Positions 1 through 64,000 of a stretch of 64,000 nucleotides of DNA are shown in pieces. The stretch is from positions 372,001 to 436,000 of the forward strand of contig NZ_SLWR01000003.1 in assembly GCF_004345665.1 (NCBI RefSeq). Reading direction: 5' to 3'. The notes beneath the pieces are model-generated. The model was not told where the DNA came from, ran no database searches, and was given only the letters and a program-made list of their open reading frames with translations. The DNA is from Kribbella antiqua (GTDB taxonomy: Bacteria > Actinomycetota > Actinomycetes > Propionibacteriales > Kribbellaceae). Positions within the stretch are counted from its first letter, which is position 1, and the number at the start of each line of letters is the position of its first letter. The position numbers and the translations under genes were made by a program.

Positions 1-39
1 GTTCGGCAGGCTCGGCATGCCGAGCTCGACCGTGCTCAT
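1..39 (-). CDS. korB: 2-oxoglutarate:ferredoxin oxidoreductase subunit beta (KorB), N-terminal fragment
   Basis: Only the first 13 codons are inside the window. They read MSTVELGMPSLPN on the minus strand and the gene continues past the left edge. The ATG at 39 shares an ATGA overlap with the korA stop, and an AGGGAG ribosome binding site lies about 6 bases upstream inside the korA 3' end. In this enzyme family the beta subunit binds thiamine diphosphate and a 4Fe-4S cluster and follows the fused gamma-alpha subunit. The identity rests on position and coupling, since too little sequence is visible for a domain match. Confidence 0.7.
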   Translation of the reverse strand, partial: MSTVELGMPSLPN

Positions 40-2054
40 CGTGCTCCCTCCGACTGGTGCAGCTCGTCGCTCAGTGCGGCTTCACCGTGCTTCAGGCTGG
101 CCGCGGCCAGCCCCAGGTGGCGGGCGTCGTCGTCGATGCCCTCGGTCTCCTCGACCAGGTTGCCGATCACCCCGGCCAGCTCGGCCGCGCCCAGCGGCAT
201 GCCGCGGACCTGCGCGTACGAGACCACGTCGACCAGGTACTTCGACCGCAGCAGCAGCGCCAGCTGGCCCAGGTTCATCTCCGGGACCAGGACCTTCTCG
301 TAGCTCTTCAGGATGTCGCCGAGGTTCGGCGGGAGCGGGTTCAGGTGCCGCAGGTGCGCCTGCGCGATCTTGCCGCCGACCTTGCGGACCCGGCGGACAG
401 CGGCCCCGATCGGCCCGTACGTCGATCCCCAGCCGAGCACCAGCACCTTCGCCGTACCGTCCGGATCGTCGACCGTGATCGGGTCGACGGCGATACCGTC
501 CACCTTGGCCTGCCGGGTCCGGATCATCAGGTCGTGGTTGGCCGGGTCGTAGGAGATGTTGCCGGTCTTGTCCTCCTTCTCCAGACCGCCGATGCGGTGG
601 TCCAGGCCCGCCGTACCCGGGATCGCCCAGGCACGAGCCAGGGTCTCCGGGTCGCGGAGGTAGGGGAGGTACGTCGGCTCGCCCTTGTCGTTGGTCGCGT
701 TCGGCTCGAGCGTGAAGTTCGGGTCGATCGTCGGCAGCTCCTCGATCACCGGGATCTTCCACGGCTCGGAGCCGTTTGCCAGGTAGCCGTCGGACAGCAC
801 GACCACCGGCGTGCGGTAGGTGACGGCGATCCGCGCCGCCTCGACCGCGATCGCGAAGCAGTCCGCGGGGGACTGGGCCGCGAGCACCGGCAGCGGGGCC
901 TCACCGTTGCGGCCGAACATCACCTGCAGCAGGTCGGCCTGCTCGGTCTTGGTCGGCATACCGGTCGAGGGCCCGGCGCGCTGGATGTCGCAGACGACCA
1001 GCGGCAGCTCGAGCATCACGCCGAGGCCGATCGTCTCGGACTTCAGGCTGATGCCCGGGCCGGACGACGTGGTCACGCCAAGCGCACCGCCGAAGGACGC
1101 GCCCAGGGCCGCTCCGACGCCGGCGATCTCGTCCTCCGCCTGGATGGTGGTGACGTTGAACCGCTTGAGCTTGGACAGCTCGTGCAGTACGTCGGAGGCC
1201 GGGGTGATCGGGTACGCGCCGAGGACCAGCGGCAGGCCGGCCCGCTGCGCGCCCGTGACCAGGCCGTACGCCAGCGCGAGGTTGCCGGAGATGTTCCGGT
1301 ACGTGCCGGTCGGCATGACCGCCGGCTTCACCTCGTACCGGACCGAGAACTCCTCGGCCGTCTCGCCGAAGTTGTAGCCCGCCCGGAAGGCCGCGATGTT
1401 GGCGTCGCGGATGTCCGGCTTGGAGGCGAACTTGGTCTCCAGGAACGTGATCGTGGTGTCGACCGGCCGCTGGAACAGCCACGACACCAGGCCGAGCGCG
1501 TACATGTTCTTCGCCCTGGACGCGTCCTTGCGGGTCAGCCCGAACTCCTTGACCGACTCGACCGTCATCGCGGTCAGGTTCAGCGGGACCACGTGGTAGC
1601 CGTCGAGTTCACCGGTCTCCAGCGGGTTCTCGTCGTACCCGACCCGCTTCAGGTTGCGGGCGGTGAAGTCCGCGGTGTCGACGATCAGAGTGGCGCCGCG
1701 CGGAACGTCGCCCAGGTTCGCCTTGAGTGCGGCCGGGTTCATCGCGATCAGCACATCGGGCGCATCACCAGGCGTCAGGATGTCGTGGTCGGCGAAGTGG
1801 AGCTGGAACGACGACACACCCGGCAGGGTTCCGGCTGGTGCCCGGATCTCCGCGGGGAAGTTGGGCAACGTCGACAGGTCATTGCCGAACGAAGCCGTTT
1901 CCGCTGTGAACCTGTCCCCCGTGAGCTGCATCCCGTCGCCGGAGTCGCCGGCGAAGCGGATCACCACGCGGTCGAGCTGCTTGACCTCGATGGTCACTGT
2001 TCTGTTCATCTCCAAGTCGAAGCTTGGGTCGGCCTGCCGCTTCGTGGACGGCAC
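36..2054 (-). CDS. korA: 2-oxoglutarate:ferredoxin oxidoreductase subunit alpha (KorA)
   Basis: This 672-residue protein is the fused gamma-alpha subunit of a 2-oxoacid:ferredoxin oxidoreductase. With KorB it converts 2-oxoglutarate and CoA to succinyl-CoA and CO2 and passes two electrons to ferredoxin. The N-terminal third is the gamma domain (VVIRFAGDSGDG near residue 30). The alpha domain starts near residue 250 and contains the family motif YPITPASDV, then a second conserved block TSSGPGISLK. Length fits actinobacterial KorA. The chosen GTG start at 2054 has a GGGGGGA ribosome binding site 5 to 6 bases upstream; a later methionine (MNRTVTIE) is a possible alternative. The gene is translationally coupled to korB and points away from nuoA, which lies 1 kb to the right. 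That fits a role in supplying ferredoxin to the partial Nuo complex. Confidence 0.93.
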   Translation of the reverse strand: MPSTKRQADPSFDLEMNRTVTIEVKQLDRVVIRFAGDSGDGMQLTGDRFTAETASFGNDLSTLPNFPAEIRAPAGTLPGVSSFQLHFADHDILTPGDAPDVLIAMNPAALKANLGDVPRGATLIVDTADFTARNLKRVGYDENPLETGELDGYHVVPLNLTAMTVESVKEFGLTRKDASRAKNMYALGLVSWLFQRPVDTTITFLETKFASKPDIRDANIAAFRAGYNFGETAEEFSVRYEVKPAVMPTGTYRNISGNLALAYGLVTGAQRAGLPLVLGAYPITPASDVLHELSKLKRFNVTTIQAEDEIAGVGAALGASFGGALGVTTSSGPGISLKSETIGLGVMLELPLVVCDIQRAGPSTGMPTKTEQADLLQVMFGRNGEAPLPVLAAQSPADCFAIAVEAARIAVTYRTPVVVLSDGYLANGSEPWKIPVIEELPTIDPNFTLEPNATNDKGEPTYLPYLRDPETLARAWAIPGTAGLDHRIGGLEKEDKTGNISYDPANHDLMIRTRQAKVDGIAVDPITVDDPDGTAKVLVLGWGSTYGPIGAAVRRVRKVGGKIAQAHLRHLNPLPPNLGDILKSYEKVLVPEMNLGQLALLLRSKYLVDVVSYAQVRGMPLGAAELAGVIGNLVEETEGIDDDARHLGLAAASLKHGEAALSDELHQSEGAR

Positions 2055-2072
2055 GTCGATCCCCCCATGTCA

Positions 2073-2100
2073 GGGCGATAACCCCAATATTAGTTCGCCC
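2073..2100 (-). promoter_or_regulatory. Candidate korAB promoter with an inverted repeat spanning the -10
   Basis: On the minus strand a TAATAT hexamer (plus-strand 2087-2092) resembles a -10 element about 35 bases before the korA start. It lies inside a 6-bp inverted repeat, GGGCGA at 2073-2078 and TCGCCC at 2095-2100, so a bound repressor would cover the -10. No good -35 is visible. This is a pattern call only. Confidence 0.35.
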
Positions 2101-2282
2101 TTAGTACGGAACCATGCGGAAGCCCCGCTGGTCCACAGCCTGGGACACGGTGTTAGGGAGTGAGATTCGTCGGCTAGGACGAAATCTGCCGATGTCACAG
2201 TCCGCAAGGGCTCGCTTGCGATACGGAGTCCGAACCGGCAGGGTGTCTTCATCACACTGTGATCACTTCGGGGAGTTCCACC

Positions 2283-3086
2283 ATGTTCCGTGCGGTTGCC
2301 GGACTGCTGACTGTTTTCACGCTCACCGCGTGTGCCGCTCCGATCGCGCCGGCGGACACTGCGCTGAGTCTCAGTCGCAGTACGGCGACTCGCGCCTCGG
2401 CCGCGGTTCCCGTGCGTACGGCGAAGATCGCGAGCATCCGCACCACGGACTACACCAAGGGCGTGATCACGGTGGCCGGGACATTGTCGCCGGCGCCGCG
2501 AACGGGGACCCGGATCGCGCTGCAGCAGTGGAACTCGTCGGCGAAGCGGTGGCAGGAGGTCGGCCACGGCTCGTCGTCCGGGACCAGCGTGACGATCACC
2601 ACCCGGCAGCCGGGGTCGATCCGGACGTATCGGATCGCCGTCGCCGCACAGGCGCCGTACGCGAGTGCTGCCTCGCCGGGGATCAGCTTCAAGCATTTCG
2701 TGTGGCGAGGGATCTTCAAGAGAGGTGTGCTGGCGACGGGTGGGAAGGGCGCGCCGCAGGTCAACGTGATTCCGCCCAGTGAAGGGCCGCGGCGGGCCGA
2801 GGCGGATCTGCTGGCGAACAAGGGCGGGTTCGTCTGGGTCGACGTCGATGCGACCGGCTGCAGCTGGGTGCGGAACTGGTTCGGCAACCTGACCGACGGG
2901 ACCGTGCGGCTCTCACTGCACGACGGGCGTACGACGCTGGCGTCGGTGCGGATGGCGCAGGAGACCGAGACCTGGCTCAACCACAAGATCCTCGGCGTCA
3001 GCCGGTTGCGCTTGCAGCTCGCCGACATCAAATCCGGCTACGGCCCCTACGTCGCCGTCGACTCCATGATGCTCTGCACGAACTAA
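2283..3086 (+). CDS. Putative secreted lipoprotein of unknown function
   Basis: The 267-residue product starts with a short hydrophobic signal peptide ending in the lipobox LTAC with the lipidated cysteine at residue 17, so it is probably anchored to the outer face of the membrane. I prefer ATG 2283, which has GGGGAG 7 bases upstream, over the in-frame GTG at 2259. The mature part looks all-beta: an Ig-like stretch at about residues 40-125, then a C-terminal segment containing VWVDVDATGC and a final conserved-looking cysteine. I do not recognise the family with confidence. The stop lies only 10 bases before nuoA, so the two may be co-transcribed, which puts a lipoprotein at the head of the nuo set. 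Confidence 0.75.
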   Translation: MFRAVAGLLTVFTLTACAAPIAPADTALSLSRSTATRASAAVPVRTAKIASIRTTDYTKGVITVAGTLSPAPRTGTRIALQQWNSSAKRWQEVGHGSSSGTSVTITTRQPGSIRTYRIAVAAQAPYASAASPGISFKHFVWRGIFKRGVLATGGKGAPQVNVIPPSEGPRRAEADLLANKGGFVWVDVDATGCSWVRNWFGNLTDGTVRLSLHDGRTTLASVRMAQETETWLNHKILGVSRLRLQLADIKSGYGPYVAVDSMMLCTN

Positions 3087-3096
3087 GCTGTTGTTC

Positions 3097-3453
3097 GTGT
3101 CGGAGAGCTACGGAGTCGTCGCGGCGGTCGTCGTACTGGGGCTGCTCGGACTCATCGGTGCCTTCGCGCTGAACAAGGCGCTGACCGTCACGTACCCGAC
3201 CGAGGGCAAGCTCAAGACCTACGAGTCCGGCGTCGACCCGGTCGGCGAAGGCTGGGCGCAGGTCCACATCCGCTACTACCTGTTCGCCTACCTCTACGTG
3301 ATCTTCGCCGTCGACGCGATCTACCTCTTCCCCTGGGCCACCATCTTCGCGGCCCTCGGCTTCGCCACCCTCATCGAAATGTTCGTCTTCCTCGCCTTCG
3401 TCGCCGTAGGCCTCCTCTACGCCTGGCGCAAAGACGTCCTCCGCTGGACCTGA
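3097..3453 (+). CDS. nuoA: NADH-quinone oxidoreductase subunit A homologue (NuoA)
   Basis: This 118-residue protein has three membrane helices and the NuoA loop YESGVDPVGEGWAQ followed by RYYLFAYLYVIF, so it is the small subunit next to the quinone channel of complex I. The GTG at 3097 is my start; TTG 3091 is in frame but a poorer choice, and neither has a clear ribosome binding site. In E. coli NuoA the second helix carries an FDxE motif with two functional acids. Here the motif reads FAVD, so the first acid is alanine (residue 71) and the second is Asp instead of Glu (residue 73). The rest of the complex lies 10 kb or more downstream, and an 84-bp cruciform repeat follows the gene at once. 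Confidence 0.93.
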   Translation: MSESYGVVAAVVVLGLLGLIGAFALNKALTVTYPTEGKLKTYESGVDPVGEGWAQVHIRYYLFAYLYVIFAVDAIYLFPWATIFAALGFATLIEMFVFLAFVAVGLLYAWRKDVLRWT

Positions 3454-3466
3454 CCCAGCCCTCGCA

Positions 3467-3550
3467 TTTGGTGGGTTCACCCATCAGCTTGTGGGTTCCC
3501 CCACGGCCTGCGGGCCGGGAACCCACCGTTTGATGGGTGAACCCACCAAA
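3467..3550. repeat. 84-bp cruciform-forming intergenic repeat, copy 1
   Basis: The outer arms are a perfect 20-bp inverted repeat (3467-3486 and 3531-3550, core GTGGGTTCACCC). Inside lies a second perfect 10-bp inverted repeat, GTGGGTTCCC with GGGAACCCAC. The element sits between the ends of nuoA and the convergent cyclodeaminase gene. A second element of identical length and layout lies at 17219-17302, also just after a nuo gene and before a convergent gene. It could act as a bidirectional terminator or be a mobile REP-like element. Confidence 0.9.
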
Positions 3551-3560
3551 GGGGAGCGGG

Positions 3561-4457
3561 CTAGGCGCGGGCGAGGGCGGCGGCTATGGCCCAGTCCTGG
3601 GGGCCGATTCCGACCGACTTGAAGACTGTGCGGCCGCTCGTCTGCGGGGGTGCTGAGAGGGCTTGGCCGAGTTCCAGCAGGTCGGTGGTTTTGAGGGCGC
3701 CGGAGTCGATGGCGTCGATGATTTCGCCGGACTCTTCCAGGGCGGCTTCGATCTGGTCGACCAGCACGACGGAGGCGCTGGCGAGGAGGTTGCGGGGGAG
3801 TTCGCGCATGGTCGGGCGGAAGGCGCCGATGGCGTTGACGTGGACTCGGTCGGGGAGCGCGCCAACGTCGAAGAGCGGCGTGGCGGACGAAGTCGCGCAG
3901 CAGATGACGTCGGCGTCGAGCGAGTCCTCGATCGACGTGCTCGGGGTGAACTTCACCTCCGGGAACTCGCCGGCCAGCGCTGTGCTCAACGCCGCGGCGC
4001 GGTCGGCGTTGCGACCGGTGATGGTGACGTCGGCGATCCGTCGTACGGCGAGAACCGCGCGGACCTGGTCGGGCGCCTGAGCGCCGGTCCCGATCACGGT
4101 GAGCCGGGATGCGTCAGCCGGGGCGAGCAGGTCGGTGGCGACGCCGACCACCGCGCCGGTCCGCAGGGTCGTGATCGAGCCGCCGTCCGCGACGAGCTGG
4201 TCGCCGCCGCCGGTCCAGATCACGGTGGCCCGGATCGCCGGCACCTGGTCCAGTGCGATGCCGATCTTCTTCACCACGGCGGTCCCGGTCGGGGTGTGGT
4301 ACGCCGACATCACCAGCACCGAGCCGTTGCCGAAGATCTGGCGCGGCGGAAGCACGAACTTCCCGGCCGCCAGCTCGCGGAACGCCTCCCGGACGGCGTC
4401 GATCGCCGTACTCATGGGCACAGCACGACGGACATCGGCGGCGGACAGGACCTTCAC
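3561..4457 (-). CDS. Ornithine cyclodeaminase / mu-crystallin family protein
   Basis: The 298-residue product belongs to the OCD/mu-crystallin family of NAD(P)-dependent enzymes, which includes ornithine cyclodeaminase, alanine dehydrogenase and ketimine reductases. Visible signatures are VVKKIGI (substrate-binding lysines 63-64), TTLRTGA (Arg99), the Rossmann motif GTGAQ at 123-127, NAIGAF at 208-213 and the C-terminal FKSVGIGPQDWA. Length is a little short of true ornithine cyclodeaminases (about 330-350), and exact substrate cannot be read from sequence. It faces nuoA tail to tail across the cruciform repeat and stands alone. The divergent neighbour is the serine hydrolase gene. Confidence 0.85.
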   Translation of the reverse strand: MKVLSAADVRRAVPMSTAIDAVREAFRELAAGKFVLPPRQIFGNGSVLVMSAYHTPTGTAVVKKIGIALDQVPAIRATVIWTGGGDQLVADGGSITTLRTGAVVGVATDLLAPADASRLTVIGTGAQAPDQVRAVLAVRRIADVTITGRNADRAAALSTALAGEFPEVKFTPSTSIEDSLDADVICCATSSATPLFDVGALPDRVHVNAIGAFRPTMRELPRNLLASASVVLVDQIEAALEESGEIIDAIDSGALKTTDLLELGQALSAPPQTSGRTVFKSVGIGPQDWAIAAALARA

Positions 4458-4531
4458 GAGCGGCTCCCGGCAGGCATGCCGCCGAGCCTACTGAATGCAA
4501 GACTGGCTCCGATGCACAGTGAGGAGCTGAC

Positions 4532-5881
4532 ATGCAGAGCTGGCTCGACGAGAACCTCGGCCGCCTGATCCGCAAGTACGACGTACCGGCCGCATCGATC
4601 GCGGTCTTCGCCGACGTCGAGGTCAGCCGGGCCGCGGCCGGGATCCTCAGCCTGAACACGGGGGTGGAGGCAACCACCGACTCCGTCTTCCAGGTCGGCT
4701 CGATCACCAAGCTCTGGACCACCACGCTCATCATGCAACTGGTTGCCGAGGGCAAGCTCGACCTCGACCGGCCGGTCCGTGCGTACCTGCCCGACTTCAA
4801 GCTGGTCGACGAGGCGGCTGCGGCAGCCATCACCCCGCGGCAGTTGCTGACCCACACCAGCGGGTTCTCCGGCGACGCGTTCACGCCGACCTCGCGTGGT
4901 GACGACGGTGTCGAGCTGTTCGTCCGCGACGTCGTACCGGGACTGGCGCAGGAGGTTCCGCCGGGGGCGGGGTTCTCCTACAACAACGCCGGCTTCGTCG
5001 TGCTCGGCCGGATCGTGGAGGTGCTGCGGGGGAAGCCGTATCACCAGTTGCTGCGTGAGCACATCGCCGTACCGCTGGAGCTGGAGCACGTCGCCACGAT
5101 TCCGGACGAGGCGCTGCTCTATCGCGCGGCGGTCGGGCACATCTCGCCGACCCCAGGTGCGCCGCTGGAGGCTGCCTCGGTGTGGAGCCTCGTGCACGGG
5201 ATGGCGCCGGCCGGGTCGCTGCTGGCGATGAGTGCCGAGGACCTGATCACGTTCGGCCGCGCGCATCTGGATGGCGCGTTGCTCGAGCGGGCCATGGTCG
5301 ACGAGCTGTGGCAGCCGCAGGTCGACCCACCGCAGACCGGCGCGTTCGCCGAGCGCTGGGGAGTCGGCTGGGTGATCTTCGAGGTCGAGGGCGGGCCGCT
5401 CTACGGTCACGACGGCGGGACGATGGGGCAGTCGGCGTACTTCCGGATGGACCCGTCCCGCGGTGTCGTCATCGCGCTGCTCACCAACGGCGGCGACACT
5501 CCCGCGCTGTACGACGAACTCGTCGGGCACGTGCTTCGCGAGACCACCGGGATCGAGCTGCCCGCGCGACCGGTGCCGCCCTCGGAGCCTGTCGAGATCT
5601 CCGCCGAGCTGGTCACCGGTGTGTACGCCGGAGTGCTGTGGCGCGCGACCGTGAGTCTGGAGGACGGGGAGTTCTGGGTGCTGGACGAGCCGGTGAGTGA
5701 GGCGGCCAAGCTGCTGATGCCGGAGTCCCGCCGGACCCGGTTGGTGCCGCTGGACGAGTCGAAGCTGATCGCGGCCGAGCCCGAGCACGGCGTACATGAG
5801 GTGCTGGCGTTCCGGGAACCGGTCGATGGACACGCGACGTATCTTTTCCGGGGTGGTCGGCTCACGCCGCGCGGTGACTGA
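4532..5881 (+). CDS. Serine hydrolase, class C beta-lactamase family
   Basis: The 449-residue protein has all three motifs of the class C beta-lactamase / DD-peptidase / esterase fold: SxxK as SITK with the nucleophile Ser57, YxN as Tyr150-Asn152, and HDG within GHDGG at 292-296. The catalytic domain fills residues 1 to about 350. The remaining 100 residues form a beta-rich domain like the lipocalin-like tail of other EstB/Pab87-type hydrolases. There is no signal peptide, so a cytoplasmic esterase or peptidase is more likely than antibiotic resistance. GAGGAG lies 6 bases before the ATG. It is divergent from the cyclodeaminase gene with only 74 bases between. Confidence 0.88.
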   Translation: MQSWLDENLGRLIRKYDVPAASIAVFADVEVSRAAAGILSLNTGVEATTDSVFQVGSITKLWTTTLIMQLVAEGKLDLDRPVRAYLPDFKLVDEAAAAAITPRQLLTHTSGFSGDAFTPTSRGDDGVELFVRDVVPGLAQEVPPGAGFSYNNAGFVVLGRIVEVLRGKPYHQLLREHIAVPLELEHVATIPDEALLYRAAVGHISPTPGAPLEAASVWSLVHGMAPAGSLLAMSAEDLITFGRAHLDGALLERAMVDELWQPQVDPPQTGAFAERWGVGWVIFEVEGGPLYGHDGGTMGQSAYFRMDPSRGVVIALLTNGGDTPALYDELVGHVLRETTGIELPARPVPPSEPVEISAELVTGVYAGVLWRATVSLEDGEFWVLDEPVSEAAKLLMPESRRTRLVPLDESKLIAAEPEHGVHEVLAFREPVDGHATYLFRGGRLTPRGD

Positions 5882-5907
5882 CAGTCACTCCCGCTGAGTG
5901 TGACGGC

Positions 5908-5947
5908 TTGTTGCCTGGTCACCCTTTGTGTTTGCACTTGGCAACAA
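5908..5947. other. 8-bp inverted repeat after the serine hydrolase gene
   Basis: TTGTTGCC (5908-5915) is exactly repeated in inverse as GGCAACAA (5940-5947) with 24 bases between. It lies in the AT-richer gap before the small membrane-protein gene. It may be an operator for that gene or a weak terminator; no T-tract follows. Confidence 0.35.
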
Positions 5948-6044
5948 AAGTGATGCATACGCTTGTCTGGATTACGGATTGCGTACAAGCTGTCGCCAAG
6001 CGGTGAGAACCGGGCTATCTTGATTACACGGGGGAAGCGTCTGA

Positions 6045-6266
6045 ATGCAGGGTGGTGAGGCAATGGCGTGGCAACTCTGGGTAGTGCTCGCGCTGATCGC
6101 CGTCGTGCTGACCGCCTTCGCGGTGTGGCGGATGCGCCACGCCCAGCACGTCTTCGACGACATCGCCCACCTCGACCGCGCACCTGAGCCCTCCTCGGAC
6201 GACCTGGCCCGGGCCCGGGCCCGCCGCGAGGAAGAACCAGAACAACCTCGGCGTAGCCACGGCTGA
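6045..6266 (+). CDS. Small single-pass membrane protein
   Basis: This 73-residue protein has one strong membrane helix near residues 9-28 (core WVVLALIAVVL) followed by a charged, Arg/Glu-rich cytoplasmic tail. ATG 6045 has GGGGGAAG 8 bases upstream; the internal ATG at 6063 also has GGTGAGG but at very short spacing. No family is recognised. After the stop, the +1 frame continues open into a VYPQQP-coding tandem repeat, so the gene may once have had a longer proline- and glutamine-rich tail. Confidence 0.65.
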   Translation: MQGGEAMAWQLWVVLALIAVVLTAFAVWRMRHAQHVFDDIAHLDRAPEPSSDDLARARARREEEPEQPRRSHG

Positions 6267-6331
6267 CCCTCACCAGAACCATCCAGTACCCGCCCCGGCT
6301 GCGGCCCCCACCCGCGCCGGGGCGCCGCTCT

Positions 6332-6402
6332 GTCTACCTCCAGCAGCCGTCTACCCCCAGCAGCCCGTCTACCCCCAGCAGCCGGTCTACCCCAGCAGGC
6401 CG
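6332..6402. repeat. Tandem repeat, about 18 bp x 4
   Basis: Four imperfect copies of GTCTACCCCCAGCAGCC run head to tail up to the end of the LAL regulator gene. In the frame starting at 6349 they encode the hexapeptide VYPQQP, a low-complexity sequence common in actinobacterial membrane-protein tails, but no complete gene uses that frame here. The unit is too short and uninterrupted by spacers to be a CRISPR array. Confidence 0.8.
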
Positions 6403-6403
6403 G

Positions 6404-9319
6404 CTAATCCAACAGGCCGTCGCGACGGGCCACGGCGGCGGCTTCGGTGCGGGAGCGGACGCCGAGTTTGGCCAGGATGTTGGAGACGTGGACGCTGACC
6501 GTCTTCTCGCTGATGTACAGCTCCCGAGCAAGCTGCCGGTTGGTCCGGCCCTCGGCAAGCAGCCGCAACACCTCGGTCTCGCGAGACGTCAGGCTCCCCG
6601 CGCCACCACCGCTCTCGACCCCGCCGCTCTCGTCAAGCAGCGGCTTCGACGCCAGCTCCCGGCCAACCTCTGCGGCAAGAGCGGCTTGCTCGTTGGCCTC
6701 CGCGACCCGCCCCGCCGCCCGCAGCGCAGCGGACAACCGCACCCGCGACCACGCCTGCTCGAACAGGTAGCCGTAGCCAAAAGCGTCGACCGTCCGCTCC
6801 CACGTCGCCACGTGCTCCTCCGGCGTCGGCGGATCGATGCCGACCAGCCACCGGAGCCGCTCCCACTCCGCCTCCAGCCGCGCCAGCCAGGCGAGACCCT
6901 CGACGCCCATCAACCGCCCAGGCGGCAGACCCTTCTCTGCCGTCGCCTGCCCAGCCGCGAGCAGCTCAGCGCCCCGAGCGAGCAGCTCTGAAGCCGCGGA
7001 CGGCTCACCCACCGCCCGGTGACACAGCACCTGCATCCCCAGCGCCGAGAACCGAACCCGCGCCATGAACCATTCAGTCTGGAAAACATCCGCACACAAC
7101 GCCGACACATCGGCCAGCAGCTTCTCGGCCTCGGCCGGCTGATCCAGCTGCCGATAGGCGTCCACCGCCGGCTGCAGCCCGATGATCGGCAGCATGATGT
7201 CGAGGTCCCACCACTTGCGCAGCCGCTCCAGCTCCTCCGCGACCGCGGTGTCACCCCGCCCACTCCGTACGGCGAACTCGACCGCCTTCAGCGCCGCCGC
7301 GGCAGCCGCGGGGGTCATCGAGTCCGTCCGGGCAGTCGCGGCGGCTTCGTCCCACTCACCGAGGATGAACTGCGTCAACGCGAGCATCCGCCGCGAGTCG
7401 AAGCCATACGCCGCCCACTGCCGCCCCAGCTCGCCCGCCCGCTTGGTGGCAAAAGCCAGCGCCGACTTTGCGTTGACCAGATCCCCCTGCTCGTAGTGCG
7501 TCGACCCGAGCAAGAACCGGCTCCGCACCTCCGCAGCTGGATCTCCGGTCAACTGCGCCCGTACGGCGGCCTCCTCCAGCTGCTTCGCCGCGGTCTCCGG
7601 GTCACCGGCCCGGCGGCGGAGCTGAGCCAGCGTGATTCCGGCGTCGCCTGCCGCAGACTCCTGCCCGGCCTCGCGGGCGATCTCCAGCGCCTTGTGCGCC
7701 CAGCGCTCCGCCTCCATCGGGCGACCGATCGCGTCGGACACTCGCGCGTACAGCGAGGCGACGTGCGCCTTGAAGACGCTGGCCGGTTCGTCGTTGACCA
7801 GTTTGAGCGCTTGCGTGATCGCCTCGCTCGCCTCTTTGTCCTGGTCGATGACCAGGGCGATATCGGCCAGCGGCAGCAGCAGCTGCGCTCGCTCCTTCTT
7901 GGGCGCGTCCGGCGGCAGCTCGGCCAGTGCCTTGCGGAGGATCTTGACCGCCCGCAGGTGCTGGGACGACAGCGTGGCCGCGGTCGCGGTCTGGACGATC
8001 AGCCAGGTCTTGTCGATAGCGCTCTCGGCCGACCGGTTCGGGAACAGCTCCAGGGCCAGCTCGTAGTGCTTCAGCGCCTCCTGCGGCGCCGCGACCGAGA
8101 TCGCTTCCTCGCCGGCCCGCACTCGCGCCTCGAACGCCTCGGGCAGGTTGTGCGATCGCGTGGCGTGCCCGGCGAGCTCAGCCGCCGTACCGGCGACCGT
8201 CTGGTCCTTCAGCGCCTGCACGTACGCCGCGTGCTGACGAACTCGCTCGCCCGGCAGCAGATCGTCGTACACGGCCTCGGCCAGCAGCGCGTGGCGGAAG
8301 TAGTACCGATCGCTGGTCGGTACGTCGATGATGTGGGCGTCGATGAGCTCGCGCAGAGCGTCGTCGAGCTCGCGGTCGGGCAGCCCGGCGACGGCGGTGA
8401 GCAGGTCGTGCGGGACGCGCCGGCCCGCGACCGCGATCACGCGGGCGACCTGCCGGGCCTCGTCCGACAGTGGATCGAGCCGGACCAGCAGCAGATCGGC
8501 CAGATCCGGCGGTACGGCGTCGCCGTCGCCCATCGAGGCCGCGGCGACCAGCTCCTCGGTGAAGAATGCGTTGCCGCCTGCGCGCTCGAGGATGCGCCGT
8601 ACTTCGGTCTCCGGCAGCGGCTCGGTGAGCAGGGAGTTCAGCAGGACGCGGGACTCGTCGGCGTCCAGGGGGAGCAGGTTCACCCTTCGTACGCGCGGGT
8701 TGCGGGACCACTCGGCGATTGGGCGGCGGAGCGGATGCCGCCGGTGCAGGTCGTCGCTGCGGTAGGAGACGATCAGGGTGAGGCGCTGCGAGGTGAGCCG
8801 GGTGATCAGGAAACCGATCAGGTCCCGGGTCGAGTCGTCGGCCCAGTGGGCGTCCTCGATGATCACCAGCAACGGCTCGCTGGTCGACAGCGCGGTGAAC
8901 GCCCCGAGCACGGCGTCGAACAGGGCGGCCCGGTCGAGCTGACCGTCCTGCGGCACGGGCTGGGCGCCGATCAGGCGGTGCGTCGGCAGCAGGCGGCCGA
9001 TCGCCGGGAAGTTGGTCAGGACGCTCTCGACCAGATCGGGCCGGTCGCCGGCCAGCCGGCCGAAGATCTCGGAGAACGCCAGGTACGGCAGGCCGGCGTC
9101 GCCGAAGTTGCTGCAGTGACCGACCAGCACGCCGAATCCGCGCTCGTGCGCGCCGGTCGCCACCTCGTCCAGCAACCGGGTCTTGCCGACGCCGGCGTCA
9201 CCGGACAGCAGTACGGCGCCGGCGCGACGCGTTTTGGCGTCGTCGACGGCGCTGAGCAGGGCGGCCATCTCGGTCGAGCGGCCGACGAGAGGTGTCGAAG
9301 TCCAGGGCACGTCGTCCAT
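6404..9319 (-). CDS. LAL-type LuxR family transcriptional regulator with AAA/STAND ATPase
   Basis: The 971-residue product has the large ATP-binding LuxR (LAL) layout. An N-terminal ATPase carries Walker A GDAGVGKT at 40-47 and Walker [13 protein letters not shown] near 165. A long TPR-like helical middle follows, and a LuxR helix-turn-helix fills the last 65 residues ([33 protein letters not shown]). I place the start at ATG 9319, which has an AGGGGCG ribosome binding site. The in-frame ATG at 9436 would read through a terminator hairpin. In the family, ligand and ATP binding gate DNA binding at a nearby target operon. The closest upstream genes are the three microproteins at 9433-10190, but no target site is evident. 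Confidence 0.88.
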
Positions 9320-9384
9320 CTTCGCCCCTGGCGCCGACACAAATCGACGGCATCCCGCCCGGCGGTCGCCGGCGGCAATGAAAA

Positions 9385-9422
9385 CGCCGTTCCTGACCGG
9401 TGCTATCGGTACAGGAACGGCG
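9385..9422 (-). terminator. Rho-independent terminator after the microprotein genes
   Basis: An 11-bp perfect stem (CGCCGTTCCTG and CAGGAACGGCG) with extra ACCG/CGGT pairing in the loop is followed on the minus strand by TTTTCATT. It ends transcription of the microprotein pair just after the stop at 9433, and it argues that the LAL gene starts downstream at 9319. Confidence 0.7.
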
Positions 9423-9432
9423 GTTTCGGTGG

Positions 9433-9594
9433 TCATGCTGCGGTGGTGGGTCGGAGGGCCCGGCGAGCGTGCCGCGGTTCAGGCTTGGGGGCCCGCTCCG
9501 CCTGCTCCTGGCGCGGCTTGGCGCGGTACTCGCGCTTGATCCGCTCCTGCCGGTAGGCGGTCTCCGCCTTGATCGAGTCTGGTGTCATGAACAT
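9433..9594 (-). CDS. Microprotein, tandem paralogue C (53 residues)
   Basis: This short gene has a strong ribosome binding site, GGGGAGG, 8 bases before the ATG. It encodes a basic 53-residue peptide starting [11 protein letters not shown]. Residues 9-24 share the pattern [QK]AE-x2-YR-x-[DE]-R-[IL]-x-R-[DE]-[FY] with the two other small genes just upstream, so the three are tandem duplicates. The conserved part should form one amphipathic helix; the tail is rich in Arg, Pro and Ala. It starts 15 bases after the stop of copy B, so the two are one transcript, closed by the hairpin at 9385. No known family is recognised and no function is proposed. Confidence 0.7.
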
Positions 9595-9609
9595 GGTGTC
9601 TGCCTCCCC

Positions 9610-9744
9610 TCAGGCTTTCCGGCCGAACAGGTGGACGAGGTGCCGGCGGGTTCCGGTGCTCCGGGTGGGCCGGCGGAAGTCACGGCTGAGGCGCTCCCTG
9701 CGGTAGTCGACCTCTGCCTTGACTGCCTCAGTGGTGGTGAACAT
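9610..9744 (-). CDS. Microprotein, tandem paralogue B (44 residues)
   Basis: The 44-residue basic peptide starts MFTTTEAVKAE and contains the shared core YRRERLSRDFRRP. Its ribosome binding site AGGAGG lies 8 bases upstream of ATG 9744, far better than for the longer in-frame ORF that begins at 9819. The 42-bp block at 9794-9835 upstream is shared with copy A, so promoter and gene were duplicated together. It is probably co-transcribed with copy C. The tail differs from the other two, ending in HLFGRKA. Confidence 0.7.
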   Translation of the reverse strand: MFTTTEAVKAEVDYRRERLSRDFRRPTRSTGTRRHLVHLFGRKA

Positions 9745-9793
9745 TTCGGTTTCCTCCTGGTTGGTGCCGGCTCCCTGCCGACATCCATCAATC

Positions 9794-9835
9794 TGCTCGT
9801 CTGAGGTAGCCCCGCACATCGGAAGTCCTCCCTAT
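9794..9835 (-). promoter_or_regulatory. Conserved 42-bp upstream block of microprotein B
   Basis: The block matches 10225-10266, upstream of microprotein A, at roughly 70 percent of positions with equal length. Both begin TGCTCG on the plus strand and end CTCCCTAT (ATAGGGAG on the coding strand). A shared promoter or regulator site is the simplest reading. Confidence 0.5.
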
Positions 9836-9966
9836 CCCTGCTCCCTAGGTGGCCTCAGCTGGTCCTAAGGGGGTCCGGTACGCCGCTAGGTAGTCGGCGC
9901 CCGGTGGTCCGGGAAGCCGGCGAGGTGGTCTGGGCAGCCGGCGCCGCGGTGGTCCGGAAAGACGGA

Positions 9967-10001
9967 GGCGCGGCCGGCTCGGAGGGTGAGCCGGCCGCGC
10001 C
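9967..10001 (-). terminator. GC-rich hairpin after microprotein A
   Basis: A perfect 14-bp stem (GGCGCGGCCGGCTC and its complement) with a 7-base loop lies 30 bases after the stop of copy A. No real T-tract follows, so termination without Rho is uncertain, but the stem is very stable and separates copy A from copy B. Confidence 0.55.
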
Positions 10002-10031
10002 GGGGGTGGGGGTCGGGTGGTGCTCTGGCAC

Positions 10032-10190
10032 TCACATCGCGGGACGAGCGCGGAGCTCAGGGGCGCAAGGCTCGGGAGCCTCCCGCTTGGGCTTGCGCTG
10101 GAACCACAGCGGGCGCTGGAAGTCGCGCTTGATGCGGTCCTGGCGGTACTTGATCTCAGCCTGGACGGAGGCGGTTGAGTAGATGAACAT
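10032..10190 (-). CDS. Microprotein, tandem paralogue A (52 residues)
   Basis: The 52-residue basic peptide starts MFIYSTASVQAE and carries the shared core YRQDRIKRDFQRP, then a Lys/Arg/Pro-rich tail. I take ATG 10190, where the other copies also start with Met-Phe and where GGAGGAG lies just upstream (spacing short, about 4 bases). The longer in-frame ORF from 10256 runs through the block shared with copy B and is unlikely. It forms its own transcript between its upstream block and the GC-rich hairpin. Function unknown. Confidence 0.68.
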   Translation of the reverse strand: MFIYSTASVQAEIKYRQDRIKRDFQRPLWFQRKPKREAPEPCAPELRARPAM

Positions 10191-10224
10191 GATCTCCTCC
10201 GGGAGCTTGTCGATGAGATGACAG

Positions 10225-10266
10225 TGCTCGCCTGAGGAGCCCGCCCACATCAGCACAACTCCCTAT
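10225..10266 (-). promoter_or_regulatory. Conserved 42-bp upstream block of microprotein A
   Basis: This is the partner of the block at 9794-9835: same length, same ends and shared GAGG and CACATC cores. It begins 34 bases before the start of copy A, where a promoter would be expected. Confidence 0.5.
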
Positions 10267-10317
10267 GCCGCCACCCCCACCCCCTTACCCCGTCACCCCG
10301 GGTGGGCAGACGGTTGC

Positions 10318-11031
10318 CTAGGGCATCGAGCCGTACGTGAGGCTGAGTTCGAAGTGGTCGGGGTCCAGGAGGTCTTCGGCCTGCTCGGCGAAGCGGTCGT
10401 CCGCGGTCCAGCTGGTCCGCCGGGTGTGCAGGAACCAAGTGCCTTCCGGACGCCTCAGCAGCTCGGCCTCGCCCGCATCCAGCGGACGGCCGCGGAGGTG
10501 TTGCTCGCAGTGATGGACGTGCAACCCGGCGCTGTGCAGAGTCCTTGTGATCGAGCCGTTCTCGAGTCCGCGCTCGGGCAGGTCGCGGAGCGAATCCAGG
10601 GCGGGGATCCGGCTGCGTTCGAGGGAGATCGCCGCGCCGTCCGCGAGCTGCCGCACCCGTTCGATGACGATCACGTCCGGCGATTCGAGCCCAAGCCGAT
10701 CGGCGAGTGCGGAGTCCTGCTCCAGCGCGATCTTCAGCGTCCGCATCCGCGTCTCGACACCCTGCTCGGCCAGTGCGTGGGTCCAGCCGAGCCGGCTGTC
10801 GAGCGGCCGGCCGTCGTACAGGACGAACGATCCCTTGCCGGTGCGGGTGGTGATCAGACCGTCCTCGGACAGTACGGCGAGTGCGGAGCGGACCGTGTTG
10901 CGGCTGACCGCGAAGCGCTTGGCCAGTTCGACCTCACCCGGCAGTTGCGCGCCGCGCCGTACGAGGCCGGAACGGATTTCCCGGGCCAGGACCGCCGCGA
11001 TGCGTTCGTGCTTCAGTGAGATCTCGGGCAT
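10318..11031 (-). CDS. GntR family transcriptional regulator, HutC/UTRA subfamily
   Basis: The 237-residue protein has an N-terminal GntR winged helix (LPGEVELAKRFAVSRNTVRSA near residues 30-50, then GLITTRTGKGSFV) and a C-terminal UTRA ligand domain (from about residue 75). It is the last gene of a three-gene minus-strand operon, 7 bases after the isochorismatase-family gene and downstream of the NCS1 permease. It therefore probably autoregulates that operon in response to the imported compound. The start at 11031 is the only reasonable one. Confidence 0.88.
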   Translation of the reverse strand: MPEISLKHERIAAVLAREIRSGLVRRGAQLPGEVELAKRFAVSRNTVRSALAVLSEDGLITTRTGKGSFVLYDGRPLDSRLGWTHALAEQGVETRMRTLKIALEQDSALADRLGLESPDVIVIERVRQLADGAAISLERSRIPALDSLRDLPERGLENGSITRTLHSAGLHVHHCEQHLRGRPLDAGEAELLRRPEGTWFLHTRRTSWTADDRFAEQAEDLLDPDHFELSLTYGSMP

Positions 11032-11038
11032 CGGCGGC

Positions 11039-11578
11039 TCACTGGTTCAGCTCGCGGATCTGGTCGACCGTGACGACCTCCAGCATCGGCGAGTACAGCC
11101 GCATGATGTCGATCGCCTTCCGGTGACTGGCCTCGTCCGAGCCGGTGCATGCGTCCTCGACCACCTGAACGTAGATCCCGGCATCGACCGCGGCCAACGC
11201 GGTGGAGATCACGCAGCAATCCGTGGTCACGCCGGCCAGCACCAGGTGTCCGCCGATCCCGACCTTGCCGGCCAGCTCGGAACCCCAAGCGCCGAAGGTC
11301 GTCTTGTCCAGCGTTGGAGCGCCCTTGAACTCGTCGACGAGCTGGTAGTCGTCCGCGTCCGGTGGCTGCAGCGCGAACGGATACTGCTCGTAGTAGGTCT
11401 TCCACGCGCCGACCGGCTCGGCCGGCGCCACGAACCTTGTGAACACGACCTGCGGCGAGAGGATCTCGATCAATTCCTTGGTCGGTTTGATCACCCGCTG
11501 GAAGTCCGGCGCCGCCCAGCCCGAGCCCGGGTTGGCGAAGATCCGCTGCAAGTCGATCAACGCGAGTACGGGTGCCAT
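11039..11578 (-). CDS. Isochorismatase-family cysteine hydrolase
   Basis: The 179-residue product is a cysteine hydrolase of the isochorismatase/nicotinamidase superfamily. The catalytic triad is visible as Asp9 (ALIDLQ), Lys92 (LDKTTFGAW) and Cys122 (GVTTDCCVISTA). The family hydrolyses amides or ureido compounds such as nicotinamide, N-carbamoylsarcosine and ureidoacrylate. Location between an NCS1 nucleobase/hydantoin-type permease and a GntR regulator suggests a catabolic amidohydrolase for the imported N-heterocycle or its product. ATG 11578 overlaps the permease stop (TGATG) and has an AGGAGG site. The larger upstream ORF in this frame is a shadow of the permease. Confidence 0.88.
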   Translation of the reverse strand: MAPVLALIDLQRIFANPGSGWAAPDFQRVIKPTKELIEILSPQVVFTRFVAPAEPVGAWKTYYEQYPFALQPPDADDYQLVDEFKGAPTLDKTTFGAWGSELAGKVGIGGHLVLAGVTTDCCVISTALAAVDAGIYVQVVEDACTGSDEASHRKAIDIMRLYSPMLEVVTVDQIRELNQ

Positions 11579-13035
11579 CACACCTCCTGCTTCCGTACTG
11601 CGGACGCGCCACCAGCCAGCTGTACGACGAACCCGGCCACCAGCGCGACGAGAATGCCGAGGTTCGCGTAGGCCCAGGCGCCGTCCTTGCCGCCGAGGCC
11701 GAGCGGCCCCAGCAAGTAGCCCTGCCAGGTCAGCCAGGACGCGAGGGTGTTCGTGACCAGGCCCCAACCGATGCCGGTGGCAACGAGCATCGTGAGTACC
11801 GGCAGCCAGCGCACATCGCCGTACCGGCCGCGCGGGTCGTAGAGATCGGCCTCGGCGTAGTTGCGCCGCCGGGTCGCGATGTCGGCCAGCATGATGCCGC
11901 ACCAGGCCGCGATCGGGACGCCGAGCGTGATCAGGAAGCCCTGGAACTGCGTGAGGAACTCGCCGCCGTAGAAGACCACGTAGATGGTGCCCGCGATCAT
12001 CACGACGCCATCGATGAACGCGGCAACGAACCGTTTGACCGGCAGGCCGAGCGACAGCAGGGCAAGGCCGGACGAGTAGATGTCGAGTACGGCGCCGCCG
12101 ACCAGTCCGAGCACGGCGACGATCACGAACGGCACCAGGAACCAGGTCGGCAACGCCGCCGCCAGCGCGCCGATCGGGTCACCGCCGATGGCCTTGCTGA
12201 GATCCTCCGACGAGCCGGCCAACAGCAGGCCGAAGAAGAGCAGTACGACGGGTGCGAGGGACGCGCCGAACGTCGTCCAGCCAACGACACCGGAGCTGGA
12301 CGACTGGCGTGGGAGGTAGCGCGAGTAGTCCGCCGCGACGTTGACCCAGCCGAGGCCGAAGCCCGTCATCAGGAACACGAGCGTGCCGATCACCTGCTGG
12401 GTCGAGCCGCCCGGCAGCGCCGACACCGTGCTCCAGTGGATTCGGTCGGCCACCAGGACGATGTAGACGACGGTCAGCACACCGGTGACGACCGTGATGA
12501 TCGCCTGGGCCCGCATGATCAGGTCGAACCCGAGGACGCCGCAGGCAACGATCAGTACGCCGACCACGACCAGCGCGACCACCTTCGTCACATCGCCGCC
12601 ACCCCAGCCGAGCCGATCGAACACCGCCGCGGTCGCCAGCGTCGCCAGGATCGTCAGCACCGTCTCCCAGCCGACGGTCAGCACCCACGACACCAGCGAC
12701 GGCAGTTTGTTGCCCCGGACACCGAACGCTGCCCGGCTCAGCACCATCGTCGGCGCCGAACCGCGCTTGCCGGCCAGCGCGACCAGACCGCAGAGCAGGA
12801 ACGAGAACACGACACCGATCAGCCCGGCGATCAACGCCTGCCAGAACGAGATGCCGAAGCCGAGCGCGAACGCGCCGTAGCTCAGGCCGAGGACCGAGAC
12901 GTTCGCCCCGAACCACGGCCAGAACAACTGGCTGGGCCGGCCCTTCCGCTCCGCGTCCGCGATCACGTTCAGCCCGTTGCTCTCCACCGCGAGCGCCCGG
13001 GACTCCGGCCCCCATACCTCAAGCTGATCGGCCAT
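11578..13035 (-). CDS. NCS1 family nucleobase:cation symporter
   Basis: This 485-residue membrane protein has about 12 helices and the NCS1 (cytosine/purine/uracil/thiamine/allantoin permease) hallmarks: an N-terminal LFWPWFGANVSVLGLSYG and a central DYSRYLPR loop. NCS1 proteins import nucleobases, allantoin, hydantoins or related N-heterocycles with a cation. ATG 13035 (MADQLEVWGPES) has GGAG 7 bases upstream and fits the family length. It heads the operon with the isochorismatase-family enzyme and GntR regulator. The substrate cannot be named from sequence. Confidence 0.88.
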   Translation of the reverse strand: MADQLEVWGPESRALAVESNGLNVIADAERKGRPSQLFWPWFGANVSVLGLSYGAFALGFGISFWQALIAGLIGVVFSFLLCGLVALAGKRGSAPTMVLSRAAFGVRGNKLPSLVSWVLTVGWETVLTILATLATAAVFDRLGWGGGDVTKVVALVVVGVLIVACGVLGFDLIMRAQAIITVVTGVLTVVYIVLVADRIHWSTVSALPGGSTQQVIGTLVFLMTGFGLGWVNVAADYSRYLPRQSSSSGVVGWTTFGASLAPVVLLFFGLLLAGSSEDLSKAIGGDPIGALAAALPTWFLVPFVIVAVLGLVGGAVLDIYSSGLALLSLGLPVKRFVAAFIDGVVMIAGTIYVVFYGGEFLTQFQGFLITLGVPIAAWCGIMLADIATRRRNYAEADLYDPRGRYGDVRWLPVLTMLVATGIGWGLVTNTLASWLTWQGYLLGPLGLGGKDGAWAYANLGILVALVAGFVVQLAGGASAVRKQEV

Positions 13036-13120
13036 GCCGTCTCCAACCCGAATGAACCTGTCCAGTCCTGTCCACTCACGACGGTATGCCGAGGCCCATG
13101 AGTGGTCAAGAATGGGCGCC

Positions 13121-13966
13121 ATGCTTTCGAGTGCCGTGGATGGGTTCAGGCTGGTGTACGACAGGACCGGTGAAGGTCCTGCGGTGGTGCTCCTGCACGG
13201 GTGGCCGGGCGACCGGACCGACTACCGGCGGCTCGCACCACTGCTGGCCGAGCGCGGGTTCGAGGTGGTGGTGCCCGACCTGCGTGGCTTCGGTGGATCG
13301 CACCGGCAGTCGGCGGACCCCGCGCAGTACGGCGTCGACGCTCAGAGCCGGAGCGTGCTGGGACTGATCGAGGAGCTCGGGCTGGAGCGTCCGGTACTCG
13401 CGGGCTACGACATCGGCAGCCGGATCGCGCAGGGGATTGCGCGAACCCGGCCGGACCTGATCGACGGTCTGGTGATCGCGCCGCCGCTGCCGGGGATCGG
13501 GAAGCGGGTGTTCTCCGAGCATGCGCAGGCGGAGTTCTGGTACCAGGCGTTCCATCGGCTGCCGGTGATCGAGGAACTGATCGACGGGAAACCCGACGCG
13601 GTCCGCTCCTACCTGCGACACTTCTGGACGCACTGGTCCGGGCCGGGCTTCGAGCCGGAGCTGGATCACCTCGTCGAGGTCTACTCGGCGCCGGGCGCGT
13701 TCACCGCGTCGATCAACTGGTACCGGGCGGGTGCCGGTGCGGTCGCGGTGTCGGCGGCCGAGTCCGCGCCGGCGTCGTACGACCGGATCGCCGTACCGAC
13801 GGTGGTGCTGTGGCCCGAGTTCGATCCGCTGTTCCCGCGGGCGTGGTCGGATCGGCTCGACGACTTCTTCAGCGACGTACGGCTTCGGCTGGTTGACGGG
13901 GTGGGGCATTACGCGCCGCTCGAGTACCCGGAAATCCTCGCCGAGGAGATTGTCGGACTAGGCTAA
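13121..13966 (+). CDS. Alpha/beta hydrolase, epoxide hydrolase / dehalogenase type
   Basis: The 281-residue protein has an oxyanion-hole motif HGWPGD at 26-31, a nucleophile elbow AGYDIGS with Asp97 in place of serine, and a C-terminal catalytic His263 in [12 protein letters not shown]. An Asp nucleophile marks the epoxide hydrolase, haloalkane dehalogenase and haloacetate dehalogenase branch. ATG 13121 is chosen on fold grounds; it has no strong ribosome binding site, and ATG 13112 is possible. It is divergent from the permease operon, and its stop is 5 bases before nuoB, so nuoB-nuoC may be transcribed from its promoter. Confidence 0.85.
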
Positions 13967-13971
13967 CGAGC

Positions 13972-14526
13972 ATGACCGAGCTGGGGATGCCGAGTGTGCG
14001 GCCGGATGTGGGTGCGCTGGCCAAGCTCGCGCCCGAGCCGGTCCGGTACCTGCTGAACTGGGGCCGCAAGTACTCGCTCTGGGTGTTCAACTTCGGCCTG
14101 GCCTGCTGCGCGATCGAGTTCATCGCCGCGTCGATGGGCCGGCACGACTTCATCCGGCTCGGTGTCATCCCGTTCGCGCCCGGGCCGCGGCAGGCCGACC
14201 TGATGGTCGTGTCCGGCACCGTGACGGACAAGATGGCGCCGGCGATCAAGCGGCTCTACGACCAGATGCCGGAGCCGAAGTACGTCATCTCGTTCGGCTC
14301 CTGCTCGAACTCGGGCGGCCCGTACTGGGACTCGTACTGCGTGACGAAAGGCGTCGACCAGATCATCCCGGTCGACGTCTACGTGCCCGGCTGCCCGCCG
14401 CGGCCGGAGGCGTTGCTGCAGGGCATCCTCAAGCTGCAGGAGAAGATCGCCGGCGAGAACATGACGAGCCGGTACGACGAACCGTCCGCGGCCGCACTCA
14501 CCCGCGGCCTGGTGACGCCGCAGTGA
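13972..14526 (+). CDS. nuoB: NADH-quinone oxidoreductase subunit B homologue (NuoB)
   Basis: The 184-residue subunit holds the N2 4Fe-4S cluster, the last iron-sulphur centre before quinone in complex I. All four ligands are present: the tandem pair Cys45-Cys46 ([10 protein letters not shown]), Cys111 ([10 protein letters not shown]) and Cys141 (VPGCPPRPE). The protein is therefore likely to be redox-active. It overlaps nuoC by 4 bases (GTGA). In a normal complex it sits against NuoD, but no nuoD is found in the window. Confidence 0.95.
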
Positions 14527-15320
14527 TCAACGACGCGCTCGCGGCGCTGACCGGCGCCGGGATCGCCGCGACGCAGGTGGACAGCTTCGGTCCGGCGGCG
14601 GTCGACGTACCGGCGTCGGCTTGGCTGGCGACGCACGAGCTGCTGCGGGACGCGGTCGGGCTGACGTTCTTCGACTTCCTGACCGCGAGCGACGAGCTCA
14701 CCGACGGGTTCCGGGTGGTGTCGCATCTCGCCGACTTCTGGGGCGGTTCGCACGTCGAGCACCTGCTCGTCCGCACGCTGGTGCCGCGCGACAAGCCGGA
14801 GCTGCCGTCGTTGTCGGACCTGTACGCCGGTGCGAACTGGCACGAGCGCGAGACGTTCGAGATGTTCGGCATCACCTTCTCCGGCCATCCGAACCTGATC
14901 CCGCTCCTGCTCCCTGACGGCTTCGAAGGCAACCCCCTCCGCAAAGAATTCGTCCTCGCCTCCCGAGTCGCCAAACCCTGGCCCGGCGCCAAAGAACCCG
15001 GCGAGTCGGACCACGCTCCCGCCGGCGCCCCCAGCCGCCGCCGCACCCTCCCACCCGGCGTCCCCGACCCCGACTCCTGGGGCCCTCGCCCACCCGGCTC
15101 GCCCGACCCGGACCCCCTCGCCCCCGCCCAGGCGGCGTCAACCCCTGCACGACCCCGCCGAGCCGGCGGCGCAGAACGCCGTACCCGCAAACAAACCGAA
15201 CCGGCACCCGCACCTACCGACCCCGCAGCCGAAGCCGCGCCACCGCCCGAGCCAAAACCACCCACCGAGCCCGCGCCACCCGCCGAGCCGCAGCCTCCGG
15301 CCGAGCCGCCTCAGGAGTGA
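14523..15320 (+). CDS. nuoC: NADH-quinone oxidoreductase subunit C homologue (NuoC) with a proline-rich tail
   Basis: Residues 1 to about 155 are a NuoC (30-kDa) domain, with the signature [20 protein letters not shown] and [12 protein letters not shown]. In complex I it forms the connecting arm with NuoB, NuoD and NuoI. The last 110 residues are low-complexity, rich in Pro, Ala, Glu and Arg (a [12 protein letters not shown] element, then many Pro-Ala-Glu repeats), and should be disordered. The GTG start overlaps the nuoB stop. The 3' end overlaps the convergent NmrA-type gene by 10 bases. nuoD, which normally follows, is missing. Confidence 0.92.
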
Positions 15321-16144
15321 GTTGGGTGGAACTCGTCGGCGTGTTCTTTGGCCCAGGCGGCGAAGGTGAGAGCCGGGCGGCCGGTGAGGGTGGGGACTGT
15401 GGTGGTGACGGGTTCGGGGTTGTTGACGAGGGAGGCCCAGTAGGCGACGGAGGAGTCGGCGAGGGTTGGGTCTGCGCCTAGGTCGAGCATTGACTGGCGG
15501 GCTGCGGCGGCGTCCAGTTCCTCGATTCGGATCTGCTTGCTGACTGCTTGGGCGATGGTGCGGACCTGGTCGGCTTGGGTGAGGGACTCGGGGCCGGTGA
15601 GGTCGTAGGTCTGGCCGATGTGTTTGTCGTCCAGCAAGGTGAGTACGGCGACGGCGGCGATGTCGCGTTCGTGGATGAGGGATCGGCTCGCCTGCGGGAA
15701 CGGCAGCCGTACGACGTCTCCGGCGCGGAACTCGGCGGCCCACGCCTGGGCGTTCACCGCGAAGCCGCCGGGCCTCAGGAACGTCCAGTCCTTCCCGGCC
15801 TCGGCCAGCAACTGCTCGACCTCGCCCCAGACCCCGCCGGCCGACGCGGTCAGCGCCGACAAATAGACCACCCGCCGCGGCAACTCACCGACAATGGCCG
15901 CCGCCCCTGACGAGCTGAACGACGGCCACAGCAGGAAGGCGGCATCCGCATCGGCTGCTGCTCGGCGTACGGCGTTCGGGTCGTAGATGTCGCCCTCGAT
16001 CAACTCGACGTCAGCGGGCAGGTCGGCGGCGGACGGCGTACGGACCAAGGCGCGGACTGTGGCGCCCGCGGCTCGCAGGCCCGCGACGACGTGCCGGCCG
16101 ACGCGGCCGGTGGCTCCGGTGACAAGGACAGTGGTGTTCTCCAT
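15311..16144 (-). CDS. NmrA-type NAD(P)-binding oxidoreductase
   Basis: The 277-residue protein is an atypical short-chain dehydrogenase with the Rossmann motif GATGRVG at residues 10-16, followed by ALVRTPSAADLP, which is typical of NmrA/azoreductase-like NAD(P)H-binding proteins. Such proteins act as quinone reductases or redox sensors. ATG 16144 (MENTTVLV) is preferred over the in-frame start at 16153. The gene lies on the opposite strand between nuoC and nuoH, exactly where nuoD would be expected. A link to quinone metabolism is possible, but nothing in the sequence shows it. Confidence 0.85.
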   Translation of the reverse strand: MENTTVLVTGATGRVGRHVVAGLRAAGATVRALVRTPSAADLPADVELIEGDIYDPNAVRRAAADADAAFLLWPSFSSSGAAAIVGELPRRVVYLSALTASAGGVWGEVEQLLAEAGKDWTFLRPGGFAVNAQAWAAEFRAGDVVRLPFPQASRSLIHERDIAAVAVLTLLDDKHIGQTYDLTGPESLTQADQVRTIAQAVSKQIRIEELDAAAARQSMLDLGADPTLADSSVAYWASLVNNPEPVTTTVPTLTGRPALTFAAWAKEHADEFHPTHS

Positions 16145-16206
16145 GCGACCCACCGTCCGCCCTCAACGTTGGTTGAGGTCAAGCCGGAGTCGGTAGGGTG
16201 ACGATC

Positions 16207-17154
16207 ATGCTGGAGTTCGTGGTGCGGGTGGTGGGCGTCGTGGTCGCCTTCCTGGTGGCGCCCTTGCTGGTCGGTCAAGCCGAGCACAAGGTGATGGCGC
16301 ACATGCAGTCACGGCTCGGCCCGATGTACGCCGGTGCGTTCCACGGCTGGGCGCAGTTGGTCGCCGACGGGGTCAAGTTCGTGCAGAAGGAGAGCGTGGT
16401 CCCGGCGGCCGCGGATCGGCGGGTGTTCGAGTGGGCGCCGATCGTCGCGATCCTGCCGTACCTGGCCGCGATGGCCGCGATCCCGCTGGCGCCCGGCATC
16501 GTCGGCGCGGACCTCGACTCCGGCCTGTTCTTCGTACTCGCGGTGATGAGCGTCGGCGTGCTCGGTTCGCTGATGGCGGGCTGGGGGAGCGGCAACAAGT
16601 ACAGCCTGCTCGGCGGGCTCCGGGTCGCGGCGCAGCTGATGAGCTACGAGCTGCCGTTCGTGCTTTCCGCCGCGAGCGTCGCGGTCGCGGCGGGCTCGCT
16701 GAGCCTGAGCGGAATCGCCGAAGCCTGGAACCCCTGGTGGCTGCTCTGGCAGCTGCCCGGCCTGAGCGTGTTCTTCATCGCCGGGCTGGCCGAGCTCCAG
16801 CGGCCGCCGTTCGACATGCCGGTCGCGGACTCCGAGGTCATCTTCGGCCCGTACACCGAGTACACCGGCCTCCGGTTCGCGATGTTCCTGCTCGCCGAGT
16901 ACGCCGGAATCGTCGTACTCGCGGGACTGACGACGGTGCTGTTCCTCGGCGGCTGGAGCGGTCCGGGGCCGGACTCGATCGGCTGGATCTGGTCGATCCT
17001 GAAGGTAGCGCTGGTGTCGGTCGTGGTGATCTGGGTGCGGGTCTCGTTCCCGCGCATGCGCGCCGACCAGCTGCAAAAGCTCGCCTGGCAAGGCCTGGTC
17101 CCGGTCGCACTCCTCCAACTAGCCCTCACCGGCATCGGGGTCACGATCTTCTAG
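16207..17154 (+). CDS. nuoH: NADH-quinone oxidoreductase subunit H homologue (NuoH)
   Basis: The 315-residue protein has eight membrane helices and the NuoH signatures RLGPMYAGAFHGWAQLVADGVKF, GWGSGNKYSLLGGLR and PPFDMPVADSEVIFGPYTEYTG. NuoH forms the quinone chamber and the link between the redox arm and the pump. ATG 16207 has AGGGTGA upstream; GTG 16198 is in frame and possible. The gene stands alone between two minus-strand genes, with a cruciform repeat 65 bases after its stop. Confidence 0.95.
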   Translation: MLEFVVRVVGVVVAFLVAPLLVGQAEHKVMAHMQSRLGPMYAGAFHGWAQLVADGVKFVQKESVVPAAADRRVFEWAPIVAILPYLAAMAAIPLAPGIVGADLDSGLFFVLAVMSVGVLGSLMAGWGSGNKYSLLGGLRVAAQLMSYELPFVLSAASVAVAAGSLSLSGIAEAWNPWWLLWQLPGLSVFFIAGLAELQRPPFDMPVADSEVIFGPYTEYTGLRFAMFLLAEYAGIVVLAGLTTVLFLGGWSGPGPDSIGWIWSILKVALVSVVVIWVRVSFPRMRADQLQKLAWQGLVPVALLQLALTGIGVTIF

Positions 17155-17218
17155 CCGGTTCAGGACACGCCCGGCAGCACTTGTGCCTGGCAGTGTGCTC
17201 GCCCACTGCCCTCCCGCG

Positions 17219-17302
17219 TTTGGTGGGTTCACCCACCACCTTGTGGGTTCGCCCACGAAATACCGTGGGGGAACCCGCAATTTGGCGGGTGAACCCATCA
17301 AA
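17219..17302. repeat. 84-bp cruciform-forming intergenic repeat, copy 2
   Basis: It has the same length and plan as 3467-3550. The outer arms share the TTTGGTGGGTTCACCC core with one mismatch, and the inner arms (TTGTGGGTTCGCCCACG against its near complement) have two mismatches. It separates nuoH from the convergent ABC permease gene. Confidence 0.88.
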
Positions 17303-17322
17303 TGACGCGGGGGGCGGGTGGG

Positions 17323-18558
17323 CTATGGAGTTGCGAGAGCCTCCGTGGGGGAGAGGCGGGAGGCGCGGATGGCCGGGTAGAGGCCGGCGAGGCCGCCGAT
17401 GATCAGCGTGGCCACGACGCCGCCGGCCAGCGCCCAGACCGGGATCACCAGCAGCCAGCCCTGGTACGACGCATAGGCTGCGGTGACGGCGGATCCGAGG
17501 ACCGCGCCGCCGACGCCGCCGAGCGCCGACAACAGCAACGACTCGGTCAGGAACTGGGTTCGGATCTGACCGCGAGTAGCTCCGAGCGAGCGGCGCAACC
17601 CGATCTCCGCCCGCCGTTCGAGGACCGAGATCACCATGATGTTGGCGACGCCGACCCCGCCGACCAGCAGCGCCACCGCACCCAGCCCGAGTAGCAACCC
17701 GGTGAACGCCTCACCCGCTGCCTGCTTGGCGGCGAGCGCGTCGGACGGCCGCGATACCTCGACCTCGTTCGGCGCCTCCGGGTTGGCGGTTGCCCCGAGC
17801 ACCGATCGGACCGCCTCCACCTGTGCGTCGTCCGACCTGGTGTAGATGGTGGTCGGATGGTTGTCGAAATCCAAGGTGGTTTCGGCGGCCGGCCAGCCCA
17901 TCAGTGCGGCGCTGTCCAGCTCGGGCGCCAGCGCGGCCGGCTCGAGGATGCCGAGGACCGTGAACCACTTGTTCCCGATCAGCACCTGCGCATCCGGGCT
18001 CGCCTTGGTGATCCCGAGTCGTTCGGCCGCACTCGCACCGAGCACGGTCGCCGGATAGCGACCGGTCGCCGCGTCGAGCCACTTGCCGCTGCGGACCGTC
18101 GCGCCGACGGTGTCGAGCAGGTTGGGCCGGGCGGCGTACGCGCTGATCCCGTTGGTCTCGACGACCGGGATCTTGTTGGTGCGGTAGACCTGGGCGTCGT
18201 CCACCCGGCCGACCGCGGATTGCGCGCGTACCGGACCGATCCGGCCGACCATTGCCTCCGCGGTGAGGGGCAGCTGGGCCTGCTCGCCGGTGAGCCGGGT
18301 GCCTGGGGCAACGGTCAACAGATTGGTGCCTAGGGCATCGAGTTGGCCGTCCAGTTCGGCGCGGGACGACGACGAGATGCCGACGACCGCGACCATCGCG
18401 GCGATGCCGGTCGCGATCCCGAGTGCGGACAGGAAGGCCCGCATCGGCCGGGTCCGCAATCCAACTGCACCCACTCGTACGACGTCCCGCGGCCAGAGCC
18501 GGGCTGGTTTCAACTCGGCGGCCGCCCGGCCGCGACTCAGCTGCACCGGCCGGTTCAT
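17323..18558 (-). CDS. MacB/FtsX-type ABC transporter permease
   Basis: The 411-residue protein has one N-terminal membrane helix (about 40-62), a large extracytoplasmic MacB-type core (65-265) and three C-terminal FtsX helices with the signature [19 protein letters not shown]. It pairs with the ATPase encoded just upstream (4-bp ATGA overlap) and the membrane-fusion-like protein before that, as in MacAB-type exporters of peptides, antibiotics or lipids. A divergent two-component system on the other side of the lipoprotein gene probably controls the operon. Confidence 0.92.
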
Positions 18559-19220
18559 GCGCGCACCTCCTCGACGATCCGGCCGTCGCGCATCCGGACC
18601 TGGCGGGGGAGCGACGCGGCGATGTCTCGGTCGTGCGTGATGACGACCACCGTCGTACCGGCCGAATGCAGGTCGCGCAGCAACTGCATCACTCCCGCGC
18701 CCGACGCGGAGTCGAGCGCCCCGGTCGGTTCGTCGGCCAGCAGTACGGCGGGCTCGCCCGCGACAGCACGGGCGACCGCGACCCGCTGGCGCTCACCGCC
18801 GGAGAGCTCATGCGGTTCGTGGTCCATCCGGTGCCCGAGCCCGACCCGCTCCAACGCGGCCGCGGCCCGCTTGCGCCGCTGCCCCAACCGGAGCCCGGAG
18901 TAGAGGAGCCCGTCCGCCACGTTGTCCAGCGCCCGTACGCCGGACGCCAGATGGAACTGCTGGAACACGAACCCGATCCGGCTGGCGCGCATCGCGGACA
19001 GCCCTGCGTCGGATAGCCGCGCGACGTCGTACCGGTCGATCCGGACCGTGCCCGCGGTCGGTCGGTCGAGTGTTCCGAGGACGTTGAGCATGGTCGATTT
19101 GCCCGAGCCGGACGGCCCGACGATCGCGACCAGCTCGCCGCGGTCGATCCGCAGGCTGACTCCGCCGAGCGCCGTCACGCCGCCCGGATACACCTTGGTC
19201 ACCTCGCTCAGCTCGATCAC
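18555..19220 (-). CDS. ABC transporter ATP-binding protein, MacB/LolD type
   Basis: This 221-residue ATPase is complete, with Walker A GPSGSGKS at 35-42, the Q-loop in FVFQQFH, the signature LSGGE at 139-143, Walker B LLADE at 160-164 and a switch histidine in VVVITHDRD. Size and sequence fit the subfamily that energises FtsX-type permeases. It overlaps the permease and adaptor genes by 4 bases on each side, so the three products are translationally coupled. Confidence 0.93.
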
Positions 19221-20272
19221 TTGGGGATCCCCACTGCGGTGCCGGCCTTGATACCGGTACCGCTGATCTCGACCTGACCGCTGGCGAACAGCCCGGTCTT
19301 GACCGGCACGTAGTGCGAGGACTTACCGTCGGTAACTTCGACGCCGAATCCACCCTCCCGCAAGGCGACCAGCGCGGAGACCGGCACGGTCAGCACGTTC
19401 TTCCGCTCGGACGCGGTGAACGTGACGTCGACCGCCGCCAGCGCCCAGGAGGCGACCGCCTTCTGGTTGTCGATGGCAACGATCACCTTGACTTTCGTCT
19501 CCGGGTCCTTTTCCGGGCTCTCGGCCGGAATGATCACCGTCGACACCTTCTCGACCCGGCCGGCCACCGTCGCGCCGTCCGGCAGGGTGACCTCCACCTT
19601 CGCGTTCAGCTTCGCCAGCCGCTGGTCCGTCGCGTCGAGCTGGACCGTGACGGCCTTCTTCGTGCCGGTGTAGGTGAGGACGTTCTGGTTCGGGCCGATC
19701 GGCGCGCCCTCCTGCGCCGCCACGCTGTCCACCCGGATACGGCCGGAGGCGAAGAGGACGCTGCCGAGCTCGACGACGCCTGTCTCGTCCAGGCCGCGGT
19801 CCTCCTGCCACTCCTCGACCGCCTCGGCTGTGGCGTCGGTGTACTCGTCGTCGACGGTGAAGCCGGTGTAGCCCAGGGCTTTGAGGTTCTGCTCGAGTTG
19901 CTTGACGTCCTGCCCTTCACTGCCGACCGCAAGCCGCCTGTACGCCGGCAGAGCGCCGTACAGGAGCGTTGTGGGCTTGTTGTCGACGCTGTAGAGGGTT
20001 TGGCCTCGCCCGAGTTCCTGTCCGCTGTCGGGGAGGCCGGTGATGGTCCCGGCGGTGCGGTTGACCGCTGTGGACGTCGTACCGAAGCCGAGTTCGCCGT
20101 CTGCGGTCTCGGTGTCCCTCAGGGTCTGCTTGGCGACCTTGGCCGTGTTGACGGGTAGTGCGGCCGCAGTCTGGTCTGCTGCCTGGCTGGTGTCGCTCCG
20201 GTTCACCAGGAAGGCGCTCGCTGCCCCTCCGGCGGCCAGGACGACCACCGCGGTCAGTGCTTTGCGCATCAC
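19217..20272 (-). CDS. Membrane fusion / efflux adaptor protein with peptidoglycan-binding domain
   Basis: The 351-residue product has an N-terminal membrane anchor (residues 3-22), then a beta-barrel and lipoyl-like adaptor region that is split by a peptidoglycan-binding-like domain at about 115-160 ([21 protein letters not shown]). The C-terminal part ([15 protein letters not shown]) is typical of HlyD/MacA-like adaptors. It should join the exporter to the cell wall. The start is GTG 20272, overlapping the lipoprotein stop by 4 bases; ATG 20269 is nearly equivalent. Confidence 0.87.
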
Positions 20273-20781
20273 TTACCCGCCAGGATGGACTGGCAGGCTT
20301 GCTGCGCTGTCTGGAAGTCGGGGTCGTCACCGACCTCCGGGCCGATCATGATGCCGCGCTGACCCGGCTTCGGGTCGGGGAACTTCTCCACGCCGTTCTT
20401 GCGCATGCACTCGGCGTACTTGCGCCCGTTCTCCTCCTGCTGCGGGTCCGGGCTGCCCTCTGCCTGCGGGTTGTACTCGCGGCAGGCCTCCATCGCCGCC
20501 TCCACCTTCTCCGGGGTCACGCCCGAGCCCTTGTCGAACCTGAGCATCGGGCCCTTGCCCGGCTCGGGGTCCGGCACATTCAGGCCCTGCTCGCGCAGGC
20601 ACTGGGTGAACTTGATCGCCATCTCGTCCCTGCTGAGGCTCGGCGTCGCACTGGTCGGCGTGGTGCTCTGTACGCCGTCGGTGCCCGAGGCGACCTGGGT
20701 TCCCGGGTCCGCCGAGCCGCAGCCGGTGAGCAGTAGTACGGCGGTCGCCAGCATCGCCGCGGCCAGAGTGGTCTTGCGCAT
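20269..20781 (-). CDS. Lipoprotein of the ABC exporter operon
   Basis: The 170-residue lipoprotein has the signal peptide and lipobox LTGC with Cys21. It contains two copies of a short motif, FTQCLREQG...PDPEPG and YAECMRKNG...FPDPKPG, and one further cysteine near the end. This internal duplication is typical of small actinobacterial lipoproteins encoded next to MacB-like exporters. ATG 20781 has AAGGAG 8 bases upstream, and it is the first gene of the operon. It may act as substrate-binding or sensor partner. Confidence 0.85.
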   Translation of the reverse strand: MRKTTLAAAMLATAVLLLTGCGSADPGTQVASGTDGVQSTTPTSATPSLSRDEMAIKFTQCLREQGLNVPDPEPGKGPMLRFDKGSGVTPEKVEAAMEACREYNPQAEGSPDPQQEENGRKYAECMRKNGVEKFPDPKPGQRGIMIGPEVGDDPDFQTAQQACQSILAGK

Positions 20782-20829
20782 CGCTTGTCTCCTTTGGTCG
20801 GAACAGATGGCAAGCCTTGGCCAGGGCCC

Positions 20830-20869
20830 GTTTCCACACCGTTTCCAGCCGCGATAACACGGAGGAAAC
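20830..20869 (+). promoter_or_regulatory. Predicted response-regulator box in the divergent promoter region
   Basis: GTTTCCA occurs at 20830-20836 and 20841-20847, an 11-bp phase that is usual for OmpR/PhoB-type direct repeats. A third, inverted copy, GGAAAC, is at 20864-20869. The sites lie between the exporter operon and the regulator gene, so they could control both directions. Confidence 0.5.
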
Positions 20870-20885
20870 ATCGGCGTCGGGGATC

Positions 20886-21551
20886 ATGGGGTGCGTGCGG
20901 GTGCTTGTGGTCGAAGACGAACCGTTGCTGGCGGCAGCGATCGCGGAGTGGTTGCGCGACGACTCTCACGCCGTGGACGTCGCCGGTGACGGCGGCGCCG
21001 CGCTGGAACGGCTGACAGTCAACGAGTACGACGTACTGGTGCTGGACCGCGACATCCCCGTCGTACACGGTGACGAGGTGTGCAGGCGGCTGGTGGAGTC
21101 CGGGTCGACTACTCGCGTGCTGATGCTGACTGCCGCGGCTGCAGTCACCGACCGAGTGGAGGGACTTGGCTTGGGCGCTGACGACTACCTGACCAAGCCC
21201 TTCGCCTTTGCCGAGCTGGCTGCGCGCGTACTGGCGCTCGGACGCCGGAGCCGGCCCGCTGATCCGCCTGTACTGCGTCGTGCGGGGGTCACGCTGGACC
21301 CGGCCCGGCATGAGGTATTTCGCGACGGTCGGTACGTGCCGCTGTCGAAGAAGGAGTTCGCCGTACTGGCCGAGCTACTGCGGGCCGACGGCGCGACGGT
21401 GTCGGCCGAACAACTGCTGGAGAAGGCATGGGACGAGCACGTGGATCCGTTCACCGGGGCGGTCCGGCTGACCATCCTGAAGCTACGCCGGAAGCTGGGA
21501 GAGCCAGGGCTGGTCGAGACCGTCACCGGCGTCGGCTACCGCATCCCATGA
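20886..21551 (+). CDS. OmpR/PhoB family response regulator
   Basis: The 221-residue protein has a receiver domain with acidic pocket Glu10-Asp11-Glu12, phosphoacceptor Asp54 (LVLD) and Lys104 (TKPF), then a winged-helix DNA-binding domain (VPLSKKEFAVLAELL, ending VETVTGVGYRIP). ATG 20886 is chosen; GTG 20895 is possible. It overlaps the sensor kinase gene by 4 bases. It probably controls the divergent exporter operon through the GTTTCCA repeats. Confidence 0.92.
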   Translation: MGCVRVLVVEDEPLLAAAIAEWLRDDSHAVDVAGDGGAALERLTVNEYDVLVLDRDIPVVHGDEVCRRLVESGSTTRVLMLTAAAAVTDRVEGLGLGADDYLTKPFAFAELAARVLALGRRSRPADPPVLRRAGVTLDPARHEVFRDGRYVPLSKKEFAVLAELLRADGATVSAEQLLEKAWDEHVDPFTGAVRLTILKLRRKLGEPGLVETVTGVGYRIP

Positions 21552-22768
21552 GGCGGCTGACTCTGCGAGGACGGCTGACGCTGATCTACGGCGGTCTGTT
21601 CATGCTTGCGGGGGTGCTGCTGCTTGGTGTCACCTACGTGCTGTTCAGCCAGAACCTCACCGGTGGCTACCGGGTGCTGGTGCAGGGCACCTACCTCAAC
21701 CCACCGAGTACGCCGGGCGCGACCACACCGGCGCCGAAGGTGCCGAACCAGTTGTTCGTATTGAACAAGGACGGCGACACTCTGACCGGTGCGGACGCCG
21801 AGCGAGTCATCCAGGAGCAGCGGGAGCAGGTCCGGCAGGCCGCCATCAAGTCGCTGCTCACGCAGGGCAGCATCGCGTTGCTGGTGGTTGGCGGGCTGGC
21901 GGCCGGCTTCGGCTGGCTGGTCGCCGGACGGGTGCTGGCGCCTCTGCACCGAGTCACCGATACAGCACGCCGTATTGCTGCGTCTCCAGCGGCGCTGCAC
22001 GAGCGGATCGCTCTGCGCGGCCCTGAGGACGAGGTGAAGAACCTGGCCGACGCCTTCGACACCATGGTCGAGCGGTTGGATCACTCGTTCGACGGTCAGC
22101 GCCGGTTCGTTGCCAACGCCTCCCACGAGTTGCGTACGCCGCTCACGCTCGGCCGTGCGCTGGTCGAGGTGGCGATGCATCGCCGTACTGCCTCCAACGA
22201 CGTGAAGGAGCTGGGCGAGAGCCTGCTCACGATCAACGCCCGGCACGAGCAGCTGATCGACGGCCTGCTGATCCTGGCCGACTCGGAGAAACAACTCACA
22301 ACGGTTTACCCGGTAAACCTCGGCGACGTCGTCGACCACGTCGCCGCGCAACTCTCGGGTGAGGCCGCGAGCGCCGGCGTCGAGGTCATCCGCGGCCCAG
22401 GCGAGGCCCCGACCCAGGGTGACGCCCTACTACTGGAACGCCTGGTCCACAACCTGGTGGACAACGGAATCCGGCACAACGTCGCCAAAGGGTGGGTGCG
22501 GGTGGTGAGCAAGACGGTGGGAGATCGCGCGGAGGTCGTCGTAACGAACACCGGCCCGGACATCCCGCCGTACGAAGTCGAATCCCTCTTCAAGCCCTTC
22601 TACCGCCTGGGCGCCGAACGCCTCGTCGGCGGCAAGGGCGCCGGCCTCGGCCTGTCGATCGTCCGCTCGGTCGCCGAAGCCCACAATGGCACGGTCACCG
22701 CCACACCCCGCGAAGGCGGCGGCCTGCACATCACCGTCTCCCTCCCCTTGACTTCGAGTCCGCTGTAG
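21548..22768 (+). CDS. Sensor histidine kinase
   Basis: The 406-residue kinase has two membrane helices (about 15-36 and 106-126) around a small extracytoplasmic domain of about 70 residues, a HAMP domain, the H-box ASHELRTPL with His193, and a complete ATPase domain (LVDNGIRHN, GKGAGLGLSIV). The short sensor loop resembles those that watch antibiotics or envelope stress together with exporters. ATG 21548 overlaps the regulator stop. Confidence 0.92.
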   Translation: MRRLTLRGRLTLIYGGLFMLAGVLLLGVTYVLFSQNLTGGYRVLVQGTYLNPPSTPGATTPAPKVPNQLFVLNKDGDTLTGADAERVIQEQREQVRQAAIKSLLTQGSIALLVVGGLAAGFGWLVAGRVLAPLHRVTDTARRIAASPAALHERIALRGPEDEVKNLADAFDTMVERLDHSFDGQRRFVANASHELRTPLTLGRALVEVAMHRRTASNDVKELGESLLTINARHEQLIDGLLILADSEKQLTTVYPVNLGDVVDHVAAQLSGEAASAGVEVIRGPGEAPTQGDALLLERLVHNLVDNGIRHNVAKGWVRVVSKTVGDRAEVVVTNTGPDIPPYEVESLFKPFYRLGAERLVGGKGAGLGLSIVRSVAEAHNGTVTATPREGGGLHITVSLPLTSSPL

Positions 22769-22810
22769 CTGGACGCCGAGGTGATGGAGCGGCTCGACAA
22801 CGCCTGAAGG

Positions 22811-22837
22811 TGTCGATCCGGGGTGGGTGCGATCGTG
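22811..22837 (+). promoter_or_regulatory. Putative ECF42-type promoter
   Basis: TGTCGA at 22811-22816 is followed after 17 bases by CGTG (22834-22837), 32 bases before the DGPF gene start. ECF42 sigma factors are reported, as I recall, to use a TGTCGA -35 and a CGA/TC-like -10 upstream of DGPF genes. The -35 match is exact and the -10 is loose. Confidence 0.5.
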
Positions 22838-22869
22838 TAGGAGGTGACAGCACTCACCTGGAGGTCGTG

Positions 22870-23214
22870 ATGAATCAGTACCTGCTCAGCATCTACCAGC
22901 CTGACGGGCCGGTGCCCGACGCGGAGTTTCTGGAGCCGATCATGCGGGAGCTGAATGCGCTGAACGAGGAGATGCAGGCGGCCGGGGTCTGGGTGTTCGC
23001 CGCTGGACTGCACCCGCCGGAGACCGCGACGGTGCTGAAGGCAACAGGTGGCGAGGTGCTCGTCACCGACGGCCCGTTCACCGAGGGCAAGGAGCACCTG
23101 GGCGGCTTCACTGTCATCGAGGTGGAGGACCTCGACGCGGCCTTGAGCTGGGCTCGCCGGCTGGCCCTGGTGCTCAAGAACCTGTCGGTCGAGGTCCGCC
23201 CGTTCGTGTCGTGA
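22870..23214 (+). CDS. YCII/DGPF-domain protein
   Basis: The 114-residue protein is a YCII-related dimeric alpha-beta barrel protein with the motif DGPF at residues 67-70 ([18 protein letters not shown]). DGPF proteins are the usual genomic partners and targets of ECF42 sigma factors, and the next gene is one. Biochemical function is unknown in general. TGGAGG lies 5 bases before the ATG, and its stop overlaps the sigma factor start (GTGA). Confidence 0.9.
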
Positions 23215-24443
23215 CAGCTGACATCGCCGCGGTCTTCCGGGCTGAGCATGGGCGGGCGGTCGCCGTACTGGCGCGGGTGTTCGGGGACCTGGAGATCGCG
23301 GAGGACGCCGTACAGGACGCGTTTGCGGCGGCGGTGGAGAAGTGGCCGGGTTCAGGGGTGCCGCCGAGTCCGGCCGGGTGGATCATCACGACCGCCCGCA
23401 ACCGTGCCATCGACCGATTGCGGCGCGAGGAAAAGCGCGAGGACAAGCACGCGCAGGCCGCGCTGCTGCACGCGCAGGACGAACCAGTGGAGGAGGGCGT
23501 CGTGCAGGACGACCGCCTCCGGCTGATCTTCACCTGCTGCCACCCCGCGCTGGCGCTGAACGTGCGCGTCGCCCTGACATTGAGGATGCTCGGCGGTCTC
23601 ACCACCGCCGAGATCGCGCACGCCTTCCTCGTCCCCGAGCCGACGATGGCCCAGCGGCTTGTCCGTGCCAAGGCGAAGATCCGCGCGGCCGGGATCCCGT
23701 ACCGCGTCCCGTACGAGGCCGACCTGCCCGAGCGCGTCCGCGGCGTACTGGCCGTCGTCTACCTCATCTTCAACGAGGGGTACGCCGCCTCGTCCGGTGA
23801 AACCCTGGTGCGCGACGACCTGTGCGTCGAGGCGATCCGCCTCGGCCGGCTGCTGGTCGAGCTGATGCCCGACGAACCCGAAGCCGCCGGCCTCCTCGCC
23901 CTGATGCTTCTCCAGCAGTCCCGCCGGCCGGCGCGGATGGATTCAGCCGGTTCCCTGGTCCGGCTGGCCGACCAGGACCGATCACTGTGGGATCGCGCAT
24001 TGATTGAAGAAGGCCACGACCTGGTACGACGTTGCCTCCGCCGCAACCAGCCTGGTCCGTACCAGCTCCAGGCCGCGATCAACGCCGTACACACGGATGC
24101 CGCAGGGACTGACTGGAGACAGATCCTGCGGCTCTACGACCACCTGCTCAGCCTCGAGCCGACTCCCGTTGTCGCGCTGAACAGAGCCGTCGCGCTCGCC
24201 GAAGTAGAAGGCCCGGCTGCCGCGTTGGAGTTGATCGACGACCTCGATCTCGGCTCCTACTACCTCTTCCACGCGATCCGCGCCGACCTGCTGACGCGGC
24301 TCGATCGGTTCGACGAAGCGCGGGCCGCCTATAACACTGCTTGGACCCTCACCGCGAACGCCGCCGAGCGAGAGTTCCTCGAAGGCCGCCTCGCCGCTCT
24401 CGGCCCCGGTCGCGATCGTGGGGACCGGCCGGCGGACGGGTGA
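23211..24443 (+). CDS. ECF42-type RNA polymerase sigma factor
   Basis: The 410-residue protein has sigma-2 (about 5-75) and sigma-4 (about 110-165, [28 protein letters not shown]) regions, followed by a long C-terminal TPR-like extension of about 230 residues ([10 protein letters not shown], then helical repeats). That extension defines ECF42, a group without an anti-sigma factor, in which the C-terminus is thought to regulate activity. It is coupled to the DGPF gene. The last 95 bases overlap the convergent small membrane-protein gene. Confidence 0.92.
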
Positions 24444-24624
24444 GGGCGGCGACGATCGCACCGGCCAAGGCGCCGAAGATGGCGGCGAAAGGGGCCATGA
24501 AGATCGCCGGCTCGGTCCACTCGGTGTGCTCGGGACCGGTCGCGAACCAGGCGAACGCGACGTTGGCGAGAACCATCACGACAGCGCCGATGAAGGCACC
24601 CGCCAGCGGTCGAGAGTTCCCCAT
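24349..24624 (-). CDS. Small two-helix membrane protein
   Basis: The 91-residue product has two membrane helices (about 7-28 and 40-62) and a basic tail. The tail region overlaps the end of the sigma factor gene by 95 bases on the other strand, so it may be a secondary extension. No ribosome binding site is evident before ATG 24624. No family is recognised. The regular hydrophobic pattern supports a real gene, with moderate confidence. Confidence 0.5.
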
Positions 24625-24698
24625 GCTCTGACGGTAGGTGGGCCGACAGCATGTGGAAAACCGGATCGGCGCGGCGCCGGAATCAGTAGGGTCGGGGC

Positions 24699-25451
24699 AT
24701 GTTCGAGCTGGTGTGTGAAGTGGAGCCGCCGACGCGGCCGGAACTGAAGAAGGTGCGGCACCAGATCGGGGTGATGAGCCCGATCGCGGACGCGTTCCTG
24801 ATCCCGGACAACCACATCGGGCGGGCGACCGTGTCGAGTGTGGCGGTGGCGAACGAGGTCCAGGCGATGGGCTCGCGCGGCATCGCCTGCCTGAACTCGC
24901 GGGACCGCAACCTGCTCGGCTTCAAGCGCGACCTGCTCACGGCGGCGGCGTACGGCGTCGAACAGTTCCTGTTCGTGCACGGCGACGATCCGGCCGAGGG
25001 CGCGCGGACGAGCCAGCTCACGGTTCGCACGATGATCGAGCAGGCGCGCGCGACGTCGTACCCGGGCTGCAACCCGTTCCAGGTCGGCGCGGCCACGCGA
25101 CTGCGGCCGGTGCCGCGGTGGAAGGCCGAGGCCGACTTCCTGTATGTGCAGGTCAGCTACGACCTCGACGAACTCCTCCGCTGGCGCGACTCCGTCACCC
25201 TCGACATTCCGGTGTACGCCGGTGTGATGGTGCTCGCGAGCTCGAAGATGGCCCACAACCTGGCCGCCCTGCCCCAGCTCAACATCCCTTCGGCGCTCAT
25301 CGAGGCCGTCGACCAAGACCGAGACGCCGGCGTCGACCACGCCTGCGACCTCATCCTGAGGATCCGCGACTCCGGCGCCTTCGACGGCGTCCACCTCATC
25401 CCGGTCAGCCGCTACCGCCAGGTCGCCGCCCGCCTCGAACGCGAACTCTGA
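24699..25451 (+). CDS. Methylenetetrahydrofolate reductase-like (MetF-fold) protein
   Basis: The 250-residue protein resembles a MetF-type TIM barrel: an N-terminal EVEPPTRPELKK strand, GSRGIACLNSRDRN and EQFLFVHGDDP (the region that in MTHFR binds FAD), and DFLYVQVSYDLDELLRW. It is shorter than E. coli MetF (296). It may reduce methylene-tetrahydrofolate or be a related flavoprotein of actinobacteria; no partner methyltransferase is close. Only 32 bases separate it from the VapBC pair. Confidence 0.7.
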   Translation: MFELVCEVEPPTRPELKKVRHQIGVMSPIADAFLIPDNHIGRATVSSVAVANEVQAMGSRGIACLNSRDRNLLGFKRDLLTAAAYGVEQFLFVHGDDPAEGARTSQLTVRTMIEQARATSYPGCNPFQVGAATRLRPVPRWKAEADFLYVQVSYDLDELLRWRDSVTLDIPVYAGVMVLASSKMAHNLAALPQLNIPSALIEAVDQDRDAGVDHACDLILRIRDSGAFDGVHLIPVSRYRQVAARLEREL

Positions 25452-25469
25452 AAGCATCTGGGGATGTGT

Positions 25470-25475
25470 GTATAG
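25470..25475 (+). promoter_or_regulatory. -10 element of a probably leaderless vapBC transcript
   Basis: TATAGT ends 8 bases before the vapB ATG. At that spacing transcription would begin at or next to the start codon, so the mRNA would be leaderless, which agrees with the absence of a ribosome binding site there. Confidence 0.5.
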
Positions 25476-25483
25476 TTAGGCGC

Positions 25484-25777
25484 ATGCCCCGGATGCAGAT
25501 CTACCTCCCCGACGACCTGTACGCCGAGGTCAAGAGCCGCAAACTGCGCGCCTCGGAACTTCTTCAGGCGGCGGTCCGCGCCGAGATCCGCAGGCAGGAG
25601 CTGATCGATGCAGCTAACGAATACCTTGCCGAGCTGATCGCCGAGACCGGAGAGCCGTCGCCGGAGGATCTCGCGTGGGCCGAGGACTTCGTTGCCGGGA
25701 TCAAGGCTCAACTGCGCCCCCCTGCAGAAGAGCACGATCAAAAGCCACAGGACCATCACACCCGGAAGGCGAGCTGA
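25484..25777 (+). CDS. vapB: VapB-like antitoxin
   Basis: The 97-residue protein begins with a ribbon-helix-helix-like segment (MQIYLPDDLYAEVKSR, then SELLQAAVRAEIRR), which would bind the operon promoter. It ends with a charged helical tail that would wrap the toxin. Stop and toxin start are 3 bases apart. This is the usual order for a type II VapBC pair. It lies just upstream of nuoI. Confidence 0.82.
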   Translation: MPRMQIYLPDDLYAEVKSRKLRASELLQAAVRAEIRRQELIDAANEYLAELIAETGEPSPEDLAWAEDFVAGIKAQLRPPAEEHDQKPQDHHTRKAS

Positions 25778-25780
25778 GCG

Positions 25781-26167
25781 ATGCGCGAGGCTGTCCTGGA
25801 CAGCGGTGCGGTCAGCTACTTCGCAGAGGGCTCGGGTCGGGCGAAGGCCCTCATCGCGATCCTCACCATCGAAGATCTGTGGCCACCTGTCGTACCGTCG
25901 GCTGTCCTCGTGGAGTGCCTCACCGGCCACCCCGAGAAGGATGCGAAGACGAACAGGTTCCTGAAAGTCTGCGATATCACTGCGAGCCCGAGTGAGCCGC
26001 AAGCGCGTCGCGCGGCGAAGCTGCGCACAGGGGCTGGACGCGGGTCGGCCGTCGACGCCATCGTGGTTGCGGCTGCCGAACCCGAAGGTGTCGTCATCAC
26101 GGGCGACACGGTCGATATCACCGCCCTGGCAGCCAACGCTGCCGGCGTCACCATCCGCAGCGTCTGA
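25781..26167 (+). CDS. vapC: VapC-like PIN-domain ribonuclease toxin
   Basis: The 128-residue PIN domain has the expected acidic residues for a metal-dependent RNase: Asp7 (VLDSGA), Glu45 (LVECLTGH), Asp92 (SAVDAIV) and Asp109 (ITGDTVDI). VapC toxins usually cut tRNA or rRNA loops and are held inactive by VapB. All active-site residues are present, so the toxin appears functional. Confidence 0.87.
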   Translation: MREAVLDSGAVSYFAEGSGRAKALIAILTIEDLWPPVVPSAVLVECLTGHPEKDAKTNRFLKVCDITASPSEPQARRAAKLRTGAGRGSAVDAIVVAAAEPEGVVITGDTVDITALAANAAGVTIRSV

Positions 26168-26244
26168 TCGACGCGTCTGCTCCGGAATGGGCCGGGAGCG
26201 ACTAGTGTCCTGGTAGCAGGGGTCTATTGACGGAGGAGGAGGGC

Positions 26245-26736
26245 GTGGGCGTACCTGGCAAGGGGTTGATCGAGGGGCTGAAGGTCACCGCGAAGACACT
26301 GGCCCGCCGGTCCGTCACCGAACAGTACCCCGATGTCCAGCCGGAGCTGCCGCCGCGGAGCCGGGGCGTGATCGCGCTGCTGGAGGAGAACTGCACCTCC
26401 TGCATGCTGTGCGCCCGGGAGTGCCCGAGCTGGTGCATCTACATCGACTCGCACACCGAGACCGCGCCGTCGGTCGGTGAGCAGGCCCGCGAGCGCAGCC
26501 GGAACGTGCTGGACCGGTTCGCGATCGACTTCAGCCTGTGCATGTACTGCGGGATCTGCATCGAGGCCTGCCCGTTCGACGCGCTGTTCTGGTCGCCGGA
26601 GTTCGAGTACGCCGAGACCGACATCCGCAACCTCACCCACGAGAAGGACCGCCTCCGCGACTGGATGTGGACGGTCCCGGCGCCGCAACCGATCGATCCC
26701 GGCCCAGCCGTCACGGCTTCGGAGGACGAGGCGTGA
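26245..26736 (+). CDS. nuoI: NADH-quinone oxidoreductase subunit I homologue (NuoI)
   Basis: The 163-residue ferredoxin-like subunit has two complete 4Fe-4S motifs: Cys50, 53, 56, 60 ([12 protein letters not shown]) and Cys99, 102, 105, 109 ([13 protein letters not shown]). It would carry electrons from the donor to NuoB. With NuoEFG absent, it is the likely entry point for electrons from ferredoxin. I choose GTG 26245, which has GGAGGAGGAGG directly upstream; the TTG further 5' is unlikely. It opens the six-gene block nuoIJKLMN, in which most genes overlap by 4 bases. Confidence 0.95.
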
Positions 26737-27263
26737 CAACAGCTCTCTTCTCCGTCGCCGGTGCGGTGGCGGTGCTCGCCTCCGTCCTCGTCGTCACCTC
26801 CCGCCGGATCGTGCACGCGGCGCTCTGGCTGGTCGTTGCCCTCGGCGCCGTCGCCGGCTGCTTCGGCGCGCTGCACGCCGAGTTCGTCGCGCTGGTCCAG
26901 ATCCTGGTGTACGTCGGCGCGATCGTCGTACTGGTGCTTTTCGCACTGATGCTGACGAAGGCCCCGATGAATCCGCTGCCTGGATTGACCACTGGCCGAA
27001 GTCCGTTCGCCGCTGTGGTCGCCGCCGTACTCGCGCTGATCCTCGGCGCCGGGGTGGTGCTTGCCTTCGGCAACGAGAAGGTCAAGCCGGTCACACATGG
27101 CTCCGCAACCGACGTCGGCACGGAGATCTTCAAGGTCTGGGTGCTGCCGTTCGAAGTCCTCTCGGTGCTCCTGCTGGCGGCCCTGATCGGCGCAATCGCC
27201 TTGTCTCAAAGGAAATTGTCGGAGCGCTCTGACAAGCTGTCGTCCTCGGAGAAGGAGGACTGA
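26733..27263 (+). CDS. nuoJ: NADH-quinone oxidoreductase subunit J homologue (NuoJ)
   Basis: The 176-residue protein has five membrane helices and the NuoJ signature [22 protein letters not shown] (third helix, which contains the pi-bulge in complex I). It links NuoH, NuoA and NuoK. GTG 26733 overlaps the nuoI stop. Confidence 0.94.
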
Positions 27264-27264
27264 C

Positions 27265-27606
27265 ATGCCGCTGATCGTGCCACTGCTGCTGGCCGTCGTG
27301 CTGTTCTGCATCGGCGTGTACGGCGTCCTCGCGCGCCGCAACGCGATCACGATGCTGATGTCCTTCGAGCTGATGCTGAACGCGGTGAACCTCAACCTCG
27401 TCGCCTTCGACGCCTGGCGGCTCGACGGCCTCGCCACCGGCCAGACGCTGGCGGTCTTCGTGATCACCTTGGCAGCGGCCGAGATCGGGCTCGGCCTCGC
27501 GATCGTGCTGCTGCTCTTCCGCGGCCACGGTCATGTCGACGCCGACTCGGCCCGCGACCTGGTCGAGGTCGACGCGGTCCAGCAGGAGAAGGGGGCGGCG
27601 ACGTGA
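27265..27606 (+). CDS. nuoK: NADH-quinone oxidoreductase subunit K homologue (NuoK)
   Basis: The 113-residue protein has three helices with both conserved membrane glutamates, in [14 protein letters not shown] and [11 protein letters not shown], which carry protons in complex I and Mrp antiporters. GGAGAAGGAGG lies upstream of the ATG. The stop overlaps the nuoL GTG start. Confidence 0.95.
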
Positions 27607-29366
27607 TCGCGACCGCCTGGCGGGTGACCGGTGTCGGCTTCTCCCTGCTCGTCGTCCTTACCGCGGGCCTGCTGTACGGCACGGACCCGGCGCAGACCTC
27701 GTTCATGAACTCGCCGGTCGGCGACCTCACGATCGGCTTCGGCGTCCGCACCGACGACCTGACCGTCCTGCTGCTCGCGGTGGTCGGCGTGATCGCGACC
27801 TGCGTCCAGGTCTACTCCCTCGGCTACCTGCACCAACGCCCGGCGTCGTACCACGCTCTCGTCACGCTCTTCACTGCCGCGATGGTGACGGTCGTGATCG
27901 CGGACAGCCTGTTTCTGTTGCTGATCGGCTGGGAGGTGATGGGCGCCTGCTCGTATCTGCTGATCGGTCACTACTGGGAGCGTCGCGACGCCCGGTCCGG
28001 CGCGGTCAAGGCGTTCCTGATGACCCGGCTCGCGGATGTCGGCTTCCTGTTCGGCATCTTCGTGCTCGGCGTCGGCGCGGGCACCTTCCGCATCTCCGAG
28101 CTCGACCCGGCGCAGATCTCGCCAGGCGTCCTGACCACCGGGACGCTGCTGCTCCTGGTCGGCGTGGTCGGTAAGTCGGCTCAGGTGCCCTTGCAGACCT
28201 GGCTTCCGGACGCGATGCCCGGCCCGAGCCCGGTCAGCGCGCTCATCCACGCGGCGACCATGGTTGCCGCCGGCGTCTTCCTAATCGCCCGCCTGTACGA
28301 CGTTTTCTCCGCCTCCGACACCATCATGACGGTGCTGGCCATCGTCGCGTCGGTGACCATGCTGTTCTCCGCGCTGTGTGCGATGGCCGCGGTCGAGGTG
28401 AAGCGAGTCCTGGCGTGGTCAACCGTCAGCCAGCTGGCGATCATGTTCTCCGGCCTCTCCTTGGGTACGGCGGATGGCCGGCACGCCGCGCTTTTCCACC
28501 TCGTCACGCACGCTGCCTTCAAGGGACTGCTGTTCCTCTGCGCTGGTGTTCTGCTCCATCAGGTCGGGAGCGCGGCGTTCGTCGTACTGCGGCGATACAC
28601 GCGACGCGGGCGGTTGCGGAAGGCGTTGCCTGTCACCTTCGCGACGATGACAGTCGGGCTGGCCGCGCTGGCCGGCGTACCGGGGTTCGCGGGGTTCTTC
28701 TCCAAGGACACCGTGGTCGAGGCGGCCTGGCATCACGCGCGGGACGGTTCGGTCGTTGGATGGATCGTGCTGGTGTCGGTGTGTGTGACCGTGGTGCTGA
28801 CCGCGTTCTACTGCATGCGGTTGTGGCTGTGGGTCTTCTTCCGGTCGCCTGCCCTCGCGGGCGCGCTCGGTGCCTTCGAGGACGACGACCCGATGGCCGA
28901 CCTCGAGGAGCCCGACACGTCCAAGCTCCGCGACGCGCCCTGGATCATGCTGGCGCCGCTCGTCCTGCTCGCGGTCGCGTCGATCGGTCTCGGGTACGCC
29001 GATGGCGTCCAGCTCAACTGGGTCCTCGCGCTGGTGACGACCGTACTCGCGTTGCTCGGTGCGCTTCCGGCGTACTCGTTGTGGTCGCGGGGCGCGGATC
29101 CACGGCCGGTCGTGCTGGAGCGTGAGTTCGGCGTCGACACTGCCTACCACGGCCTGTTCGTCGTACCGGTGCGGTGGTTCGCGCGGCTGGCGGTCGGTGG
29201 GGATCAGGACGTGATCGGTGCGTACGTGCGCGCCGCGGGACGGGCGGGGACGCTTGCGTCACAAGGCTTCCGGCGACTGCAGACCGGGAACGTGCAGACC
29301 TACCTGACGGCGGCGGTGGTGGGCGTGGTCGCGCTCGCGGTGGTGGCTGGGGTGATCAGCTCGTGA
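27603..29366 (+). CDS. nuoL: NADH-quinone oxidoreductase subunit L homologue (NuoL)
   Basis: The 587-residue antiporter-like pump keeps the key charges: Glu111 in [14 protein letters not shown] (E. coli Glu144) and Lys191 in [16 protein letters not shown] (E. coli Lys229). The C-terminus has the long extension that forms the lateral helix. Compared with E. coli, the N-terminus is about 33 residues shorter, with only one membrane helix before the conserved TDDLTVLLL segment. The GTG start overlaps nuoK, so no longer start is available without a large overlap. Confidence 0.94.
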
Positions 29367-30868
29367 ATGCGATCTTGCTGGGGATTCTTGCGCTGCCCAT
29401 TCTTGCGGCGGCCGCGCTGTGGGCGGTGCCGGTGGCGATCGCCGATCGGCTTGCGGCGCTCTACGGCTCGGTGGTGTCCGGCGTCGTCCTGATCGGGTCG
29501 CTACTGCTCTGGCCGCGCGGGGCTTGGGCGTCGTACACCACGTTGCAGGACCGTCCGCTGCGGGCCGTCACCGACGTACCGTGGATTCCTTCGCTCGACG
29601 TGCGGTTCCACGTGGCGGTGGATTCGATCTCGATGCCGCTGATCGTGCTGACCGCGCTGCTGGTGTTCCTGTGCTGCCTGTACTCGGTGAGGATCACGCC
29701 GCGGATCGGCCGGACCCGGTCGCTGATCGCGTTGCTGCTGGTGATCGAGGCCGGCGTGATCGGCACGTTCTCGGCGATGGACCTGGTGCTGTTCTTCGTC
29801 TGCTTCGAGATCGTGCTGATCCCGATGTGGCTGGTCATCGACATCTGGGGTGACGACCACGACCCGGCCGGGCGCCGGCGTGCTGCGACGACGTTCGTAC
29901 TGATGACGGTGCTCGGCTCAGCGTTGATGCTGCTGGGCTTCCTGTTGGTGCATCGCAAGGCCGGCACTTTCGACATCGTTCAGCTGACCAACTCGCCGGT
30001 GCTCGGCGGACACGGCGTCGCGTTGGCCGCGGCGATCCTGATCGCGGTCGGCATGGCGGTGAAGGTTCCGCTCTGGCCGCTGCACATCTGGTTGCCGGAT
30101 GCGCATGCGAAGGCACCGACCGTCGGCTCGGTTCTGCTGGCCGGCGTTCTGCTGAAGCTCGGTACCTACGGCCTGATCCGGATCCTGGTCCCGGTGCTCC
30201 CGGACGCGACCGTGACGATCGCGCCGTACCTGGCCGGCTTCTCGACCGTCGCGATCATCGCTGGGTCGCTGGCGTGTCTTGCGCAGACGGATGTGAAGCG
30301 GCTGATCGCGTACTCGAGCGTCGGTCACATGGGGTTCATCGGACTCGGCATCGCGACGCTGTCGCCGGCCGGACTGCGCGGCGCGCTGTTCGCGAACATC
30401 GCGCACGGGATCATCACCGGCCTGCTGTTCTTCTTGGCCGGAGCGATCAAGGACCGGCACGACACCAGCGACCTGCGCGAGATCGGCCGGGCCCTGTACG
30501 CGCGGTTGCCACGCATCGCCGCGCTGCTGACGTTTGCCTCCCTGGCGTCGCTCGGGTTACCGGGGCTGGCCGGGTTCTGGGGGGAGATGCTGGTCCTGCT
30601 CGGCGCCTACAACCCTGCCGATGCATTGCCGCGGGCAACCTATCTGGTCTTCATGGTCCTCGCCGGACTCGGCACCGTCCTCACCGCGGCGTACTTCCTC
30701 CGCCTGGTCCGGAACCTCTGCCAAGGTGACCCGGCCGACCACCTACCCGCGGCCTTCGCCGTCGACCTGAGCCGCATCGAACTAGCCACCTGGGCCCCTT
30801 TGATCGCCCTCACCGTCCTGCTCGGCGTCTGGCCCGGGCTCCTACTGCACCAGTGGGGCAACTTATGA
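29363..30868 (+). CDS. nuoM: NADH-quinone oxidoreductase subunit M homologue (NuoM)
   Basis: The 501-residue pump subunit has the conserved glutamate in FVCFEIVLIPMWLVID and lysine in AVGMAVKVPLWPLHIWLPDAH, and about 14 helices. GTG 29363 overlaps the nuoL stop by 4 bases; the longer upstream ORF in this frame is a shadow of nuoL. Confidence 0.94.
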   Translation: MNAILLGILALPILAAAALWAVPVAIADRLAALYGSVVSGVVLIGSLLLWPRGAWASYTTLQDRPLRAVTDVPWIPSLDVRFHVAVDSISMPLIVLTALLVFLCCLYSVRITPRIGRTRSLIALLLVIEAGVIGTFSAMDLVLFFVCFEIVLIPMWLVIDIWGDDHDPAGRRRAATTFVLMTVLGSALMLLGFLLVHRKAGTFDIVQLTNSPVLGGHGVALAAAILIAVGMAVKVPLWPLHIWLPDAHAKAPTVGSVLLAGVLLKLGTYGLIRILVPVLPDATVTIAPYLAGFSTVAIIAGSLACLAQTDVKRLIAYSSVGHMGFIGLGIATLSPAGLRGALFANIAHGIITGLLFFLAGAIKDRHDTSDLREIGRALYARLPRIAALLTFASLASLGLPGLAGFWGEMLVLLGAYNPADALPRATYLVFMVLAGLGTVLTAAYFLRLVRNLCQGDPADHLPAAFAVDLSRIELATWAPLIALTVLLGVWPGLLLHQWGNL

Positions 30869-32316
30869 CGCTGACCTGGACGGACTGGCAGGCGATCGCC
30901 GTACCGTTGGTGCTGGCGGTGGGGGCTGTCGTCGTGCTGCTTGTGGACGGCTTCTGGAAGAGCGGGTCGCGGGAGCTGCGGCATGCTGTCGTGACGCTGC
31001 TGACCAGTGCGGCGATCCTGTTCGGGCTGGTGTTCGTTTGGGCGCAGCGGGGTGGCTTCAAGCCTGCCTTTTGCCGGCCGGCGGTTGAGGGGCCGGCTGA
31101 GTGCAGTCTGGTGTTCGAGCCGTTGACGGCTGGGTTGTGGGCGGTGCTGCTCATCGGCGGCCTCGGAGTCGTCGGACTGTCGGCATACCGGCTGCTGGCG
31201 GCCGACGTGCCGATCGGCGAGTACCACTTCCTGCTGCTCAGCGCGCTGGTCGGCGCGACCGTGCTCGCCGGAGCGCGGGATCTCGCGACGATGGTGATCG
31301 GGCTCGAGGTCGTGTCGCTGCCGAGCTTCGCGATGGTCGCCCTGCGCCGGGACCGCCGCGGCTCCGAGGGCGCGCTGAAGGCGTTCCTGGTGTCCGTCCT
31401 GTCGACCGCGGTGATGCTGTTCGGCATTTCCTACCTGTACGGCGTGACCGGCTCGCTGTACCTGTCGACGATCGCGAACCGGCTGCCGGGGATCGATCCC
31501 GACCTGCGCCGGGTCGCGTTCGCGGCCGGCTTGTTCGTGATCGTCGGGTTCGCGTTCAAGATCGCGGCGGTCCCGTTCCACGCCTGGCTCCCGGACACGT
31601 ACGTCGGTGCGCCGGTCGAGGTAACGGCGTTCCTCGCGGTGGTGTCGAAGTCAGCCGGTGTCGCCGGTCTGCTCGTGCTGGTGACGGCGGGCGTTGCTGC
31701 TGACGGGTCAGAGCTGCGGACGGTGGTCGCCGTACTCGCGGCAGTGACAATGACGGTCGGCAACCTGGCCGCGCTGCGGCAGCAGGAGGCCGTGCGGCTG
31801 CTGGCATGGTCGTCGATCGGTCAGGTTGGGTTCCTGCTGGCGCCGCTGGCTGTTGGCGATGCACAGGCCGTGGTGGGGTATCTGGCGGCGTACGTCGTGG
31901 TGACGCTCGGCGCCTTCGGCTCGGTCGCGGTGGTGCAGCGGCATCGGCCGGCTGGGTTGCTGACGGACTACCGCGGGATGGTCCGGTCCGAGCCCGGGCT
32001 GGCGGCCGCGTTGATCTTCTTCCTCGTCGTGCTGGCCGGTCTCCCGCCTGGGCTGGCCGGGTTGTTCACCAAGTTCGCCGCGTTCCAGGCCGTCATCGAC
32101 GCGCATCTCGGCTGGCTCGCGATCGTGATGGCGGTGAACGTGATGATCGGCCTCGCGGTCTACCTCCGCTGGGTCGCCGAACTCTTCCGCCTCCCCGCCG
32201 ACGACCCGTTCTCGGTCGACATCGAGTCGCCGGCCGTCGCGATGATCTCGCTCTGCGCCGCGACAGCCGCCGTACTCTCGGTCCTTCCCAGCACGATGTT
32301 CGCCCTCGCCACCTGA
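30865..32316 (+). CDS. nuoN: NADH-quinone oxidoreductase subunit N homologue (NuoN)
   Basis: The 483-residue pump subunit shows VIGLEVVSLPSFAMVAL and GFAFKIAAVPFHAWLPDTY, the conserved Glu and Lys sites of the third antiporter-like subunit. ATG 30865 overlaps the nuoM stop; an in-frame start at 30853 is possible. It closes the nuo block. All three antiporter-like subunits are intact, so the membrane arm should pump. Confidence 0.94.
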   Translation: MTLTWTDWQAIAVPLVLAVGAVVVLLVDGFWKSGSRELRHAVVTLLTSAAILFGLVFVWAQRGGFKPAFCRPAVEGPAECSLVFEPLTAGLWAVLLIGGLGVVGLSAYRLLAADVPIGEYHFLLLSALVGATVLAGARDLATMVIGLEVVSLPSFAMVALRRDRRGSEGALKAFLVSVLSTAVMLFGISYLYGVTGSLYLSTIANRLPGIDPDLRRVAFAAGLFVIVGFAFKIAAVPFHAWLPDTYVGAPVEVTAFLAVVSKSAGVAGLLVLVTAGVAADGSELRTVVAVLAAVTMTVGNLAALRQQEAVRLLAWSSIGQVGFLLAPLAVGDAQAVVGYLAAYVVVTLGAFGSVAVVQRHRPAGLLTDYRGMVRSEPGLAAALIFFLVVLAGLPPGLAGLFTKFAAFQAVIDAHLGWLAIVMAVNVMIGLAVYLRWVAELFRLPADDPFSVDIESPAVAMISLCAATAAVLSVLPSTMFALAT

Positions 32317-32370
32317 CATCTTCGGGCCAGTTGCCGGGCGTGTTGACGGCGGCGGTCTAGCGTCTGACGG

Positions 32371-32763
32371 GTGATCAAACGCGGACTTCTTGGGTTGACG
32401 CTGGTGCTTGCCCTCCGTGCGTGCTCGTCCGGCACGGACACACCTGCCGGAGGTGACTCGTCGTCCGAGACTCCGTCCCTCACAGCGGCGGACGGGAAGA
32501 ACTATGCGGCCTGCGACGACGGCAACTGCGAGGTCCTGATCGAGAAGTCGGCGACGCTCACCATCGGCGGGAAGCAGGTCGACGCGACCGTTGCGGACGG
32601 GTACGTTCAGCTCGCCGAGCGCGGCGCCGACGGCTTCAAGGTCGGCGTCAGCGGCTCCGGAGGCACCGGTTGGGGCGGCTCAGACGGTACGACCTACAGC
32701 CTTTCCCTGAAGGGGGCCGCCGGCACCACTGCCGTCATCGTCCTGAGCAGCGGTAAAGGCTGA
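32371..32763 (+). CDS. Small putative lipoprotein
   Basis: The 130-residue product has a signal peptide ending LRAC (Cys18) followed by a Ser/Thr/Gly-rich linker. Arg at the -2 position makes the lipobox poor. The mature domain (ACDDGNCEVLI, VDATVADGYVQL) looks like a small beta-sandwich. The last 84 bases overlap the 3' end of the convergent acetyltransferase gene. Confidence 0.65.
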   Translation: MIKRGLLGLTLVLALRACSSGTDTPAGGDSSSETPSLTAADGKNYAACDDGNCEVLIEKSATLTIGGKQVDATVADGYVQLAERGADGFKVGVSGSGGTGWGGSDGTTYSLSLKGAAGTTAVIVLSSGKG

Positions 32764-33603
32764 CTGCCGGGCAAGGAAGGCCTCGTACTGCGACCACACG
32801 CGGCGCCAGAGTTGGTCGCGGTGGGTGGCGTCCAGGTGCGCGAGCGGTAGCTGGAAGACGTCGGCCAAGGTCGCGAAGTAGTCGGCCGGGGTTTCGATGA
32901 TGCTGTTGTCGACCCGGTCGGCGAAGGTCTCCATCAGACCGACAGAACGCAGTACGACGACACTCGCCGCCTTCCGGCGGAACGCGCAGGCCAAGCCGAC
33001 GAAGGGCAGGCCGGGATCGACCGACAGTCGGGCGTGCTGCGCCGCGAAGGCATCCAGTCCGACAGGTGCGGACTCGAAGTCCATGCCGACCAGGGAGCTG
33101 CGCGGATCGAAGTCCACGCGCCAGCCATCCACCTTCTCGGAGGGCCGCAAGCGCAGGTCGAACGGCTCCTGGTGCGCACTGCCAGGCTCCAACGGCATCG
33201 GCGTCACCAGACCGTCGCCGAGACCTACGTCGACCAGCCACTCGCGCTCCGGATCCTCGACCAGGCCGCTGACGGTGAGCACCATGTGACTGGCGTCGAC
33301 GTCGCCCGGGTGGTTTGGGGTCTGTACGCCGCCTCGGTGCATCTTCACGTGGTAGCCAAGCTCGGTGAGGAGCAGCGCGAAGCTGCCGTTGAGCTGGAAG
33401 CAGTAACCACCGGCCTCCCGCGCGATGATCCGCTTCGCCGCCGCCTCCGGCTCGAGCGGCCCGCCTTGCCCGAACTGGTACTGAACCGTCTCGTACGGCA
33501 CGGTGTCGACGTACGCCGCATGCAGCTGCGACAACCCCTCCAGCCGAGGCGGTCCGTCGTACTCGCCGACCCCGATCCGCCGCAGAAACGCCTCAATGTC
33601 CAC
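32680..33603 (-). CDS. nat: Arylamine N-acetyltransferase
   Basis: The 307-residue enzyme transfers acetyl groups from acetyl-CoA to arylamines. The Cys-His-Asp triad is visible: Cys68 (EAGGYCFQLN), His106 (DASHMVLTV) and Asp125 (LVDVGLGDG). Bacterial NATs are about 275-285 residues; here an extra tail of about 25 residues runs into the convergent lipoprotein gene. GTG 33603 is the best fold-based start; the ORF upstream of it is not family-like. Confidence 0.9.
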   Translation of the reverse strand: MDIEAFLRRIGVGEYDGPPRLEGLSQLHAAYVDTVPYETVQYQFGQGGPLEPEAAAKRIIAREAGGYCFQLNGSFALLLTELGYHVKMHRGGVQTPNHPGDVDASHMVLTVSGLVEDPEREWLVDVGLGDGLVTPMPLEPGSAHQEPFDLRLRPSEKVDGWRVDFDPRSSLVGMDFESAPVGLDAFAAQHARLSVDPGLPFVGLACAFRRKAASVVVLRSVGLMETFADRVDNSIIETPADYFATLADVFQLPLAHLDATHRDQLWRRVWSQYEAFLARQSAFTAAQDDDGSGAGGPLQGKAVGRTV

Positions 33604-33734
33604 TCGCCGAGGGTAGTTGACCGAACTCGTCTCGCGCTGGCTGGGTGCTGTGAGTAGTTGGCCGTGGATTGGGGAACCTGCTGGGTACGGTGCCGGGTGT
33701 CGGTCCGAGGGGGGCCAACATCTAGGAGTGGACG

Positions 33735-34676
33735 ATGGCGACAACACCACAATCCGACACAGCGCCTCCGGGCGAATTCCAGCCGGTTGGCGGCAGGCTC
33801 GAGCGTGGGCTGATCTGGGTGTTCATCGTCGTACCGACTCTCGCGCTCCTGCCGGGGATCTTCTTCGCCTGGGGCGGCTGGATCGGCTGGCACGACATCG
33901 TGCTGCTGGTGGTGTTCTACGCGATCACCGCGACCGGCATCGGCGTCGGCTACCACCGGTGCTTCACCCACGGCTCCTTCAAGAGCAAGCGTGGCCTCAA
34001 GATCGCACTCGCCATCGCCGGCAGCCTGGCGCTGGAAGGACCGGTCATCCGCTGGGTCGCCGACCACCGCAAACACCACAAGTTCTCCGACCGCGACGGC
34101 GACCCGCACTCGCCCTGGCGCTACGGCACCAACGCTTGGGCGGTGACGAAGGGCTTCATCTTCGCCCATGTCGGGTGGGTGCTCTGGGGCGAGGATCGCG
34201 CTGATCCGAAGCACTACGCGCCGGACCTCCTGAAGGACCGCGACCTGGTCTCGATTTCGAGGCACTTCCGCGGGCTGGCAGTGGTCACTCTGCTGGCACC
34301 TGCGGTCATCGGTGGGCTGTGGGACATGTCATGGTTCCGTGCTGCCACCGGATTTTTCTGGGGCACTCTGGTCCGGATCGCGCTGATGCATCACGTCACG
34401 TTCTCGATCAACTCCATTTGTCATGTCACCGGCCGGAAGCCCTTCGAAGCCCGCGACCGGTCCGGAAACGTCTGGTGGCTCGCCATCCTGAGTCAAGGCG
34501 AGTCATGGCACAACCTCCATCACTCCGACCCAACCTGCGCACGCCACGGTGTGCTCAAGGGACAGATCGACATCAACGCCTGGTACATCAAGACCTTCGA
34601 ACGGCTTGGCTGGGCGTACGACGTCAAGTGGCCGGACCGGGGACGCCTCGAGCGGAAGCGCGCGCCCGCCGCCTGA
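33735..34676 (+). CDS. Membrane acyl-CoA desaturase (delta-9 type)
   Basis: The 313-residue membrane di-iron enzyme has the three histidine boxes HRCFTH (74-79), HRKHH (111-115) and HNLHH (259-263), and four membrane helices in two hairpins. It should introduce a double bond into saturated acyl chains to control membrane fluidity, using electrons from ferredoxin or a reductase that is not encoded nearby. TAGGAG lies 6 bases before the ATG. Confidence 0.92.
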   Translation: MATTPQSDTAPPGEFQPVGGRLERGLIWVFIVVPTLALLPGIFFAWGGWIGWHDIVLLVVFYAITATGIGVGYHRCFTHGSFKSKRGLKIALAIAGSLALEGPVIRWVADHRKHHKFSDRDGDPHSPWRYGTNAWAVTKGFIFAHVGWVLWGEDRADPKHYAPDLLKDRDLVSISRHFRGLAVVTLLAPAVIGGLWDMSWFRAATGFFWGTLVRIALMHHVTFSINSICHVTGRKPFEARDRSGNVWWLAILSQGESWHNLHHSDPTCARHGVLKGQIDINAWYIKTFERLGWAYDVKWPDRGRLERKRAPAA

Positions 34677-34743
34677 CCTGATTCGCGTTGACTATGTGGA
34701 CGGGCCGGTGCTGCCAGGGCCGTGAACTGGCAGGGTAGGAGGC

Positions 34744-35757
34744 ATGACTTCTGAGCGGATCTATGTCGGGAGCTACACCAGTCAGCCGGGTGGCGGGGAC
34801 GGGATCGGGTTCGGGCCGGTGGAGGGGGTCGAGCTGGCGGTGATGTCGGCCGATCCGTCCTTCCTGGTCAGGTCCGCGGACGGGCGTTTCCTCTATGCCA
34901 CGAACGAGCTGGAGGAGGGCCGGGTCAGCGCGTTCGCGATCCAGGCGGACGGCGCGCTGGAGTTCCTGAACGACCAGCCGACCAACGGCGCGCACCCGTG
35001 TCACCTGGCGATCGACCCGTCCGGCAAGTACCTGCTGTCGGCCAACTACAGCTCCGGCTCGGTCGCGATCCACCCGATCGGCGACGACGGTTCGCTCGGT
35101 ACGGCGACCCAGATCCTCCAGCGCGAGGGCACCGGCCCGAACAAGGAACGCCAGGAAGGTCCGCACGCCCACCAGGTCGTCTTCGACCACAGTGGCGCCT
35201 ACACGTTCGACGTCGACCTCGGCTCGGACACGGTCTACGTGTCGACGCTGACCGACGACGGCCGGCTGGAAGAGGTCGACCGGCTCCGCATCCACCCAGG
35301 CGCGGGACCGCGGCACCTGGTGTTCCACCCGCTGGCGATCGCGGCGTACGTGATCAACGAGCTCGACTCCACCCTGAGCGTCTGCAGCTACGCCGACGGG
35401 AAGCTGCAGGTCGTGCAGACCGTGTCGACCCGGCCGGCGGACTCACCCGGCGAGAACTTCCCCGCCGAGCTCCTCATCTCGTACGACGGCCGCCACCTCT
35501 ACGGCTCGAACCGCGGCGACAACACCATCGCGGTCCTCGCCGTCGCCGCGGACGGCCTCTCGGTCGACCTCGTCCAGACAATCAGCTCCGGCGGCGACTG
35601 GCCCCGGCACCTTGCCTTCAGCAACGACGGCACCCGCCTCTACGCCGCCAACGAACGCTCCGACACGATCGCCACCTTCACCATCACCGACGGCACCCTC
35701 AGCCCCGACGGCACCCCAATCACCTGGCCGAAGCCCGTCTGCATCCTGCCCGTCTAG
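34744..35757 (+). CDS. Lactonase family beta-propeller protein (6-phosphogluconolactonase-like)
   Basis: The 337-residue protein is a seven-bladed propeller of the YbhE/cycloisomerase-2 lactonase family. Recurrent blades contain DPSGKYLLSANYSSGSV, PHAHQVVFDHSGAY, GPRHLVFHP and WPRHLAFSNDGTRLYAANE. Members hydrolyse 6-phosphogluconolactone or carboxy-muconolactone. AGGAGG precedes the ATG. No signal peptide is present, so it acts in the cytoplasm. Confidence 0.87.
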   Translation: MTSERIYVGSYTSQPGGGDGIGFGPVEGVELAVMSADPSFLVRSADGRFLYATNELEEGRVSAFAIQADGALEFLNDQPTNGAHPCHLAIDPSGKYLLSANYSSGSVAIHPIGDDGSLGTATQILQREGTGPNKERQEGPHAHQVVFDHSGAYTFDVDLGSDTVYVSTLTDDGRLEEVDRLRIHPGAGPRHLVFHPLAIAAYVINELDSTLSVCSYADGKLQVVQTVSTRPADSPGENFPAELLISYDGRHLYGSNRGDNTIAVLAVAADGLSVDLVQTISSGGDWPRHLAFSNDGTRLYAANERSDTIATFTITDGTLSPDGTPITWPKPVCILPV

Positions 35758-35763
35758 CACCGC

Positions 35764-35792
35764 GGCGGCCGGGCAACAGGTGCCCGGCCGCC
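35764..35792. terminator. Bidirectional terminator hairpin
   Basis: A perfect 12-bp stem (GGCGGCCGGGCA and its complement) with a 5-base loop lies between the convergent lactonase and dioxygenase-operon genes. Confidence 0.7.
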
Positions 35793-35801
35793 CCGAGCTA
35801 T

Positions 35802-36107
35802 TTACAGCGTGACGAGCTTCTCGAAGAAGAACTCGTGCTTGAGGAACGAGACGTCGTACTCGTGGCCCGGCTGGGGTGGCAGGAGTTGGGCGGCCTGGAA
35901 GAGGCGCCAGCCGTCCTTCAATGCGTCCAGTCCGGTTGCGTACGGCGGGACGTCGCTGTCGCCCGTCGTCGGCGTCGTCGTGCCGGTTCCGTCGTACGTC
36001 GACCAGCCGACCACGCGGGCGTCGAGAGCCGACGAGGCCAGGTAGAGCACCAGCACCTGCTGGCGGACGGTCTGCTGGCCGGCGTCGATGGGTGCGGTGG
36101 CGGTCAT
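35802..36107 (-). CDS. Conserved-looking 101-residue protein coupled to a PhyH dioxygenase
   Basis: The ATG overlaps the dioxygenase stop (ATGA) and has AAGGAG upstream, so it is translated with that enzyme. The protein has no signal or membrane helix. It shows an N-terminal helix (QQVLVLYLASSALD), a central polar stretch and a C-terminal segment with many aromatics (HEFFFEKLVTL). The family is not recognised; tight coupling suggests a partner or small subunit of the dioxygenase. Confidence 0.75.
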   Translation of the reverse strand: MTATAPIDAGQQTVRQQVLVLYLASSALDARVVGWSTYDGTGTTTPTTGDSDVPPYATGLDALKDGWRLFQAAQLLPPQPGHEYDVSFLKHEFFFEKLVTL

Positions 36108-36964
36108 GCGATCTCCTTCTTGGCATGCGGGTTCTGGCTGCGCTGGGCGACGACGCGCTGCGGGCGGTTGGACACGCGGGTGACCCAGTACTCCGGGTCG
36201 TAGGTGTCGTCGCCGGTGAGGGCCTGCCACAGCTTGATCCGGTTGTACTTCTCCAGCCGGCCGGTGGCGTTCTCGTACCAGGGGAACGTCTGGTCGAGCT
36301 CGCGCGCCACCTCTTCGTCGTACAGGTCGTCGAGGTTCCACAGCCGGACCTGGCGAACGGTGGGGTTGAAGCGGATCTTGAACATGTAGCGGTCGATGTC
36401 GCTGTCGTTGCGGCGGCCGCCGTGCCAGATGCCGTGGTGCAGGAACACCACGGTGCCGGCCGGGCAGACCAGCCGGGTCTGGCCGAGCAGGTTCTGGTAC
36501 CGGCCGGTGTCCGTCTCGTTGGTCCTGCGCAGGTGGCTGCCGGGCACGCTGAGCGTCCCGCCCATCTCCAGCGTCACGTCCTGCGGGTAGTACATGAGCT
36601 GCACGTCGAACGCGTCCGGGCGTACGTCGATGATGGCGTCACCGTGCAGGTCCTGCGCCTCACCGTCGTTGGCCTTGCGGATGTGTACGGCGTGGTGGTC
36701 GACCAGCGGCTCCGGCCCGACCAGGCTGTGGATCGCGCCGGCCACCTCCGGCAGCTCGACCAGGCGCTGGACGAACTCGGTGTCCACGAACGCCTCCGAC
36801 AGCGGGGTGCCGTACGGGACGCCGGGGATGCCGGCCTTCAGCACGTCGATCGCCTGCTGGTTCATGTCGTCCGGTACGACGGCGTCCATCCGGAACGACC
36901 CAGTGGCCACGAAGCGCGCCATCTGAACCGAGGTGAGGAGGTTCTTACGATGCGGGTGCGGCAT
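36104..36964 (-). CDS. Phytanoyl-CoA dioxygenase (PhyH) family oxygenase
   Basis: The 286-residue protein is a 2-oxoglutarate/Fe(II)-dependent oxygenase of the PhyH family. Iron ligands are visible as His107 and Asp109 (LHGDA) and His181 (HGIWHGG), with a following Arg for 2-oxoglutarate binding. Members hydroxylate lipids, natural products and osmolytes, so the substrate is open. It leads a two-gene operon, is divergent from an AraC regulator, and shares an intergenic region with repeated TAGTGGTAA sites. Confidence 0.88.
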   Translation of the reverse strand: MPHPHRKNLLTSVQMARFVATGSFRMDAVVPDDMNQQAIDVLKAGIPGVPYGTPLSEAFVDTEFVQRLVELPEVAGAIHSLVGPEPLVDHHAVHIRKANDGEAQDLHGDAIIDVRPDAFDVQLMYYPQDVTLEMGGTLSVPGSHLRRTNETDTGRYQNLLGQTRLVCPAGTVVFLHHGIWHGGRRNDSDIDRYMFKIRFNPTVRQVRLWNLDDLYDEEVARELDQTFPWYENATGRLEKYNRIKLWQALTGDDTYDPEYWVTRVSNRPQRVVAQRSQNPHAKKEIA

Positions 36965-36982
36965 GAGGTTTGCCTCTCGGGG

Positions 36983-37056
36983 TAGTGGTAACTACTCGAC
37001 CAGGCTAGGTTCCTGAGCCCTTCCTTCGCGTGGGCAGAGTTCACCACTAGTGGTAA
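36983..37056. promoter_or_regulatory. Repeated operator sites between the dioxygenase operon and araC-type gene
   Basis: TAGTGGTAA occurs twice in the same direction, at 36983-36991 and 37048-37056. The second is part of a perfect 12-bp palindrome ACCACTAGTGGT (37043-37054); the first is flanked by GTAGT/ACTAC. Direct repeats in a divergent promoter region are usual for AraC-family control. Confidence 0.6.
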
Positions 37057-37065
37057 TTTCTCATC

Positions 37066-37845
37066 ATGCTGTCGTTGCACCTGGCATCACCGCCCGAGGT
37101 GGTCAACGTCGGCGCGGGCATCCACGGCGTGCGGAGTCTGCGCGACGTCTTCCGCCTGCCCGACCTGTGGCAGCTGCACCTCTACAGCTACTCCGCCGAC
37201 CTCACCGTCGCCGGTACGACGTACTCGGTCGCGCCCGGGTACGTGTCACTCACGCCGGCCGGTGTGCAGGTGGAGTTCGACTACCGCGGCCGGTCTGAGC
37301 ACCTGTACGCGCACTTCCGGCCGCGCGTTGTCGGCGAGCCGTCGTACGTTCCCGTCGTACAGGATGCTGGTGCGGCCGCTCCGGTGCTGTCGGGCCTGCT
37401 GCGGTCGGCGCTGGAGGCGTCGCCGTCGGGGTCGGCTCAAGTGACGGCCGAGGTGTGGACGGCCTTGTGGCGGATCGCCTCGTTGAGATCGCCCGAAGCT
37501 ACCCCACAGCACTCCGCGGTGGCGGCGGTCATCGCCTACGTGGAGGCCAACCTCGCTCAGCCGCTCACGGTCCCCGCGCTCGCCCGCATGGCCGGGGTTT
37601 CCCACAACCACCTGACCAGGCTCTTCCACGCCGAGACAGGTCAAACGGTCATCGCTTACATCCGCCGGCGCCGTTTGAACCGAGCTCGCCACCTCCTCGT
37701 CGCCTCGACCCTCTCGATCCCGGCCGTCGCCGCCTCGGTCGGCATCCCGGACCTCCAGGCCTTCAACAAGTCCTGCCGCCGCGAACTAGGCGCTTCTCCC
37801 CGGGCAGTCCGAAACGCGGTGGCCGCCGGCACTGCCGCGGGATAG
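37066..37845 (+). CDS. AraC family transcriptional regulator
   Basis: The 259-residue protein has an N-terminal cupin-like sensor domain (to about residue 140) and a C-terminal pair of helix-turn-helices (LTVPALARMAGVSHNHLTRLFHAETG, then SIPAVAASVGIPDLQAFNKSCRRELGASP). It is divergent from the PhyH operon and is its probable regulator through the TAGTGGTAA sites. Confidence 0.9.
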   Translation: MLSLHLASPPEVVNVGAGIHGVRSLRDVFRLPDLWQLHLYSYSADLTVAGTTYSVAPGYVSLTPAGVQVEFDYRGRSEHLYAHFRPRVVGEPSYVPVVQDAGAAAPVLSGLLRSALEASPSGSAQVTAEVWTALWRIASLRSPEATPQHSAVAAVIAYVEANLAQPLTVPALARMAGVSHNHLTRLFHAETGQTVIAYIRRRRLNRARHLLVASTLSIPAVAASVGIPDLQAFNKSCRRELGASPRAVRNAVAAGTAAG

Positions 37846-37855
37846 CGTGCGGCGC

Positions 37856-38590
37856 ATGTACGAGCTGATCCCGATTGCCCAGGCGCCCGAGTTGGATGAA
37901 GAGGCCGGCAAGCGGTTTGCCGAGGAGTGGCCCGAGTTCATCTTTCACGACGCCGGGGTGAAGGTCTTCCGGGATCGCCGACGGGAGTTCTTCCTGGACT
38001 GGGAGTTCTACCTGGTCACGGAGGAACGGCGGCTGATCGCGGGGTGCTGGGGTGTGCCGATCGCGTGGGACGGGACGGTCGAGGACCTGCCTGGGGGGTT
38101 CACGGGCTCGCTGGGTCGTGCGGTCACATCGTACGAGGAGGGCGTCGTACCGAACACGTTCGTGCTGATGGCGGCCGCCGTACGGTCGGATGAGCAAGGG
38201 CAGGGCCATGCCGGCCGGGTGATCACGGCTGTCCGGGAGCGGGCTGCGGCTGCTGGACTCGACCGCATGATCGCGCCGGTGCGGCCCACCTTGAAGTCGC
38301 GGTATCCGCTGACCGACATCGGTTCGTTTATGAGCTGGACCCGTTCTGATGGTCTACCTCTCGACCCCTGGCTACGTACGCACGTTCGGCTCGGGGCAAC
38401 GCTGCTCGCGCCGGCTCCCGTCTCGCAGACGATGACAGGCTCGGTCGCAGAGTGGGAGAAGTGGACCGGCATGCTCTTCCCAGCCTCGGGTTCCTACGTC
38501 ATTCCCGACGGTCTGGCGCTGCTGCAGATCGACCGCACCGCGGACACCGGCATCTATCGCGAACCCAACGTCTGGATGCGGCACGCCTAG
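37856..38590 (+). CDS. GNAT-like acyltransferase
   Basis: The 244-residue protein shows a GNAT-like core: VLMAAAVRSDEQGQGHAGRVITAVRERAAAAGL contains the Q/RxxGxG/A acetyl-CoA loop (EQGQGHAG). The rest is diverged, and the substrate is unknown. ATG 37856 is 11 bases after the AraC stop, so they may share a transcript. Its stop overlaps the stop of the convergent LuxR gene. Confidence 0.75.
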   Translation: MYELIPIAQAPELDEEAGKRFAEEWPEFIFHDAGVKVFRDRRREFFLDWEFYLVTEERRLIAGCWGVPIAWDGTVEDLPGGFTGSLGRAVTSYEEGVVPNTFVLMAAAVRSDEQGQGHAGRVITAVRERAAAAGLDRMIAPVRPTLKSRYPLTDIGSFMSWTRSDGLPLDPWLRTHVRLGATLLAPAPVSQTMTGSVAEWEKWTGMLFPASGSYVIPDGLALLQIDRTADTGIYREPNVWMRHA

Positions 38591-39333
38591 GCCGTGAGCG
38601 AGAACGCGGTTGCGACGGCGGCGGTGCGGCTGGTGACGCCGAGGCGTTCGTAGATGTTCTCCAGGTGCTTGCGAACGGTGCCCTCGGCAACGAACAGCCG
38701 GTGCGCGATCTGGGTGTTGCTGTGCCCGTCGGCGACGAGCCGGAGCAGCTCCAGCTGACGGCTGGTCAGCTCCGGGATGCCGGCGCGGCGGCGTTCGAGG
38801 TCGCGGAGGATCTCGATGAAGTGCGGCCGGAGCATTCGGAGCAGCAGCCGCTCGCGTTCGGTGAAGTCGCGGCCGGTGGCCCGGAACAGCATCAGCCGAC
38901 GGTCCTCGGCACCACGGACGGGGAACGGGACGATGATCTCGCTGCGGGTGCCGAACAGCCGGAACCACTCACCGATGGGCGACCCGTGCAACTGGCGGAC
39001 GGACCGGTAGTCCGACACCTTCCAGATCGTGTCGTAGTCGCCGGTGCGCTGCGGCCGGCTGCAAACCTCGTCATCCCAGTACGAGCGCCAGAACACGTCT
39101 TCCCAGCCCTCGCCGGGATCGACCGGCTGCTCGGTTACTTCCTCGGCCGCGACGAACTCCCGATCCAGCGGGCGGCTGATCTGGAACGTCACGTCGTCGG
39201 CGGGAATCAGCTCCGCGAGCGCATGCATCAGCTCGCGCGGAAACACCTCGTCCGGCCCTGCCTGCCTCCCCAGGTCGATGACGTCGAGCATCCGGCGCAG
39301 GTCCCGTTCGGTGACAGTCAACTGCTCCACCAT
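38587..39333 (-). CDS. LuxR family transcriptional regulator
   Basis: The 248-residue protein has a C-terminal LuxR helix-turn-helix (from about residue 183: LTSRQLELLRLVADGHSNTQIA, AEGTVRKHLENIYERLGV) and an N-terminal GAF-like domain without receiver motifs. GGGGAGG precedes the ATG. It is an orphan regulator; the ligand and targets are not evident. The divergent neighbour is a small secreted protein gene. Confidence 0.87.
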   Translation of the reverse strand: MVEQLTVTERDLRRMLDVIDLGRQAGPDEVFPRELMHALAELIPADDVTFQISRPLDREFVAAEEVTEQPVDPGEGWEDVFWRSYWDDEVCSRPQRTGDYDTIWKVSDYRSVRQLHGSPIGEWFRLFGTRSEIIVPFPVRGAEDRRLMLFRATGRDFTERERLLLRMLRPHFIEILRDLERRRAGIPELTSRQLELLRLVADGHSNTQIAHRLFVAEGTVRKHLENIYERLGVTSRTAAVATAFSLTA

Positions 39334-39473
39334 GGCGAACCCTCCCCAGCACAGGTTAAGCCTGCTCAGGCGGTCAGCGAATACGTCGAACGTCGTATGG
39401 CTGTACGGCGTGCACTGCGGCGACGGTTGCTACTGGGACGGCACAGGGCCGTTCCACGAAGGGGAGGAACCTC

Positions 39474-39785
39474 ATGAAACCGCTGTCTCGCCTGGCCGGT
39501 CTACTGGCCGCGCTGCTGGTCACCGTCGTCGCACTGTCCGGTACGGCGCACGCCATGCTCCCACCAGGGGATCCAGACTCCGGACCTAGAGCCGTGTACG
39601 ACGCTCCGCCTCCGCCGACGGTCGTGGTCGAGTCCGGACTGTCGCTGGTGCAGGTGATCGGGCTGATGCTGCTGGCTGCGATCGCCGCGGCTGTCGCCGG
39701 TGCGATCGTCGGGCGCCGGATGCCCCGGATCGCGACACACCTGGGCACCAACGTCACCAACTGGGTGGCTGAGCACTACCGCTAG
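39474..39785 (+). CDS. Small exported membrane-anchored protein
   Basis: The 103-residue product has a signal peptide with a typical AHA-M cleavage site near residue 27, a short proline-rich linker (APPPPTVVV), one membrane helix at about 58-80 and a basic cytoplasmic end. GGGGAGG lies 7 bases before the ATG. No family is recognised. Confidence 0.7.
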   Translation: MKPLSRLAGLLAALLVTVVALSGTAHAMLPPGDPDSGPRAVYDAPPPPTVVVESGLSLVQVIGLMLLAAIAAAVAGAIVGRRMPRIATHLGTNVTNWVAEHYR

Positions 39786-39792
39786 CCGGCTG

Positions 39793-39825
39793 GCGTCGCT
39801 GCCGCCGTTCAGGTGGCAGCGACGC
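39793..39825. terminator. Bidirectional terminator hairpin
   Basis: A perfect 11-bp stem, GCGTCGCTGCC with GGCAGCGACGC and an 11-base loop, spans the facing stop codons of the small membrane protein and phosphotransferase genes. Confidence 0.65.
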
Positions 39826-40744
39826 TCAGGGCGGCTAGGCCGTGGCTGAGGATGCCTTTGGTGACGGTGAGGGCGTACTCGCGGTCTGGGCCGGTTAGGG
39901 CTTGGTGGGACCACATGACTACGTCCTCGAAGGCTCTGACGTGGCGGTAATAGCGGATGGCGTCCTGGTCGAGGGGGTGCTCGCCGTAGCCGGTCAGGAA
40001 GGCTGCGAGGTGCTCGGGGGTGGTTGGGCCGACGTCGCCCATGCCGCCGAGCATGAACATCAGGTCTTGTTCGCGGGGCGCGAGTACGACGTCGTCCCAG
40101 TCGATGAGGTGGAGATGCTCGTCGACGAGGACGTTGCCGAGGTGCGGGTCGGCGTGGCAGACCACTCTGGGTCCCGCTGGCTCGGGAGGGCGGGCAGTCA
40201 TCAAGTGGGTGATTGTCGCCTCGTACTGCTTCCAGACCGCCGCCAGTTCCTCTTCGACCTCGTCCTCAGGCGCCTGCGTCGTGAGCCTCGTCTGGAGCTT
40301 CTCGGCGATCGCCGGGACCTTGGCGTCGATCGGGCTGTGCCGGGGGAGCGCTGCCCGCAGCCGTTCGGGTAGTTCCGCGGAGTGCACCCGCCGGAGGAGT
40401 ACGCCGTACTCGGTCCACTGCTCGGTGGTCAGGCCTGTCTCGGCCGCGCGTACGCCGTCGATCCACGGGGTGATGGTGAGGCGCTTCTTGCCGTGGAAGG
40501 TCCAGAGTCCGCCGTCCATGGTCCGGATCAGCTCAGGGATCCCGGGGAGACCGAGATCGGCCAGGTATGCCGCCACCTGGTGACCTGTGTTCGTGCCGGC
40601 GCCACTCCACTTCACGGCGTACGTGTTCGTCGTGGTGACCGCCTTCCAGACCTGCGCCGCCACATCGGCTCCGTGCGCCACCGGTGAGAGTTCGGCCACA
40701 TCCAGCCCGAAGTCCTCGAGGATCCACCGCCGCAGCTTCTGCAC
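39809..40744 (-). CDS. APH/choline kinase-family phosphotransferase
   Basis: The 311-residue protein has the aminoglycoside phosphotransferase-like kinase fold. The Brenner motif CHADPHLGN (His197, catalytic Asp199, Asn204) and the metal-binding LIDWDD (Asp215) are intact, and an N-terminal lysine lies in YAVKWS. The family covers antibiotic kinases, homoserine and choline kinases; the substrate is open. GTG 40744 is the best start. Confidence 0.83.
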   Translation of the reverse strand: MQKLRRWILEDFGLDVAELSPVAHGADVAAQVWKAVTTTNTYAVKWSGAGTNTGHQVAAYLADLGLPGIPELIRTMDGGLWTFHGKKRLTITPWIDGVRAAETGLTTEQWTEYGVLLRRVHSAELPERLRAALPRHSPIDAKVPAIAEKLQTRLTTQAPEDEVEEELAAVWKQYEATITHLMTARPPEPAGPRVVCHADPHLGNVLVDEHLHLIDWDDVVLAPREQDLMFMLGGMGDVGPTTPEHLAAFLTGYGEHPLDQDAIRYYRHVRAFEDVVMWSHQALTGPDREYALTVTKGILSHGLAALSVAAT

Positions 40745-40815
40745 GCCGCCAGCATGCCCGCTGCAGCCCGTGCTGGCGACGGCATTTGGCCCTGGCAGCT
40801 GACACGATCCGTCGG

Positions 40816-41274
40816 ATGGACCACGATCACAGTGCCTGGGAGCACGTCGTACAAGAGGCGCTGACGCGTGCCGCACCCCGTCAGCAGCGGCTGGTCGAGC
40901 TGCTCGGCGAAGACGTGCAGTACCACTGGGACCTCAAGCAGGCCGCAATCACGTGGTCACGCGCCGGTACGGTCGTCTGGACTGCCAGGCTCACCCTGAT
41001 CGGCACAGTCAGCCTGGCGGAGTCGTCCTGGCTCTGGTCGTGGGCCAACGACTCGCTACCCGCTGCTGCCGCCGGTGACACGCACCTGGTCCGCGAGTAC
41101 GGCGAGAAGCACGGCTTCCCGGTGTTGCCCTGGCCAGGGTTCAACCACCACCCGGACCTGGTGAAAGAGGCCCGGGTGGTGTCAGCCGCCGTACTGGACG
41201 CAGACGCCCTCTGGACGGACCAGTCAGGCGACATGCAGCTTCACTTCCTGCTGCACGACCTCACCGGTAGTTGA
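40816..41274 (+). CDS. DUF6882-like protein
   Basis: This 152-residue soluble protein has the pattern [13 protein letters not shown] seen in DUF6882-type proteins and a [12 protein letters not shown] strand before it. Function is unknown. The ATG start is chosen from the conserved N-terminal helix. It ends 14 bases inside the convergent yajQ gene. Confidence 0.6.
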
Positions 41275-41752
41275 CGAACTGGACCGCGAAGTCGAGGTCC
41301 TGGCCTTTGATGAGTGCCTGGACCGCCTGCAGGTCGTCGCGGCTCTTGCTGGACACCCGCAGTTCCTCGCCCTGGATCTGCGCCTTGACGCCCTTGGGGC
41401 CCTCGTCGCGGATCAGCTTGGACAGCTTCTTCGCGTTCTCCTGGGTGATGCCGGCGCTGATCGAGGCAGTGATCTTGTACACCTTGCCGGACAGCTTCGG
41501 CTCCTCCGCCTCCAGCCCTTTGAGCGAGATCTGCCGCTTGACCAGCTTGTCCTTGAACACGTCCAGGACGGCGTTCACCCGCTCCTCGGTGTTCGCCTGC
41601 AGGTCGATGTTCTCGCCGGACCATTTGATGCCCGCGTCCACGTTCTTGAAGTCGAACCGCTGGCTGATCTCCTTCGCCGCCTGGTTCACGGCGTTGTCCA
41701 CCTCCTGGCGATCGACCTTGTTCACGATGTCGAAGGAGGACTCCGAAGCCAT
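41261..41752 (-). CDS. yajQ: YajQ family nucleotide-binding protein
   Basis: The 163-residue protein matches the YajQ/DUF520 family over its whole length: it starts [13 protein letters not shown], contains RFDFKN and [11 protein letters not shown], and ends FAVQFVNYR. Members bind cyclic di-GMP or other nucleotides and RNA; the target here is unknown. It has its own promoter upstream, next to tRNA-Tyr on the other strand. Confidence 0.94.
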
Positions 41753-41834
41753 GGGCAGTTCCTTTCCGATTTGCTGTCAGGGGCACTCTCTGTTGTATCG
41801 TCTCCCACGCCGGTTCACGAACCGGCAGCACCCT

Positions 41835-41920
41835 GGCGGGTTGCCCGAGCGGCCAAAGGGAGCAGACTGTAAATCTGTCGGCGTATGCCTACGCAGGTTC
41901 GAACCCTGCACCCGCCACCA
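41835..41920 (+). tRNA. tRNA-Tyr (GTA)
   Basis: An acceptor stem GGCGGGT pairs with ACCCGCC, followed by discriminator A and an encoded CCA. The anticodon GTA is at 41869-41871 within CT-GTA-AA. A long variable arm marks a class II tRNA, and the T loop is GGTTCGAACC. This is a standard bacterial tRNA-Tyr. Confidence 0.95.
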
Positions 41921-41929
41921 GCACGAAAA

Positions 41930-41969
41930 GAGCCTCTGAGCTGCGGAAACGTAGATCAGGGGCTCTCTT
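41930..41969 (+). terminator. Terminator after tRNA-Tyr
   Basis: GAGCCTCTGA (41930-41939) pairs with TCAGGGGCTC (41956-41965) with one G-T pair, followed by TCTTG. It sits 10 bases after the tRNA. Confidence 0.6.
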
Positions 41970-41984
41970 GCTGTGGCCGGCTGG

Positions 41985-42338
41985 CTAGGGTCGACGGGCT
42001 CGGGCTGCCTCGATTTCGGGGACGTGTTGTTCGGCCCAGAGGCGTACGGCGCGGAGTGGGATGAGCAGGGAGCGGCCCAGGGGTGTCAGGGCGTACTCGA
42101 CGCGCGGCGGGTTCTCGTCGTACTCGTGCCGGCTGATCAGGCCGTCGGCTTCCAGGGAACGCAGGGTTTCGGTCAGGACCTTGGGGGTGATGCCCTGGAT
42201 GTGCGCCTTCAGTTCGGTGAAGCGGCGAGGTCCGTCGTCCAGGGCGTTGACGACGAACACGGTCCAGCGGGCTCCGATGCGGTGCAGCACGGTGCGGCTC
42301 GGGCAGGTCGCTGCCATCACGTTGTACGCCTTGCCCAT
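41985..42338 (-). CDS. HxlR family transcriptional regulator
   Basis: The 117-residue winged-helix protein has the HxlR pattern: an N-terminal Cys (ATCPSRTVLHRIGARWT), RRFTELKAHIQGITPKVLTETLRSLEADGLI and YALTPLGRSL. HxlR proteins often sense redox-active or electrophilic compounds through that cysteine. ATG 42338 is preferred by family length. It is divergent from an SDR gene, its likely target, with an inverted-repeat operator between. Confidence 0.9.
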   Translation of the reverse strand: MGKAYNVMAATCPSRTVLHRIGARWTVFVVNALDDGPRRFTELKAHIQGITPKVLTETLRSLEADGLISRHEYDENPPRVEYALTPLGRSLLIPLRAVRLWAEQHVPEIEAARARRP

Positions 42339-42368
42339 GGGGGCTGCTCCCAGTTCCGTTGAAGGTAC

Positions 42369-42387
42369 CGGTATCAAATCCATACCG
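42369..42387. promoter_or_regulatory. Candidate HxlR operator
   Basis: CGGTAT (42369-42374) and ATACCG (42382-42387) form a 6-7-6 inverted repeat in the 82-bp gap between the divergent HxlR and SDR genes. Confidence 0.5.
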
Positions 42388-42420
42388 TGGCTCTCGATCC
42401 TACGAGAAGGAGTGAGACGC

Positions 42421-43125
42421 ATGGAGCGGATCCTGATCATCGGCGGTGCGCGGGCGCTCGGCGCGGCCGTGGCGCGGCGTGCGGTGAAGGACGGGTACGA
42501 CGTAGTTGTCGGTGCGCGTGATCTGGTAGCGGCCGACGTGCTGGCCCGCGAGATCGGCGCCACCGCGGTGCGGGTCGATCTGCAGGATGAGGCGACGATC
42601 GCGGCTGCGGCGGAGCGGCTGAAGGATGGGATCGATCACCTCGTGACGACCGGTTCGGCGCCGCACGACGTTCGCGCGACCGAGCTGGATCGCGACAAGC
42701 TGCTGGGTGCGTTCACGGCGAAGGTGATCGGCCCCATGCTGGTCGCCAAGCACTTCGCCTCGGTACTGCGGCCGACCGGGTCGATGGTGATGTTCTCCGG
42801 CGTCGTCGGCTGGCGGCCTGGGCCGGGCTCGCTGGTCAAGGGGATCACGAACGGTGCGGTCGAGTACGCGGCGCGCCACCTGGCGGCGGATCTCGCTCCG
42901 GTGCGGGTCAACGCCGTCTCGCCTGGCGTTGTGGACTCGGGCGCATGGGATCGCCTTGGTGACAACAAGGCCGGGCTGCTGAGCAAGAGCGCGGCCGGCA
43001 CCTTCGTCGGACGCCACGGCGAGACCGAGGACGTCGTCGACACGGTGATGTGGCTCCTCCGAGCGGGCTTCATCTCCGGCGAGACGATCCACATCGAAGG
43101 CGGCGCCCGCCACAAATCCGCCTGA
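42421..43125 (+). CDS. Short-chain dehydrogenase family protein lacking the catalytic tyrosine
   Basis: The 234-residue protein has an SDR fold: a nucleotide-binding start (LIIGGARALGAAVA), RVDLQD, and a C-terminal RVNAVSPG followed by GETIHIEGG. The expected YxxxK active-site motif is missing: four residues before the lysine in PGSLVKGIT stands glycine. So it may be a non-catalytic or NmrA-like regulator, or use another mechanism. GAAGGAG precedes the ATG. It is divergent from the HxlR gene. Confidence 0.85.
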   Translation: MERILIIGGARALGAAVARRAVKDGYDVVVGARDLVAADVLAREIGATAVRVDLQDEATIAAAAERLKDGIDHLVTTGSAPHDVRATELDRDKLLGAFTAKVIGPMLVAKHFASVLRPTGSMVMFSGVVGWRPGPGSLVKGITNGAVEYAARHLAADLAPVRVNAVSPGVVDSGAWDRLGDNKAGLLSKSAAGTFVGRHGETEDVVDTVMWLLRAGFISGETIHIEGGARHKSA

Positions 43126-43127
43126 TG

Positions 43128-43166
43128 CCCAGTCCTGCCGGCCGATGATCGCAAAGCCGGACTGGG
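43128..43166 (+). terminator. Terminator hairpin after the SDR gene
   Basis: CCCAGTCC (43128-43135) pairs with GGACTGGG (43159-43166); GGC/GCC inside extends the pairing. No T-tract is present. Confidence 0.45.
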
Positions 43167-43219
43167 GAGTGTTACCTGCCGGATTCGGTGCGTGCTGCTC
43201 CCCGGTTCCGACGTCAGCA

Positions 43220-46168
43220 TTACCGGCCGCGGTCGCCGTCGTTCGTGCGGCGGAGGCCGGCGCCGCCTTCTGTGCGGCGGGCTCCGGCGTTGTCTTCGGT
43301 ACGGCGGATGTTGGCTCGTGGCGAGTCGATCAGCTGTCGGAGCCTCTTCAGTTCGTTGTCCGGGCCAGGCTGTTCAGGCCCGCCAGTCTGCTCGGTCTCG
43401 GACAGGGCGGGGAGGACCAGGCCGTTGGGTGTGCCGGCCTCGCGCCACAGTTGGTTCGCCTTCGCGAGGGTCTGGTCGAACTGTTGCTGGAAGTGTGCGC
43501 GCGAGTCGTCCGTTCCGTGGGTCGCGTGGTGGTCGAGGGCGTCTGCTAGGCGGGAGAGGTGTTCGAGGGTGATCAGGCGTTCGGCTAGGAAGGGCTTGCC
43601 GCTTGGTTCTGCGACCAGGCGGCGTACGGCTTGGTGTACGCCGGAGCGGATCTGCGAAGTCGCGCCGCCGGTGACTCGGCGGCCGTCGGCTCGGTTGACG
43701 GTGGCTAGGTCTGGGAAGCGGTGGCGCGTGCCGTTGCTGTCGGCAATTGACTCGTAGCGGGCGATTGCGAGTCGGACCTTCTCGTGTGCGTTTGCGCCCG
43801 AGACGCCTAGCGCCTCGAGTCGGTCGGCCTCGGCGGCCCAGTGGTCGATGCGTTCGAGGGTTTGCACCCGGTCGGTACGGGCGTCGGTGTCGAAGGGGGT
43901 TTCCGGTTGGCCCGACGGGACGTTGTCGAGCTCTGCCCGCCGTACGGCGGCTCGGACATGGTCCGTGTAGTACGGCGACGCCTCCAAAGGCGCCAGCGTC
44001 ACGCGAGGCGATGCGGTACGACGGGCGATCGCCTCGGCCCGCATCGACAGCTGGGTCATCAGGTAGCGCGTGATCGCCCGCTGCTCGAGGAGCTCGGACT
44101 GGTTGACCGACCTGACCGCTTTGTTCGTCTCCAGGCCTTCGTGGACCAGGAGCTCGCGACGACGGAACAACGAGCGCGCGACCGGGGTCGCGGCCATCGA
44201 CCCCGTCGCGCCGGCAGCGGTCAGGACGACCGCGAGATCCGGTACGTCGAAGAGCTGGTCGAGTCCGACCACACCGGCCACTCCGCCGAGCGAGCCCGCG
44301 GCGACCTGGACGGCGTACGCCGACCACGGTGCCCGCGCCGACGGACGAGGACCAGCCGGCGGCTCGGTCACCACCGGCAGACCCCGGTCGGACAGGTCCG
44401 GAGGTACGCCGGTCAACTCCTCCAACCGCTCGGTCAGTTCCCGGAACGCGCGCAGCCGCGGCTCCAGAATCCCGGCGAGCGCCTCCGCCTGGGCGGCCTC
44501 CTGGTGGCCGCGCGACCACAGCTTCGAGGCGTCCCGGCCGGCTTCATCGCGGTTCAGGAAGTACTGGTCACCCATTGCACCGGTCACCGCGCCGAGGAGC
44601 CCGGGACCGACCGCGCTCATCAGGCTCTCCATCTGCGCGCTGACGTGCCGGGCGAGCGCCGTCGGGTCGACATCGACCGTCTGGCCGCGGTTGCCGCCGA
44701 CGAACGCGCGGCGCGCGGCGCCCGAGACGTTCTCGATCAGCTGGGCGGACAGGCTGACCGTGTACGGCGGAGCCCCCGGCACGTCCGAAGCAGCAGCAGC
44801 CTCCGTCCCCTGCCGGGCGACCACGCGGTCGAGCCGCGCCTGCAGCTCGGAGAACTCGGTGACCAGCTGGTTGACATATAGAGTGGGGTCGGACAGCCGG
44901 TCCCGCTCGGCCGCGTCGATCCGACGAAGCCGGAACTCCAGCTTCTTCATATCTACCAGGCGTTCCGCGAGCGACTTGGCGAGGGCCGACGAGGCGATGA
45001 CCAGAGCCGTCGACAACGCCGGCACCCCGAACGGCGTCAGCGCGCCCGCAACCGCTGCCGTGGCCAGCGTCGGAATGCTGTGCCGGATCAGATAGTTGCG
45101 CCAAGCCGTTGCCCTCGGCATCTTCTTGACCGGCGGACGGACCCGCTCCGGCCCGTCGAGAAGCGCGAGCAGACCAGGATAGTCGTACTCGCGCTGCTGC
45201 CGGTCGGCGTTGTACGCCGGCTTCCGGCCGGTCGCCTTCTTCCGGTCCAGACGCCGCTCGGTGAATGAGCCGACAGCCGCGTTGACAATCGTCGGGACCG
45301 CGATGCCGACACCGACGAGCGGGTTTCCGGTGAACGCCGCCGCAGCCGCGCCGATCACCACCGAGGAAACCCCCGAGCTGCCGACCGCCTTCGCGAGATA
45401 CCCCGGCTGATCGACGCGCTCCTCCAACGGCCGGGCGCGGTCCTTGGCGCGGTCGAGGATCGCCCGCTCGTCCTCGGTCAGGAGCGTACGGAGCAGCTTG
45501 GCGTTCGGCTGTCCATCGGCCACGCCCATGGTGAGGGCGAGCTTCCGGATCTCCTTGCGTACGGCGGCCCGGCGTACGGTGCCTCTGGCCCGGAACCTAC
45601 CGGCGAGCTCGTCGCCCAGCCGCCTTTCCAGCAGCCCGCGTTGCCGCAACTCAGCGCGGTGACCGGCGTCCACAGGCCGCTGTACGGCGTCAACGTCAGG
45701 CGTACCGCCGGGCCGGAAGACACCATCAGGCGTAACGCCGGGCACGAAAACACCGTCAATGTCACGCGGGTCACCAGCACCACGGAGCACAGCCGTCGAC
45801 TCGGCCAGGACCCTCGCGAGCGCCGGCGCGACATCATCCTCCGACAGCCGATCGGAGAGCGTGAGTTCGACCGTCGGCACGTCGTCGAAATCGCCGTCGT
45901 ACCAGGGCGCGCCGTCGAACTCACCGTTGTGCGAGGGATCCCCGTCGTCGACGTGGACGGCGTACTCGAGCTTCCTGCCGGGATCGAGCGGCCCGACGCG
46001 CTTGATCAGCCGGAACATCTCGCCCGTACCGGTGGTGACCAGGTACACGCCGTTGCCTTCGTGCCGCACGTGGGCGACGTCGACAGCCAGCTGATCTGGA
46101 TCCTCCAGCAGCCGGCCGGACTCCGCGCTCACCCTCACCCAACCGGCCAGAAAACGCGCGTCCCCCAC
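43220..46168 (-). CDS. Large 982-residue protein of unknown function with hydrophobic segments
   Basis: I do not recognise this protein. The first 125 residues look like a compact alpha/beta domain (GNGVYLVTTGTGEMFRLIKRV, LEYAVHVDDGD). A short Gly/Pro repeat follows at 139-159 (GVFxPGxTPD twice). Then come long charged helices and three Ala/Gly/Val-rich hydrophobic stretches at about 262-302, 365-400 and 617-668, rich enough to enter membranes. Helical regions continue to a disordered Arg/Thr/Gly-rich C-terminus. The start is firm: GTG 46168 has GGAGGTGAT 4 bases upstream. A smaller membrane-protein gene ends 55 bases before it, probably in the same transcript. The layout could suit a membrane-associated or secreted effector-like protein, but no known toxin or nuclease motif is visible. 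Confidence 0.75.
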   Translation of the reverse strand: MGDARFLAGWVRVSAESGRLLEDPDQLAVDVAHVRHEGNGVYLVTTGTGEMFRLIKRVGPLDPGRKLEYAVHVDDGDPSHNGEFDGAPWYDGDFDDVPTVELTLSDRLSEDDVAPALARVLAESTAVLRGAGDPRDIDGVFVPGVTPDGVFRPGGTPDVDAVQRPVDAGHRAELRQRGLLERRLGDELAGRFRARGTVRRAAVRKEIRKLALTMGVADGQPNAKLLRTLLTEDERAILDRAKDRARPLEERVDQPGYLAKAVGSSGVSSVVIGAAAAAFTGNPLVGVGIAVPTIVNAAVGSFTERRLDRKKATGRKPAYNADRQQREYDYPGLLALLDGPERVRPPVKKMPRATAWRNYLIRHSIPTLATAAVAGALTPFGVPALSTALVIASSALAKSLAERLVDMKKLEFRLRRIDAAERDRLSDPTLYVNQLVTEFSELQARLDRVVARQGTEAAAASDVPGAPPYTVSLSAQLIENVSGAARRAFVGGNRGQTVDVDPTALARHVSAQMESLMSAVGPGLLGAVTGAMGDQYFLNRDEAGRDASKLWSRGHQEAAQAEALAGILEPRLRAFRELTERLEELTGVPPDLSDRGLPVVTEPPAGPRPSARAPWSAYAVQVAAGSLGGVAGVVGLDQLFDVPDLAVVLTAAGATGSMAATPVARSLFRRRELLVHEGLETNKAVRSVNQSELLEQRAITRYLMTQLSMRAEAIARRTASPRVTLAPLEASPYYTDHVRAAVRRAELDNVPSGQPETPFDTDARTDRVQTLERIDHWAAEADRLEALGVSGANAHEKVRLAIARYESIADSNGTRHRFPDLATVNRADGRRVTGGATSQIRSGVHQAVRRLVAEPSGKPFLAERLITLEHLSRLADALDHHATHGTDDSRAHFQQQFDQTLAKANQLWREAGTPNGLVLPALSETEQTGGPEQPGPDNELKRLRQLIDSPRANIRRTEDNAGARRTEGGAGLRRTNDGDRGR

Positions 46169-46223
46169 GAATCACCTCCAGCCAGGCCAGGCAGTATTAG
46201 CGCAGCCTAACCTAACTAGGGTG

Positions 46224-46751
46224 CTACGCCTCGGGTGTCTTGCTGGGGCGGAATCGAGAGCGGAACTTCGAGTCGTACTCCAGATGCATGTAGCCCGACG
46301 AGTGCACTCCCACCGCGAAGCACCCCACGACCAGGAACACGATCCCCGCGACAGTGGACATGTGCCAGAAGGCCGCCGTGATGCCGACGAACGCCGAGCC
46401 TTGGGCGAGCGACTTGGCCACGCTGACCAGCCACGACTTGCTCGCCCGGCGCCGAAACTCCTCCTGCCGATTCAGCACCAGCAACGCGGCGAGCAACGGG
46501 ATCGAGATGGCGATCGCGATGACACACACCAGTGCCGACAGGTTGAGTGAGTCAACGGTCAGGAATGGTTGCACGACCACCAGACCGGCGCCTGCCAGTC
46601 CGCCGTAGATCAGATTGGACTGACGGATCCATTCCAGGTGGGCCGCCGGGTCGGCGGCAGCGTCCTCGAATTCCTTCCGGATGCGTTCGCCTTCGGCCTC
46701 GGCTGCCCTGACCTCCGCCTGCTCAGCCAGGAAGTCCTCGTCCTCGTTCAT
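46224..46751 (-). CDS. Four-helix membrane protein
   Basis: The 175-residue protein has a charged N-terminal coiled segment (residues 1-40, many Glu and Ala), then about four membrane helices (starting near 50, 73, 108 and 125) and a basic C-terminus. ATG 46751 has GGAGG at 8 bases. No family is recognised. It lies directly upstream of the 982-residue protein and may be its membrane partner. Confidence 0.72.
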   Translation of the reverse strand: MNEDEDFLAEQAEVRAAEAEGERIRKEFEDAAADPAAHLEWIRQSNLIYGGLAGAGLVVVQPFLTVDSLNLSALVCVIAIAISIPLLAALLVLNRQEEFRRRASKSWLVSVAKSLAQGSAFVGITAAFWHMSTVAGIVFLVVGCFAVGVHSSGYMHLEYDSKFRSRFRPSKTPEA

Positions 46752-46806
46752 ATGCACATCCTCCCCAAGCCCGCGGCGGTGAGCCTGGACGGTCAGCCTG
46801 TCGGCG

Positions 46807-47301
46807 TCAGCCTACGATGCGGATGTTGAGTTCGACTTCCCACTTCGTTTTCCGTGGTTCCGTGCGGGGATCGGTGCGGAATGCCTCGTACCTGCAGGCG
46901 AAAAGGTCGCCTTCGGCAACGTCGCTTCGGTCGAAGGCGATGTCTTGTGCGGCGGCCCACTCGATCAGGGCACGGTTCGCGCGGAGGGAGTGGTTGCGGT
47001 AGGTCAGCGTCGCATAGCGGCCGGCCGGGAGCACGGCCGGTCGCACGCGAGCATCACCGGCGAGCGGGCCCGGCGTGACGACGCCCACCTCCAAGTCCAT
47101 CGGGCCGCTCATGTCGATCACATGCAGGCGCAGGAAGAACGGGCCGACGTCATCGATGTTCTGCCGCAGGAGCCAGGCGCTGAGCTCGCTGATCAGTTCA
47201 TTCCGGGTGCTCAACATGCCGCGGAAGGGGGTGACAACGCGGATGCCGAGATAGTCCCGCTGCGGCCGCTCGACAACGCGAGGCGGTTCGAGTAGATCCA
47301 T
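46807..47301 (-). CDS. GyrI-like / AraC effector-binding-domain protein
   Basis: The 164-residue protein resembles the small-molecule-binding (SOUL/GyrI-like) fold: YLGIRVVTPFRGMLS, LEVGVVTPG and LPAGRYATLTYRNH. Such stand-alone domains bind drugs or inhibit gyrase. ATG 47301 has AGGAGG 6 bases upstream; the in-frame extension to 47733 has no family character and is rejected. It is the first gene of the run ahead of the membrane protein and 982-residue protein. Confidence 0.78.
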   Translation of the reverse strand: MDLLEPPRVVERPQRDYLGIRVVTPFRGMLSTRNELISELSAWLLRQNIDDVGPFFLRLHVIDMSGPMDLEVGVVTPGPLAGDARVRPAVLPAGRYATLTYRNHSLRANRALIEWAAAQDIAFDRSDVAEGDLFACRYEAFRTDPRTEPRKTKWEVELNIRIVG

Positions 47302-47463
47302 CTGGGCCTCCTCAGTCTTCCGGCCTCCCAGGATGGGGCCTGCCCCAGGGGCAGCCTCAAGGTAGTCCACAGAGGACAACCCCCGGGAGGCAAGGCTTGG
47401 TGAGCTGAGAGCTGGTAGCGGTTCACCTGCGACACTGCGAGAGAGTCTGGTGGAGGAGGGGCG

Positions 47464-47955
47464 ATGGTGGATGGGAGTGAGGATCCACGGGTGCTTGGGG
47501 TTGGGCGGGCGGCTACGCCGTTTACGGCTGAGGAGATTCGGGCTGGGTGTCCGGAGGGACGGACCACCCGGCTTCGGGTCGACGTCGGGGAGGAGGCGTT
47601 TGTCCGGATCAGCCGGTACGTCGAATGTGACGAAGCCGGCGCGGTGATAGAGCGGACGCGGGTGGCGCTGGACGGGTCTCCGCTCGGGCAACCTGAGGCC
47701 GAGCGGGAGACGTGGGGTGAGTTGCAGGCTCACGCGTCGTTCCCGGCCGACCGTACGACGATCGAGTCTGAGCGGATCGACACCGCGATCGGGGTATTCG
47801 ATTGCCTGCGGTACACAGTGCGGGATGGCACGACCGAGCAGGTCTTCTGGTTCGCGAAGGACCTGCCCGGTGCGCCCATCCGATTCCTGACCCGGACGGA
47901 CGGTCAGGTCGTGATGACCTTTTCCGTGGTCGACGACACGATCGTCAGCGGCTGA
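47464..47955 (+). CDS. Hypothetical 163-residue protein
   Basis: This soluble protein has no signal peptide. It is rich in beta strands (TTRLRVDVGEEAFVRISRYVE, FDCLRYTVRDG, VMTFSVVDD), with a GAPIRFLTRTDG segment near the end. GGAGGGG precedes the ATG. It overlaps the 3' end of the ECF41 gene by 11 bases. Family not recognised. Confidence 0.65.
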   Translation: MVDGSEDPRVLGVGRAATPFTAEEIRAGCPEGRTTRLRVDVGEEAFVRISRYVECDEAGAVIERTRVALDGSPLGQPEAERETWGELQAHASFPADRTTIESERIDTAIGVFDCLRYTVRDGTTEQVFWFAKDLPGAPIRFLTRTDGQVVMTFSVVDDTIVSG

Positions 47956-48826
47956 CGGCGGTCTCCTGCTCGACGCGGGAGAGCTTCTCCGGGTTGCGGA
48001 CGATGTAGAGACCGGTGATCAGGCCTGAGTCGATACGGAGGGCCACGACGTTGTCGATCTCGCCGTCGATGCGTACGACGAGGGCCGGGGAGCCGTTGAT
48101 CTGAGCCGGTTCGACCGAAGCCTGGCTGTGGAGTCTGGGAAGGCCGATGGCGAGCAGGCGCGACACCTTGTCGGCGCCGACGATGGGGTACGGCACTGCC
48201 TGCTTGACACCGCCGCCGTCGCCGAGGAGGACGACGTCCGGGGCGAGGATGGCGAGCAGGTCCTGCAGGTCGCCGGTTTCGACCGCTCGCTGGAACGCGT
48301 CGACCGCGCCGCGGGTCTCGGCCGGGGAGACGGCTCCGCGTGGCCGGCGCTCGGCGACGTGCGCCCGGGCCCGATGGGCGATCTGGCGAACCGCGGCCGG
48401 GGTCTTGTCGACGGCTTCGGCGATCTCGTCGTACTCGAGGTCGAACACCTCGCGCAGTACGAAGACCGCCCGCTCGGTCGGCTTGAGCGTTTCCAGCACC
48501 AGCAGCATCGCCATCGAGACGCTGTCGGCCAGTTCGACGTCCTCGGCCACGTCGGGTGCGGTGAGCAGTGGCTCGGGCAACCAGGGTCCGACATACGACT
48601 CGCGGCGCCGGCCGAGCGTGCGCAGCCGGTTGAGCGCCTGGCGGGTGGTGATCCGGACCAGGTACGCGCGCTGATCCTGGACGGACGCGAGGTCGACGGT
48701 CACCCAGCGCAGCCAGGTCTCCTGCAGCACGTCCTCCGCGTCCGCGGCCGAGCCCAGCATCTCGTAGGCGACCGTGAACAGCAGGTTGCGATGGGCAACG
48801 AAAGCCTCGGTGGCGGGATCCGTCAT
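47945..48826 (-). CDS. ECF41-type RNA polymerase sigma factor
   Basis: The 293-residue sigma factor has sigma-2 and sigma-4 regions, the linker motif WLPEPL at 82-87 and a SnoaL-like C-terminal domain with the terminal motif NPEKL (278-282). These are ECF41 hallmarks; in this group the C-terminal extension acts as a built-in regulator. ATG 48826 has GGAGAGA upstream. It is divergent from a carboxymuconolactone decarboxylase-family gene, the usual ECF41 target, and both directions have TGTCACA boxes. Confidence 0.92.
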   Translation of the reverse strand: MTDPATEAFVAHRNLLFTVAYEMLGSAADAEDVLQETWLRWVTVDLASVQDQRAYLVRITTRQALNRLRTLGRRRESYVGPWLPEPLLTAPDVAEDVELADSVSMAMLLVLETLKPTERAVFVLREVFDLEYDEIAEAVDKTPAAVRQIAHRARAHVAERRPRGAVSPAETRGAVDAFQRAVETGDLQDLLAILAPDVVLLGDGGGVKQAVPYPIVGADKVSRLLAIGLPRLHSQASVEPAQINGSPALVVRIDGEIDNVVALRIDSGLITGLYIVRNPEKLSRVEQETAVSR

Positions 48827-48855
48827 GATCTCTCCAGACTCTGTCACACGCACAA

Positions 48856-48882
48856 GACACCGGCCGAAGGCGCCTTGTGACA
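48856..48882 (-). promoter_or_regulatory. ECF41-type promoter of the sigma factor gene
   Basis: On the minus strand TGTCACA (plus-strand 48876-48882) is followed after 16 bases by TGTC (48856-48859). ECF41 promoters are TGTCACA-N16-CGTC, so the -35 is exact and the -10 has one mismatch. This implies autoregulation. Confidence 0.6.
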
Positions 48883-48906
48883 GTGGCCTACGTCACCTCA
48901 CCGCGG

Positions 48907-48933
48907 TGTCACAGAACTCGGCTCGCCGGCATC
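48907..48933 (+). promoter_or_regulatory. ECF41-type promoter of the decarboxylase-family gene
   Basis: TGTCACA at 48907-48913, a 16-base spacer and CATC at 48930-48933 fit the ECF41 consensus with one mismatch. The -10 lies 40 bases before the ATG. Confidence 0.65.
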
Positions 48934-48973
48934 TTGTGGTCGTCAGTACGACGACACGAGTGAGGACAAAGCG

Positions 48974-49459
48974 ATGGAATCCCGATTCAACATGCTCGAC
49001 AACCCGTTCGCGCTGAAGTTCGGCAAGCGTTTCGCCGGCCTCGACGTGATGCTCGGGCAGTCGACGCTGCCGAAGACCACGAAGGAACTGGTGAACTTGC
49101 GCGTCAGCCAGATCAACGGCTGCGCCTTCTGCACCGACATGCACACCAAGGACGCCACGGCCGCCGGTGAGACCGCGGTCCGGCTCAACCTGGTCGCGGT
49201 CTGGCGTGAGGCGACCGTGTTCACCGAGCCGGAGCGGGCCGCGCTGGCGCTCGCCGAGGAGGGCACCCGGCTCGCCGACCACCACCAGGGTGTGTCCGAC
49301 GAGACCTGGGCCCAGGTGCGCAAGCACTACGACGACGACCAGATCGCCGCGCTGATCGCCCAGGTCGCGCTGATCAACGCCGCCAACCGGATGAACGTGA
49401 TCGTGCGTACGCCGGGCGGTTCCTACCAACCCGGCATGTTCGCCGACTTCGTCAACTGA
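48974..49459 (+). CDS. Carboxymuconolactone decarboxylase / AhpD-like protein
   Basis: The 161-residue protein has the AhpD-like redox motif CAFCTDMH (Cys50, Cys53, His57) and the helical CMD fold. Members are thiol peroxidases or reductases. It is the divergent partner of the ECF41 sigma factor, and an ECF41 promoter lies upstream. This fits an inducible thiol-stress enzyme, though the inducer of ECF41 systems is unknown. Confidence 0.92.
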   Translation: MESRFNMLDNPFALKFGKRFAGLDVMLGQSTLPKTTKELVNLRVSQINGCAFCTDMHTKDATAAGETAVRLNLVAVWREATVFTEPERAALALAEEGTRLADHHQGVSDETWAQVRKHYDDDQIAALIAQVALINAANRMNVIVRTPGGSYQPGMFADFVN

Positions 49460-49475
49460 CCGGCCGCCGAAACCA

Positions 49476-49507
49476 GCCCCCGACCTGTGGGTATGCGGGT
49501 CGGGGGC
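49476..49507. terminator. Bidirectional terminator hairpin
   Basis: A perfect 10-bp stem, GCCCCCGACC with GGTCGGGGGC and a 12-base loop, lies between the convergent decarboxylase-family and response-regulator genes. Confidence 0.65.
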
Positions 49508-49534
49508 GAGGCCCTCTAGTCTGTCAGGATCGCT

Positions 49535-50206
49535 TCAGCCAGGAGGTTCGCCTCTCGGGCGCACCAGCCCCGTCTCGTAGGCCAGCACCACTGCCTGGAC
49601 GCGGTCTCGCAGACGGTGTTTGGCGAGGATGCGCGCGACGTGCGTCTTGACCGTGCCCTCGCCGATGTAGAGACGTCCGGCGATCTCGGCGTTGGACAAC
49701 CCTTCTGCCACGGCAAGCAGTACGTCGATCTCCCGCTGGGTGAGCAGCGGCACCGCTTCTCGTGGGTCGCGAGGTGGTGGCGTCTCGACGTATCTCTCCA
49801 CAAGCCGCCGGGTCACAGTCGGCGTGAACAGTGACTCGCCCGCATATACGGCCCGAATCCCCTCCAGGAGCCGCTGCGGACTGTCGGTCTTGAGCAAGAA
49901 TCCGGAGGCGCCGGCGGCGAGCGCCTCGTAGACGTACTCGTCGGGGTCGTATGTCGTCAGCACCAGCACCCGTGAGTCGGAGCCGGACTCAGCCAGTGCG
50001 CGGGTGGCGGCAATGCCGTCCAAACCCGGCATTCGGATGTCCATGAGCACCACGTCTGGGGCGTGCTCTTGCGCAAGCCGCACGGCAGCCCTCCCATCGC
50101 CGGCCTCGGCGACCAGAGCGAGATCCTGGTGGCCCTCGAGGATCATTCGGAGGCCGCTTCGCACGACCGGCTGGTCATCGGCGACGAGGATCCGGATCGA
50201 GTTCAT
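49535..50206 (-). CDS. NarL/FixJ family response regulator
   Basis: The 223-residue protein has a receiver domain with phosphoacceptor Asp56 (VVLMDIRMPG) and a C-terminal LuxR helix-turn-helix (LTQREIDVLLAVAEGLSNAEIA). It overlaps the kinase gene by 4 bases and forms a two-component pair with it. The divergent membrane-protein gene at 51529 is a likely target. Confidence 0.94.
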   Translation of the reverse strand: MNSIRILVADDQPVVRSGLRMILEGHQDLALVAEAGDGRAAVRLAQEHAPDVVLMDIRMPGLDGIAATRALAESGSDSRVLVLTTYDPDEYVYEALAAGASGFLLKTDSPQRLLEGIRAVYAGESLFTPTVTRRLVERYVETPPPRDPREAVPLLTQREIDVLLAVAEGLSNAEIAGRLYIGEGTVKTHVARILAKHRLRDRVQAVVLAYETGLVRPRGEPPG

Positions 50207-51414
50207 GGGGCCGGCACGACGGCGGCGAGCCGCCAGCCCGAGGGAGCGTGGGGGCCGGCCTCGAGACGGCCGCCCACAGCGTCGACCCGCTCGGCGATGC
50301 CGCGGAGACCCCGTCCTGCGCTGCCGTTCTCGTGCCTCGCGGTTGGTCCCTCGCTGAGCACCTCCACGGAAACCGCGTCCTTGTCATAGCGCACGCGCAC
50401 CGTGGTGCGGGCTGACGGTGCGTGCTTGAGGGCGTTGGTCAGTCCCTCCTGCACGATACGGAACAGGGACAGGTCCAGGGCAGGCGTCATGTCCCGGCGA
50501 GCGCCCTCGACAATCATGTCGACGTCCAGGCCGGCCGCCCTGACCCGGCCGAGCAGTTCCGGCACCGCGCTCATTGACGGCAGCGGCTCGCGCGATTCGC
50601 CGTCTTCGTGGGACAGCAGTCTGCCCATCTCGCGGGCCGCGTCGTGGCCCGTGCGCTGGATCAGGCGCAGTGCCTCACGGGCACGCTCGGGTGAGCGGTC
50701 CAGCACCTGCTCTGCTGCGCCGGCATGCAGCGCCATCACGCTGATGCTGTGGGCGACCACATCGTGCACCTCGCGCCCGAGGCGGCGCTGCTCGGACTCG
50801 ACCGCGTCGGCAATCGCCTGCTCCCGGTCGCGCTCGGCGACCGCAGCCCGGGCGACGGCCTCCTCTGCCTGGCACCGTCGGGAATGCACCACCCGGCCGA
50901 CGGCGAAGACGGCCGTCGTGACCAGCGGTGAGAACCACGCCTGCGACGGGGAGTCCACGAGCGGGTCGCGCAGGTCGTGCACCACTATGCCGAGCAGCGC
51001 GATCGACGCCACCACGTACGCGGGTCCGCCGTACGCTGCCGCCGAGTAAACGGCGGCCAGCAGCGGAAGCAGCACCGCAGCGGTCTCCGTGGCTCCGAAC
51101 ACGAGCGCCTGGATCCCGACCACCGCGACCACGATCGAGAGCACGGGAAGCGGCCGCGACCTGCGCCAGAACAGCGGGACCGTCATGGCGAGGGCGAGCA
51201 GCGCATTGACACCCACCGGGCCGCGGAAGGTTCCGCTCCACGCCGCGATCTGAGATCCGGCCGTGAGCGGCGCGGCCAGCGCGATATCCACCCAGCGGCT
51301 GACCACCCGGGGTGTGGCATCCACGCGAGCGTCCGCGGAAGCGCCGGCAAAGGTCATCATCTGCTCACGATAGGTGGCCGCAGACCACTGCCGCGACTGC
51401 CTTGAGACAGACAC
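50203..51414 (-). CDS. NarL-type sensor histidine kinase
   Basis: The 403-residue kinase has five or six N-terminal membrane helices without a large sensor domain (residues 40-175). A HisKA_3 domain follows with His217 in GREVHDVVAHSISVMALHAGAAE, then a divergent ATPase domain (FRIVQEGLTNALKHA, GRGLRGIAERV). This is the intramembrane-sensing type that often guards antibiotic exporters. GTG 51414 has AGGAGGAGG upstream. Confidence 0.92.
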   Translation of the reverse strand: MSVSRQSRQWSAATYREQMMTFAGASADARVDATPRVVSRWVDIALAAPLTAGSQIAAWSGTFRGPVGVNALLALAMTVPLFWRRSRPLPVLSIVVAVVGIQALVFGATETAAVLLPLLAAVYSAAAYGGPAYVVASIALLGIVVHDLRDPLVDSPSQAWFSPLVTTAVFAVGRVVHSRRCQAEEAVARAAVAERDREQAIADAVESEQRRLGREVHDVVAHSISVMALHAGAAEQVLDRSPERAREALRLIQRTGHDAAREMGRLLSHEDGESREPLPSMSAVPELLGRVRAAGLDVDMIVEGARRDMTPALDLSLFRIVQEGLTNALKHAPSARTTVRVRYDKDAVSVEVLSEGPTARHENGSAGRGLRGIAERVDAVGGRLEAGPHAPSGWRLAAVVPAP

Positions 51415-51528
51415 CGGGTCCTCCTCCTGACCACCGAATCGAGCGCCGGAGCAGACGCCCGGAGTCGGCCTTACTCCCTAGCGTCACTGACACATCCACC
51501 GCCACCGCACACGCGACCAGGAGAAGCC

Positions 51529-52194
51529 ATGAACGTCAGCAAGGTCCACCGCACCGCCACCGGCCTGTCCCTCATCCTTTGGCCCCTGTCCATGCTCGGC
51601 GCCGCAGTCGTCCAGCCGGTAATCGGTGAGCGTGCTACCGACGTGTACGACGCCGCGGCGGCGCACGCCGTCCGGATCGGGACCTCCGTCGCGATCGGTG
51701 GACCCGGCGTGCTGTTCTGGGCGGTCGCAGTCGCCGGCAGCGTGCAAGTGCTCCGGTCACGCGGAGCGAGGCTCGGGCACCTGGGTGGCGTCCTGGCGCT
51801 CCTCGGGGCTCTGGGCCACGCCGTGATGGCGACCCTGTTCCTGGTGCTGCTCGGCCTGCCACAGGATGGCCACCGCGCCGAGCTGGTGCCGGTCGTGGAA
51901 CGCATCGCGGCGCACGTGTTCCCGGTGGCGATGCCGCTCCTGCTGCTCGGCGGCGTGGGGGTCGTGATGCTGTCCTTCGCGCTCCGGCGCGAAGGATGGG
52001 CGCCGAAAGCAACCCCGGCACTCGTGACTGCAGGCTTCCTCAGCGAGTTCGTTCCGCTGGGCGGGACGGCGGGCGATGTGGTGCTCTGGACCATCGCGGG
52101 CGCAGGCGTCGCTCTGTCAGGCACGAGGATGCTCCGCGTCTCCGACGAGGAGTGGCAGGCCGTTGCCGCTCCTGTCCCCGGGGGCGCACGATAG
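51529..52194 (+). CDS. Six-helix membrane protein of unknown function
   Basis: The 221-residue protein has six predicted membrane helices with short loops (first helix ATGLSLILWPLSMLG, a long one at about 86-108). It has no recognised transport motifs. It is divergent from the two-component operon across a 114-bp gap and is probably controlled by it. AGGAG lies before the ATG. Confidence 0.75.
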   Translation: MNVSKVHRTATGLSLILWPLSMLGAAVVQPVIGERATDVYDAAAAHAVRIGTSVAIGGPGVLFWAVAVAGSVQVLRSRGARLGHLGGVLALLGALGHAVMATLFLVLLGLPQDGHRAELVPVVERIAAHVFPVAMPLLLLGGVGVVMLSFALRREGWAPKATPALVTAGFLSEFVPLGGTAGDVVLWTIAGAGVALSGTRMLRVSDEEWQAVAAPVPGGAR

Positions 52195-52369
52195 CGATCC
52201 GGGCGCTGTCGTCCGCCGAACCTCTCGGAGAGACGGTCATGTCTGCGCGGGCTCGACGGCTGGCTGGAGGGTGACCTTGCAGGAGTAGTGCGAGGGGTGG
52301 GGAATAGGGGTGGGACGGCTGGGAGTTGGTTGTTTACGACCGAGGTTGGCCGATTGAGGAGAGCGGGCG

Positions 52370-53470
52370 ATGAAACCCACCGAGTTCGTCAAGGTGAACA
52401 GTCAGTTCTGGGGCGATCACCTGCGGAGTGTGAGTGAGCATCTGCCCGGCAGCCACGGGGGCGAGTTGCCCGGCGAGCTGCTGTACCCCCGGATGATGGT
52501 GCTGACCGAGACCCCCGACTGGAACATCGTGGAGCTGGTCGGCGTGAGCCGCGAGTACCGCTCCCTCGAGGTGCGGCGGCAGAAGGCGGACAGCATCGAG
52601 CAGTACTTCGGCCTCGACGCCGCCGCGCCATCCGCGGTCGTGACGCTGCCGGGGGAGAACCTGTTCAAGGACGCGACCATCGCGACCGAGTCCGGCCGCC
52701 GTACGCTCACCTCGAGCTTCCCGGCGGCGGAGAACATCATCGGGGGCGAGTACGTCGGACCTGGCGACCAGCTGCTGCAGTTCGCGCCGGGGAACTACTC
52801 GACCTTCGACCGGGTCCTGCTCGTGCACACGGCGGACTCGTCGGTCCGGGTGCACTGGACGTTCTTCGCCCTCGCGATCCACCGGTCCGAGCCGGCCGAG
52901 CAGTACCTCAACTTCCTGCAGAACTACATCTCGGCGGCGCCTCATCTCGATCCGGTCGGCACTCTGACCGCGCCGCTGGGTTCCGACCTGAAGCCGGCCG
53001 GCTTCGCCAGCACGTATCTGGCGCACGGCCTGCAGGGCGTCGACCAGTTCCTCGAGGACCACGAGAGCATCCTGCTGTCGGCGTTCGACGCGACCCGGCT
53101 GATCCGCCGTCCGTCCCTCGAGTCGGAAGGCGCCGAGCTGACACCCGACTTCATCCTCGAGCGCGCCGACGGCAGCCACATCGTCGGCGATCTCCAGCTC
53201 CCGCTCCTCGAGAGCAGGAAGCACCGGCGATCCTTCAAGAGCCCCGTCGCCGACGGCGCCGCCCAGCTCGCCCGGTACGAGGACTACTTCAAGTCCGCCG
53301 AGAACCGTGCCTTCGCCAAGACGAAGTACGACGTGGACATCAGCGACCCGCGCAAGGTCCTGATCATCAGCACCCAGCAACCCGTCGCCCCAGACGAGCT
53401 CAAGCAAGCAGCCGCCGAAGTCGTCGACTACGACTCGATCCTGCGCCTCTATCTGGCCGCGAAGTCCTAG
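52370..53470 (+). CDS. Putative Shedu-like (DUF4263) nuclease
   Basis: The 366-residue protein has an N-terminal beta-rich domain (1-200) and a C-terminal part (222-366) that resembles Shedu-type PD-(D/E)xK nucleases: FLEDH at 227-231, LTPDF with Asp260, VGDLQLP at 272-278, and QLARY at 299-303 before a buried strand KVLIIS. In the canonical site the second motif is ExK; here it reads Asp274-Leu-Gln276, so the lysine is replaced by glutamine. It may be a diverged active enzyme or an inactive sensor. Shedu proteins are single-gene anti-phage systems. No partner genes are coupled to it. Confidence 0.6.
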   Translation: MKPTEFVKVNSQFWGDHLRSVSEHLPGSHGGELPGELLYPRMMVLTETPDWNIVELVGVSREYRSLEVRRQKADSIEQYFGLDAAAPSAVVTLPGENLFKDATIATESGRRTLTSSFPAAENIIGGEYVGPGDQLLQFAPGNYSTFDRVLLVHTADSSVRVHWTFFALAIHRSEPAEQYLNFLQNYISAAPHLDPVGTLTAPLGSDLKPAGFASTYLAHGLQGVDQFLEDHESILLSAFDATRLIRRPSLESEGAELTPDFILERADGSHIVGDLQLPLLESRKHRRSFKSPVADGAAQLARYEDYFKSAENRAFAKTKYDVDISDPRKVLIISTQQPVAPDELKQAAAEVVDYDSILRLYLAAKS

Positions 53471-53527
53471 CAGGACCTTCGCCTCAGGTTCACCGGGCGG
53501 TCCACCCGCGAGGATCAGCGTGGTGGT

Positions 53528-55114
53528 GTGACCGATGACAAAGAGTTGTTCGAGGCGCGGTTTTCACGTCGCGGGTTCTTCGCGACCGCGGGCGTAGCGG
53601 CAGGTGGAGCAGTGCTCACCGGTACGGCGGAAGCCGCGCCGGTGACGCACGCGGAGCCGGCCGCCGACCCCATCACTACTCCGCGGGTCGGCGGCCTGCA
53701 TCTGCAGTTCGGGGCAGACCCATCGACCGAGCTCGTGGTGTCATGGCACACCCGCCAACCCGTACGACGTCCTCGGGTGCTGCTCGGTGGTCCGGACGGG
53801 AACTTCGAGCGGACGGCTGCCGCTGTCACCAGCAGCTACACCGACGCCAAGTCCGGCCAGGTGGTCTACGTCCACCACGCCAAGGCCGGCTGGCTGCGCC
53901 CCGGCACCGAGTACGTCTACGCCGCCGTACATGAGGGAGCAGACGCTGAGTTCGGCACCTTTCACACCGCTCCGAAGGGGCGGGCGAAGTTCACCTTCAC
54001 GAGCTTCGGCGATCAGGGCACGCCCACGCTCGGGAAGCGCTATGTTCCGCCGCCGGGTACGTCGATCGCCAACCCGCCGTACGTCAACGACAACCTGGGT
54101 TCGCCGGCTGCCGGAGATGTCACCGCCGGGGTCGAGCGGGTACGTCCGCTGTTCCACCTCTTCAACGGGGATCTCTGCTACGCCAACCTGTCCGAGGATC
54201 GCGTTCGTACCTGGAACGACTTCTGGGAGAACAACACCCGCAGCGCGCGGAACCGCCCGTGGATGCCGGCGGCGGGCAATCACGAGAACGAACTGGGCAA
54301 CGGCCCGATCGGCTACGAGGCCTACCAGACGTACTTCGCCCTGCCACGGCAGCAGGGGCAGACCGACGTCACGCGCGGACTTTGGTACGCGTTCACGGTC
54401 GGATCGGTCCGCGTGATCAGCCTGGCCAACGACGACGTCTGCTACCAGGACGGCGGCAACAGCTACATCCGCGGCTACTCCCAGGGTGCGCAGAAGGAAT
54501 GGCTGGAGCGCGAGCTCAAGGCCACCCGAGCGAGCCGTGACATCGACTGGATCGTCGTGTGCATGCACCAGGTCGTCGTCAGCAGCGCCGACCAGGCCAA
54601 CGGCGCCGATCTGGGCATCCGCCAGGAATGGGTGCCGCTGTTCGACGAGTACGGCGTGGACCTGGTGGTCTGCGGCCACGAACACCACTACGAGCGGTCG
54701 CACCCGATCCGCGGACAGCAGCGGAACCAGACGCTAACGCCGATCCCGGCATCGACCAACGCGTCCGTCGCCGACACTTCGAAGGGCACCGTGCACATGG
54801 TCATCGGCGGTGGCGGTACGTCGGTCGGATCCAACGGGGTGCTCTTCAACCCGCCTGCCTGCCGGGTGATCACCGCGGTCGGCGCACCTGACTCGGTCAC
54901 CGGCAAGCGTCCGCCGGTCTACGTCCGAGAGGACGCACCCTGGTCGGCCGCCCGGAACGCGGCGCATCCGTACGGCTTCGCCGCCTTCACCGTGGACCCC
55001 GGCACCCGCGGCGGCTCAACCACCATGCACGTCACCTACTACGACGTGCTCGGCCCCGCCGGCGAGCTGTCCGTCTTCGAATCCTTCACCCTCACCCGCC
55101 CGCGCAACGACTGA
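53528..55114 (+). CDS. Tat-exported purple acid phosphatase-like metallophosphoesterase
   Basis: The 528-residue protein starts with a twin-arginine signal (SRRGFF at 13-18, then an Ala/Gly-rich hydrophobic stretch), so it is exported folded. A fibronectin-like N-terminal domain (about 45-140) precedes the metallophosphoesterase domain. Its motifs are FGDQG, NGDLCYAN, AAGNHENE and CGHEHHYERS, which together supply the two-metal site. Such enzymes release phosphate from organic esters outside the cell. The start is GTG 53528. Confidence 0.9.
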   Translation: MTDDKELFEARFSRRGFFATAGVAAGGAVLTGTAEAAPVTHAEPAADPITTPRVGGLHLQFGADPSTELVVSWHTRQPVRRPRVLLGGPDGNFERTAAAVTSSYTDAKSGQVVYVHHAKAGWLRPGTEYVYAAVHEGADAEFGTFHTAPKGRAKFTFTSFGDQGTPTLGKRYVPPPGTSIANPPYVNDNLGSPAAGDVTAGVERVRPLFHLFNGDLCYANLSEDRVRTWNDFWENNTRSARNRPWMPAAGNHENELGNGPIGYEAYQTYFALPRQQGQTDVTRGLWYAFTVGSVRVISLANDDVCYQDGGNSYIRGYSQGAQKEWLERELKATRASRDIDWIVVCMHQVVVSSADQANGADLGIRQEWVPLFDEYGVDLVVCGHEHHYERSHPIRGQQRNQTLTPIPASTNASVADTSKGTVHMVIGGGGTSVGSNGVLFNPPACRVITAVGAPDSVTGKRPPVYVREDAPWSAARNAAHPYGFAAFTVDPGTRGGSTTMHVTYYDVLGPAGELSVFESFTLTRPRND

Positions 55115-55117
55115 GTT

Positions 55118-55543
55118 TCAGGCGCGGGCCACGATTCCGGTCAGGGTCGTGGCGAGGGTACGACGGGCAGTCGAGCTCAGGTCGGCAGTCAGGGCCTCGA
55201 TGCGCTGGGTGAAAGCGTCGTGGGCTTCATGTGCCTGCTGCAGCCCTGCGGTGGTGAGCTCGATCTGGCAGGCGCGGCGATCCTTGGGGTCGGGGATGCG
55301 GGCGACCAGGTCGCGGCGCTCGAGGCGATCGACCATGCTCGTCAGGCTGGACCGTTCGATGCTCAGGATGCGGCTGAGCTCTGTCATGCCGAGCGGTCCG
55401 CCCAGGAGCACGCAGAGCAGGTGGGCCTGCTGCGGGGTGAGGCCGAGCGGCCGGCTCGTCTCGGCGTACAGGTCCTGCAGGACGTGCATCGTCTGGACGA
55501 GAGCACCGGCCAGATCCGCATCCACCGCTGTCTTCGTCGCCAT
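55118..55543 (-). CDS. MarR family transcriptional regulator
   Basis: The 141-residue winged-helix protein shows LGLTPQQAHLLCVLLGGPLGMTELSRIL and SSLTSMVDRLERRDLVARIPDPKDRRACQIELT, the MarR recognition helix and wing. It is divergent from an LLM oxidoreductase gene, and a 9-bp inverted repeat in the gap is its likely operator. Confidence 0.92.
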   Translation of the reverse strand: MATKTAVDADLAGALVQTMHVLQDLYAETSRPLGLTPQQAHLLCVLLGGPLGMTELSRILSIERSSLTSMVDRLERRDLVARIPDPKDRRACQIELTTAGLQQAHEAHDAFTQRIEALTADLSSTARRTLATTLTGIVARA

Positions 55544-55587
55544 GCCTCCACTGTAGTCCGCAGTACGGATAGTTTGCAGGGTTGATA

Positions 55588-55618
55588 CTTCGTAGGGCTA
55601 CTATTTAGGCCTACGAAG
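55588..55618. promoter_or_regulatory. MarR operator
   Basis: CTTCGTAGG (55588-55596) and CCTACGAAG (55610-55618) form a perfect 9-bp inverted repeat, 13 bases apart, between the divergent MarR and LLM genes, 19 bases before the LLM start. Confidence 0.7.
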
Positions 55619-55637
55619 CATTGCCAAGGAGGCAGAG

Positions 55638-56522
55638 ATGAACGTGCGGTTCGGATATGGCTCACCGGACAAGGTCCGCGACGTACCCAAGATCCTGCGG
55701 CTCGCCGAGCAGGCCGACCGGGACGGGCTCGACCATGTCAGCCTGTCCGACCACCCCTACGTCGCGGATCTGCTGGACGGATACGCCGGGATCGGCTATC
55801 TCCTCGGCCGCACCGAGCGCCTCTCCGCGTTCGTCAACGTGACCAACCTGCCGTTGCGCCCGGCTCCGGTCCTCGCACGTACGGCGTCCTCGCTGTCGGC
55901 GCTGTCGGGCGGACGGTTCGTCCTCGGCCTGGGCGCCGGGGGAGCGTGGGACCGGATCACGACGATGGGCGTGCCGGAGCTGCGGCCGGCCGACGCGGTC
56001 GAGGCGTTCGAAGAGGCGATGAAGCTGGTCCGCGCGATGTCCGACGGCGGTCACCCGGAACCGACCAAGCACTACCCGATCGGCGACCTCGCGCCGGCGA
56101 AGGTCGCGGCGCCGCTGATCTGGACGGGCTCCAACGGACCCAAGTCGCTCGCCGCGACTGGTCGGCAGGCGGACGGGTGGATCCCGGGTCGCGCTGCCGA
56201 CTGGCTCAGCGAGCGCTACCGCTGGTCCCGCCCGATCATCGACGAGGCAGCGCTCTCAGTCGGCCGCAAGCCTTCCGATGTCGCGACGATCTACAACTTC
56301 CCGGGCGCGATCACGGCATCTCCAGTACGTCGTACTCGCGACGAGGACGGGCGGTGGATCGGCGGATCCCCGGCCCAGTGGATCGAGGAACTCACTGACG
56401 CCGTCCTCAACCACGGCGCCGCCGGCTTCACGCTGTTCCCGACCGGCCCCGACGCGTACGACGTTCAGCTGGCCCGCTGGGGTCAGGAGATCGCGCCGGC
56501 GGTGCGAGCGGCGGTCGGTTAG
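55638..56522 (+). CDS. LLM class flavin/F420-dependent oxidoreductase
   Basis: The 294-residue protein has the luciferase-like TIM barrel: RLAEQADRDGLDHVSLSDHPY, ASSLSALSGGRFVLGLGAGGAWD and PLIWTGSNGPKSLAATGRQADGW. These patterns fit the F420-dependent branch common in actinobacteria, though FMN cannot be excluded. The substrate is unknown. The divergent MarR gene and its operator suggest induction by a xenobiotic or phenolic compound. Confidence 0.9.
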   Translation: MNVRFGYGSPDKVRDVPKILRLAEQADRDGLDHVSLSDHPYVADLLDGYAGIGYLLGRTERLSAFVNVTNLPLRPAPVLARTASSLSALSGGRFVLGLGAGGAWDRITTMGVPELRPADAVEAFEEAMKLVRAMSDGGHPEPTKHYPIGDLAPAKVAAPLIWTGSNGPKSLAATGRQADGWIPGRAADWLSERYRWSRPIIDEAALSVGRKPSDVATIYNFPGAITASPVRRTRDEDGRWIGGSPAQWIEELTDAVLNHGAAGFTLFPTGPDAYDVQLARWGQEIAPAVRAAVG

Positions 56523-56528
56523 GGACCG

Positions 56529-56605
56529 AAGGACAGGAGGTAGTCCCCGAAACGGGCTTGTTTCGCAGGGGCGCACGCGGAGGCGGGCGACTACCTCCTG
56601 TCCTT
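56529..56605. other. Long inverted repeat between convergent genes
   Basis: A perfect 17-bp inverted repeat (56529-56545 and 56589-56605, core GACAGGAGGTAGT) encloses a 43-base loop with its own CGAAAC/GTTTCG stem. The right arm reaches the stop codon of the P-loop kinase gene. It may be a bidirectional terminator or a relic of a small mobile element. Confidence 0.7.
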
Positions 56606-57155
56606 AGGTTCCGCGGGACAGGAAGGCGAGGATTTCGGGGAGGGGTGGGTTGTAGCCGTTGGAGGTGTCGATGGTGAGGGTGGGGGCGGGGAGGGTGATG
56701 GGTTCGAAGGCGGTGTGGGTGCGGAGGCGGGCGTCGTCGGGGATCTGGGCGTCCTCGTGCGCTCCGCGGTTCGGGTTGTCGGTGGTGCGGGCGTTGATGC
56801 GGTTGAGGGCGACGTCGGCCGCGGTCGTGCAGTAGAGGATCCGGAGGTCGGCACGGGCAAGCAACGGCGTCAGACCGGGGCTCCAGATCCGGTCCTGGAA
56901 CGCGGCCTCGGCGACGATCGTCGTACCGCGGCCGACCAGCAGACCGATCACATCGAAGAACGTCGACAGCGTCCGCATCGTCAGCGGATCGGCCGGCCCC
57001 GGCACGAACCCGGGCGTCGCGTGCGCCATCCCCTCCTTGATCTCGTCACGGCAGATCGCCGGACACCCGATCGCGGCCGCCACCCGGTGCGCCAGGGTCG
57101 TCTTCCCGGTCCCCGGCGGGCCACTCACCACAACCACCATCGGCCTCGACTGCAC
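56604..57155 (-). CDS. P-loop NTPase, small-molecule kinase-like
   Basis: The 183-residue protein has Walker A GPPGTGKT at 12-19, a CRDEIKEGM segment and TTIVAEAAFQDRIWSPGL, as in AAA_33-type kinases (zeta-toxin, gluconate or chloramphenicol kinase-like). The phosphoryl acceptor is unknown. It stands alone, convergent to the LLM gene. Confidence 0.8.
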   Translation of the reverse strand: MQSRPMVVVVSGPPGTGKTTLAHRVAAAIGCPAICRDEIKEGMAHATPGFVPGPADPLTMRTLSTFFDVIGLLVGRGTTIVAEAAFQDRIWSPGLTPLLARADLRILYCTTAADVALNRINARTTDNPNRGAHEDAQIPDDARLRTHTAFEPITLPAPTLTIDTSNGYNPPLPEILAFLSRGT

Positions 57156-57298
57156 CGCCGCACCCTAGCCACCCGCCAACCTCTCCCGCCACCAAACGTA
57201 AGACCCACGTTCAGTCGCCTCCGGGAACTGTCGGTGCGCGTGGTTAGTGTGTCCGGATATGGCTGGAGCGGGTGCGGTCTGGGGGCGAGGGTGGACTA

Positions 57299-58564
57299 GT
57301 GACGACCTATTCAGCGGTCCGTACGACGGGGATCTACTGCCGCCCGGGTTGTGGCGCCAAGCCGTTGGCCGAGAACGTACGGACGTTCGAGCTGGCCGCG
57401 GCCGCGGAAGCCGCCGGGTACCGGGCCTGCCTGCGTTGCCGGCCGTACCGAGTGGCGGGGACGATCGCCGATGACGCACCCGAGCTCGTCTGCCGGGCGG
57501 TGCAGCTGATCATCGCCGGGGTGCTGGACGAGTCGGGTGAGGCCGCGCTCGGTGCGCGTTTGGGCCTCTCGGCACGGCATCTGAGGCGGATGTTCCAGGA
57601 GCACCTCGGTGTCACACCGGACCAGTTCGCGCGGTCGCGGCGGGCGCACTTCGCCCGTCGGTTGCTGGACGACACCGACCTCGGCATCGCGGACGTCGCG
57701 TTCGCGTCGGGGTTCGGCAGTCTGCGGCAATTCAACCGCGCCATCCGCGAGGTCTTCCGGGCGACACCACGGGAGTTGCGGGATCGCCGGCGCCGGACGG
57801 ACCGGCTCGTCGCGGATGGCGGTCTGGTGCTCCGGTTGCCGTACAACCCGCCGTACGACTGGGACGCGATGGCGGGCTTCCTTGCGGACCACGCGATCCC
57901 CGGGGTGGAGTCGGTCGAGGACGGCATCTATCGCCGGACGATCTCACTCGACGGCGACCCTGGCCTACTCGAGATCGGCCCTGGCGGACCTGATCACTTG
58001 TTGCTGACGGCCCATCTTCCTTATTGGGAAGGCGTGATCCACGTCGCCGAACGCGCCGCGGCTCTCGTCGGTCTGCAGTCCGAGCCGCTGCTCGCCCGCA
58101 CATTGCTCGCGGAGGACCCGACGATCGGCCCACTGATTGCTGAACGCCCCGGGATCCGGGTGCTGGGCGCGTGGGGCCCGTTCGAGGTCGCCGTACAAGC
58201 GGTCGTCCGAGATCACGATGTACTCCACAAACTCGTCACGACGTACGGCGTCCCGGTCCCCGGCCTCGGCCACGGACTCACCCACGCCTTCCCCTCCGCC
58301 GAGGTGCTGGCCGCGGCCGAACTGGTCGGCCCGCTAGCTCAAGCAGTTGCTCAAGGCAACATCAAGTTGGACGTGGGCGACGACACGCTGATCCGTTCAC
58401 TGGAAGCAGTTCCCGGAGTGAGCCGCAAGGCTGCACATCATGTCGCGATGCGGCTGGGTGCGCGCGATGCCTGGCCGCTCGACGGTGCGGCCGAAGACCT
58501 GCGTCCATGGCGCTCGTTGGCAGCGATGCACATCATGGTCGCACGAGGAGCCCCCGCCACCTGA
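57299..58564 (+). CDS. Ada-AlkA type alkylation repair fusion protein
   Basis: The 421-residue protein joins three parts. First is an Ada-type zinc/methyl-acceptor domain with Cys14, Cys18, Cys44 and Cys47 (RTTGIYCRPGC, ACLRCRP). Second is an AraC helix-turn-helix pair (about 75-170). Third is an AlkA-type 3-methyladenine DNA glycosylase with an HhH motif (LEAVPGVSRKAAHHVAMRLG) and the catalytic Asp in AWPLDG. It would both sense methylation and excise alkylated bases. The N-terminus starts about 30 residues later than usual for Ada domains. GTG 57299 has GAGGGTGG upstream. Confidence 0.9.
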   Translation: MTTYSAVRTTGIYCRPGCGAKPLAENVRTFELAAAAEAAGYRACLRCRPYRVAGTIADDAPELVCRAVQLIIAGVLDESGEAALGARLGLSARHLRRMFQEHLGVTPDQFARSRRAHFARRLLDDTDLGIADVAFASGFGSLRQFNRAIREVFRATPRELRDRRRRTDRLVADGGLVLRLPYNPPYDWDAMAGFLADHAIPGVESVEDGIYRRTISLDGDPGLLEIGPGGPDHLLLTAHLPYWEGVIHVAERAAALVGLQSEPLLARTLLAEDPTIGPLIAERPGIRVLGAWGPFEVAVQAVVRDHDVLHKLVTTYGVPVPGLGHGLTHAFPSAEVLAAAELVGPLAQAVAQGNIKLDVGDDTLIRSLEAVPGVSRKAAHHVAMRLGARDAWPLDGAAEDLRPWRSLAAMHIMVARGAPAT

Positions 58565-58580
58565 GCGTGGCGGCGGCTCC
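58547..58580 (+). terminator. Terminator spanning the ada-alkA stop codon
   Basis: A 14-bp stem with one mismatch (GGAGCCCCCGCCAC against GTGGCGGCGGCTCC) and a 6-base loop includes the stop codon, just before the convergent gene. Confidence 0.6.
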
Positions 58581-58585
58581 CGGCA

Positions 58586-59350
58586 TCAGCGGAGCAGGTT
58601 GTTGTGTTTTCCGAACTCGGCTGCGGTGGTGAGCACTTTGTAAGTGCCGGTGGTGAGGAGTTCTTGCGCGGCGGCTGCGGCTAGGCCGTATGCACCTGCA
58701 GTGATGGCGGGGCCGACGCTGATTCTTGTCACGCCGAGTTCGGTGAGCTTGGGGACGGTCGGCGCTCCGGGACCCACCATCACGTTGAGTGGGAGTGGTG
58801 ACTCCTCGACCAGCCGCCGGATCGTCGGCGCGTCGACGACGCCCGGTACGAAGAGGACGTCCGCACCCGCTTCGGCGTACAGCTTTGCCCGGTCGATGGT
58901 GCCGGAGCCGTCGCCGAACAAGTAGGTGTCTGTACGCGCGTTGATCACCAGATCGATGCCAGCGGCAACCGCCACCTCCCGCGCAGTCGCGATACGTGAA
59001 GCATGTAAGGCGGGATCGATCAAAGCTCCGGCCGCGCTGTCTTCGAGATTGATGCCGACGGCACCCGCTTCGATGACCTCGGCAACTGTCAACGACACAT
59101 CGTCGTACCCGGACTCGATGTCTGCCGTCACCGGCACCGAGACCACCGCGACAATCGCCCGCACCGCCGCGACGGCCGTCGTACGGTTCAAACCGCCCGC
59201 GTCCGCGACACCGGCAGCCCATGACACCCCGGCGCTCGTCGTCGCAATTGCGTGAGCCCCGGCTGCTTCGATCGCCCGCGCCGACCCGGCATCCCACGCG
59301 TTGGGTAACACCAACGGCGGGTTCGCATGCAACTCCCGGAACAGGCTCAC
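58586..59350 (-). CDS. Isocitrate lyase / PEP mutase family enzyme
   Basis: The 254-residue TIM-barrel protein has the family features LPNAWDAGSARAIEAAGAHAIATTSAG, the metal-binding ADIESGY and NLEDSAAG, and NARTDTY. The cysteine loop KKCGH of true isocitrate lyases is absent. This fits the broad PEP mutase/oxaloacetate decarboxylase-like group. The GTG start overlaps the ABM gene stop by 4 bases (GTGA). Confidence 0.87.
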   Translation of the reverse strand: MSLFRELHANPPLVLPNAWDAGSARAIEAAGAHAIATTSAGVSWAAGVADAGGLNRTTAVAAVRAIVAVVSVPVTADIESGYDDVSLTVAEVIEAGAVGINLEDSAAGALIDPALHASRIATAREVAVAAGIDLVINARTDTYLFGDGSGTIDRAKLYAEAGADVLFVPGVVDAPTIRRLVEESPLPLNVMVGPGAPTVPKLTELGVTRISVGPAITAGAYGLAAAAAQELLTTGTYKVLTTAAEFGKHNNLLR

Positions 59351-59643
59351 AGGCTGACCACCAGTTCGTGGTCGATCTCGACGAACTCGACGATGAGCTC
59401 GGCGAACTGACCCGCGATCAGTTCCCGGTACGCCGCCGACCCGGTGTGCGCGTCGTACGCCGCCTGGTCCGCGAAATGCTCGACGAACAGCAGGTAGTCG
59501 GGGTTCGCCGGATCCCGGTAGACGCGGAACGACAACGTCCCGTCCTCGGCTCCCGGCCCCTGCGGCGCGAATGCCTGCACGATCTCCTCGGCTGCCGCCT
59601 GGTTGCCGTCCTTCAGCTTGATGGGGAACACCTTTGCCAGCAC
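59347..59643 (-). CDS. Antibiotic biosynthesis monooxygenase (ABM) domain protein
   Basis: The 98-residue ferredoxin-like fold protein shows FRVYRDPANPDYLLFVEHFADQAAYDAHT, a typical ABM core. Such proteins act as cofactor-free quinone-forming oxygenases or small auxiliary dimers. GTG 59643 has AGGAGG 6 bases upstream. It is co-translated with the PEP mutase-family enzyme. Confidence 0.88.
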   Translation of the reverse strand: MLAKVFPIKLKDGNQAAAEEIVQAFAPQGPGAEDGTLSFRVYRDPANPDYLLFVEHFADQAAYDAHTGSAAYRELIAGQFAELIVEFVEIDHELVVSL

Positions 59644-59729
59644 TTCGATCCTCCTGAGGTTTGAGCAAGTGCCTCAACTCTCGCCCGCGCCGGCACCCTG
59701 GGTCTGGCCATATCCGGTCATCTTCGCTG

Positions 59730-59755
59730 TCTCGATATTCGAGATGATATGTCTC
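59730..59755. promoter_or_regulatory. Overlapping palindromes upstream of a methyltransferase gene
   Basis: TCTCGATATTCGAGA (59730-59744) is a palindrome. Its right half also forms GAGA-N7-TCTC with 59752-59755. The AT-rich site lies in the divergent gap between the ABM and methyltransferase genes. No regulator gene is adjacent. Confidence 0.5.
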
Positions 59756-59805
59756 AAAAAACAAGACTCTGTACTAGCGTGGAGCGCATGGCAAAGGAGC
59801 CTTCG

Positions 59806-60600
59806 ATGAGCAATGTCTACACGCACGGCCACCACGAATCGGTACTGCGCTCGCACGCCTGGCGCACCGCGGAGAACTCGGCCGGCTACCTCCTTCCGCA
59901 TCTCCGTCCCGGCATGTCGCTGCTCGACGTCGGCTCCGGCCCCGGCACCATCACCGCCGACCTGGCCCGCCTCGTCGAACCCGGCCAAACCACCGCCCTG
60001 GAAGCGACCGAAGCCGCCCTCGACATCACGAAGGCGACGTTCGCCAAGCTCGACATCGGCGTGGAGTTCGTCGTCGGCGACGTACACAAGCTGGACCTTC
60101 CCGATGACACGTACGACGTCGTCCACGCCCACCAGGTCCTCCAGCATGTGGCGGATCCGGTGCAGGCGCTGCGGGAGATGCGCCGGGTCTGCAAGCCTGG
60201 CGGGATCGTTGCCGTCCGCGACTCCGACTACCACGGCTTCACTTGGTATCCCGAGTTGCCAGAGCTGGCTGAGTGGATGGACCTCTACCAGCGGATGGCG
60301 CGCGCCAATCAGGGCGAGCCGGATGCCGGCCGGCGGCTACTGTCCTGGGCGCTTGAAGCAGGCTTCGAGAAGATCGCGGCGACCGCGAGTAACTGGGCGT
60401 TCACAAACGAGGACGACCGTGCGTGGTGGGGCGGCATGTGGGCCGACCGCGTCCTGCAGTCGGCGATGGCTGATCAGGCGCGCGCCGCCGGCGTACCGGA
60501 GGAGACACTCGAGCGCATCTCGGCCGCCTGGCGCACCTGGGCCGCCCGCCCGGACGGCTGGATCTCGATCCTCCACGGCGAGCTGCTCTGCACCGCCTGA
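59806..60600 (+). CDS. Class I SAM-dependent methyltransferase
   Basis: The 264-residue protein has the SAM-binding motif LLDVGSGPGTITADLA (core 41-47), EATEAALD, and VVHAHQVLQHVADPVQALREMRRVCKPGG, as in the UbiE/COQ5-like family. The substrate is unknown. ATG 59806 has AAAGGAG upstream; ATG 59788 is in frame but less well placed. Confidence 0.9.
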   Translation: MSNVYTHGHHESVLRSHAWRTAENSAGYLLPHLRPGMSLLDVGSGPGTITADLARLVEPGQTTALEATEAALDITKATFAKLDIGVEFVVGDVHKLDLPDDTYDVVHAHQVLQHVADPVQALREMRRVCKPGGIVAVRDSDYHGFTWYPELPELAEWMDLYQRMARANQGEPDAGRRLLSWALEAGFEKIAATASNWAFTNEDDRAWWGGMWADRVLQSAMADQARAAGVPEETLERISAAWRTWAARPDGWISILHGELLCTA

Positions 60601-60635
60601 TTACGGGCCGCGGACGGCTTCACTCGAACGGCTGA

Positions 60636-60672
60636 CCTCCCAACCTCTGCTGCTTAGCATGAGGTTGGGAGG
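60636..60672 (+). promoter_or_regulatory. Hairpin covering the ribosome binding site of the ATPase gene
   Basis: CCTCCCAACCTC (60636-60647) pairs perfectly with GAGGTTGGGAGG (60661-60672) around a 13-base loop. The right arm contains the GGGAGG ribosome binding site for the ATG at 60679. The structure could block translation until opened, or act as a terminator for the methyltransferase gene. Confidence 0.55.
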
Positions 60673-60678
60673 CGTCGT

Positions 60679-63600
60679 ATGGAGGGACTGGACGCGCGCA
60701 GGCCCGCGATGGTGGGCCGCGCCAGGCCGCTGGCCGAGCTCGACGGCCTACTGGCGGCCGCCATCGAGGGCCGGGGTCGGTCCGCGGTCATCCTTGGCGA
60801 GCCGGGCATGGGCAAGACCACGCTGGCCGAGACGTTCGCGGATCGCGCCGCTGCAGCTGGTGTGACCGTCGCCTGGGGCTGGTGCTCGGCCACCGAGATG
60901 CCGCCGTTCTGGCCGTGGCGAACCATCCTGCGAGACCTCGCGCCGCAGCACCGGCTCGCCACCGATCAAGCCGCCGGTTCTCGCGCGGGCGGGTTGGATG
61001 GGCCGGGGTTGCTACGTGGCGACGCCGGCGCTCGCGCGAGGCTTTTTGTTTCGGTGATCGATGCGTTGCGGGAGATCGACCGCCCGGTCCTGCTCATTGT
61101 CGAAGACCTACATTGGGCCGACGGCGCATCGCTGTTGCTGCTTCGAACTGTCATCGACGCGCTGCCCGGCCTCCCCGTGCTCTTGGTCGCCACCTGTCGC
61201 GACGAACCGCTCGAGACCGGCGACGAGGTGCTGACCGCCGTACGGGCGCTGCCGACCGCCGTACAGCGAATTCGTCTCGAAGGGCTCGAGGTCGACGAGG
61301 TCGCGGAGCTGGTGACGGGCGTCCTGGGCAGTACAGCGGCCGACGAGATGGCCGCGATGGTCCACGGCCGCACGGGCGGAAACCCGTTCTTCGTGCGTGA
61401 GGTGTCCCGGCTGCTCGCCGCCCGGCCGGCGACGACCGGCGTGCCCGAAGGCGTCCGCGAGGTGCTGGCCCGCCGGATCGCGCGGGTGAGCCAGGACTGC
61501 CAGCGGATCCTGGAGGTCGCGGCGGTGGCAGGCGATGGCGCCGAGGTGGCTCTGATCATGGCCGTCACCGACAACCCTGCTGACGTTGTTCTCGATCTCC
61601 TCGAGGAGGCGGTCAGGGCCCGGTTGCTCACCGGCCCGCCGGTCGAGGGGCGGATCTGGTTCACCCACGCCCTGGTCCGGGAGGTGCTGGAGGCCTCGCT
61701 CGGTACGGCGCGGCGGGCTGCCCTCCATCGCGCGCTGGCCGAGCAACTCGAGACCGGAGATGCCGAAGCGGGCGAGGTCGCCCGGCACTGGTCCGCTGCC
61801 TTCGGTCCCGACGCGGCCGAGCGGGCGGCGGAGTGGGCGCTGCGGGCGGCGCGAACCGCCCGGTCGCGGATGGGGTATGAGCAGGCGGTCGGCGCCTACC
61901 GGATTGCCCTGCGTGGCAAGGAGATCGAGCGTACGAAGGTGATGCTCGAGCTGGGCGAGTCACAGATGTTCGCGGGCGACCTCGAGGGGTCCCGGCAGAC
62001 GTTCGCCCAGACCGCCGAGCTGGCCCGGGAGTCCGGCCGGGCCAGCCACTTGGCCATGGCCGCGCTCGGCATGGGCACCGGCCTGGGCGGCTTCGAGGTC
62101 CCCTTGTACGACGAGCTGCAGACACAGCTGCTCGAGGAAGCTCTGGTCGAGCTCCCGCAGCGGGACGGCGGCTTGCGTGCGGCGGTGATGGGGCGGCTCT
62201 CGCTTGCCTACGCTGGGTCGGATCGGGAGGGCGAGCGGGTCCAGCTCGCCCAGTCCGCCGTCGAGATGGCCGGTCGACTGGACGATGCGTGTGTCCAGTC
62301 GGGTGCGCTGGCGGCGTACTGCGACACGATGGCCGGGCCGGGCCAGGTCGACGAGAGGTTTGCCGCGGCCAGCCGCATGCTCGGGGTCGCCGAACGCGGC
62401 CACGATTCGCCGTGTCAGTTGCTGGCGCGCCGGCTGCGGGTAGTGGCGCTGATGGAACGCGGCGACTGGCCGGCGGTCGATGCGGAGATCGAGGCGTTCG
62501 CGCGGACGTCGGAGCGACTGATGCTGCCGCTGTACTCCTGGTACGTCCCGTTGTGGCGTGGCACGCGGGCGTTGATGTCTGGCGACTTCGAAGCGGCCGT
62601 CCGGTACGCCGATGAGGCCGAAGCGATCGGCAAGCGCGCCGGCAGTACCAACGCGTGGATGATGGTCTTCACCCTCCACATGTGGACTCACCGGACGACG
62701 GGTGTGATCCCAGCGAGCTTCGCGGCTGAGGTGGAGGCGGCCGTCAAGTCTGTGCACGAGCCACCCGTCGCGCTGGCCATGGCGGCCAGCTACTACGCCG
62801 CGGCCGGACAACTCGACAAGGCCGGGCCTTACTTCGACCGGCTGGTGGGCCGGGGCCTGGATGCGGTGGCCGATGACTGCGAGTGGCTCGAGGGGATGTG
62901 GCACGCCGGCGATGCGGCCATCGCTCTCTCCCGTGCCGATGTGGCCGAAGAGGTGGCGCGCCGGCTGGCGCCGTACGAGGACTTGTGGGTGATCGACGGC
63001 ATCGGCGGCGGTGTGATCGGGGTGACGGCGCATCTGCTCGGGCGGTTGGCGGCGTTCCTCGGCCGTACTCACGTGGCTCGGCGTCTGCTGGGAGGGGCTG
63101 TTGAGAAGTACCGCGAGTCCGGCGCGGCGCCCTGGCTCGTCAAGGCTGAGCAGGACCTGGCCGCGATCGAAGGCACTCCTGCCAGAGCATCCACCGCCAT
63201 CGAGGGCTTGTTCAAGAAGGACGGCAGGACCTGGCACCTCCGCTGGCGGGATGGCGAGGTCACCGTCCCGGACTCCAAGGGGATGCACGACCTGTCCGCG
63301 CTGCTGGCCCGGCCCGGCGAGCCGGTTCATGTGCTCGACCTGGTCGCGGCTGCCGGCGGTCCGCCGCGAGCGGCGCTCGGTGGTGACACAGGGCCGGTCC
63401 TCGACGGCGAGGCCCGGGCTGCCTACAAGCGCCGGCTGACCGAGCTCGAAACCGACATCGCCGAGGCGGACGACGAGCTGGCCAGCACGCTCACCGAGGA
63501 GCGGGACTTCCTGGTCCACGAGCTGGCGGCGGCGTACGGGCTGGGCGGTCGCGCCCGTACGACGGGAGATCCGGCCGAGCGGGCTCGCAAAGCCGTCGCC

Positions 63601-63732
63601 ATGCGCATCGCGACGGCGATCAAAGCAATCCGTGAGGTCCATCCACAGCTGGCTCGCCACCTCGAGCTGGCCGTCTCCACCGGACGGTTCTGTGTCTACC
63701 GCCCAGAGGAAGCCGTTACCTGGCACGGCTGA
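60679..63732 (+). CDS. STAND-type ATPase regulator-like protein without a LuxR domain
   Basis: The 1017-residue protein has an N-terminal AAA/STAND ATPase with Walker A GEPGMGKT at 40-47 and Walker B LLIVEDLHWADG near 150, then a long TPR-like helical region, as in LAL regulators. The last 170 residues differ: KDGRTWHLRWRDGEVTVPDSKGMHDL, a Glu-rich coiled coil and RARKAVAMRIATAIKAI, with no LuxR helix-turn-helix. This tail resembles a winged-helix-like module seen in other actinobacterial ATPases. It may bind DNA or act as a signalling hub. The next gene downstream is a methyltransferase. Confidence 0.82.
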   Translation: MEGLDARRPAMVGRARPLAELDGLLAAAIEGRGRSAVILGEPGMGKTTLAETFADRAAAAGVTVAWGWCSATEMPPFWPWRTILRDLAPQHRLATDQAAGSRAGGLDGPGLLRGDAGARARLFVSVIDALREIDRPVLLIVEDLHWADGASLLLLRTVIDALPGLPVLLVATCRDEPLETGDEVLTAVRALPTAVQRIRLEGLEVDEVAELVTGVLGSTAADEMAAMVHGRTGGNPFFVREVSRLLAARPATTGVPEGVREVLARRIARVSQDCQRILEVAAVAGDGAEVALIMAVTDNPADVVLDLLEEAVRARLLTGPPVEGRIWFTHALVREVLEASLGTARRAALHRALAEQLETGDAEAGEVARHWSAAFGPDAAERAAEWALRAARTARSRMGYEQAVGAYRIALRGKEIERTKVMLELGESQMFAGDLEGSRQTFAQTAELARESGRASHLAMAALGMGTGLGGFEVPLYDELQTQLLEEALVELPQRDGGLRAAVMGRLSLAYAGSDREGERVQLAQSAVEMAGRLDDACVQSGALAAYCDTMAGPGQVDERFAAASRMLGVAERGHDSPCQLLARRLRVVALMERGDWPAVDAEIEAFARTSERLMLPLYSWYVPLWRGTRALMSGDFEAAVRYADEAEAIGKRAGSTNAWMMVFTLHMWTHRTTGVIPASFAAEVEAAVKSVHEPPVALAMAASYYAAAGQLDKAGPYFDRLVGRGLDAVADDCEWLEGMWHAGDAAIALSRADVAEEVARRLAPYEDLWVIDGIGGGVIGVTAHLLGRLAAFLGRTHVARRLLGGAVEKYRESGAAPWLVKAEQDLAAIEGTPARASTAIEGLFKKDGRTWHLRWRDGEVTVPDSKGMHDLSALLARPGEPVHVLDLVAAAGGPPRAALGGDTGPVLDGEARAAYKRRLTELETDIAEADDELASTLTEERDFLVHELAAAYGLGGRARTTGDPAERARKAVAMRIATAIKAIREVHPQLARHLELAVSTGRFCVYRPEEAVTWHG

Positions 63733-63740
63733 CGTGGCAT

Positions 63741-63759
63741 CGCCAGGTCCGACCTGGCG
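63741..63759 (+). promoter_or_regulatory. 19-bp palindromic operator-like site
   Basis: CGCCAGGTC and GACCTGGCG form 9-bp arms around a single C. The site lies in the gap after the ATPase gene, 54 bases before the methyltransferase start. Near-zero loop length favours a protein-binding site over a terminator. Confidence 0.5.
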
Positions 63760-63812
63760 CCTCCCTGGTAGACGCGACGCACTGGGCGCCGCGGAGCATC
63801 CAGGAGGACACC

Positions 63813-64000
63813 ATGAGCACGTTGCAGGATCAGGTCCAGCCGGCCGCGGCCGAGGAGACCACCCCCAGCCCGTCCGCGGCCGAGGAGCTGTGTGGCCGCT
63901 TGTTCGGTCAGGCCCTAGACGCTGCGGAGTTGTTCAACGTCTACTTCGGCATCGAGCTCGGGCTGTACCGGTCACTGTCTGAGGACGGGTCGGCGACGCC
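63813..64000 (+). CDS. SAM-dependent methyltransferase, N-terminal fragment
   Basis: Only the first 62 codons are in the window. After a short Ala/Pro/Glu-rich leader, the segment FGQALDAAELFNVYFGIELGLY matches the helical start of actinobacterial methyltransferases that have an N-terminal winged-helix domain. CAGGAGG lies 5 bases before the ATG. The catalytic part lies beyond the right edge, so the call is tentative. Confidence 0.6.
   Translation, partial: MSTLQDQVQPAAAEETTPSPSAAEELCGRLFGQALDAAELFNVYFGIELGLYRSLSEDGSAT

Follow-up and report, generated by a model that had tools for sequence, protein, structure and literature searches.

The locus described here, in the genome of Kribbella antiqua, raises the question whether three very small open reading frames lying side by side next to the gene for a large regulator encode proteins and, if so, how they are connected to that regulator. 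The window, i.e. the whole stretch of DNA that was analysed, comprises 64,000 nucleotides, and all positions refer to it. MicroORF A (10032..10190, minus strand; 52 amino acids) begins with MFIYSTASVQAEIKYRQDRIKRDFQRP and has an orthologue at the matching place in Kribbella loci, microORF B (9610..9744, minus strand; 44 amino acids) begins with MFTTTEAVKAEVDYRRERLSRDFRRP and has orthologues in 20/20 fetched loci, and microORF C (9433..9594, minus strand; 53 amino acids) starts 15 nt downstream of B, an order that is kept in 20/20 fetched loci. An earlier note on this DNA had described the three as paralogous microproteins without a described family, and the coordinates, the strand and the codon counts (52, 44 and 53) on which it relied were confirmed. 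The core that it had proposed, [QK]AE-x2-YR-x-[DE]-R-[IL]-x-R-[DE]-[FY], was found in A, B and C, and Smith-Waterman alignment of the three pairs gave z-scores of 14.0, 7.5 and 11.0 against 3000 shuffles, a similarity well beyond what chance would give. No model in Pfam or NCBIfam matched A, B or C above its cut-off, so that the note's statement about families holds for these two collections; the closest Pfam match, DUF7231 for B, is sub-threshold at 14.6 bits against a cut-off of 27. A search of phages with B gave no match. In the host genome of 8.1 Mb, A, B and C are the only strong matches to the family.

The three Kribbella proteins carry divergent tails that are more variable than the core. 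AlphaFold predicts for A a single helix over residues 6-25, confident in the vicinity of the core (residues 11-20 reach a pLDDT of about 90), and a tail with little order; conserved residues lean to one face of the helix, a weak tendency (p 0.048). On reading the members of the family, no hydrophobic or signal-peptide-like stretch was visible.

When GTDB genomes were scanned, 20 loci were obtained: 19 carry the label Kribbella and the remaining one is listed as Streptomyces sp. SID13031. Nineteen of the 20 show the full order A-B-C-LAL; the exception, L032, starts at a contig end and A is absent from the fetched stretch. The family is present in 38/38 Kribbella genomes searched. The earlier note had asked whether relatives lack homologues, whether homologues are frameshifted and whether codons are constrained: homologues exist in this conserved order, the frames read are open and differ in length by whole codons, and constraint on the codons is evident in A and C but weak in B. 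Changes relative to the window sequence are concentrated at third positions in A and C, where such changes are in excess, but not in B, and the median pairwise dN/dS is 0.41 for A, 0.58 for C and 0.89 for B, i.e. overall only moderately below 1. Synonymous sites in B are unusually conserved (median dS 0.20 versus 0.66 for A), many codons being invariant. Within B there are also the sequences CTGAGG, AGGGAG and CCTCAG, similar to the promoter boxes described below. In total, conservation, synteny and the lack of Pfam and NCBIfam matches support the central claim of the note that these are real, unannotated, paralogous microproteins tied to the LAL gene.

The regulator itself (6404..9319, minus strand) is a protein of 971 residues with an AAA_16 domain (E 2.4e-29; the Walker A motif reads GDAGVGKT), TPR repeats (TPR_12, E 1.5e-7) and a GerE domain at residues 909-964 (E 1.7e-21). 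With its ATPase with Walker A motif, its C-terminal LuxR/GerE helix-turn-helix (HTH) and its large size it is a LAL regulator, and it shares with LAL/MalT-like STAND regulators the order of N-terminal AAA_16 with Walker A, TPR repeats and C-terminal GerE HTH.

The pairing of microORF and LAL extends far beyond Kribbella. At the level of the order, 70/294 genomes match the microprotein family, and many genomes of family f3 (taken to be Nocardioides-like from kinship and sequence) encode a single version of about 38 amino acids close upstream of a LAL homologue. In a class-wide sample searched with a wider profile, 41/395 genomes match; among the 29 class-level matches outside the host genome for which flanks were available, 28 lie directly upstream of a LAL homologue and the 29th ends at a contig edge. 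The LALs beside these class-level microORFs are about 41-55% identical to the window LAL. For the reverse search, the upstream regions of 60 LAL matches were fetched; combining the searches from the LAL side and from the microprotein side, about 27 of the 29 best LAL matches have a microORF upstream, including a divergent one (L120) that was recognised by eye after its promoter. The distance from microORF to LAL varies between genomes. Some LAL orthologues have no microORF, and the LAL can therefore work without the microprotein; LALs of another branch, in the Streptomyces-like f22 genomes, have neither microORF nor promoter. Conversely, some genomes of genus g7 in family f4 (L070-L073) have related microORFs and no LAL orthologue at E 1e-30. 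Another upstream motif seems to be common to the microORFs of L070-L073 and to two additional Kribbella copies (L076 and L077).

Within the window, the locus is probably divided into three transcription units, (i) A, (ii) B with C and (iii) the LAL gene, because terminator-like hairpins are predicted after A (9967..10001, minus strand; -39.1 kcal/mol, z -4.2) and between C and LAL (9380..9427, minus strand; -31.0 kcal/mol, z -3.4). The earlier proposal of a single B-C transcript closed by a terminator directly before the LAL gene is consistent with the 15-nt gap between B and C, the hairpin at 9380-9427 and the LAL start at 9319, and the hairpin between C and LAL is kept in the other Kribbella loci that were folded (L013, L014, L016, L019 and part of L023). 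Conservation of the LAL start region in Kribbella suggests that the LAL gene has a promoter of its own.

Scanning for consensus promoters revealed no sigma-70 site, and a rigid block upstream of the microORFs emerged only from genome comparison. Its geometry, ATAGGG-N9-GATGTG-N8-CCTCAG-N5-(C/G)ANNNT, recurs upstream of A, upstream of B and upstream of homologues in other families, and the length of 34 nt covering TAGGG to CCTCAG is identical in 95/95 distinct blocks, though the search pattern permitted other spacings. The block of A (10212..10273, minus strand; block-model E 1.6e-12 in the host genome) has ATAGGG at 10266-10261, GATGTG at 10251-10246 and CCTCAG at 10237-10232, followed by a putative -10 hexamer CACTGT at 10226-10221 and a predicted transcription start near 10214 on the same strand. 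The block of B-C (9781..9842, minus strand; E 9.2e-14) has the same elements at 9835-9830, 9820-9815 and 9806-9801, with a putative -10 hexamer CAGATT at 9795-9790 and a predicted start near 9783, also on the minus strand. Both the exact core and the block model find it only twice in the host genome, before A and before B. In 297 genomes of the class the block model finds about one strong place per genome, almost only at the microORF-LAL locus, and in a phylum-wide sample it also matches three genomes outside the class Actinomycetes, in one of which (L294) the block is followed by a small ORF and a LAL-like gene of about 32% identity.

Two further readings of the block were considered and rejected. 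TAGGGA was not accepted as the -10 element, because in the non-Kribbella set the A and the final T of the (C/G)ANNNT hexamer are invariant and this hexamer suits leaderless starts. An invariant A and T are expected of an actinobacterial -10 element. The ATG follows the hexamer by 6-7 nt in Kribbella L023 and L024 and in L115, L123 and L125, a short distance that would fit leaderless transcripts. A conserved upstream ORF, or a longer A protein starting at the ATG within GATGTG, gives an in-frame N-terminal extension in some Kribbella only, and was rejected because elsewhere this ATG is out of frame, stops at once or is not an ATG. Additional boxes lie outside the block: a cluster of CTNAGG/CCTAGG boxes (9843..9895, minus strand) upstream of the B-C promoter, with CCTTAG, CCTAGG and CCTAAG enriched upstream of 65 Kribbella blocks, and a TAAGGG box (10282..10287, minus strand) that precedes the TAGGGA in promoter A by 16 nt. 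Among the blocks compared, a T(A/G)AGGC-like box is often found about 16-17 nt before TAGGGA.

Weaker block-model matches led to a second group of LALs in f20 and f22 genomes, Streptomyces-like ones included, in which a similar promoter is followed by a different small protein (e.g. MGPELHYQIMINRVAELQEEAASHRRARQ...) and then by the LAL gene. This second type of small protein has no match above cut-off in Pfam or NCBIfam, and one small protein of each type searched against plasmids or phages gave no match. Because a profile-profile comparison of the two types gave no significant match, we do not claim that they are homologous. In a tree of 77 LAL N-termini, a branch with support 90/75 separates the LALs with the second type from those with AExxYR proteins, and three labels placed on the tree require 6 changes versus about 30 when shuffled. 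Since the second clade has an analogous promoter and small gene, the arrangement probably predates the split between the LAL clades.

The promoter has also been copied. In 9/38 Kribbella species (L281-L289) an extra copy (E from 2.5e-14 to 1.7e-3) was found, and all nine, from the sequences read, lie before a gene for an MFS transporter and/or an L-amino-acid ligase; in L286 the operon has Pfam matches to LAL_C2, ATP-grasp and MFS_1. The ligase of L281 starts with MFTTDSVKAEV, which corresponds to the first 11 codons of a microORF of type B, and a segment of 126 bp that runs from the promoter through the leader into these codons can be aligned to the B region of the same genome; L286 is a similar, more diverged case in which the ligase likewise begins with codons of microORF B. 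Because upstream region and first codons match B in L281 and L286, we conclude that the B promoter was copied before the ligase/MFS operon. The operon resembles operons of BacD-type L-amino-acid ligases with MFS transporters, and it is a side target, present in 9/38 species only and outside the window. Separately, L291 (around 3011-3435) has a partial, weaker copy, without GATGTG, before a gene of the WhiB family that encodes the motif RGRPRK at the C terminus and is WhiB7-like by eye; in L290 (around 2784, G027) an MFS-like gene is preceded by a weak partial match, and the contig has two further weak ones; and in L222 (G342:C90) promoter and microORF paralogue lie, by reading, beside an apparent GAF-type sensor kinase. 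The stretch fetched for L222 contains no LAL gene.

The microprotein family, its synteny, the promoter block, the terminator-like hairpins and the promoter copies can be read directly from the compared sequences; relative to the earlier note, the class-wide link to LALs, the rigid promoter with its predicted terminator hairpins, the analogue in a second clade and the promoter copying are new. Combining these data, we suggest that the LAL and the microproteins form one regulatory circuit, and their arrangement as a closed regulatory module is the best explanation, to which we give an even chance. In this model, the LAL, with its STAND-type ATPase, TPR sensor region and LuxR/GerE DNA-binding domain, would be made from its own separate promoter and would bind CTNAGG-type boxes in and around the block, thereby controlling A alone and B together with C. 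Control of the block by the LAL is likely, because the LAL is the sole regulator that travels with the block and because conservation is higher in its HTH than in its middle region (61 and 68% versus 37 and 39% in two distant members). The microproteins would remain intracellular; their conserved helix (AExxYRxER) would most likely be the interaction surface for the LAL, and the basic tail may touch nucleic acid or other parts of the complex. In this way the target gene's product would tune its own regulator; that the microprotein binds back to the LAL is a proposal that we make tentatively, rating it slightly short of even. In some species the promoter copies may place a ligase and/or an MFS exporter under the same signal. 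Taken as a whole, a STAND/LuxR-type LAL with a helical microprotein as dedicated target and partner, and with a rigid promoter that goes back to the ancestor of two or more LAL clades, extends beyond Actinomycetes and can be copied before other operons, may be an undescribed actinobacterial module, a possibility to which we give slightly less than an even chance. Speaking against the circuit are the g7 microORFs without a LAL orthologue, the L222 copy without a LAL, the LALs without a microORF, the two small-protein types not shown to be homologous and the moderate dN/dS.

The main alternative is that the microproteins serve as the LAL's effector output and act elsewhere, on RNA polymerase, DNA, the ribosome or the membrane, without feedback. 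We consider this unlikely, yet it has to be taken seriously: the separate, dedicated promoter and terminator, the three divergent tails in Kribbella and the copies without an adjacent LAL speak for it, and the orphan microORFs in genomes without a LAL orthologue keep this reading alive. The same promoter before ligase/MFS genes in some species points in this direction too, and argues that the regulator probably controls genes beyond a feedback peptide. On the other hand, the microgene has remained beside the LAL even between distant genomes, an argument for a direct partner, and the host genome has no other strong copy of the promoter.

Less probable still is that the promoter is read by another regulator or by an alternative sigma factor and that the LAL is a passenger. 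Binding of the LAL to the block is proposed from sequence and GATGTG in the -35 region is not a normal sigma-A -35 element, both of which leave room for another protein; however, no regulator gene other than that of the LAL accompanies the block from family to family and in two LAL clades, and a general sigma factor is unlikely because it would not give about one strong place per genome.

A leader-peptide role, in which the microORFs would be attenuators or upstream ORFs for the LAL gene and the peptides themselves dispensable, fits less well and is very improbable. The position just upstream of LAL, the short length and the strongly conserved synonymous sites of B would agree with it; the transcript that a leader would share with the LAL gene, however, appears to be interrupted by the hairpins after A and between C and LAL, and the three tandem copies, the conservation of core residues between families, a promoter-microORF copy away from any LAL and the variable distance to LAL all argue against it. 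Least probable is a secreted propeptide with the TPR region of the LAL as receptor: the TPR repeats, a small gene that adjoins the regulator and has a dedicated promoter, and tails that vary more than the core recall RRNPP pairs such as PlcR-PapR and Rgg-SHP, in which a TPR regulator lies beside a very small gene that it probably controls, but the window LAL carries a GerE HTH in a 971-residue STAND ATPase protein and is not a small Xre-type HTH regulator, the members read have no visible export signal, and the conserved part is a charged helix and not a short C-terminal mature peptide.

Returning to the closed circuit of LAL and microproteins, the known negative partners of MalT are unrelated proteins encoded elsewhere. 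To our knowledge, neither ligand nor target nor operator is known for the majority of LAL regulators in actinobacteria. With the data described here, sequence alone provides, for a whole LAL clade, a candidate operator whose elements have been mapped, a target gene dedicated to the regulator and a protein that is a candidate for its partner, and the circuit is therefore directly testable. A further gain is a protein family without annotation, which all Kribbella genomes searched and many other actinobacteria possess, and a case of promoter capture in which a regulator-linked promoter was copied before a ligase/exporter operon. The LAL papers found in the open-access literature (e.g. PMC3282765, PMC3466318) describe neither such microproteins nor a small-protein gene with its own rigid promoter beside a LAL, which, as open-access papers only, is weak evidence of absence. 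The Streptomyces coelicolor LALs SCO0877 and SCO7173, which are alike to the window LAL in regulator class and are compared here by class rather than by orthology, have pleiotropic control over the phosphate response and actinorhodin, and the passages describing this mention no small protein beside them (PMC3282765).

Elsewhere in the window, positions 60679-63732 encode another large AAA_16 protein, which has no GerE match. The microORFs are flanked on one side by the LAL gene and on the other by a GntR gene (11031-10318, minus strand), and positions 10318-13122 encode, in a row, this GntR regulator, an isochorismatase-family enzyme and a purine/cytosine-type permease. The GntR neighbour is kept in those fetched Kribbella loci that reach that far.
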